From the NCBI GenBank assembly GCA_003213855.1, contig QCMJ01000011.1:1-32322 (forward strand): a stretch of DNA of 32,322 nucleotides, given 5' to 3'. Position 1 is the stretch's first letter, and each line of letters opens with the position of its first letter. Position numbers and translations under genes: made by a program. This document shows, piece after piece, positions 1 through 32,322 of the stretch. The notes under the pieces are model-generated. The model was not told the DNA's origin. It ran no database searches and worked only from the letters and a program-made list of their open reading frames with translations. The stretch is from Prochlorococcus sp. AG-418-O03 (GTDB lineage: Bacteria > Cyanobacteriota > Cyanobacteriia > PCC-6307 > Cyanobiaceae).

Positions 1-40
1 TTTTATTGAAGTTCATATCTTGTGGTTAATTAAAAATTAT

Positions 41-68
41 TTGACTATCTTTAATCTATAAGTATTAG
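41..68 (+). promoter_or_regulatory. possible promoter of gltA
   Basis: A TTGACT box at 41-46 and a TATTAG box at 63-68 are separated by 16 bases. They match the sigma-70 consensus at 5 of 6 and 4 of 6 positions and lie just upstream of the citrate synthase start at 85. In DNA this AT-rich such matches arise often by chance, so the call is tentative. The rest of 1-84 holds nothing else I can recognise. Confidence 0.3.
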
Positions 69-84
69 ATATTGAATTAAGCAA

Positions 85-1230
85 TTGGATAGTAACAAAC
101 TAATTTTAAAACCAGGATTAGAGGGTGTCCCAGTTACTAATTCTTCTATCTGTGATATTGACGGCAACAAAGGTAAATTATTGTACAGGGGGTACTCCAT
201 TGAGGAACTATCCAAAAAAAGCAGTTTTTTAGAAACTGCCTACCTATTGATTTGGGGTGAATTACCCACAGCTATCCAACTAAGAGATTTTGAACAAGAA
301 GTTCAGATGCATCGAAGGTTAAGTTTTAGAGTCAGAGATATGATGAAATGTTTCCCTGCGACAGGTCATCCTATGGATGCTCTTCAGTCTAGTGCGGCTT
401 CTTTGGGGCTCTTCTATTCGCGTAGAGCAATAGATGATCCTAATTACATCTACAACGCAGTCATAAGACTAATAGCAAAAATACCCACAATGATTGCTGC
501 GTTTCAACTTATTAGAAAAGGACAAGACCCCATTCAACCTAGAGATGATTTAACTTACTCATCAAATTTTCTTTACATGCTGACTGAAAAAGAACAAGAT
601 CCTATAGCTGCAAAAGTTTTTGATAGATGTTTAATTTTACATGCTGAACATAGTTTAAACGCAAGTACATTTAGCGCTAGAGTGACTGCAAGTACTCTTA
701 CAGATCCATATGCTGTAATCGCTTCTGCAGTAGGAACCCTGGCGGGTCCACTGCATGGAGGAGCAAATGAGGATGTGATTGCAATGTTAGAAGAGATTAA
801 AACCCCAGAAAATGCTGAGTCTTTTTTAGATAATGCAATAAAAAATAAAAGTAAGATAATGGGCTTCGGCCACAGAGAATATAAAGTCAAAGATCCAAGA
901 GCAATAATTCTTCAAAAACTAGCAGAAGAACTTTTTATTAGATTTGGAGCAGATGAAATGTATGAAGTTGCTAAATCACTTGAGTCAGAGGCAATACCAA
1001 GACTTGGACCTAAGGGTATATTCCCTAACGTGGATTTTTATTCTGGTCTTGTTTATAGAAAACTTGGTATTCCTCGTGATTTATTTACTCCAATTTTTGC
1101 AATTTCTAGAGTAGCTGGTTGGTTAGCTCATTGGAGAGAGCAACTTGGAGCAAATAGAATTTTCAGACCATCTCAAATCTATACAGGTTCAGCACCAAGA
1201 GATTGGATCAGCTTGGAAAATAGAGAATAA
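85..1230 (+). CDS. gltA: citrate synthase
   Basis: Condenses oxaloacetate and acetyl-CoA to citrate, the entry to the cytoplasmic citric-acid branch that supplies 2-oxoglutarate for nitrogen assimilation. The 381-residue length fits the short type I-like bacterial citrate synthases. The catalytic residues are visible: His224 in GPLHGGANE, His263 in GFGHREYKVKDP, and a likely catalytic Asp317 in FPNVDFYSG. The start is TTG; no in-frame ATG lies near the conserved N terminus, and no clear Shine-Dalgarno sequence precedes it. The gene is followed after 75 bases by ndhA on the same strand, so co-transcription is possible but not shown. Identity is secure; only the exact start is uncertain. Confidence 0.95.
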   Translation: MDSNKLILKPGLEGVPVTNSSICDIDGNKGKLLYRGYSIEELSKKSSFLETAYLLIWGELPTAIQLRDFEQEVQMHRRLSFRVRDMMKCFPATGHPMDALQSSAASLGLFYSRRAIDDPNYIYNAVIRLIAKIPTMIAAFQLIRKGQDPIQPRDDLTYSSNFLYMLTEKEQDPIAAKVFDRCLILHAEHSLNASTFSARVTASTLTDPYAVIASAVGTLAGPLHGGANEDVIAMLEEIKTPENAESFLDNAIKNKSKIMGFGHREYKVKDPRAIILQKLAEELFIRFGADEMYEVAKSLESEAIPRLGPKGIFPNVDFYSGLVYRKLGIPRDLFTPIFAISRVAGWLAHWREQLGANRIFRPSQIYTGSAPRDWISLENRE

Positions 1231-1305
1231 TATTTGCGGCTTTTCATAAAAAACACACATATTGTTTGTGAAGAGTTAATCTATTAAGTAAATAACATAA
1301 AAATT

Positions 1306-2424
1306 TTGGAATACGGATTAGATCTCGAATATAGTTTTAATGAATTCTTAAAAGGTTTTGGCCTTTCCAGCGAAATCGCTCATATAATCTGGCTCCCTCT
1401 ACCTATGCTTTTAGTTTTGGTAGCGGCAGTTGTTGGCGTTTTAGTAACAGTTTGGCTTGAAAGAAAAATATCTGCTGCTGCTCAACAAAGAATAGGTCCC
1501 GAATATGCTGGAGCGCTTGGCGTCCTCCAACCAATTGCAGATGGTCTTAAGTTACTCGTCAAAGAAGATATTATTCCTGCCAAAGCTGATGGAATTCTCT
1601 TCACTGCAGGACCTATATTAGTTCTTGTCCCAGTGATTCTGTCCTGGCTAATTGTTCCTTTTGGACAAAATCTTTTAATAAGTAACGTTGGTATTGGAAT
1701 TTTCCTATGGATCGCTTTAAGCAGTATTCAGCCAATTGGCCTTCTCATGAGCGGATACGCATCAAATAATAAGTATTCTTTATTAGGAGGTTTAAGAGCA
1801 GCGGCTCAATCAATAAGTTATGAAATTCCTTTAGCTTTATCTGTACTGGCTATCGTACTAATGACAAATTCTCTAAGTACTGTTGACATTGTCAACCAAC
1901 AAAGCGGTGCTGGAATCCTAAGTTGGAATATATGGAGACAACCAGTTGGTTTTATAGTCTTTTGGATTTGTGCTCTTGCAGAATGTGAGAGACTTCCATT
2001 TGACTTGCCCGAAGCTGAAGAAGAATTAGTTGCAGGATATCAAACTGAATATGCAGGGATGAAATTCGCATTGTTCTATCTTGGTAGTTACATTAATTTA
2101 ATCCTTTCAGCTTTACTGGTATCAATACTTTATTTAGGAGGATGGGGCTTTCCTGTTCCAGTTGAATTAATAGCTAAGTTTCTAAATTTGCCAATTAATG
2201 CACCTTTCATTCAAGTTTTCACTGCATCAATAGGAATTGTTATGACTGTATTGAAAGCATATCTTTTGGTTTTCATTGCAATATTATTGCGTTGGACTAC
2301 TCCTAGAGTAAGGATAGATCAACTATTAGATCTAGGATGGAAGTTTCTTCTTCCAATTTCTCTTGCTAATCTTTTGATAACTGCAGGATTAAAACTTGCA
2401 TTTCCTCAATTCTTTGGTGGTTAA
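1306..2424 (+). CDS. ndhA: NAD(P)H-quinone oxidoreductase (NDH-1) subunit 1, NdhA
   Basis: Membrane subunit of thylakoid NDH-1, homologous to NuoH, which joins the peripheral electron-transfer arm to the proton-pumping membrane arm and forms part of the quinone cavity. The 372-residue protein is largely hydrophobic with about eight membrane segments. The conserved loops [20 protein letters not shown] and [20 protein letters not shown], which face the quinone site, are intact. The start is TTG; the next in-frame Met is well inside the first membrane segment, so TTG is the reasonable start. It opens the ndhA-ndhI-ndhG-ndhE run, the usual cyanobacterial order. Confidence 0.96.
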
Positions 2425-2426
2425 AC

Positions 2427-2444
2427 TTAAGTAAAAATACTTAA
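2427..2444 (+). repeat. inverted repeat just after ndhA stop
   Basis: Perfect 7-base arms (TTAAGTA and TACTTAA) around an AAAA loop begin two bases after the ndhA stop codon. The stem is AT-only apart from one G-C pair and is not followed by a T-run, so it is a weak terminator candidate. It sits inside the ndhAIGE run and could instead mark an mRNA processing or stability point between ndhA and ndhI. Confidence 0.4.
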
Positions 2445-2492
2445 ATTCAAAATTAATCCACTAAAATAAAATAACTAAGAAAATTCTTCAAA

Positions 2493-3119
2493 ATGAAAAA
2501 TTTCCTTCATCAAATAAATAGCTATATCAAAGAAGCATATAATGCTGGCAAATATTTATATGATGGCTTATCAGTAACTTTTGATCATCTTCGAAGAAGA
2601 CCTGTTACTGTTCAATATCCATATGAAAAATTAATACCTTCTGAAAGATATAGAGGAAGGATACATTATGAATTTGATAAATGTATTGCTTGTGAAGTTT
2701 GCGTGAGAGTTTGTCCCATAAATTTACCAGTAGTTGATTGGGTAATGAATAAAGAAACCAAAAAAAAGGAACTTAGAAATTATTCTATAGATTTTGGAGT
2801 TTGTATATTTTGCGGAAATTGTGTTGAATATTGTCCAACTAATTGTTTATCAATGACCGAAGAATATGAATTAGCTACTTTTGACAGACACAATCTAAAT
2901 TTTGATAATGTTGCACTTGGTAGACTACCCACAAATGTTACAACAGATCCTTCAGTTAAACCTCTAAGAGAACTTGCCTATCTTCCTAAAGGTGTCATGG
3001 ACCCTCATGAAATTCCAGATTCAGATACTAGAGTTGGTAAATTACCTGAAGAAGTCTATGATTGGATAAGACCAGAATCCAATGAAAATAAAGATAAAGT
3101 TTCTAATCCAAACAATTAA
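2493..3119 (+). CDS. ndhI: NDH-1 subunit I, 2x[4Fe-4S] protein NdhI
   Basis: Iron-sulfur subunit of the NDH-1 peripheral arm that carries electrons toward the quinone site. In cyanobacteria the arm accepts electrons from ferredoxin. Two complete [4Fe-4S] ligand sets are present: Cys64, Cys67, Cys70, Cys74 and Cys104, Cys107, Cys110, Cys114, each followed by proline. The 208-residue length is typical of cyanobacterial NdhI, which has an N-terminal amphipathic stretch and a longer C-terminal tail than NuoI. The start is ATG, 68 bases after ndhA and 13 bases before ndhG. Confidence 0.97.
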
Positions 3120-3132
3120 TTTCCATTAATTT

Positions 3133-3732
3133 ATGTCCATTGCAATAACAACTCAAATTATTTGTTTTTCAGTTTTATCTTTAGTTATCCTTATTGGAGC
3201 ACTTGGTGTTGTATTGCTAGAAAGTATTGTTTATTCAGCCTTTCTTCTAGGAGGAGTTTTCATGAGTGTTGCGGGATTATATCTTCTTTTGAATGCAAGT
3301 TTTGTTGCTGCAGCGCAAGTTTTAGTTTATGTAGGTGCAGTTAATGTATTAATAATCTTTGCAATAATGCTAGTAAATAAAAAAGAAGATTTAAAGCCCA
3401 TCAGTGACATTAAATCGAGAAGAATAATATCAACAGCAATATGTTTAACCCTTCTAAGTCTTTTAATAAGAGTTGACTTGACTAATGTATGGAGCCTATC
3501 AAGTCCTCAAAACTCTATAGGAGAAGAATCAACTATCAGAATTGGTGAACATCTATTTAGTGATTATCTTCTCCCATTTGAAGTAGCATCAGTTTTACTT
3601 TTAATGGCAATGATTGGAGCAATTGTTTTAGCTAGAAGAGATGTAATGAGCAAGGATATTTCCACTGGATTACCTGTTGATCAAGAGTTAATTGAAAAAT
3701 CATCAGAAACATTACTTACAAATAAAAATTAA
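3133..3732 (+). CDS. ndhG: NDH-1 subunit 6, NdhG
   Basis: Membrane subunit of NDH-1, homologous to NuoJ, lying between NdhA and NdhE in the membrane arm. At 199 residues it has about five hydrophobic segments, including the conserved stretch AAAQVLVYVGAVNVLIIFAI in the third helix, whose pi-bulge is linked to proton pumping in complex I. A last membrane segment ends in AIVLARRD, followed by a soluble tail. It lies in the ndhAIGE run, 13 bases after ndhI and 15 bases before ndhE. Confidence 0.96.
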   Translation: MSIAITTQIICFSVLSLVILIGALGVVLLESIVYSAFLLGGVFMSVAGLYLLLNASFVAAAQVLVYVGAVNVLIIFAIMLVNKKEDLKPISDIKSRRIISTAICLTLLSLLIRVDLTNVWSLSSPQNSIGEESTIRIGEHLFSDYLLPFEVASVLLLMAMIGAIVLARRDVMSKDISTGLPVDQELIEKSSETLLTNKN

Positions 3733-3747
3733 CTTTTCACTTTTCTC

Positions 3748-4071
3748 ATGATGAATTTAGAATCAATTCCTATTCAAGCATTTTTAATAGTATCTTCAGC
3801 ACTATTCTGTATTGGGATTTGGGGATTATTAAATAGCAGAAATGCAGTAAGAGTTCTTATGAGCATTGAGTTAATGCTCAATGCAGTAAATATAAACTTA
3901 ATGGCGTTTTCTTCCTATGTTGACAATAATTTAATTCAAGGACAAGTTTTTACAATTTTTGTGATTACTGTTGCTGCAGCAGAAGCAGCAGTTGGATTAG
4001 CTATCTTATTATCTCTTTATAGGAATAGGGTGACTGTAGATATGGAAAGTTTTAATTTATTAAAATGGTAA
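3748..4071 (+). CDS. ndhE: NDH-1 subunit 4L, NdhE
   Basis: Small membrane subunit of NDH-1, homologous to NuoK. The 107-residue length is normal and there are three hydrophobic helices. The conserved buried glutamates appear in SIELMLNAVNIN and in AAAEAAVGLAIL. Two consecutive ATG codons offer starts at 3748 or 3751; the difference is one residue. It ends the ndhAIGE block, and NAD kinase begins 9 bases later, so the two are probably on one transcript. Confidence 0.96.
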   Translation: MMNLESIPIQAFLIVSSALFCIGIWGLLNSRNAVRVLMSIELMLNAVNINLMAFSSYVDNNLIQGQVFTIFVITVAAAEAAVGLAILLSLYRNRVTVDMESFNLLKW

Positions 4072-4080
4072 AACCACTAA

Positions 4081-4992
4081 ATGAAACTTTCATTAGTGCT
4101 TATTATATATCGTTCAGATAGTTCTATTGCTCAAGAGGCTTCTAAATTCTGTGAAGAAGTCCTCAAAGCTAAAAATATAAAATCAAAAAGAATTCAAAGT
4201 GATTTTCACAGAGATGAAATTGCAAAACATCTTTATAATCTAAAATTACAACCAAATATTGGCATAGTCCTTGGCGGAGATGGAACCTTTCTAAAATGTG
4301 CAAATGCTTTAGCTGATTACGATATTCCTTTGTTGAGCATTAATATTGGTGGTAATCTGGGTTTCCTTACACAAGAAAAAGAGTTTTTGTTTGACAAATC
4401 TTTTATTGAAATCCTTGAAAACGAAGAATATAAAATTGACTTTCGTAATAGATTAAATTGTAATATTTTTATTAATGGGACAAGTTCTGAGAAAAAGATT
4501 ATAAAAAGCTACGATGCCTTAAATGATTTTTATTTTAAATCTGTTGAAGAAGACATTTCTCCAACCAACCAAATAGAAATTGAAATAGATAACGAGAAGG
4601 TTAATGAATATAAAGGTGATGGATTAATCATTTCTACATCTACTGGTTCAACAGCCTACTCAATGGCTGCAGGGGGGCCAATAGTGCACCCAAGTATTGA
4701 TGCAATGATAATTAACCCTATATGCCCGATGAGTCTGGCTAGTAGACCAATAGTTATACCTAATACAAGTAAGGTAATCATTAAACCTGTAAAAAAAAGT
4801 AAAGGGGAAGTTAAATTATGGAGAGACGGTTCAAAATGTATGACCATTAAGGAAAATTATTATTGTGAGATCAAAAAAGGGCAATCACCCTGCAAAATAA
4901 TAAAGTTTAAAAAAAGCACAAGCTACTATAGTACCCTTATAAAAAAACTAGATTGGAAAGGTGATTTATCTCAAAAAAATTTCAAAAATTAA
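4081..4992 (+). CDS. nadK: NAD kinase
   Basis: Phosphorylates NAD to NADP, which sets the pool of the photosynthetic electron acceptor. The 303-residue protein carries the diagnostic GGDGT motif at residues 65-69 and the [13 protein letters not shown] signature of the nucleotide-binding domain. Cyanobacteria usually encode two NAD kinases; which paralog this is cannot be decided here. It follows ndhE by 9 bases and its TAA stop abuts the ATG of the next gene with no spacer, so translation of nadK and the CYTH gene is probably coupled. The placement next to NDH-1 genes ties NADP supply to the complex that recycles photosynthetic reductant. Confidence 0.93.
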
Positions 4993-5478
4993 ATGGCCTT
5001 AGAGATAGAAAGAAGATTTCTTATAAAAAATGATAATTGGAAAGAATTCATAAATAAAAAAATTTATATTGAACAAGGATATTTATCCAAAAGTTTAGAT
5101 GGTTGGATTATTAGGGTAAGGGTTATAGGTAAAAACTCTAAAATTTCACTAAAAAAACATATCCAAGGCTTTACCAACTTTGAATTTGAATACTCCATTC
5201 CACGAAACGATGCTGAAACAATAATGTCAAATCTTTCAAATACAATTAAAAAAGATAGATACTTTCTAGAAATTGAAAAAAAATCTTGGATTATAGATTG
5301 CTTTAAAGAAAATAATTATCCACTTGAAATTGCAGAAATTGAACTTTCTAATGAAGAGGAAGATTTAATTCTTCCATCTTTCATTTCAAAAGAAATCACA
5401 GGTATGACCCATTTCTCCAATTTCAGTCTTACTAACAACCCTTTTTCAGATTGGAAAGAAAAATATTTACAACTTTAA
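4993..5478 (+). CDS. CYTH-domain protein, likely triphosphate tunnel metalloenzyme
   Basis: A 161-residue protein starting with MALEIERRFL, the EIER variant of the CYTH signature ExExK at the very N terminus. The alternating acidic and basic strands that follow fit a beta-barrel tunnel that binds triphosphates with metal ions (for example RVRVIGKNSKISLKKH, and later LEIAEIEL). Characterised short bacterial members hydrolyse inorganic triphosphate; the substrate of this protein is inferred, not seen. The ATG directly follows the nadK stop codon, and a candidate terminator follows at 5492. It is probably the last gene of the ndh-nadK run. Confidence 0.85.
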   Translation: MALEIERRFLIKNDNWKEFINKKIYIEQGYLSKSLDGWIIRVRVIGKNSKISLKKHIQGFTNFEFEYSIPRNDAETIMSNLSNTIKKDRYFLEIEKKSWIIDCFKENNYPLEIAEIELSNEEEDLILPSFISKEITGMTHFSNFSLTNNPFSDWKEKYLQL

Positions 5479-5491
5479 AAAGTAACTAGCC

Positions 5492-5511
5492 AGAGGAACC
5501 AATCTTCCTTT
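5492..5511 (+). terminator. candidate intrinsic terminator after CYTH gene
   Basis: Arms AGAGGAA and TTCCTTT can pair over 7 bases with one G-T wobble around a CCAATC loop. They are followed by the T-rich stretch ATATTTTCTTTATATTT. The position, 14 bases after the stop of the last gene in the ndhAIGE-nadK-CYTH run, suits a terminator. The stem is short, so the strength is uncertain. Confidence 0.45.
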
Positions 5512-5555
5512 ATATTTTCTTTATATTTAAGCAAAGTATTTTTTATTTTCTTCAG

Positions 5556-5738
5556 ATGTATGGTCTTTACGACAAAGAAGGAATATTGAGATGTGTTGAT
5601 TCAGACAAGGATGCATGTATTGCATATGCTGAACTCTTCGAATTAGGTTCTACAAATTATTGTCTAATGGATTTGGCTAATGATATAAAACAGGGTAATA
5701 CTAATCTTGATCAGAGTCTGGGAGCGTACAACAATTAA
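5556..5738 (+). CDS. conserved-looking small protein, function unknown
   Basis: A 60-residue soluble acidic protein that I do not recognise as a named family. The sequence reads like a real protein: it begins MYGLYDKEGILRC, has an amphipathic region around residues 18-45, and contains three cysteines but no membrane segment. It has its own 77-base upstream gap, beginning with the candidate terminator of the previous operon. Its last 38 bases overlap the 3' end of the convergent PedR-like regulator gene, so the C-terminal codons of both proteins constrain each other. It could act with that regulator, but nothing in the sequence proves this. Confidence 0.7.
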   Translation: MYGLYDKEGILRCVDSDKDACIAYAELFELGSTNYCLMDLANDIKQGNTNLDQSLGAYNN

Positions 5739-5979
5739 ATCCATCTCTACAAATCTTTCCGTTGTCCATTGCCCAATTCAAAAGTGCTACTCTGTTTTTA
5801 GAACCAGTTTTTGTAAACATATTACTTACATGATTATCAACAGTTCTCTTACTAATAGTTAGTTTTACCGCAATTTCTTGATTTGTAAGCCCATCAGCTA
5901 CAAGATCAATGATTTCCATCTCCCTTGCTGAGAGACCCATCATATCAATGTTGTTTACTTCTTCATCAACCATTTGCAT
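5701..5979 (-). CDS. small LuxR-type HTH regulator, PedR-like
   Basis: A 92-residue protein made almost entirely of a LuxR/GerE helix-turn-helix: SAREMEIIDLVADGLTNQEI at 17-36, then the recognition helix region ISKRTVDNHVSNMF at 42-55. There is no receiver domain. The C-terminal tail carries Cys77, Cys83 and Cys84 (KICRDGFNCCTLP). Size, architecture and cysteine tail match the cyanobacterial redox-responsive regulator PedR (Synechocystis Ssl0564), whose activity depends on a conserved cysteine and thioredoxin. The orthology is from memory and not checked by search. It is divergent from metF and overlaps the small gene at 5556-5738 by 38 bases, tail to tail. Confidence 0.85.
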   Translation of the reverse strand: MQMVDEEVNNIDMMGLSAREMEIIDLVADGLTNQEIAVKLTISKRTVDNHVSNMFTKTGSKNRVALLNWAMDNGKICRDGFNCCTLPDSDQD

Positions 5980-6056
5980 TTAAACAGTTCCTTTTTTATA
6001 TTAATTGAGTTTAGCAATCTCAGTACACTTGTTAACCAATTAGGAAACAAAAGCAA

Positions 6057-6947
6057 TTGAAATCAAAACTTCAGCAGACTTTAGAAAAAAGATCTAAGGT
6101 AATAACGGCAGAGTTAATGCCGCCAAGAGGTGGAAGCCCCGTAAGATCTCTTAAGATAGCACAACTTTTGAAAGATAAGGTACATGCTGTTAACATTACC
6201 GATGGAAGCAGAGCTGTAATGAGAATGTGCAGCTTGGCAATGTCCAAACTATTACTGGAAAATGGGATAGAACCAGTAATGCAAATTTCTTGCAGAGATC
6301 GTAATAAAATTGCTTTACAATCAGACATTCTGGGAGCAAATGCTTTAGGAATTAAAAACATCTTATGCATTACCGGTGATTCGGTAAAAGCTGGGGATCA
6401 ACAAGATGCCAAGGCCGTACATGAGTTTGAGTCAGTTAGATTGCTTCAACAAATTCAGGCTTTCAATAAAGGAATTGATCCTACTCTAAAAGAACTTTCC
6501 GATAAAAAAACATTTATTTTTGCAGGTGCTGCAGCTGATCCAAATTGCAGAAATAAAATAAGTTTAGAAAATAGATTGAGAAAGAAAAAAGAGGCTGGAG
6601 CTGGATTTATACAAACTCAAATGGTTATGGAAAAAAAGATTTTGATAGAGTTTTGTGAAAAAATTAGCAAGCCTCTCGAAATTCCAGTAATTGCAGGTGT
6701 ATTCCTATTAAAGTCTTACAAAAACGCTCTCTTTATAAACAAATACGTTCCAGGCGCAAACATCCCTGAAAATATCATAAATCGTCTTAAAGATGCTAAA
6801 GACCCATTACAAGAAGGTATTCAAATTGCATCTGAACAAGCTCATGATTTTATTAATATCGCAAATGGTGTTCATCTAATGGCCGTAAAAGCAGAGCATT
6901 TAATTCCTGAGATTATTGAAAAAGCTAATCTTAGTCTGGAATATTAA
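6057..6947 (+). CDS. metF: methylenetetrahydrofolate reductase
   Basis: Reduces 5,10-methylene-tetrahydrofolate to 5-methyl-tetrahydrofolate for methionine synthesis, using FAD in a TIM-barrel fold. The 296-residue length is normal for bacterial MetF. Seen are the N-terminal strand VITAELMPPRGG with the likely catalytic Glu19, AVNITDGSRA on the folate side, and the flavin-side ILCITGDSVKAGDQ. The start is TTG, the first in-frame start before the conserved region. Its last 17 bases overlap the 3' end of the convergent nucleotidyltransferase gene. It shares a 77-base divergent gap with the PedR-like gene. Confidence 0.92.
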   Translation: MKSKLQQTLEKRSKVITAELMPPRGGSPVRSLKIAQLLKDKVHAVNITDGSRAVMRMCSLAMSKLLLENGIEPVMQISCRDRNKIALQSDILGANALGIKNILCITGDSVKAGDQQDAKAVHEFESVRLLQQIQAFNKGIDPTLKELSDKKTFIFAGAAADPNCRNKISLENRLRKKKEAGAGFIQTQMVMEKKILIEFCEKISKPLEIPVIAGVFLLKSYKNALFINKYVPGANIPENIINRLKDAKDPLQEGIQIASEQAHDFINIANGVHLMAVKAEHLIPEIIEKANLSLEY

Positions 6948-8109
6948 TCAAATCAGTACCTAATAATTCTGCCATAGCTTTCTGCTGAGGGGATGGCTCA
7001 GTCAAATCAGATCTTCTTGAATCTGCTATTAACCAATCTAAAGATGCATCTTGCAAATCAAAATGATCTCCATTTTTCCCAACACAATATTTACCAAACA
7101 CTAACTTATCCATAAGTCTTACACCTTTACCAATTTTTGAATAATCAAAAATAATTGAGTTATCTATAGTTGCGCCCTCGCAAATGCAACAACTTGGTCC
7201 GATCATGGAAGGTCCAATAATAGTTGCTCCATCCTCGATCCTAGTCATGCCTCCTATATAAACCGGCCCTTTAATATTAACCTTTTCCCAATTAGCCGCT
7301 ACATTTAAACCGGTAAAAACTCCTGGTTTTATTTCCTTACCAGGTATTTGCACTTGTCTTACCTTACCTTGCAATACATTTCTAATAGCACTCCAATAAT
7401 CAGGAACTTTTCCAATATCTACCCATTCAAAATCCATTGGTAATGCAAAAAATGGTAAATCCATTTCAACAAGTTTAGGGAAAAGATCAGCTCCAATATC
7501 AAATTTCTCTGCTGAAGGTATGTAATTAAAAATTTCGGGTTCGAAAAGATAAATTCCTGTATTTATAGAGTCACTTAAAGCTTGATCAACTGTTGGCTTT
7601 TCCTGAAAAGCCTTTATTCGGCCATTTTCATCAGAAACTACAACACCGTAACTTGATACTTGATCTTTAACTACCTTCTTTGTTATTAAGCTTGCAATAG
7701 CTCCTTTCTGCTTATGTTTTTTAACAGCTTGGGTTAAATCTAAATCAACTAAAGCATCACCACATAAAACAACAAAAGTTTCATCAAAGAAATTTTGAAA
7801 ATCCTGAATCTTTTTTAATCCTCCTGCTGATCCCAAAGCATCACCTATTAATTCTCCATCTTCAATTCTTCCCTCAAAACTATAAGCAATTTCTACTCCA
7901 AATCTTTGCCCATCCCGAAAATAATTTTCAATTTCTTCAGCCAGATGAGAAACATTTACCATTATTTCCTTAAAATTATGTTCTCTTAAAAGTTCCAAGA
8001 GAAACTCCATAACAGGTTTTTGCAAAATCGGAATCATCGGTTTCGGAATAACATGCGTAATAGGCTGAACACGTGTGCCTTTACCTGCCGCAAGTATCAT
8101 TGCCTTCAT
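6931..8109 (-). CDS. sugar-phosphate nucleotidyltransferase with left-handed beta-helix domain
   Basis: Probably transfers a nucleotide to a sugar 1-phosphate (mannose-1-phosphate guanylyltransferase or glucose-1-phosphate thymidylyltransferase type) to make an activated sugar for cell-wall or polysaccharide synthesis. The start chosen, at 8109, gives 392 residues beginning MKAMILAAGKGTR, the nucleotide-binding signature. A longer in-frame reading to 8178 would add 23 unlikely residues and overlap scpA. Residues of about 1-235 form the Rossmann-like transferase domain (KPMIPIL, FDIGADLFP, WVDIGK). The C-terminal third has hexapeptide-like repeats (GPVYIGGMTRIEDGATIIGP). The exact sugar cannot be read from the sequence. 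It lies 46 bases downstream of scpA on the same strand. Confidence 0.87.
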   Translation of the reverse strand: MKAMILAAGKGTRVQPITHVIPKPMIPILQKPVMEFLLELLREHNFKEIMVNVSHLAEEIENYFRDGQRFGVEIAYSFEGRIEDGELIGDALGSAGGLKKIQDFQNFFDETFVVLCGDALVDLDLTQAVKKHKQKGAIASLITKKVVKDQVSSYGVVVSDENGRIKAFQEKPTVDQALSDSINTGIYLFEPEIFNYIPSAEKFDIGADLFPKLVEMDLPFFALPMDFEWVDIGKVPDYWSAIRNVLQGKVRQVQIPGKEIKPGVFTGLNVAANWEKVNIKGPVYIGGMTRIEDGATIIGPSMIGPSCCICEGATIDNSIIFDYSKIGKGVRLMDKLVFGKYCVGKNGDHFDLQDASLDWLIADSRRSDLTEPSPQQKAMAELLGTDLINIPD

Positions 8110-8155
8110 AAATTCAAAACCATTTTTTAAATTATACGTTATTACTATGAAGCTT

Positions 8156-8977
8156 CTAAGCAGCCGAGGAAGAGGCATTACTTACCTCAAGATTTTCTAT
8201 AGGTAATTGAGCTAAACCGCCATCAGGAATTATTCTTTTAATTTGAATTGGGCCATATAAGGAATTAATTTGTTTAATTTCAATTTTGTTTTCAGATGAT
8301 AAAAATAACAAAGCCCAAAAAACTCCCAAACGATCTTTATCTAAATCATTTTTTACTACTGTTTGCCATTTCTTGACTAAATATTCAAAATCTGTCCATT
8401 GCAATGCTTTTTCCCATCCTTCAATAAATTTCCCTAATGCTTTAGTAGTTTCTGGAAGTTTCTCGCGATGCGCTAATGACTTTACTTGAGAAATTAAAGC
8501 CTTATCAGAATATTTTTTATTTCTTTTTCTCTTCATGAGCAGCAGATCTTGGGTTTCGATAACTTCTGCTATGGACTCTAACTGACTTACAAGTTCACCC
8601 AATGTAGTTGTACGTTTAAGAATTGGTTGTGCAATTGATCTTCTCCTTAGATATTTTTCAGGATATTTTGGAATATCAAATTCTTTATCAATCCAATCTT
8701 GATCGTCCAAATCAAATTCATCTTCAAAATCGGAAGAATTTTCTTTGAAAACATCAGATTCCAAAACCTGAGCCTTTAGATTAACTAGTACGGAAGCGGC
8801 AAAAAATGCTTCGCTGGTCTCAGCTAAATCCTTATGATATGAGATTTGACTATTTGAAGATTGATTAAAAGTATGTGAGTATTGCTCTAAAAAACTATCA
8901 ATTACACTTATTACATCAATATCCCATGGATCAAGCTCACCTTTCCCTGCGGCGTCTTGAAGAAACTTAATCAACAA
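8156..8977 (-). CDS. scpA: segregation and condensation protein A
   Basis: Kleisin subunit that bridges SMC in the chromosome-condensing complex. The N terminus LIKFLQDAAGKGELDPWDID matches the ScpA SMC-neck-binding region, and the middle is acidic and flexible (EDEFDLDDQDW). The C-terminal winged-helix region includes GVFWALLFLSSENKIEIKQ. The 273-residue length is typical. The first available standard start is TTG at 8977. In-frame reading continues upstream through Asp-Arg-Gln-Gln-Leu-Gly-Pro-Arg, which resembles the usual family N terminus, so the true start may lie further up on a rare codon. ScpB is not in the window. Confidence 0.85.
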   Translation of the reverse strand: MLIKFLQDAAGKGELDPWDIDVISVIDSFLEQYSHTFNQSSNSQISYHKDLAETSEAFFAASVLVNLKAQVLESDVFKENSSDFEDEFDLDDQDWIDKEFDIPKYPEKYLRRRSIAQPILKRTTTLGELVSQLESIAEVIETQDLLLMKRKRNKKYSDKALISQVKSLAHREKLPETTKALGKFIEGWEKALQWTDFEYLVKKWQTVVKNDLDKDRLGVFWALLFLSSENKIEIKQINSLYGPIQIKRIIPDGGLAQLPIENLEVSNASSSAA

Positions 8978-9072
8978 TCTAGGGCCTAATTGTTGCCTAT
9001 CAATAGGATTGAAATAAGATATTTTGAGATAGATAAAATCTACTCACAAGATATCTTTTAATTTATTTAATG

Positions 9073-9112
9073 CCAAACAATATTGCATTTAATTAAAAAA
9101 TTATATTGTTGG
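9073..9112 (-). repeat. hairpin spanning the ndhD stop codon
   Basis: Arms CCAACAATAT and ATATTGTTTGG (minus strand) can pair over 10 bases with one bulged base, around an AT-rich loop of 19 bases. The left arm is the end of the ndhD coding region. No T-run follows, so it is not a clean intrinsic terminator. It might protect the 3' end of a processed ndhFD message or slow ribosomes. The rest of the 123-base gap to scpA shows nothing clear. Confidence 0.35.
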
Positions 9113-10705
9113 AGCTTTTAGGATGTCATTTGTTTTAGTTCCTGAAAAAATATTTGTTTTCACAGCACCTTTAACTGCAGTTAAATCTCGATCGACCAAA
9201 TTATTGATAGATGCAATGTAACTTTCTGTAACTAATCTTGGGTACAAACCTATTCCAATAATCGGTAAAAGTAAACAGGCAATAATATAAACTTCCCTTG
9301 GCTCTGCATCTATAAGTTTTCGTTCTTCGATTAATTTAGGATTTTCTTTGCCAAAGAAAATTTCTCGTAACATTGAAAGTAGATAAATTGGAGTAAGTAT
9401 TACACCGATAGCAGCTAAAGAAGCCATCACTACCCTAAACGGAAGTGTATATACTTCATCAGTAACAAATCCTGTAAATACCATCAATTCGGAAACAAAT
9501 CCACTCATACCTGGCAAAGCAAGAGAAGCCAGAGAACAAGCAGTCCATAGAGCAAACATAATTCTCATTTTTTGTCCTACACCACTCATTTCATCAAGTT
9601 TAAGAGTCTTTGTTCTGTCATAGGTAGCACCAACAAGAAAAAATAAACTTGCACCTATTAATCCATGACTAACCATTTGCAGCATAGCTCCGCTTGTTCC
9701 AAGGCTACTAAAACTCCCTATACCAATAAGAACAAAACCCATATGACTTATCGAACTATATGCAATTTTTCTTTTAAGATTTCTTTGTGCAAAAGAAGTT
9801 AATGCAGCATAAATTATATTGACTACCCCTAGAACTATCAATAATGGGGCAAATTGAGCATGAGCAACGGGTAATAATTGTGCATTAAATCTTAAAAGAG
9901 CATATCCTCCCATTTTTAATAAAATTCCTGCTAGAAGCATATGAACAGGAGCTGTAGCCTCACCATGAGCATCTGGAAGCCAAGTATGAAGAGGTACTAT
10001 TGGTAGTTTCACACCAAATGCAATTAACAGCCCTACATAACATAATATTTGGAATTTTTGACTAAAATCTTGAGCTGCCAAGTGAGAAAACTCAAAGTTA
10101 GGAATTTCTGTACCATAGAAACCCATTGCTAACGCTGCAAGAAGAATAAAGATAGAACTGCCAGCTGTATAAATAATGAATTTTGTTGCTGCATATTGTC
10201 GATTTTTGCCACCCCATATAGCCAGCAATAAATAAACGGGAATTAACTCAAGTTCCCAAGTTAGAAAGAATAAAAGCATATCTTGTACGGCAAACACGGC
10301 GATTTGCCCACCATCCATAACCAATATCAAAAAGAAAAATAACTTTGGTTTGAACTTGACTGGCCATGCAGCAAGAACTGCTAAAGCAGTTATAAAACTA
10401 GTCAATAATATTAACGGCATAGACATGCCATCAGCGCCAACAGACCAAGTAAGACCTAAATCAGGGAGCCAACTAATATTTTCTTTAAGTTGAACATTTT
10501 CATTACTAATATCAAAGCCATTAATATATGAACCAACAGTTATTAAAAAAGTTATTAATGCAATAGACAATGCAAACCATCTCACCTCTTTGCCATCCCC
10601 TTTATCTGGGAAAAAAGGTATCACAAATGCACTACCAATTGGGAACAAAATTGAAGCAGATAACCAAGGAAAATTAGACAATCCAGCTCCCAAAGTTCCC
10701 AACAT
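9101..10705 (-). CDS. ndhD: NDH-1 subunit 4, NdhD (D1 type)
   Basis: Proton-pumping antiporter-like membrane subunit of NDH-1, homologous to NuoM. It has about 14 hydrophobic segments, with conserved family motifs such as [17 protein letters not shown] (glutamate in helix 5), [15 protein letters not shown] and [10 protein letters not shown]. The ATG at 10705 starts [20 protein letters not shown] and gives 534 residues, the usual cyanobacterial NdhD1 size. A longer TTG start at 10741 would add 12 residues with no support. It lies downstream of ndhF, as for the D1/F1 pair. No CO2-uptake type ndhD3/F3 or cup genes are in the window. Confidence 0.95.
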
Positions 10706-10826
10706 TTGTGTCGCAAAATGTGAATAAAAATAAGTACTCAATTTAATAAGAAATTTATCTTAAACAAAGTCTAGAAATTTTCTGTATTTTTTCACCCCTA
10801 TGGACAGTGAAGACACACAATTGTAA

Positions 10827-12848
10827 TTAAGATACTTGCGGAGATTGAAAACCAAATATAGCAACTAGTAAAATTACACCTCCAAAAACAATAAGCGCAT
10901 AAAATTGAGCCCTACCAGTTTCGAAATATTTTAAACCTTCTCCACTCCCTAAAGTTACAAGTCCAGTAAGATTTACGACGCCATCAACAACTTTAGAATC
11001 AACCTCTAAAACTTCTTTAGCAAGTTTTCTAGTACCCTTAACAAAAAGTTTCTCATTAATATCATCTAGATACCATTTATTAGATAAAAATCGGTTGATG
11101 CTAGGAAACTTCTCGGCAAATAAAACTGATAAATTAATTTTTTTCACAAAATATGCCTGATAAGCAATAATGATTCCAGCTGATGCAATAAGTACTGACG
11201 CAAGTGCTAAGGGCAAAAATTCTTTTAATTCGAAGGCTTTTGCAGCGGTCTCTGCTTCTTCAGGATCTAGTAAATTTGCAATTTTGCTGTCCCATGGAAG
11301 TCCCATAAAACCGATAATTAAAGACGGTACAGCTAGAAATACCAAGGGAAAAGTCATTGACCAGGGTGACTCATGTATAGAGCCATGTTCTTCATGCTCT
11401 TCTTCACTTTCTTCATCTAAGTTTGTTTTAGAGGCTATTAGAAGCTCTTTTTGCAATTCTTTATTATCCCCTCTAAAATCACCTTCAAATGTCAAGAAAT
11501 AAAGCCTAAACATATAAAAAGCAGTCATACCAGCTGTTAGAAGTCCTACAAACCAAAAAGCTGGAAATGATATAAAAGCATTTCCGAGTATCTCGTCTTT
11601 ACTCCAAAAACCTGCCAATGGGGGAATTCCACTAATTGCTACGCAACCTATTAAAAATGTTGTTGATGTATATGGCATTTTTTTTCTTAAACCGCCCATC
11701 AATCTCATATCTTGAGCTAATACAGGCTGATGGCCAACTACTTCTTCCATAGCATGTATTACTGAACCAGATCCCAAAAATAGCATTGCTTTAAAGCAAG
11801 CATGAGTCACTAAATGAAAGATTCCTGCTACTGGTGCTCCACAACCCATTGCGAGCATCATATACCCAAGCTGAGAAACTGTGCTATAGGCTAAACCTTT
11901 TTTTAAATCCATTTGGGTCAAAGCTATAGAAGCTCCTAAAAAACAAGTAATAGTGCCAACTAAAGCAATAATGAACTGAATAGAGGGGAATATTGAATAC
12001 AAAGGTTGAAGTCTTGCTACAAGAAATATTCCTGCTGCAACCATTGTTGCAGCATGGATAAGTGCAGAAATAGGTGTCGGTCCTTCCATCGCGTCAGGTA
12101 ACCAAACATGAAGGGGAAACTGAGCAGATTTAGCCATTGGCCCTAAAAAAACTAAAAAACAAAGTAATAAAGCAGCCCAAATGGGTATCGAATTGTCAGA
12201 TATTGATTGAGAAATTCCAGTAGCTATTTCATTAAAATCAAAACTATTTGTTGCCCAAAATAGGCCAAGAATTCCTAGTAATAAACCAAAATCTCCTACT
12301 CTATTAACAACAAATGCTTTTTGTGCAGCGTGTGCAGCGCCATCCCTGTCATACCAAAAACCAACCAATAAATAAGAACACATCCCAACTAATTCCCAAA
12401 AAACATAAATTTCTAATAAATTTGGACTAACTATTAATCCCATCATTGAACTACTAAATAATGCTAAATATGTAAAAAATCTGACATACCCTTTGTCATG
12501 CGCCATATAACCATGAGAGTAAATCATTACCAGCAAAGTTATTGTGGTTACTAACGCAAGCATTACACTTCCCAAAGGATCAAGGACAAATCCCATAGGA
12601 ATTGTGAAATCCCCAGCATTGGCCCACACAAATAATTTTTCTACTGATTGATAACCATTTACTTGTTCAATTAAAGCTTTATAACTAATTACCGCAGAAA
12701 TTCCGACGAAAGAAATTAGACCTACAGAAACAATTTCTCTTGAATTATTAATTTTCTGGTTGATGCTTATTAGTCCTAAGCCAGAAAGCACTGCTCCAAT
12801 AAGTGGGAAAACAGGAATTAACCAGGCAATTTCTGAAGCTTGTGGCAT
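10827..12848 (-). CDS. ndhF: NDH-1 subunit 5, NdhF (F1 type)
   Basis: Distal proton-pumping membrane subunit of NDH-1, homologous to NuoL. The 673 residues include about 16 membrane segments. Motifs present are FWELVGMCSYLLVGFW, LHVWLPDAMEGPTPISALIH and TVSQLGYMMLA. A hydrophilic acidic loop rich in Glu and His (around residues 474-490) interrupts the C-terminal third before the last helices, including the segment equivalent to the long lateral helix. The start is ATG. The Z-ISO-like gene ends 33 bases upstream and ndhD begins about 120 bases downstream, so the three are probably co-transcribed, with rbcR divergent from them. Confidence 0.96.
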   Translation of the reverse strand: MPQASEIAWLIPVFPLIGAVLSGLGLISINQKINNSREIVSVGLISFVGISAVISYKALIEQVNGYQSVEKLFVWANAGDFTIPMGFVLDPLGSVMLALVTTITLLVMIYSHGYMAHDKGYVRFFTYLALFSSSMMGLIVSPNLLEIYVFWELVGMCSYLLVGFWYDRDGAAHAAQKAFVVNRVGDFGLLLGILGLFWATNSFDFNEIATGISQSISDNSIPIWAALLLCFLVFLGPMAKSAQFPLHVWLPDAMEGPTPISALIHAATMVAAGIFLVARLQPLYSIFPSIQFIIALVGTITCFLGASIALTQMDLKKGLAYSTVSQLGYMMLAMGCGAPVAGIFHLVTHACFKAMLFLGSGSVIHAMEEVVGHQPVLAQDMRLMGGLRKKMPYTSTTFLIGCVAISGIPPLAGFWSKDEILGNAFISFPAFWFVGLLTAGMTAFYMFRLYFLTFEGDFRGDNKELQKELLIASKTNLDEESEEEHEEHGSIHESPWSMTFPLVFLAVPSLIIGFMGLPWDSKIANLLDPEEAETAAKAFELKEFLPLALASVLIASAGIIIAYQAYFVKKINLSVLFAEKFPSINRFLSNKWYLDDINEKLFVKGTRKLAKEVLEVDSKVVDGVVNLTGLVTLGSGEGLKYFETGRAQFYALIVFGGVILLVAIFGFQSPQVS

Positions 12849-12881
12849 GTTTTAAAGAACTTATATCTTGATTTTAAACTG

Positions 12882-13610
12882 TCAATTGAAAAATTCAGAC
12901 AAAAATGATGAATTAAATGTTTTAACAGCAATATTTATATATTGATGAGACCACCAAAGTACGCCTATTGCAATTAATATACCAAATTGAGATAACTTAA
13001 AAAATTCTTTAATCTTAAATTCTTGCCTCCCCTCAAGTATTGCCATGAAAGGAATTATGGAAGTATTTTTTTTAAAATTTTCAAATTCTTCTCCAAATCT
13101 ATTTGCTAATCTCTTATCTCCATGCCAGATTGCAAAAAGATGATGCAAAACTAAGCCAATAGAAGTTAATAATGTGAATGATGTGCCAATCCATAAAGTA
13201 TGAGCAAAACACCAAATTATCTGGCCAAATGCTTGTGGATGTCTTGTGATTCGCATTATCCCAGTTCCATAGATTCGTACTTTAGGTTTTAAAACCGAAG
13301 GAATTTCTAGCAAATTATAAGTAGCAGGATATAAAAATAAAAAACTTATTGCAGTTAAGAACCAAACGACGATAAAAACAAAATTATTGCCCTGTAAATT
13401 CCATAATCTGATTCCGTCATATCTATGAGCCAAAAAATAACTAATCAAGATAATTGCAGATGGCAAACTTAAAAAAACGAAACATAACCGCCATAATCTC
13501 GGACCCATAATGGATTCTGCTTTAATTCTTAAAGCAGCTCCCCCACTATGAATTACCGCAAAAATCAAAATCAAAAATAAGATAATTAGAGAAGTTTTAT
13601 GAGTTTCCAT
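12882..13610 (-). CDS. NnrU/Z-ISO family protein, probable 15-cis-zeta-carotene isomerase
   Basis: A 242-residue integral membrane protein with about six hydrophobic segments, related to NnrU and to plant Z-ISO, which isomerises the 15-cis bond of zeta-carotene between the phytoene and zeta-carotene desaturases. In plant Z-ISO the heme ligands are two histidines plus a Cys-x-x-His alternative. Here His21 in HSGGAALR and the pair Cys134/His137 in CFAHTLW are plausibly equivalent, and the RHPQ motif at 123-126 is conserved. crtP and crtB lie 2-4 kb away, supporting a carotenoid role. It sits directly upstream of ndhF (33-base gap) and divergent from rbcR. A different heme-protein role cannot be excluded. 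Confidence 0.8.
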   Translation of the reverse strand: METHKTSLIILFLILIFAVIHSGGAALRIKAESIMGPRLWRLCFVFLSLPSAIILISYFLAHRYDGIRLWNLQGNNFVFIVVWFLTAISFLFLYPATYNLLEIPSVLKPKVRIYGTGIMRITRHPQAFGQIIWCFAHTLWIGTSFTLLTSIGLVLHHLFAIWHGDKRLANRFGEEFENFKKNTSIIPFMAILEGRQEFKIKEFFKLSQFGILIAIGVLWWSHQYINIAVKTFNSSFLSEFFN

Positions 13611-13637
13611 ATATTTAGATTGTTCAAATAATTTTTG

Positions 13638-13664
13638 TTCTTAACAAGAATGCTCCCAAGCATT
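13638..13664. promoter_or_regulatory. two abutting inverted repeats, candidate LysR-type operator
   Basis: TTCTTAACAAGAA at 13638-13650 is a perfect palindrome with a 3-base centre and has the exact T-N11-A form of a LysR-family box. It overlaps by two bases a second perfect inverted repeat, AATGCT-CCCA-AGCATT, at 13649-13664. Both lie in the 83-base gap between the divergent Z-ISO-like gene and rbcR, 30-56 bases before the rbcR start. A TATAAG box near 13671 could be the rbcR -10 element. Autoregulation by RbcR is the natural reading, but it is inferred. Confidence 0.5.
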
Positions 13665-13693
13665 AGAATTATAAGAAATTGTAGGCATAATAG

Positions 13694-14638
13694 ATGCCAG
13701 AATTACCATTTACACTCGATCAATTAAGAATATTAAAAGCTATAGCAGCTCAAGGAAGTTTTAAAAAAGCTGCAGATCTCTTATATGTAACCCAACCTGC
13801 CGTGAGTCTACAAATACAAAATTTAGAAAAACAACTAGAAATCACAATTTTCGACAGAGGTGGTAGGAAGGCCCTATTAACTGAAGCAGGGAGACTACTA
13901 CTTGAATATTGTGAACGAATTTTGAATCAATGCGACGAAGCTTGCAAAGCTATTGAAGATTTAAATAACTTAAAAGGTGGAACTCTTGTCATTGGAGCGA
14001 GCCAAACAACGGGTACCTATTTAATGCCAAGAATGATAGGACTATTCAGACAAAAATACCCTGATGTATCTGTTCAACTTCAAGTCCATAGTACTAGAAG
14101 AACTGGTTGGAGTGTCGCCAATGGACAAATTGACTTAGCCATTATTGGCGGACAATTACCTGGAGATTTAGAAAATTTGCTACAAGTAATTCCATATGCC
14201 ACTGATGAATTGGCATTAGTTTTACCATCTAAACATCCACTTTCGACCAAAAAAGAGCTTCTAAAAGAAGACTTATACAAATTAAATTTTGTAACATTAG
14301 ACTCACAATCTACAACAAGAAAAGTTGTTGACAAACTTCTCCAAGATTCTGGGCTTGATATCCAAAGATTAAAAATTGAGATGGAACTTAACTCTCTTGA
14401 AGCAATCAAGAATGCGGTTCAATCAGGTTTAGGAGCATCCTTTTTGCCTGTTGTTTCTATTGAAAGAGAATTATCAGCTGGAACAATCCACAAAGCATTC
14501 GTTGCTGATTTAGAGGTTAAAAGAGAACTTAAGTTAATTACTAATCCGTCAAGATATACATCAAGAGCATCAGAAGTATTTAAGAAAAACATTCTTCCAC
14601 AATTTGCTAGTTTAGAAAGCCCTTTAAGGCATATATAA
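13694..14638 (+). CDS. rbcR: LysR-type regulator RbcR (Ycf30/NdhR/CcmR family)
   Basis: Transcription factor that, in cyanobacteria and red plastids, controls RuBisCO and inorganic-carbon or NDH-1 genes in response to metabolites of carbon fixation. The 314-residue length is typical. The N-terminal winged helix-turn-helix covers about residues 6-65 ([31 protein letters not shown]). The two-lobed effector domain follows ([32 protein letters not shown]). It is divergent from the Z-ISO-ndhF-ndhD run, a layout in which LysR regulators usually act on their neighbours. Whether it is functionally NdhR-like or RbcR-like is not decided by the sequence. Confidence 0.9.
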
Positions 14639-14644
14639 TTTCGA

Positions 14645-15268
14645 TCAAAACTGAATTGCTTCTTTGTTAATACCTACTCCACCGTCTTCGGCTTGTCCAT
14701 CGCCTTTTATTATAAATTTATTTTCATTTACATCAGTCTGATAAACGCACTTAACTATTGGCTTATCTCTTATAGAGCCAATATAAGCAAAAGTATTCAT
14801 CCTTTGCTTACATTCTCTTACATCTTCATTACTAATTGCGCCCTGTTTTTGTAACACTGTCCAATTCTCTCTTCTAATCACACACCCTGGCTGAAGAGCT
14901 GGTTGCGTAACAAAACTCGTAGATGGATTTAGAGTCGTATACATTTCAACATCAATTACAAAAGCACTGGCTCCCCATTGTCTGCAAAATTCAGGGTCTG
15001 GAACGGCCATATCTAATTGTTGTTGACTTGCTATATTTCCCTGCCCGCCATCTGTGGTACTGGTAATTGCGCTCCCAATACCAACTCCTAAAATTAGTAC
15101 TCCAGCAAGTACGGCAATGGTTCCTGTACTAAAATTGATCTTTTGTTCAGAAGAAGCAGGCAATCTATTGTTTCTTTGACCATACGAATCCATGTCCCTT
15201 GGATTTGGAGGATAATAACCTCTATTTGAGCCTCTCCTAGGCCTTCTATTTGAGGATGATCTATTCAC
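14645..15268 (-). CDS. DUF3172 family membrane-anchored protein
   Basis: A 207-residue protein of a family largely restricted to cyanobacteria and without a known function. Residues 1-46 are polar and basic, rich in Arg, Asn, Pro and Ser; one membrane helix follows at about 48-70; then a domain with four cysteines (95, 129, 153, 174), an even number that could form two disulfides if the domain is outside the cytoplasm. The start is GTG, overlapping the ndhM stop as GTGA (4 bases), so the two are translationally coupled. This suggests, without proving, a role in NDH-1 or thylakoid assembly. It ends 6 bases from the convergent rbcR. Confidence 0.82.
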
Positions 15269-15612
15269 AGCACTTCATTTGTCTTTGGTAAACCCATTGA
15301 ATAATTCATTACTCTACAATCAGGGTTATAACTTAGCTGCCCTTTTTGAAGCAAAAATTTAATTAAACCTTCGATTTCTGATCCTATTTTTCGAAGTTCG
15401 TAATCATCTAAATCCTTTCCTGCTCTCTCTTTTATTAATTTATTGAATTTTTCATTTATTTTTTTTAGAGAATCTTCGTTCCAAATAAATTCGTTATCGG
15501 GATCTAAATCAAGAGTTAGTTTATTGGGATGAAACTTTAATTCGTCATCTACCACTTCGGCAGTAAAAATTCTTACATGTCTAGTAGTCGATTTTAAAAG
15601 CATTTTTTCCAT
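15265..15612 (-). CDS. ndhM: NDH-1 subunit M, NdhM
   Basis: Small hydrophilic subunit found only in cyanobacterial and chloroplast NDH-1, in the peripheral arm near the ferredoxin-docking region. At 115 residues the length is normal. The family pattern is clear: [13 protein letters not shown] near the N terminus, [13 protein letters not shown], and the ending [15 protein letters not shown]. The start is ATG at 15612, with a second ATG three codons in. It shares a 90-base divergent gap with crtP. It overlaps the DUF3172 gene by 4 bases. Confidence 0.95.
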
Positions 15613-15660
15613 AATTTTACAAAATAATCAACGAAAAAAACTATTATGTTCTAACTTTAA

Positions 15661-17103
<1,443 letters not shown>

Positions 17104-17136
17104 CTTTTACAGACCTTTAAATCAAGATAAAACTTT

Positions 17137-18045
17137 TTGAAAAATTCAATTTCTCAACTAGACCAAGCATACGAGATATGCCGAAAAGAAACTCAAAAAT
17201 GGGCTAAAACTTTTTACTTGGGAACTCTTCTATTACCTCAAGAAAAGAGAAAAGCCATTTGGGCTATCTATGTATGGTGTAGAAGAACAGATGAAATAAT
17301 GGACAGCGTAGAAGCCTCAAACAAATCGCAAAATGAGCTTTCAGATAATCTAGATGAATGGGAAGAAAATACTAAAGATGTTTTTAAAGGGAATATTAAA
17401 TCTGAATTAGACTCAGTTCTATTAGATACGATCGAGAAATATCCACAAAGTATTCAACCTTATCTAGACATGATAGATGGCCAGCGAATGGATCTGAATA
17501 AATTTAGGTACAAAGATTTTGATGAATTAAAACTCTATTGTTATAGAGTTGCAGGGACTGTTGGTTTAATGACTCAAAATGTGATGGGGATTGATAGCGC
17601 TTATACATCAGCCCCATGGAGTGCCATGCCTGACCCCTCCCAAGCAGCTATAGCTCTTGGAATTGCAAATCAATTAACAAATATCTTGAGGGATGTAGGA
17701 GAAGATAGACAGAGAGGAAGAATTTATCTCCCACAAGTGGATATTGAAAAATTTAATTATTCTGAAGAAGAACTTTTACAAGGAAAGATAAACAAACAGT
17801 GGAAATCATTGATGAACTTTCAATTAACAAGGGCTCGCGAATGGTTCCAAAAGTCTGAAGATGGTATCAAGTGGCTATCTTCTGACGCAAGATGGCCAGT
17901 ATGGACTTCTTTACGTCTTTATAGAGGCATATTAGATTCTATTGAAAGACTAGATTATGATGTTTTTAACAATAGAGCTTTTGTAAAAAATTCAGTCAAA
18001 GCTCTTGAGATCCCAATATCTTTTTTGATTTCCCGTATTAAATAA
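17137..18045 (+). CDS. crtB: phytoene synthase
   Basis: Joins two geranylgeranyl diphosphates into 15-cis-phytoene, the first committed step of carotenoid synthesis. The 302 residues contain both Mg-diphosphate binding motifs: D52EIMD56 in CRRTDEIMDS and D186VGED190 in NILRDVGEDRQRGRIYLP. The start is TTG, 33 bases after crtP, immediately before the conserved N terminus (AYEICRKETQKWAKTFYLG). The stop codon directly abuts the stop codon of the convergent RRM gene with no base between. Confidence 0.96.
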   Translation: MKNSISQLDQAYEICRKETQKWAKTFYLGTLLLPQEKRKAIWAIYVWCRRTDEIMDSVEASNKSQNELSDNLDEWEENTKDVFKGNIKSELDSVLLDTIEKYPQSIQPYLDMIDGQRMDLNKFRYKDFDELKLYCYRVAGTVGLMTQNVMGIDSAYTSAPWSAMPDPSQAAIALGIANQLTNILRDVGEDRQRGRIYLPQVDIEKFNYSEEELLQGKINKQWKSLMNFQLTRAREWFQKSEDGIKWLSSDARWPVWTSLRLYRGILDSIERLDYDVFNNRAFVKNSVKALEIPISFLISRIK

Positions 18046-18465
18046 TTAAGCAGGTGTCTTCTGATTTGCCAACAAATCTTTTAATTTAGATAATTCTCCA
18101 GCCCATCTTGGGTCAGGAGCTTCCAAGTTAGGAGCATCACTATGAACAATTTTTTTAAAGTCTTTCCTCTTCTTATTCTTGTTTAATTTCCCACTATTTC
18201 TTTTGTTCGAAGCAGAATCCTTCTTTTCTGATAGCTCTACTCTTAATTTAGAACCATTAAATTCAAAACCGTTTAACTTTTGAATTAATAAATTAGCATT
18301 ATCTTCATTATTAGTTGTCGCAAAGCCAAACCCTCTACATTCCTTAGTATCCTTATCTAGAACTGCTTTAAATCTAATCGAATCAGAGACGGACTTTAAA
18401 AGAGTATCAAATTCTTTTGGATTAAATCCTTGTGGTAAGTTGCCAATGTAAATGCGAATGCTCAT
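18046..18465 (-). CDS. RRM-domain RNA-binding protein
   Basis: A 139-residue protein with one RNA recognition motif at about 2-80. RNP2 is IYIGNL at 5-10 and RNP1 is RGFGFATT at 44-51, both with the aromatic residues that stack on RNA. The motif is followed by a strongly basic Lys/Asn/Ser linker and a short conserved-looking C-terminal block, PDPRWAGELSKLKDLLAN. Cyanobacterial RRM proteins act in cold response and in localising photosystem mRNAs; the role of this one is unknown. The start is set at the ATG at 18465; an in-frame start at 18507 would add 14 residues not expected for the family. The CCA-adding enzyme lies 59 bases upstream. Confidence 0.9.
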   Translation of the reverse strand: MSIRIYIGNLPQGFNPKEFDTLLKSVSDSIRFKAVLDKDTKECRGFGFATTNNEDNANLLIQKLNGFEFNGSKLRVELSEKKDSASNKRNSGKLNKNKKRKDFKKIVHSDAPNLEAPDPRWAGELSKLKDLLANQKTPA

Positions 18466-18524
18466 AAATTTTTTAAAAATGATTTTGAAGTCTGAACTTC
18501 TAAACAAAACTAAGCTATGTGTAT

Positions 18525-19742
18525 TTAATCACATTTTGGCGCATTTTGTTCAATCCATCGCTTTGCTTTATAAATAGCTTCATCAAAATTATTTAATCTT
18601 TTATATGCAAGTTCCTTAGAAAGATAATCTAAAAGCTCTCCTAAGATAGGTCCATCCTTTATCTTCAGATTTTTTTTTATTTCGTCACCATTAAGTAAGT
18701 TTGAGGGATGAAATAATTTATCATCGTTGTCACGCCATCTATGAAGCCAATCTAATCGTAAGTTTTCAGGTAAAAAGAAAAGAAAAGCTGGAAGAAGCAT
18801 CTCTAATTCTTTATGTAACGCAAATCTATCTGATTCAGTTAATCGAGCGATATTTTTTTTCTCCAACAAAAAGTGCCATTTTCGTAATAACTTAGTTTTT
18901 ATAATTTCAGCTTTACTAAATTTAAGTTTTTCTAGAGATATAACATCTAAAATTTGAGCAATAAAAAATGATGGTAAAAATTTTTCTTTTTCTTCCCGAG
19001 TAAGTTCTGCATAATTAATTTTCTCTAAGTCCAAAAAAAAAGAATCTTCAGATAAATTATCAATACCAAATATATTTAATTTTTTTATCAACAATACTGC
19101 ATCAAGAGCATTGGCTCCATGTACTATTTTCTGTATTTCATAATGCATTCTCTCTTTAGCAACAAGATATAATTTCCGTTTATTTTTTTTAATGAAAGTA
19201 ATTAAATTAAGATCAACTTTAAAATTCAATTCTGAAACAAATCGAAAACATCTTAATATTCGTAAAGGATCATTTAGTAGATTTTTTTCAGAATGCGTTC
19301 TAAGTAAAGAAATCTCTAAATCTTTAAGACCATTTAATGGATCAACCAAACACTTCTTATCAATTAAAAAAGCAATTGAATTAATCGAAAAGTCTCTAGA
19401 ACATAAATCTCCTTCTATCGTAGATGAAACTTGATTAGCAATATCAATATAAATGTGATTAAGAATAATTCTTACTACTTCTCTTTTTTCATCTAAAATT
19501 ATAAATTTTGATCCAATATTATCTGCAATCTTTTTCCCAATTTCAATTGCATTTAAAGGTACCACAATATCAAAATCTACCTTTTCAGGTTCTCTGCCCA
19601 AAATAATATCTCTTATATAACCACCAACCAAATATGATCCTTTAGGTAAAAAACCTAATATAAAATCCAAATTATGAAATTTTATACTTGTTTCTAATTC
19701 ATCAATTATTAGTGTATGATCTTTGTGAATACTTCTTTTCAT
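18525..19742 (-). CDS. CCA tRNA nucleotidyltransferase / poly(A) polymerase family
   Basis: A class II nucleotidyltransferase that adds or repairs the CCA end of tRNAs, or adds A tails. The head domain shows YLVGGYIRDIILGR at 37-50, then the metal-binding Asp56 and Asp58 in VDFDIV, and CSRDFSINSIAF. The 405-residue length suits a cyanobacterial CCA-adding enzyme. In many cyanobacteria the CCA- and A-adding activities sit in related proteins, so which one this is remains open. Its ATG is only 14 bases from that of the divergent ycf34, so the two promoters must reach into each other's coding regions. Confidence 0.87.
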   Translation of the reverse strand: MKRSIHKDHTLIIDELETSIKFHNLDFILGFLPKGSYLVGGYIRDIILGREPEKVDFDIVVPLNAIEIGKKIADNIGSKFIILDEKREVVRIILNHIYIDIANQVSSTIEGDLCSRDFSINSIAFLIDKKCLVDPLNGLKDLEISLLRTHSEKNLLNDPLRILRCFRFVSELNFKVDLNLITFIKKNKRKLYLVAKERMHYEIQKIVHGANALDAVLLIKKLNIFGIDNLSEDSFFLDLEKINYAELTREEKEKFLPSFFIAQILDVISLEKLKFSKAEIIKTKLLRKWHFLLEKKNIARLTESDRFALHKELEMLLPAFLFFLPENLRLDWLHRWRDNDDKLFHPSNLLNGDEIKKNLKIKDGPILGELLDYLSKELAYKRLNNFDEAIYKAKRWIEQNAPKCD

Positions 19743-19756
19743 TTTATTAATTAATT

Positions 19757-20008
19757 ATGTGCATTTGCATCAACTGTAAATGGGTTGATAGATGTATCAC
19801 ATATCATGATGTTGAGAATAATCATGGTGTTGATCATATTTGTGATCTGCCTGATTTTAAAGCAAAAAAACCATTCATTCATGTCAATATAGTTAAAGAC
19901 ATTAATGGTGATTATAAAACTGATTGGGATGTTCAATCTTGTGAAAGTTTTGAAAATGAATTTGGTAAATGGTCTAAGTGTAATCCAGGTATGGAATTAC
20001 CTGTTTAA
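19757..20008 (+). CDS. ycf34: Ycf34 protein, probable Fe-S protein
   Basis: An 83-residue protein of the Ycf34 family found in cyanobacteria and red-lineage plastids. The N terminus MCICINCKWVDRCITYH carries Cys2, Cys4, Cys7 and Cys13; Cys29, Cys62 and Cys75 follow. The Synechocystis homolog is reported to bind an iron-sulfur cluster and to affect photosynthetic electron transport; that is family knowledge, not visible here. The ATG lies 14 bases from the divergent CCA-enzyme start, and the TsaB-like gene follows 9 bases downstream, preceded by an AAAGG ribosome site. Confidence 0.88.
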   Translation: MCICINCKWVDRCITYHDVENNHGVDHICDLPDFKAKKPFIHVNIVKDINGDYKTDWDVQSCESFENEFGKWSKCNPGMELPV

Positions 20009-20017
20009 AGGTAATAG

Positions 20018-20671
20018 ATGACGAGTAAACTCAAACAGAGAGAAAATTACCCTACATTAGTGATTCATAGCACAGACAATTCTTTTGGCTTTGGATATAG
20101 AAAAAACAGTACCCTTGAATCTGATAAATTATTTATCAAAAAATTTGATAATGACCTTTGCAACAACTTAATTAATGATCTTAACAAATTCATTTCCAAA
20201 GAAAATTTACAAAAAATAAATAAGTTATCTGTCAGCATAGGGCCAGCAAATTTTAATGCTTCACGACTTATTGTAGTTTTAGCAAGAACTATCTCACAAC
20301 AAATAAATTGTCCTCTAGACAGTTTTACTTCATTTGAAATAATGGCAAAAAGAATTGCATCAAAAAATAATATCTTTAGAAACAAAACATCATTCTGGAT
20401 TTACAAAAGATTAAAACGAAAGGGTTTAATTGCAGGTAAATATGAAATTTGTCATAAAGAAAATAACTCCTCTGATCTAGTAATTCGAGAAACAGTTTTA
20501 CCAAAAGTTGTCAAAGAACTTGAGAGTAAAGAACTTACTTTTGAGGCTAATTATGATGATAAAGAAGATTTAAAAGAACTATTAAACCTAGCAAATAAAA
20601 ATTCATTAAATTCAAATTTAGACTCCTGGAGCAAAGTTTTGCCTCTTTACCCTATTTCTCCAATTAACTAA
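20018..20671 (+). CDS. tsaB: TsaB-like protein (tRNA t6A synthesis partner)
   Basis: A 217-residue member of the TsaB/YeaZ family, the non-catalytic partner of TsaD in making threonylcarbamoyl-adenosine at position 37 of ANN-decoding tRNAs. The fold signals are present but altered. The usual N-terminal LAIDTS reads LVIHSTDNSFGFG (residues 14-26). The usual GPGSFTGLR reads GPANFNASRL at 75-84, and the following LARTISQQINCPLDSFTSFE fits the family helix and strand. It is possibly co-transcribed with ycf34 (9-base gap, AAAGG site upstream). It ends 4 bases from the convergent plsC. Assignment is good at family level, less sure for function. Confidence 0.75.
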   Translation: MTSKLKQRENYPTLVIHSTDNSFGFGYRKNSTLESDKLFIKKFDNDLCNNLINDLNKFISKENLQKINKLSVSIGPANFNASRLIVVLARTISQQINCPLDSFTSFEIMAKRIASKNNIFRNKTSFWIYKRLKRKGLIAGKYEICHKENNSSDLVIRETVLPKVVKELESKELTFEANYDDKEDLKELLNLANKNSLNSNLDSWSKVLPLYPISPIN

Positions 20672-20675
20672 ATAT

Positions 20676-21296
20676 TCATCCAATTAAATTATTAATTTTT
20701 TCTTGAAGGTATACTGTTGCAGACTTCAGATCATCTCTTGATGAACTCTGTGGAGGTTGAACAGGTTTTCCTACTTTAATAACTATTTTTGAAAACAAAG
20801 GAATAAAAAATTTAAATCTTATTAGTCTATGAGAATTAACTATTGCAACAGGCAATAATAATTTTTGATTTTTAAAGGCTAATAATGCTGCACCTTGTTT
20901 GGGCTTATTCACTCGACCATTTTTTTGACGCGTACCATCTAGAAATATTCCAATACTATTATCATTTGATAATTTTTTACATGCTGTTTTAATGGTATTT
21001 TTATCCACAATTCCTCTTTTTACAGGATAAGCTCCACAAGCCTTGATAATAACCCCAAGTAGAGGTATTTTAAATAGCTCTGCCTTGGCCATGAAAGATA
21101 TATTACGTCCAAGAGCATGACCCAACAAAGGAGGGTCAAGCAAAGAACCATGATTAGAAACCATTATAAAAGAATTTTTTTGCGGAATATTTTCTCTACC
21201 TATTAAATGACCTCTTAATACAAATTTATAAATTGGAAATACAAAAAGTTTGCTAACTAATTGATAGATTAATTGTTGAAAAACATCATTTTTCAT
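20676..21296 (-). CDS. plsC: 1-acyl-sn-glycerol-3-phosphate acyltransferase
   Basis: Transfers the second acyl chain to lysophosphatidate to give phosphatidic acid, the precursor of all membrane glycerolipids. The 206-residue protein has the acyltransferase HX4D motif NHGSLLD (His49, Asp54). The glycerol-phosphate-binding motif is FLDGTRQKNGR in place of the usual FPEGTRS, keeping the GTR core. A hydrophobic N-terminal segment probably docks it on the membrane. It is the last gene of the rpaB-plsX-fabH-fabD-plsC run, starting 6 bases after fabD, and works one step downstream of PlsX/PlsY. Confidence 0.9.
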   Translation of the reverse strand: MKNDVFQQLIYQLVSKLFVFPIYKFVLRGHLIGRENIPQKNSFIMVSNHGSLLDPPLLGHALGRNISFMAKAELFKIPLLGVIIKACGAYPVKRGIVDKNTIKTACKKLSNDNSIGIFLDGTRQKNGRVNKPKQGAALLAFKNQKLLLPVAIVNSHRLIRFKFFIPLFSKIVIKVGKPVQPPQSSSRDDLKSATVYLQEKINNLIG

Positions 21297-21302
21297 ACTT
21301 GA

Positions 21303-22199
21303 TTAATAAGTTATTTGATTAGAAGATGAAACTTGAGAAATTTTTAAATCTTTCATATGTCTTTTTGCTAAACCGCTAAGCACATTTGATGGGCCAATTT
21401 CAACAAAATGAAGATCATTATCTTTTGCCATTAAATCCATAGTTTCTCGCCACCTTACGCCATTACACATTTGATTTTCCAATCTAGTTTTAAGCTCATC
21501 AGGATCATCACATAATGAAGGCTCATAATTACTTATTACGGGGAAAGAAGGATTTTTAAACTTAATCTGTTTTAAATACTCAGAAAATTTAACTGCAGGC
21601 TCATCCATGAATGGTGAATGGAATGCACCTGAAACATTTAATTTTAGGAATCTTTTACAAGAAATTTCTTTCGATAAATTGTCTAACTCTTCATTAGATC
21701 CTGATAAGACAACTTGGGAAGAGCTATTATCATTAGCAATTACAACATCTTCACTTTTTTTGACTAATAAATCGAGTTCATTTCTATCAAAACCAATTAC
21801 TGCTGCCATAGATCCTTGCCCAGCATTTACCATTAATTGAGATCTTACTTTTATTAGTGATACGCAGTCTTCGAATGAAAAAACATCCGCACAATATAAT
21901 GCAGTTATTTCTCCCAGACTATGCCCAGCAACATAATTTGGTTTAAAACCATTTTCTTTTAAGGCATCTAATAAAATTGATTCAACCAAAAAAAGACAGA
22001 TTTGTGTATTTCTTGTATTATTCAAATCACAAACAGGATTTGTTGGATCAGAATTTAACTCGCAAATTTCAAATAAATTTCTCTCAAATATCTCAGAAGC
22101 ATAACTAAACCTCTCTTTTGTGTTCGGCAAATTTTCAATTTGTTTTGCCATTCCAATTTTTTGCGAACCCTGTCCAGGGAATACCCATGCAACTGTCAT
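21303..22199 (-). CDS. fabD: malonyl-CoA:ACP transacylase
   Basis: Moves malonyl groups from CoA to acyl carrier protein to feed fatty-acid elongation. The 298-residue protein starts MTVAWVFPGQGSQ, the standard family N terminus, so the ATG at 22199 is preferred over an upstream in-frame start at 22226 that would overlap fabH. The catalytic Ser94 lies in GHSLGE, and GAFHSPFM holds the active-site His. It is 17 bases after fabH and 6 bases before plsC. Confidence 0.95.
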   Translation of the reverse strand: MTVAWVFPGQGSQKIGMAKQIENLPNTKERFSYASEIFERNLFEICELNSDPTNPVCDLNNTRNTQICLFLVESILLDALKENGFKPNYVAGHSLGEITALYCADVFSFEDCVSLIKVRSQLMVNAGQGSMAAVIGFDRNELDLLVKKSEDVVIANDNSSSQVVLSGSNEELDNLSKEISCKRFLKLNVSGAFHSPFMDEPAVKFSEYLKQIKFKNPSFPVISNYEPSLCDDPDELKTRLENQMCNGVRWRETMDLMAKDNDLHFVEIGPSNVLSGLAKRHMKDLKISQVSSSNQITY

Positions 22200-22216
22200 A
22201 ATGTTCCTATTTTGTT

Positions 22217-23224
22217 TTAACCCCATTTAATTAGGGCTGCACCCCAACTTAACCCAGCACCGAAACCACTTGTAGCAATAATATCATTTTGTTTAATTCT
22301 ATAATCTCTTATAGCCTCATCCATCATTAGTGGAATAGTTGCTGCTGAAGTATTGCCATATTTTTCTAAATTGCTAAGAATTTTTTCTCTGGGAATTTTT
22401 AACCTTTCTCCTACAGAATCCAATATTCTTTGATTAGCTTGATGCAGCAAGAGCCAATCAACTTGATCTGAATTATATTTCATTTTTTTCAACAACTTTT
22501 CAAGAATTATGGGAACTTCTTTAACTGCGAATTTATAAACTTCCTGACCATTCATCTGAATTGGAGAAAAACCACCATTTAAAAAGTCAATTTCATCAAC
22601 TATTGAATCCTTATTATTTGTTGATGGAAGATTAAGAAAAGAACCCCTCCCCCCATCAGTTCTCATATCAAAACCTATAAAATTATCAAATTCATTTGTG
22701 GCTTCAATTGCTAATGCACCGGCACCATCTCCAAAGAGAATACAACTTCTTCTATCGTTCCAATCAACAAAACTTGATAATTGATCTGCTCCAATAACAA
22801 TAGCCCTTTTAAAACTACCCCCTTTTAAAAATTGTGAGGCTGTTATTAAGGCAAATAAAAAACCACTACAAGCTGCAGTTAAATCGAAAGCTACAGCATT
22901 AGCTGCCCCTAATTTAGCTTGAATGGATGGCGCTGATCCAAATAAATCATGCGGAGTAGAAGTAGCTAAAACAATCAAATCAATCGTTTTAATATCCCAA
23001 TTAGCCATTTCTACAGCAGTAAGAGCAGCCTTATAACCCATCTCAGTAACATTATCTTCTAAACTAGAGATTCTTCTCTCAGAAATGCCAGTTCTAGATT
23101 TTATCCATTCATTGCTTGTATCAACTTTTTGACTAATTTTTTGATTAGTTAGGATTTGATCAGGTACATAACTTCCGCTTCCCTTGAATGCCACTCCAAT
23201 CTGATTAAAATTTATTCCTTCCAA
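22217..23224 (-). CDS. fabH: beta-ketoacyl-ACP synthase III
   Basis: Starts fatty-acid synthesis by condensing acetyl-CoA with malonyl-ACP. The complete catalytic triad is visible in the 335 residues: Cys119 in TAACSGF, His261 in LLHQANQRI and Asn291 in YGNTSAA. The start is TTG at 23224; homology to the family begins about 7 residues in and no ATG fits. A 53-base gap with a strong inverted repeat separates it from plsX upstream. fabD follows. Confidence 0.95.
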   Translation of the reverse strand: MEGINFNQIGVAFKGSGSYVPDQILTNQKISQKVDTSNEWIKSRTGISERRISSLEDNVTEMGYKAALTAVEMANWDIKTIDLIVLATSTPHDLFGSAPSIQAKLGAANAVAFDLTAACSGFLFALITASQFLKGGSFKRAIVIGADQLSSFVDWNDRRSCILFGDGAGALAIEATNEFDNFIGFDMRTDGGRGSFLNLPSTNNKDSIVDEIDFLNGGFSPIQMNGQEVYKFAVKEVPIILEKLLKKMKYNSDQVDWLLLHQANQRILDSVGERLKIPREKILSNLEKYGNTSAATIPLMMDEAIRDYRIKQNDIIATSGFGAGLSWGAALIKWG

Positions 23225-23248
23225 AAGAATTTTTTAGTTACTTATATT

Positions 23249-23268
23249 AGTCAAACATAAATTTGACT
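23249..23268 (-). promoter_or_regulatory. inverted repeat between plsX and fabH
   Basis: Perfect 7-base arms AGTCAAA and TTTGACT flank a 6-base centre in the only sizeable gap within the rpaB-plsX-fabH-fabD-plsC run. On the minus strand a TTGAGT box overlaps its upstream arm and an ATATAAG box follows closely, so it lies across a possible fabH promoter as an operator would. No T-run follows directly, which argues against a simple terminator. The function is not shown. Confidence 0.45.
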
Positions 23269-23277
23269 CAATATGTT

Positions 23278-24696
23278 TTATGAATTTAAAACTTGAAGCT
23301 TTTGCAGTTGATTTAAATTGTCCATAACACCATGATGCACTGCAGAGTGAGCCAATCGAAGAGCACTAACTACTGATAAAGATTTGCTACTTCCATGACC
23401 AATAACGCAAATACCATTCACCCCAAGTAATAAAGCTCCTCCATGTTCAGCATGATCTAACCTTTTCTTAATTCTAAGAAGATTACTTTTTAAAAAAGCT
23501 GATCCAACTTTCCCCCGCCTTCCACGTGGTAGCTCAGATCTCAAAATATCTAATAAAACTCCTCCCACAGATTCAAGAAATTTCAATAATATATTTCCAG
23601 TAAATCCATCACAGACTACTACGTCGAAACTGCCTGATAATACATCTCGCCCTTCACAATTACCTCCAAAGTCAAAACTTTTTTCAGAAGATAATAATTC
23701 AAATGTTTTTAGGGATAAATCATTACCTTTACATTCTTCTTCTCCGATATTTAAAAGACCAATTCTTGGTTTTTGTACTTGTAGGACATCCTTTGCATAA
23801 ATATTACCTAGAAGAGCAAATTGATGCAGATAAGATGGCTTACAATCAGTATTTGCACCTACATCTAAAACTAATACCGGACGAGTTTGATCCCTTGTTG
23901 GAAACAATGCTCCTATAGCTGGTCTCTCAATCCCTTTCAATCTTCCAATTCTAAATATGGCAGAAGCCATCATGGCACCTGAATTGCCCGCTGAGTAGAC
24001 AGCTTCAGCTTTATTATTTCTAACTAAATCCATTGCAACGTTTATACTTGCATTTTTCTTTTTTCTAACTGCGGTAGCTTCTTCATTCATCCCAATAGGC
24101 TCTCCACTATCAATTAATTCAAGACGATTATTATCTATTTCATTTTCTAATAATTCTACTAAACCAGTTTTTTCTGCTGCATCTTTAACTTTTTCAATGT
24201 TGCCGACAAACTTTATATTTATTGGAAATCTACTTATTGCTTCTAGGCAACCCTCAAGAATGGGACTAGGAGCATAATCTCCACCCATCCCATCAACTGC
24301 AATCCAAATTCTTTTAGATTGAGATTCCTCTACCCTATCTAAAATATTATCGTTATTTTGTAATCTTTTTAATGGATCAAAAACTAATGGCTGTAATGTA
24401 TTTTTAGCTATTGTACTGGCATTTGAAACTACACTACTAGCAGTATTAACAACAGATTCAGCACTTGAAACTACATTACCTGCAACATTACCTGCAACAT
24501 TACCTGCAACATTACTAGCTGTGGTTACTACTGATCCAGCACCAGAAACCATATTACCCGCAACATTACTAGCCGTTGCTGCAGAACTTGCAGCAGTATC
24601 AACTATAGAAGTCACGGCCGAATTTCTTTTGTACCAAATAACTAATCTTCTAATAGCTCTGGACTTGTTAATTTTTTGCGCTGTTTCTTTCCCCAT
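23278..24696 (-). CDS. plsX: phosphate acyltransferase PlsX with repetitive N-terminal extension
   Basis: Makes acyl-phosphate from acyl-ACP for PlsY, the first step of phospholipid synthesis. The catalytic domain starts near residue 130 (RIWIAVDGMGGDYAPSP) and runs to the end, with the usual GLLNIGEEECKGNDL and VVCDGFTGNILLK. PlsX proteins are normally about 330-350 residues; this one has 472 because of a 128-residue N-terminal extension. The extension has a basic segment (residues 1-27) and then six 11-residue units (34-99) poor in charge and rich in Ala, Val, Ser, Asn and Gly. The units place hydrophobic residues at positions 1, 2, 5, 6 and 9. The ATG follows the rpaB stop with no spacer, so the pair is coupled. 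Confidence 0.93.
   Translation of the reverse strand: MGKETAQKINKSRAIRRLVIWYKRNSAVTSIVDTAASSAATASNVAGNMVSGAGSVVTTASNVAGNVAGNVAGNVVSSAESVVNTASSVVSNASTIAKNTLQPLVFDPLKRLQNNDNILDRVEESQSKRIWIAVDGMGGDYAPSPILEGCLEAISRFPINIKFVGNIEKVKDAAEKTGLVELLENEIDNNRLELIDSGEPIGMNEEATAVRKKKNASINVAMDLVRNNKAEAVYSAGNSGAMMASAIFRIGRLKGIERPAIGALFPTRDQTRPVLVLDVGANTDCKPSYLHQFALLGNIYAKDVLQVQKPRIGLLNIGEEECKGNDLSLKTFELLSSEKSFDFGGNCEGRDVLSGSFDVVVCDGFTGNILLKFLESVGGVLLDILRSELPRGRRGKVGSAFLKSNLLRIKKRLDHAEHGGALLLGVNGICVIGHGSSKSLSVVSALRLAHSAVHHGVMDNLNQLQKLQVLNS
24475..24514 (-). repeat. 12-base tandem repeat inside plsX
   Basis: Three perfect copies of ATTACCTGCAAC (plus strand), 24475-24510, followed by a four-base partial copy. 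They encode Val-Ala-Gly-Asn three times in the PlsX N-terminal extension. A degenerate copy lies near 24554. In-frame 12-base units can be gained or lost by replication slippage without breaking the gene, so the length of this segment may vary between strains. Confidence 0.9.
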
Positions 24697-25443
24697 TTAT
24701 TTACCATCAAAAGGAGCAATATCGACAATCCGTTGGAAAAGATATCCTGTACCCCTTGCTGTCAAAATTAATTCAGGATTTGCTGGATCAGCCTCCAGTT
24801 TTGATCTTAATCTTGAAATATGAACATCAACAACTCTTGTATCTACATGTCTCTCAGGGGTATATCCCCAAACTTCTTTCAAAATCTCTCCTCTACTAAA
24901 TGGCTCTCCTGACCTACTGACCAAAAGCTCTAATAGACTAAATTCCATACCAGTTAATCTAATTCTCTCATCACTTTTAAAAACTTGTCTTCGATTTGTA
25001 TCAATTTTTATATCAGTAACCAAAATTAATCCTGAATTAGGCATTCCAGGAATTTGCTCTTTGTCGATTCTTCTAAGAACGCACCTAATTCTAGCTTCTA
25101 ACTCCTTTGGGCTAAATGGTTTTACTACGTAATCATCAGCCCCTAATTCTAAACCTGTTATCCTATCTGCAACATCTCCTAAAGCAGTTAACATAACAAT
25201 TGGGACATCAGAATCTTTTCTTAACTCTTGACAAACTCCATAACCATCTAACTTTGGCATCATGACGTCAAGCACTACTAAATCAGGTTCATAATCTTTA
25301 AATAACTTCAGTGCTTCTTTGCCATCACTTGCAGTTACAACTTTGTAGCCAATCATGGAGAGACGTGTCTCCAGAATTCTTCTAATACTTGCCTCGTCAT
25401 CTGCGACAAGTATAGTTTCTTTAGTTTGACTAGATAGAGCCAT
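24697..25443 (-). CDS. rpaB: OmpR-type response regulator RpaB (Ycf27)
   Basis: Light- and redox-responsive regulator, known in cyanobacteria to be phosphorylated by the kinase Hik33/NblS and to bind HLR1 sites at photosystem I and high-light genes. The 248 residues hold a receiver domain with acidic pocket Asp15/Asp16, phospho-acceptor Asp59 in VLDVMMPKLDG, Thr86 and Lys108. The winged-helix DNA-binding domain is in the C-terminal half ([25 protein letters not shown]). The recognition region and the acidic linker fit RpaB rather than RpaA, which is also in this window. It heads the plsX-fabH-fabD-plsC run. The kinase gene is not in the window. Confidence 0.93.
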   Translation of the reverse strand: MALSSQTKETILVADDEASIRRILETRLSMIGYKVVTASDGKEALKLFKDYEPDLVVLDVMMPKLDGYGVCQELRKDSDVPIVMLTALGDVADRITGLELGADDYVVKPFSPKELEARIRCVLRRIDKEQIPGMPNSGLILVTDIKIDTNRRQVFKSDERIRLTGMEFSLLELLVSRSGEPFSRGEILKEVWGYTPERHVDTRVVDVHISRLRSKLEADPANPELILTARGTGYLFQRIVDIAPFDGK

Positions 25444-25478
25444 TTGTTTCTATTAGCTAATCAGTAAGAGAATTTATT

Positions 25479-25494
25479 ATTAACCTAATCTAAC
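25479..25494 (-). promoter_or_regulatory. HLR1-like site upstream of rpaB
   Basis: The minus-strand sequence GTTAGATTAGGTTAAT matches the RpaB-binding HLR1 consensus (two KTTACAWW half-sites spaced as a direct repeat) at 11 of 14 fixed positions. The half-site spacing is correct and WW follows the second half. It lies 36-51 bases before the rpaB start, in the 107-base gap shared with radA. Both half-sites lack the consensus C, so binding is uncertain. Confidence 0.3.
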
Positions 25495-25550
25495 TTGTAG
25501 AGGGGCAATATCCCAAACATTCTAGTTCTATTACTTCATTCAGAGACTAA

Positions 25551-26912
25551 ATGTCTAGCAAATTATCTACTTTTATTTGTCAGAATTGCGGATCTGAAAC
25601 TTCTCAATACTTTGGTAGATGCCTAAATTGCAACTCATGGAATTCCATTGTTGAAGAGATAAAAAGTAAGAGATCAAAATATCAAGAAATAAAAAATATA
25701 AAACATAGTAAAAAATCTATTCCGTTTAATGAGATTTCATCAAAAAAGATATCAAGATTTACAAGTGGTTTTAGAGAATTTGATCGAGTGCTTGGAGGTG
25801 GAATAGTACCTGGATCTGTTGTTTTACTAGGAGGAGAACCAGGTATAGGTAAAAGCACAATAGTTCTTCAATCAGCAGGAAAAATATCTCTCAATGAGAA
25901 AGTTTTATATATAACTGCAGAAGAATCTTTAGAACAAGTAAAAATTAGATGGGAAAGATTAAATCAAAAAAGTATTGATTTAAAAATTTTTGCAGAAACC
26001 AATTTATCCCTAATTATTGAAGAGATCAAAAGTGTAAATCCACGTTTCGCAATTATTGATAGTATTCAAGCCATCTATAATCATGAAATGCAAAGTTCTC
26101 CAGGATCGGTTTCTCAAGTTAGAGAATGTTCATCTGCATTGCAAAATCTTGCCAAAGACAATAATATTGCTCTTCTAATAATTGGTCATGTAACCAAAGA
26201 TGGTGCTTTTGCTGGCCCTAAAACTCTAGAGCATTTAGTTGATACAGTAATAAACTTTGAAGGAGATAATATTTCCTCACATAGATTACTAAGAAGTATA
26301 AAAAATAGATTTGGATCCACTTTCGAGATCGGAATTTTTGAAATGCTTGAAGACGGTTTAAGAGAAATAAAAAACCCAAGTTCAATTTTTACAAATAAAG
26401 AAAATATTTCAGGTGTAACAACTACAATTACAAATGAAGGCACTCGACCATTAGCAGTTGATATACAAGCTCTGGTAAACAAAACTTTCTACAGTAACCC
26501 AAGACGTACTACAACTGGAATAAGCATAAATAGATTGCATCAAATTCTAGCTGTTATTGAAAAACACGTAGGGATAAAATTATCTGAATTTGATTGTTAT
26601 ATAGCTACTGGTGGGGGTTTTGAGATTAATGATCCATCATCCGACTTAGGTGTAGCAATATCCATTTTATCAAGTTTGAAAAATATTCCTCCTTTGGCGA
26701 GTAGCTCATTTATTGGGGAATTGGGTTTGAGCGGTCAGGTTAGAAAATCGAATAACCTTCGGACAAAAATAGAAGAAGCTGTAAGGCTAGGGATCAAAAA
26801 TATCGTAGTGCCAAAACTAGAGGAGGAACTAAATAATAATTTTCAAAATTTAATAAATATCAAAGAGATATCCAATATTAAAGAAGCAGTTGATTATTCT
26901 TTATCAAAATAA
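25551..26912 (+). CDS. radA: DNA repair protein RadA
   Basis: RecA-like ATPase that drives branch migration in recombinational repair. The 453-residue protein has the complete RadA layout: a C4 zinc finger (Cys10, Cys13, Cys24, Cys27), Walker A GGEPGIGKST at 94-103, the RadA-specific KNRFG motif at 251-255, and a C-terminal Lon-like domain (EFDCYIATGGGFEINDPSSD, SSFIGELGLSGQVR). It is divergent from rpaB and ends 5 bases from the convergent ycf3. Confidence 0.96.
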   Translation: MSSKLSTFICQNCGSETSQYFGRCLNCNSWNSIVEEIKSKRSKYQEIKNIKHSKKSIPFNEISSKKISRFTSGFREFDRVLGGGIVPGSVVLLGGEPGIGKSTIVLQSAGKISLNEKVLYITAEESLEQVKIRWERLNQKSIDLKIFAETNLSLIIEEIKSVNPRFAIIDSIQAIYNHEMQSSPGSVSQVRECSSALQNLAKDNNIALLIIGHVTKDGAFAGPKTLEHLVDTVINFEGDNISSHRLLRSIKNRFGSTFEIGIFEMLEDGLREIKNPSSIFTNKENISGVTTTITNEGTRPLAVDIQALVNKTFYSNPRRTTTGISINRLHQILAVIEKHVGIKLSEFDCYIATGGGFEINDPSSDLGVAISILSSLKNIPPLASSSFIGELGLSGQVRKSNNLRTKIEEAVRLGIKNIVVPKLEEELNNNFQNLINIKEISNIKEAVDYSLSK

Positions 26913-26917
26913 AAAAA

Positions 26918-27439
26918 TCAAAGGTACATATCAATTGAGCTTCTGCCTGAATTTTTCAACCAATTCTCAATATCTAGATAACCACCTGGATAAAGTCTCA
27001 CTGCTTTAGACCAGACTTCAGCAGCTTTATCAAACCAAATATCTCTCTGATCTAAATCACCATTTTGCTCAGCATATCTTCCCCTTTTTTCATAAATTAA
27101 ACCTATATTTTTCAAGCATGATGGCTGTTTGGGATTTTCTACTAATGCTTTTTCATAAGTTTCAATAGACAAATCCTCTTCACCGTTACTCATATATATA
27201 ATTGCCATATTTTTTAAAGTCTCACCCCTATCAATTTTATTTTCTTCAAGCAATAAGCTCTCTTTGTAATACTCTAATGCTTCGGAATAATCTCCATTAT
27301 TTTGTGCAGCTAAACCATCTCTATAATAAATATATGCCTTTTTTTCTTTCTCAGCGATAGGCATTATTTTTACTATAGATTCTGCAATTACAGTAAAAGC
27401 TTTATCAATAAAATTGTCTCTGTTTTGATTACTAGGCAC
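26918..27439 (-). CDS. ycf3: photosystem I assembly protein Ycf3
   Basis: Chaperone that helps bring PsaA and PsaB together on the thylakoid during photosystem I assembly. The 173-residue length matches the family. Three tetratricopeptide repeats are seen at about 35-68, 72-105 and 109-155. The N terminus [17 protein letters not shown] is the conserved Ycf3 start and follows a GTG codon at 27439. The ending [10 protein letters not shown] is also typical. It is divergent from the copper-ATPase gene across a 112-base gap. Confidence 0.95.
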
Positions 27440-27551
27440 TGCTCAAAGTCTAATAAAATTAATATAGTAATTTAAAAAATAACTATTTAAAAAGTCTATT
27501 ACATTTATTATTATAGTTAAATATAAAGTAAAGGATTAATTTGCTTCTATC

Positions 27552-29855
27552 GTGAAAAATATGAAGAGCATTCAATTAAGCGTTACAGGAATGAAGTGCG
27601 GAGGTTGTGTTAGTACTGTTGAAAAAATATTGAACAATTCTGATGGTATTGAAAATGTTTCTGTTAACTTGCTTACTGAAAGTGCTTATTTTGAAATTAC
27701 CCAGAAACATATAGAAATAGAATCAGTTCTCGAAAATCTAAAAGAGAATGGTTTCCCATCAAAGATTTACATAAATGATTTTTCAAAAAAAATAAATAAA
27801 GCAGAATTAGAAAAAAAAAAGAAGTGGAATAATCAATGGAAAAAACTAACTTTTGCCCTATTACTTTTATTATTTTCAGGATTAGGTCATCTTGCAGAAG
27901 GAAGATATATAAATTTTCCAATATTAGGTAATATATTTTTTCACGCTTCATTAGCAACGTTAGCTCTATTATTTCCTGGCAGAGGAATAATTATTAATGG
28001 ATTTAAATCATTTATTAATAACCATCCCGATATGGATTCTTTAGTAGCTCTTGGAGTAATTAGCGCATATACAACAAGTCTTCTATCCTTAATATTTCCT
28101 GCCACTGGTTTTCCTTGTTTTTTTAATGAGCCAGTTATGCTGTTAGGCTTCATACTGATTGGACGTTACTTAGAAGAAAGAGCAAGATATCAAACTGGTT
28201 CATCCATTGGAGAATTATTAGATCTCCAACCTGAAATGGCAAATATCTACACAGAAGACAATCAAATAAAGTCAATAAGAGTTAACACTTTAAGACCTGA
28301 TCAAGAGATTCAAGTTTTAGCAGGAGACAGAGTACCTGCTGACTGCATTGTTACCCGAGGAAATTCATATGTTGATGTTTCACATATTACTGGAGAATCC
28401 AAACCAATAGAAGTAAAAGAAGGCGAAAATCTATCTAATGGGTCTTTAAATCTTAATTCAACTCTTAGACTTAAAGTACAAAAGGTCGGAGGAGATTCTT
28501 CTCTCGCAAAACTAGTAAATCTTATTGAGTCTGTAAACTCTAGAAAACCTCGCATTCAAAGCATTGCTGATGAAATTGCAGGTAAATTTACTTACTTTGT
28601 ACTTATTTTTGCTACTTTAACCTTCTTCTTTTGGTGGAAGGGGGCAAGAAATATATGGCCTGAATTATTAAGTCACAATCATGAATTAATCACTCAGTCA
28701 AACCATACACTTCATAGTTCGCTTGGCAGTAATGCAGAGAATTTCCTGAGTTTAGCAATTCAATTGTCAATTGCCGTTTTAGTGATAGCTTGTCCTTGTG
28801 CATTAGGTTTAGCCACCCCAACTGTAATCACTGTCGCATCAGGTAAAGCAGCAAAAAAAGGGGTTTTATTTAAAGGCGGGGATAAAATAGAAATGGCTTC
28901 AAGAATTAATCACATTATTTTTGACAAGACAGGTACCTTAACAAAAGGTAAGCCTTTTATTGTTGATTACAAAAATAATGATGATCATTCATTTTTATTA
29001 AAAATAGCTGCCAGTTTAGAAAAAGAAAGCAGACATCCAATCGCAGACGCCTTAATTCAAGAGGCAAAAAAGCAAAATTTAAGTTTATTTCCTATAAAAA
29101 AAATTTTCACTCATTCAGGGCGAGGTATTTCTGGAGAACTTGAGTCAATTGACGGACTTATTAATATTGGAAATATTGAATGGCTACTAAGCAAAGGAAT
29201 AATTATTGATAGTGATGCAAAAAAAGTCATTGAAAATGAAGAAACAAAAACGAACACTATCATTGGAGTAAGTATCAAAGATAAGTTATTAGGCTTTATT
29301 TTGCTCGGAGATTTACTCAGAGATGATTCAATTAAAACAGTTCAAAATTTGAGAGAAAACAAATTTAAAATTAACATTTTAAGTGGCGATAGGAAACAAA
29401 CAGTTTTAGCTTTAGCAAAAAAAATTGGTTGTAAAGAAACAGAAGTAAAATGGGATCTTCTTCCTGAAATGAAGCTAAAGACTATAGAAAATTTAAAAAT
29501 TAATAATAAAGTGGCAATGATTGGTGATGGGATTAATGATGTCCCAGCCTTAGCATCCTCAGACTTAGGAATTGCGGTAGGATCAGGGACTCAAATAGCC
29601 AAGGCAAATGCAGATGTAGTATTAATGGGAGATCAACTAAATGGATTACCCTACGCCTTAAATCTTTCAAAAAAAACTTTAAGAAAAATAAAGCAAAATC
29701 TAACATGGGCTTTTGGTTACAACTTACTGGCTATACCTTTAGCCGCCGGCATTTTATTCCCTAAATACGGTATTCTTCTTACTCCATCAATAGCAGCATT
29801 ATTGATGGCTATTAGCTCTATTACAGTTGTAATTAATGCTTTATCTTTGGATTAA
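27552..29855 (+). CDS. copper-transporting P1B-type ATPase (CtaA/PacS type)
   Basis: Heavy-metal pump, most likely for Cu(I), moving copper across the plasma or thylakoid membrane toward plastocyanin and cytochrome oxidase. The 767 residues have an N-terminal metal-binding domain with GMKCGGC (Cys16, Cys19), eight predicted membrane helices, and the Cu-site CPC (Cys414, Cys416). The phosphorylation site Asp458 lies in DKTGTLTKG and the hinge GDGINDVPA starts at 658. The start is GTG at 27552, with an ATG three codons in (27561) equally possible. The stop abuts the tmk ATG with no spacer. Whether it is the CtaA or the PacS role is not decidable here. Confidence 0.92.
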   Translation: MKNMKSIQLSVTGMKCGGCVSTVEKILNNSDGIENVSVNLLTESAYFEITQKHIEIESVLENLKENGFPSKIYINDFSKKINKAELEKKKKWNNQWKKLTFALLLLLFSGLGHLAEGRYINFPILGNIFFHASLATLALLFPGRGIIINGFKSFINNHPDMDSLVALGVISAYTTSLLSLIFPATGFPCFFNEPVMLLGFILIGRYLEERARYQTGSSIGELLDLQPEMANIYTEDNQIKSIRVNTLRPDQEIQVLAGDRVPADCIVTRGNSYVDVSHITGESKPIEVKEGENLSNGSLNLNSTLRLKVQKVGGDSSLAKLVNLIESVNSRKPRIQSIADEIAGKFTYFVLIFATLTFFFWWKGARNIWPELLSHNHELITQSNHTLHSSLGSNAENFLSLAIQLSIAVLVIACPCALGLATPTVITVASGKAAKKGVLFKGGDKIEMASRINHIIFDKTGTLTKGKPFIVDYKNNDDHSFLLKIAASLEKESRHPIADALIQEAKKQNLSLFPIKKIFTHSGRGISGELESIDGLINIGNIEWLLSKGIIIDSDAKKVIENEETKTNTIIGVSIKDKLLGFILLGDLLRDDSIKTVQNLRENKFKINILSGDRKQTVLALAKKIGCKETEVKWDLLPEMKLKTIENLKINNKVAMIGDGINDVPALASSDLGIAVGSGTQIAKANADVVLMGDQLNGLPYALNLSKKTLRKIKQNLTWAFGYNLLAIPLAAGILFPKYGILLTPSIAALLMAISSITVVINALSLD

Positions 29856-30494
29856 ATGAAAGGAAAATTTATCGTTATTGAGGGTATTGATGGATGTGGT
29901 AAAACTACCCAAATAGATGAACTATCTAAATGGCTTCCGAATAGTGGTCTAATAAAGAAAGGGTCTAAATTAATCACAACAAGAGAGCCCGGAGGTAGTC
30001 TTTTAGGAAAAAAACTTAGAGGACTGATTCTTGATAATAATGAAAATAACAAGCCTTCATCTCTTGCAGAATTATTGCTTTATTCAGCGGATAGAGCTGA
30101 ACACGTTTCCAAAATTATTTCACCTGCTTTAAAAAACAATGATTGGGTAATAAGTGATAGATTTTCCGATTCCACACTGGCTTATCAAGGTTATGGAAGA
30201 AATATAAATTTAGAAATAATTAAAAATATTGAATCTATTGTGTGTCAAGGAGCAGCTCCAGATCTTACTTTCTTCTTGGAAATTTCTCCAGAAGAGAGCA
30301 TATTAAGAAGAAAAAATGAAATTCCAGACAGAATGGAATCAGAAGGTATTAGATTTTTAGAAAAAGTAAATAAAGGCTTCAAACTAATTGCCAAACAAAA
30401 AAACTGGAAAGTAATATCTGCTTCACAAAATATTAAAACTATTTCTAATCAAATTAAAGAGACTTTGCTAAACAATTTTTCTTATAACAAATGA
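29856..30494 (+). CDS. tmk: thymidylate kinase
   Basis: Phosphorylates dTMP to dTDP for DNA synthesis. The 212-residue protein has the P-loop [11 protein letters not shown], the TREPGGS loop, the DR(F)[12 protein letters not shown] substrate-binding region and a short lid (RMESEG). The ATG directly follows the copper-ATPase stop. The 3' end overlaps holB by the four bases ATGA, so tmk and holB are translationally coupled, as in many bacteria. Confidence 0.95.
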
Positions 30495-31453
30495 TTGAGG
30501 TTCAAAAAAATAATTTTTTCTTGAATGAAGAAGTCAATAGCTTTCTTAAGAACATAATTAAAAACAAATCATTGGCAAATGGTTATATATTTTATGGTGC
30601 TGAAGGATTAGGCAAAAAGCGAACTGCTCTTCAATTTATAAAAGAGATTTTCAAACAGTCTTCACCAAGCGAAAATGTTGAAGAGACAATTTCAAACAAT
30701 AACCATCCTGATTTTTTAATTATTGAACCTGATTCTCTTTTGGCAACAAAAAGTTCAGGAAGTTTCGATGTTGAAAAAATAATAAAAAGTGGATCTGAGA
30801 TTATTAAAATTGCTCAAATACGTAATATCAAAACTTTTCTTAGTCAAAAATCAATAAACTCAGAAAAAAAAATTGTTTTGATTATTGATGCACACCTCTT
30901 AAACGAAGCAGCCTCAAATTGTCTTTTAAAAACCTTAGAAGAACCTAGTAACGGTATTTTTATTTTATTAACATCTAAATTAAACCTTCTCTTAGATACG
31001 ATCATCTCAAGATGTCAAATCGTCAGATTTCGATCTTTTTCTAGTAAACAAATAAAGTCAATTTTAAAAGAATATTTAGATAGTTCTAAATTAAAGATAC
31101 ATACAAAATTAAAATTTGAAGATTTAATAAACTCTGCAAATGGATCTCCAAATCAATTGTTGAAAAATATTGAAATTTGGAATGATTTTTCAGATGAAAT
31201 TATAAGTAAATTAGATAATCCAATTAAAAATAGTCTGGAAATATTAGAAATATCTAAATCGATATCTGAAAAATTAGAAATTTTTCAACAGATTTGTTTA
31301 GTAAATTTAATTCAAACAATTTGGTGGAGAAAAACAAAAAAAATCGGTTTAGTTAAAAAACTTGAAAATTTAAAATACCTCTTAAGAAAAAATATTCAAC
31401 CGAGGTTGGCATGGGAAATAGCTTTTTTAAAAATTTCAATGGAAGATATATGA
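30491..31453 (+). CDS. holB: DNA polymerase III delta-prime subunit
   Basis: Clamp-loader subunit that, with the tau/gamma subunits, opens and loads the sliding clamp. The 320 residues show the AAA+ fold: [14 protein letters not shown] (P-loop-like, residues 36-49), [22 protein letters not shown] (sensor region) and SRCQIVRFR (arginine-finger region). The cysteines that bind zinc in E. coli delta-prime and gamma, expected between the P-loop and NHPDF, are absent. It overlaps tmk by 4 bases and ends 2 bases from the convergent rpaA. Confidence 0.92.
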
Positions 31454-31455
31454 AA

Positions 31456-32238
31456 TTAATCTATTGCAGAATTTATTAAGTCAGGATTTCTTGCTTGAAT
31501 GAACTCTTGCCTAGCAGTTTCCACTTGAGAACCAATAGGTAACTCAAGACAATATCCAGCACCGTATACAGTTTTAATATAAATAGGTTTACGTGGATCG
31601 GGTTCAAGCTTAGTGCGTAAGTGTCTAATATGAACTCTTATTGTCTCAATATCATCATCAGGTTCATATCCCCATACTTCTTTAAGAATTAATGCTGGAG
31701 ATACAGTTTGACCATGTCTCTGCAAAAGACAATGAAGAAGTTCAAATTCAAGATGCGTTAACCTAACAGGAGATTCAAACCATATTGCTTCAAATCTTTC
31801 CGGAACAAGAGTTAAAGGTCCATAATTTAATATTTCTTGCTGGTTACTAGAATTTAATTGTGCTCTATTGGTTCTTCTTAGTAAAGCTTTTATGCGTACA
31901 TATAATTCTTCTAAATCGAATGGTTTAGTAATATAATCATCTGCTCCAGAATTGAACCCAGTTACTTTATCTTTAAGGCCGCCTAAGGCAGTTATCATCA
32001 AAATTGGTATATTTGATGTTCTTTCATCTCTTCTTAGTCGCTGGCATAAAGTTAATCCATCAACGCTTGGTAGCATTAAATCCAAAAGTATTAAATCTGG
32101 TGAATACTGAAGAGCTAATGCTTGTCCTTTAATTCCATCTTCAGCTTTTTGGACATCGAAACCAGAATGTTCTAAATGCTTAGCCACCAAATCTCGCATA
32201 TCACGATCATCTTCAATTAAAAGGATTGAAATTGTCAT
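31456..32238 (-). CDS. rpaA: OmpR-type response regulator RpaA
   Basis: Output regulator of the cyanobacterial clock, phosphorylated by the kinase SasA and controlling day/night gene expression. The 260 residues start [11 protein letters not shown]. The receiver has Asp53 as phospho-acceptor in [11 protein letters not shown], and Thr and Lys in MITALGG and YITKPFD. The winged helix includes [20 protein letters not shown] and the C-terminal [13 protein letters not shown], close to RpaA of Synechococcus elongatus as I recall it. Prochlorococcus keeps KaiB, KaiC, SasA and RpaA but lacks KaiA (established knowledge), so here RpaA would read an hourglass-like timer. The 84 bases upstream to the window edge contain a short TTACTGTAA palindrome at 32312-32320. 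Confidence 0.93.
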
Positions 32239-32322
32239 ATTTATGAACTATTAAATTAAAATTAAGTTTTAGTATTATGATTCTCTCAAGAATTTATAAA
32301 GATTGCTGAATTACTGTAAACA

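What the first reader, a model, noticed from the sequence alone, without database searches (positions are those of the whole stretch)
24400..24597. Six 11-residue amphipathic repeats fused to PlsX: a built-in lipid-binding helix?
Seen: PlsX residues 34-99 fall into six consecutive 11-residue units. Positions 1, 2, 5, 6 and 9 are mostly Val or Ala; positions 4, 7 and 11 are mostly Asn, Ser or Thr; positions 3 and 10 are small or polar. Only two charged residues occur. With three turns per 11 residues, positions 1, 5, 9 and 2 form one continuous hydrophobic face of about 100 degrees. Known: 11-mer repeats of this kind in perilipins and alpha-synuclein fold into long helices on lipid surfaces, and Bacillus PlsX is a peripheral membrane enzyme. 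Inference: the extension, preceded by a basic segment (residues 1-27), holds the acyl-phosphate-producing enzyme on thylakoid or plasma membrane, or on lipid bodies, and could sense packing defects. I do not know of a description of such a fusion.
Basis: partly seen in the sequence, partly recalled or inferred. Interest (0 to 1): 0.7.

Follow-up and report, generated by a model that had tools for sequence, protein, structure and literature searches.

The report
Long lipid-binding helix on PlsX enzyme
In Prochlorococcus and its close relatives the lipid-making enzyme PlsX carries an extra front segment whose length differs between species in steps of about one helix turn; the segment is predicted to form one long helix that likely rests on the cell's membranes and could tie lipid production to the state of the membrane.

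Summary
Residues 34-99 of the 472-aa PlsX (window 23278-24696, minus strand) have a hydrophobic moment peaking at 99 degrees, rarely reached by shuffles (24 of 20000 at any angle). The 11-residue unit is a register of hydrophobicity, not the duplicated sequence unit: identity repeats at lags 4, 7, 18, 26 and 33, not 11. The extension is a family trait (H1 in 205 of 206 Prochlorococcus/Synechococcus-family loci with a complete N-terminus, full repeat pattern in 200), absent in the 12 outgroup loci read. Each of 164 distinct repeats is more amphipathic at 99 degrees than its shuffles, and 163 peak at 94-105 degrees. Repeat length (24-93) is quantised at about 3.6 residues: of 80 inferred changes, 26 are of 4 residues, 13 of 7, 12 of 18, none of 5, 9, 12 or 13. 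The extension is under purifying selection. Best reading: a long, neutral, Ala/Val-faced amphipathic helix that likely holds PlsX on membrane. Lipid contact is untested; helix-helix packing is a real rival. AlphaFold is split: coil in full-length PlsX, one 105-residue helix when the extension is folded alone.

The parts
24661..24696 (-). PlsX residues 1-12, basic N-terminal tail (ATG at 24696 directly abuts the stop of the upstream response regulator)
   Evidence: similar Lys-containing tails in the Prochlorococcus loci printed
24622..24660 (-). H1: residues 13-25, RAIRRLVIWYKRN, five hydrophobic/aromatic residues flanked by Arg/Lys pairs
   Evidence: motif in 205 of 206 family loci with complete N-terminus; pN/pS 0.048 (with the next ten residues) in 47 Prochlorococcus sequences
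   Evidence: moment peak 99 degrees; 163 of 164 distinct repeats peak at 94-105 degrees; length quantised at about 3.6 residues
24473..24515 (-). 12-bp tandem array coding NVAG units inside the repeat, 3.6 copies, 100% identical
   Evidence: 468- and 472-aa orthologues differ by one four-residue unit
24358..24396 (-). end motif: residues 101-113, LQPLVFDPLKRLQ
   Evidence: lowest pN/pS of the segments compared (0.023 vs 0.085 for the catalytic part) in the 75-residue class; present in 200 of 206 loci by my pattern
24313..24357 (-). loose linker, residues 114-128
   Evidence: pN/pS 0.517; 50 Pro in 2303 residues of 155 linkers vs 1 in 9338 of 162 repeats
23278..24312 (-). PlsX catalytic domain, residues 129-472 plus stop
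   Evidence: PF02504 4.1e-103 at 132-458; NF010419 and TIGR00182 over cut-off
23494..23529 (-). residues 390-401 PRGRRGKVGSAF, the place of the B. subtilis membrane peptide alpha9
   Evidence: alignment to 1vi1/6a1k; PRGRRGK(V/L)GSAF in the 84 family rows of alignment A1
20676..23224 (-). downstream genes of the same strand: fabH 22217-23224, fabD 21303-22226, plsC-type acyltransferase 20676-21296 (tight cluster)

Best explanation
PlsX of the Prochlorococcus/Synechococcus family carries a conserved N-terminal extension (basic aromatic segment, repeat of 24-93 residues, LQPLVFDPL[KR]RLQ motif) whose repeat is predicted to fold into one long, neutral, Ala/Val-faced amphipathic helix that likely lies on the thylakoid or plasma membrane and holds the enzyme there. 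Shown from sequence: the amphipathic register, its conservation, the change of length in steps of about one helix turn, the purifying selection, and presence in this family but not in the outgroup loci read. Inferred: the segment would be loose in the cytosol and fold on contact with lipid, as perilipin 4 and alpha-synuclein do; H1 (+5 charges, Trp-Tyr) would be the first contact with anionic lipid; the neutral repeat would add weak binding in proportion to its length, so that evolution tunes affinity by adding or removing whole turns; the end motif would dock the helix to the enzyme or the membrane. The product, acyl-phosphate, would thereby be made at the membrane where PlsY uses it. Untested: any lipid contact, and whether binding also changes activity.
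For: Moment: 164 of 164 distinct repeats exceed their own shuffles at 99 degrees (p<0.05; 158 at p<0.01), 163 peak at 94-105 degrees, incl. 87 of the 88 outside the WYK Prochlorococcus group. Lengths: 24 distinct values give a Rayleigh peak at 3.64 residues, R 0.64, reached by 0 of 5000 random sets and 0 of 3000 sets made of free 4- and 7-residue units. Events: 80 parsimony changes on a catalytic-domain DNA tree peak at 3.62 (mean cosine 0.73; geometric and jitter nulls 0 of 20000 each), a protein tree gives 78 and 3.64; the 47 DNA-tree events outside the WYK group peak at 3.60, bootstrap 3.55-3.63. Different clades use different units, near whole turns: 7 (L143, L148), 11 (L146), 18 (L207, L203), 22 (L201, L202). 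Wheel: face centre 61-71% Ala plus Val, Val-rich flanks, far side Ser/Asn/Gly/Thr; 3.5% charged; 1 Pro in 9338 residues. pN/pS of the repeat 0.12 against 0.085 for the catalytic part and 0.52 for the linker. AF2 of residues 1-129 alone: helix 2-106, mean pLDDT 83.3. 18-residue windows within the repeat have muH 0.20-0.35, against 0.257 (Plin4) and 0.30 (alpha-synuclein) in PMC5889406. PlsX of a cyanobacterium was mapped to the thylakoid membrane (one passage of PMC6878006; the organism, Synechocystis, is recalled), and B. subtilis PlsX needs an amphipathic peptide for its membrane place (PMC6702220).
Against: No lipid evidence at all from these tools. AF2 of full-length PlsX with 94 rows gives residues 14-122 pLDDT under 50 and no helix there except 110-114. 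The helix model of the extension alone rests on 36 sequences, the other 35 being 84-98% identical to the window, and has pTM 0.37; the other four models average 72-76. The repeat has almost no charge and few bulky residues: its HeliQuest-type discriminant stays at 0.66 or less, under the 0.68 that I recall as the usual threshold for lipid binding; windows around H1 exceed it. Perilipin 4, similar in low charge and hydrophobicity, binds ordinary bilayers poorly (PMC5889406). An Ala-centred face also suits helix-helix packing. H1's own hydrophobic phase (163 degrees) is opposite to that of the repeat (about 340-20 degrees) if both were one straight helix, so they cannot share one face. A thylakoid place for PlsX is reported in a cyanobacterium outside this family (as recalled), and the 12 outgroup loci read lack the extension, so the extension is probably not needed for membrane association in general. 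Repeat-copying by slippage itself preserves existing periods, so quantised lengths are not wholly independent of the pattern; counting each event size outside the WYK group once weakens the mean cosine to 0.43.
Confidence: 0.55

Rival explanations
1. The extension is an amphipathic helix, but its Ala/Val face packs on protein: on the second subunit's extension, on the catalytic stem, or on a partner such as PlsY, FabH or ACP; it builds an assembly of lipid enzymes, not a lipid contact.
For: Face centre is 61-71% Ala, with Gly/Ser on one flank, as in close helix-helix packing; almost no charge; the end motif is the most constrained segment compared (pN/pS 0.023), which suits a protein dock; neighbours fabH, fabD and plsC lie in the same tight cluster.
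Against: Classic coiled coils repeat every 3.5 residues; distinct lengths give R 0.19 at 3.5 against 0.64 at 3.64, and events outside the WYK group peak at 3.60 with bootstrap 3.55-3.63, though the contrast there is modest (mean cosine 0.54 at 3.5, 0.64 at 3.60, 0.58 at 3.67). A packing partner would be expected to fix the length, which ranges from 24 to 93. Hendecad bundles (3.67) are not excluded by the length scan (R 0.61). AF2 of a dimer could not be run.
Confidence: 0.25
2. The repeat is an unstructured low-complexity spacer that grows and shrinks by replication slippage and has no function beyond length.
For: 12-bp perfect array, 4-residue indels among close relatives, AF2 coil in the full protein, no Pfam domain over cut-off in the three extensions scanned.
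Against: Moment at the helical angle in 164 of 164 distinct repeats; free 4/7 units do not give the observed lengths (0 of 3000); different unit sizes in different clades; one Pro in 9338 residues against 50 in 2303 of the neighbouring linker; pN/pS 0.12.
Confidence: 0.1
3. The helix coats lipid bodies, like perilipins.
For: Moment and low hydrophobicity close to perilipin 4 (PMC5889406).
Against: DGAT2 family (PF03982) absent in 19 of 19 genus genomes (five at least 90% complete), matched in 6 of 11 other cyanobacteria searched, 5 over the cut-off; PMC11973298 says oceanic Prochlorococcus and Synechococcus lack it (passage). PHA synthase N-domain 0 of 30 (it rang only in Caulobacter among the controls) and WS/DGAT 0 of 30 (it rang nowhere), so these two say little.
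Confidence: 0.04
4. The start is wrongly called and the extension is not translated.
For: In many Synechococcus-type loci the open frame runs on upstream, apparently into another reading of the regulator gene, so the exact start there is unclear.
Against: Strong purifying selection on H1 and the end motif, stronger than on the catalytic part in the three classes compared; ATG at 24696 directly after the upstream stop; the curated NF010419 model of 440 positions has about 97 positions before the catalytic start.
Confidence: 0.02

Closest known systems
CTP:phosphocholine cytidylyltransferase alpha (CCT), domain M
   Same: A lipid-synthesis enzyme with its own repeat-type amphipathic helix in the order basic segment, 11-mer repeats, hydrophobic segment (passages in PMC11329639, and PMC10720463).
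   Different: CCT's helix is at residues 236-294 of 368 (Table 1 of PMC5889406), behind the catalytic domain (recalled), is 49% charged, and is known to autoinhibit; here the helix precedes the enzyme, is nearly uncharged, and nothing is known of activity. No homology claimed.
Perilipin 4 and alpha-synuclein 11-mer helices
   Same: Long, weakly hydrophobic, almost without aromatic residues, moment 0.26-0.30 (Table 1 of PMC5889406), hydrophobic register of three turns per 11.
   Different: Here the units are 4, 7, 11, 18 or 22 residues with indels, charge 3.5% against 15-24%, and it is fused to an enzyme; no Pfam match over cut-off in the three extensions scanned (Synuclein only E 0.64 for L146).
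B. subtilis PlsX amphipathic peptide alpha9 (residues 253-261)
   Same: Same enzyme; an amphipathic helix gives peripheral membrane place (PMC6702220).
   Different: Nine residues inside the protein at the stem tip; in this family the site reads PRGRRGKVGSAF, with Leu254 aligned to Arg.
NCBIfam NF010419 / PRK13845 'putative glycerol-3-phosphate acyltransferase PlsX'
   Same: Curated model of the long form; window protein scores 883.7 bits over a cut-off of 729.
   Different: A name only; the listing gives no role to the extension.

Membership tests
PlsX phosphate acyltransferase | PF02504 / TIGR00182 domain over curated cut-off | tested here: met
   345 bits, 369 bits; solved relatives 1u7n, 1vi1, 6a1k
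PlsX phosphate acyltransferase | acyl-ACP:phosphate transacylase activity | not testable with these tools
   none
Long picocyanobacterial PlsX (NF010419) | score over 729 bits | tested here: met
   window 883.7; L142 863, L146 859; the repeat-less L106 651 and L124 640 are under it
11-mer exchangeable lipid-binding helices (perilipin, synuclein) | hydrophobic register of about 3 turns per 11 residues | tested here: met
   moment peak 99 degrees, period-11 folding 0 of 2000 shuffles
11-mer exchangeable lipid-binding helices (perilipin, synuclein) | 11-residue SEQUENCE repeat without indels | tested here: not met
   identity at lag 11 at chance in the window; of the eight repeats compared by lag, only L146 peaks at 11
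11-mer exchangeable lipid-binding helices (perilipin, synuclein) | homology to Perilipin/Synuclein Pfam models | tested here: not met
   no match over cut-off in the three extensions scanned
11-mer exchangeable lipid-binding helices (perilipin, synuclein) | folds and binds on lipid | not testable with these tools
   AF2 split: coil in full length, helix alone
Left-handed coiled coil | 3.5-residue (heptad) period | tested here: not met
   3.64 by lengths, 3.60 (3.55-3.63) by events outside the WYK group, 99-100 degrees by moment
B. subtilis-type PlsX membrane peptide | amphipathic TLTSKLAAA-like alpha9 with Leu254/Leu258 | tested here: not met
   site reads GRRGKVGSA
CCT-like amphitropic lipid-synthesis enzyme | membrane binding changes catalytic rate | not testable with these tools
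   none

The most novel reading that the evidence does not exclude
Picocyanobacteria have a bacterial counterpart of CCT: the enzyme that commits acyl chains to glycerolipid carries an inducible amphipathic helix that reads membrane packing and charge and sets lipid output by recruiting or activating PlsX, and evolution tunes its sensitivity in quanta of one helix turn, from 24 to 93 residues.
Probability: 0.2. Interest if true: 0.85.

Novelty: new variant of a known kind. Interest (0 to 1): 0.62.

Why it matters
If true, some of the most abundant photosynthetic organisms steer membrane-lipid synthesis through a built-in helix of a kind known mainly from eukaryotic lipid enzymes and lipid-droplet proteins, in a cell that must build thylakoids with a small genome. 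The natural series of lengths, 24 to 93 residues in whole-turn steps on one enzyme, is a ready-made experiment on how helix length sets membrane affinity. The length-quantisation test itself is a sequence-only assay for helical constraint in low-complexity segments, usable where structure prediction fails.

Tried and rejected
Eleven-residue sequence duplication as the origin: identity at lag 11 is at chance in the window. Heptad coiled coil: wrong period. One straight helix including H1: phases opposed. 'Anchor swap' special to this family (loss of the Bacillus alpha9 peptide with gain of the extension): the site also differs from Bacillus in the other cyanobacteria read (mostly PRG/PQG forms), so the swap is not tied to the extension. 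Lipid bodies: see rivals. A second copy of the extension elsewhere in the genome: none at E up to 10 in an assembly that is 80.6% complete. Stand-alone relatives: the search considers only proteins of about 71-225 aa; 152 matches, 120 listed, of which I read ten: all begin as PlsX N-termini, some cut or frame-broken; P0231 carries helix-hairpin-helix domains behind a PlsX start on a 1680-base contig and looks like an assembly join, not followed. Order of gain and loss of the repeat: unresolved, the DNA tree nests the repeat-less L106 and L123-L126 within the family and the protein tree puts L126 at the base. Weak Pfam hits (PhoD_2 E 0.009, DUF3659, Synuclein E 0.64) are under their cut-offs and were not used.

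Limits of the counts: loci overlap (some genomes came from two sources, L001 and L002 are the window itself), hence the 164 distinct H1+repeat+end strings, which are still related by descent. Left out of the length tests: L127-L129 (truncated), L091 (end motif not matched by my pattern), L106 and L123-L126 (no repeat), and the 12 outgroup loci. The lengths 41 (L090) and 44 (L122) come from altered end motifs matched by special patterns and may be off by a residue or two. Parsimony events among near-identical Prochlorococcus may be inflated by tree error, hence the separate test on 47 events outside that group. Trees are FastTree. The linker-length control has only nine distinct values and little power.

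Papers: PMC6702220 abstract, Results part 1, Discussion part 1; PMC5889406 abstract and three Results sections; PMC8064757 abstract and two Results sections; PMC6878006, PMC11973298, PMC6164224, PMC10720463 and PMC11329639 passages only. No description of this extension appeared in the listings (no papers); the library misses most subscription journals. The lipid make-up MGDG/DGDG/SQDG/PG, the HeliQuest threshold, the use of acyl-phosphate by PlsY and the organism of PMC6878006 are recalled, not from a call.

Full report
What is there. PlsX is window 23278-24696 on the minus strand, 472 aa, ATG at 24696. The catalytic domain PF02504 starts at residue 132, so about 128 residues precede it. The window lies in a 1.31-Mb genome that is 80.6% complete; the best-matching named records are Prochlorococcus. 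The protein is over the cut-off of NCBIfam NF010419, the long-form PlsX model. Upstream, ending at 24697, is an OmpR-type response regulator (Response_reg plus Trans_reg_C); downstream on the same strand follow fabH, fabD and a plsC-type acyltransferase.

The observation. The six 11-residue rows are real and their hydrophobic pattern is beyond chance: moment peak at 99 degrees, 0 of 20000 shuffles at 98.2 degrees, 24 of 20000 at any angle, period-11 folding 0 of 2000. But the residues themselves do not repeat every 11: lag 11 is at chance while lags 4, 7, 18, 26 and 33 stand out. The window's repeat is written with NVAG tetrads (a 12-bp array) and an 18-residue unit that is plain in relatives such as L207, where lag 18 gives 73% residue identity.

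Distribution. I collected 221 loci and took the open frame that best matches the catalytic domain. Of 209 loci of the Prochlorococcus/Synechococcus family, three lack the N-terminus. Of the other 206, 205 have the H1 motif and 200 have H1, repeat and end motif. The exceptions are L106 and L123-L125 (H1, no repeat), L126 (basic tail only) and L091 (repeat present, altered end motif). The 12 loci from other cyanobacteria have none of it. Among the listed rows of the same class outside the family the open frame is 341-420 aa, against 415-516 for family members not cut by a contig end; I read N-termini of only 12 of the former. Whether the repeat-less members lost it or never had it is unresolved.

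Helical register. Over 164 distinct sequences every repeat beats its own shuffles at 99 degrees (p<0.05) and 163 peak between 94 and 105 degrees; the pooled spectrum peaks at 99 degrees in the WYK Prochlorococcus group (76) and at 100 in the rest (88). On the wheel the face centre is 61-71% Ala plus Val, the flanks Val-rich, the far side Ser, Asn, Gly and Thr; 3.5% of residues are charged and one of 9338 is proline, at the very start of one repeat, against 50 of 2303 in the adjacent linker.

Lengths. The distance between H1 and the end motif takes 24 values from 24 to 93. They cluster at whole helical turns: a Rayleigh scan from 2.5 to 8 residues peaks at 3.64 (R 0.64 for distinct lengths; 0 of 5000 random sets), with R 0.60 at 3.6, 0.61 at 3.67, 0.19 at 3.5 and 0.13 at 4. 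Lengths built from free numbers of 4- and 7-residue units do not do this (0 of 3000). On a catalytic-domain DNA tree of 187 rows I count 80 changes: 26 of 4 residues, 13 of 7, 12 of 18, 5 of 3, 4 of 14, 4 of 22, 3 of 11, 3 of 15, 2 of 10, 2 of 2, and one each of 1, 6, 21, 29, 36 and 51. The mean cosine peaks at 3.62. A protein tree gives 78 changes and 3.64, with two changes of 8 and one each of 16, 19 and 33; neither tree has a change of 5, 9, 12 or 13. The 47 events outside the WYK group peak at 3.60 (bootstrap 3.55-3.63; mean cosine 0.64 there, 0.54 at 3.5, 0.58 at 3.67). Different clades copied different units, 7, 11, 18 or 22, near whole turns. The face of the last 18 residues, measured from H1, stays within 278-14 degrees for 23 of 24 lengths (52 is off at 209). 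The caveat is that slippage between existing repeats also preserves an existing period; the mixture of unit sizes in different clades is what argues for selection on phase.

Selection. In 47 Prochlorococcus sequences of the 75-residue class pN/pS is 0.048 for H1 and the next ten residues, 0.121 for the repeat, 0.023 for the end motif, 0.517 for the linker and 0.085 for the first 300 catalytic residues. The 42-residue class (26 sequences) gives 0.108, 0.279, 0.109, 0.719 and 0.185, the 71-residue class (34) 0.035, 0.132, 0.018, 0.524 and 0.100. So the extension is most likely translated and is kept by selection; the end motif is more constrained than the enzyme, the repeat somewhat less.

Structure prediction. 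Full-length PlsX with a 94-row alignment: residues 14-122 below pLDDT 50 and no helix there except 110-114. The extension alone with 35 close relatives: one helix 2-106, mean pLDDT 83.3, other models 72-76, pTM 0.37. These disagree and neither settles the matter. A segment that is loose in water and helical on lipid would fit both; that is inference.

What it works like. The window's 18-residue windows have muH 0.20-0.35 and near-zero charge in the repeat, and charge +3 to +7 in those starting at residues 1-16, around H1. Published values are 0.257 for perilipin 4 and 0.30 for alpha-synuclein (PMC5889406). Perilipin 4 is unfolded in water, folds on lipid, binds more with length, and binds ordinary bilayers poorly. 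The order basic segment, repeats, hydrophobic segment matches the description of CCT domain M, an amphitropic lipid enzyme. B. subtilis PlsX reaches the membrane by a nine-residue peptide whose site differs here, and a cyanobacterial PlsX was mapped to thylakoids. Hence the commitment: a long membrane helix that holds PlsX in place (0.55), with helix-helix packing as the main rival (0.25) because the face is Ala-centred and no lipid evidence exists.

Verdict. Observation confirmed and extended; interpretation partly supported; new variant of a known kind. The strongest part is the conserved helical register and the whole-turn length rule; the weakest is the step from helix to lipid.

Noticed in passing
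window 24696-24697: plsX ATG directly abuts the end of the OmpR-type response regulator (24697-25443, minus); in many Synechococcus-type loci the plsX frame runs on upstream, apparently in another frame of that gene, so the two may be translationally coupled.
   Followed up: no
window 24521-24823 (+): A 100-codon open frame antisense to the start of plsX; likely a by-product of the repeat and regulator sequence, no evidence of a gene.
   Followed up: no
L106, L123-L126: Synechococcus lacustris and four unnamed genera keep a basic tail (WYRR/WYHR segment in four of five) but lack the repeat and end motif; the order of gain and loss is unresolved.
   Followed up: partly
L008 (G034): A near relative whose plsX match contains one TAA in the aligned stretch; the open frame read was 464 aa.
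   Followed up: no
P0231: A 194-aa protein that joins the PlsX extension and catalytic start to helix-hairpin-helix domains on a 1680-base contig; probably an assembly join.
   Followed up: no
L098: A record named Microcystis elabens FACHB-917 has a Cyanobium-type extended PlsX (same repeat as Cyanobium loci), so the name may not reflect its family.
   Followed up: no
genus g1 genomes: No DGAT2-family match in 19 of 19 Prochlorococcus-genus genomes (five at least 90% complete), while 6 of 11 other cyanobacteria have one (5 over the cut-off).
   Followed up: yes
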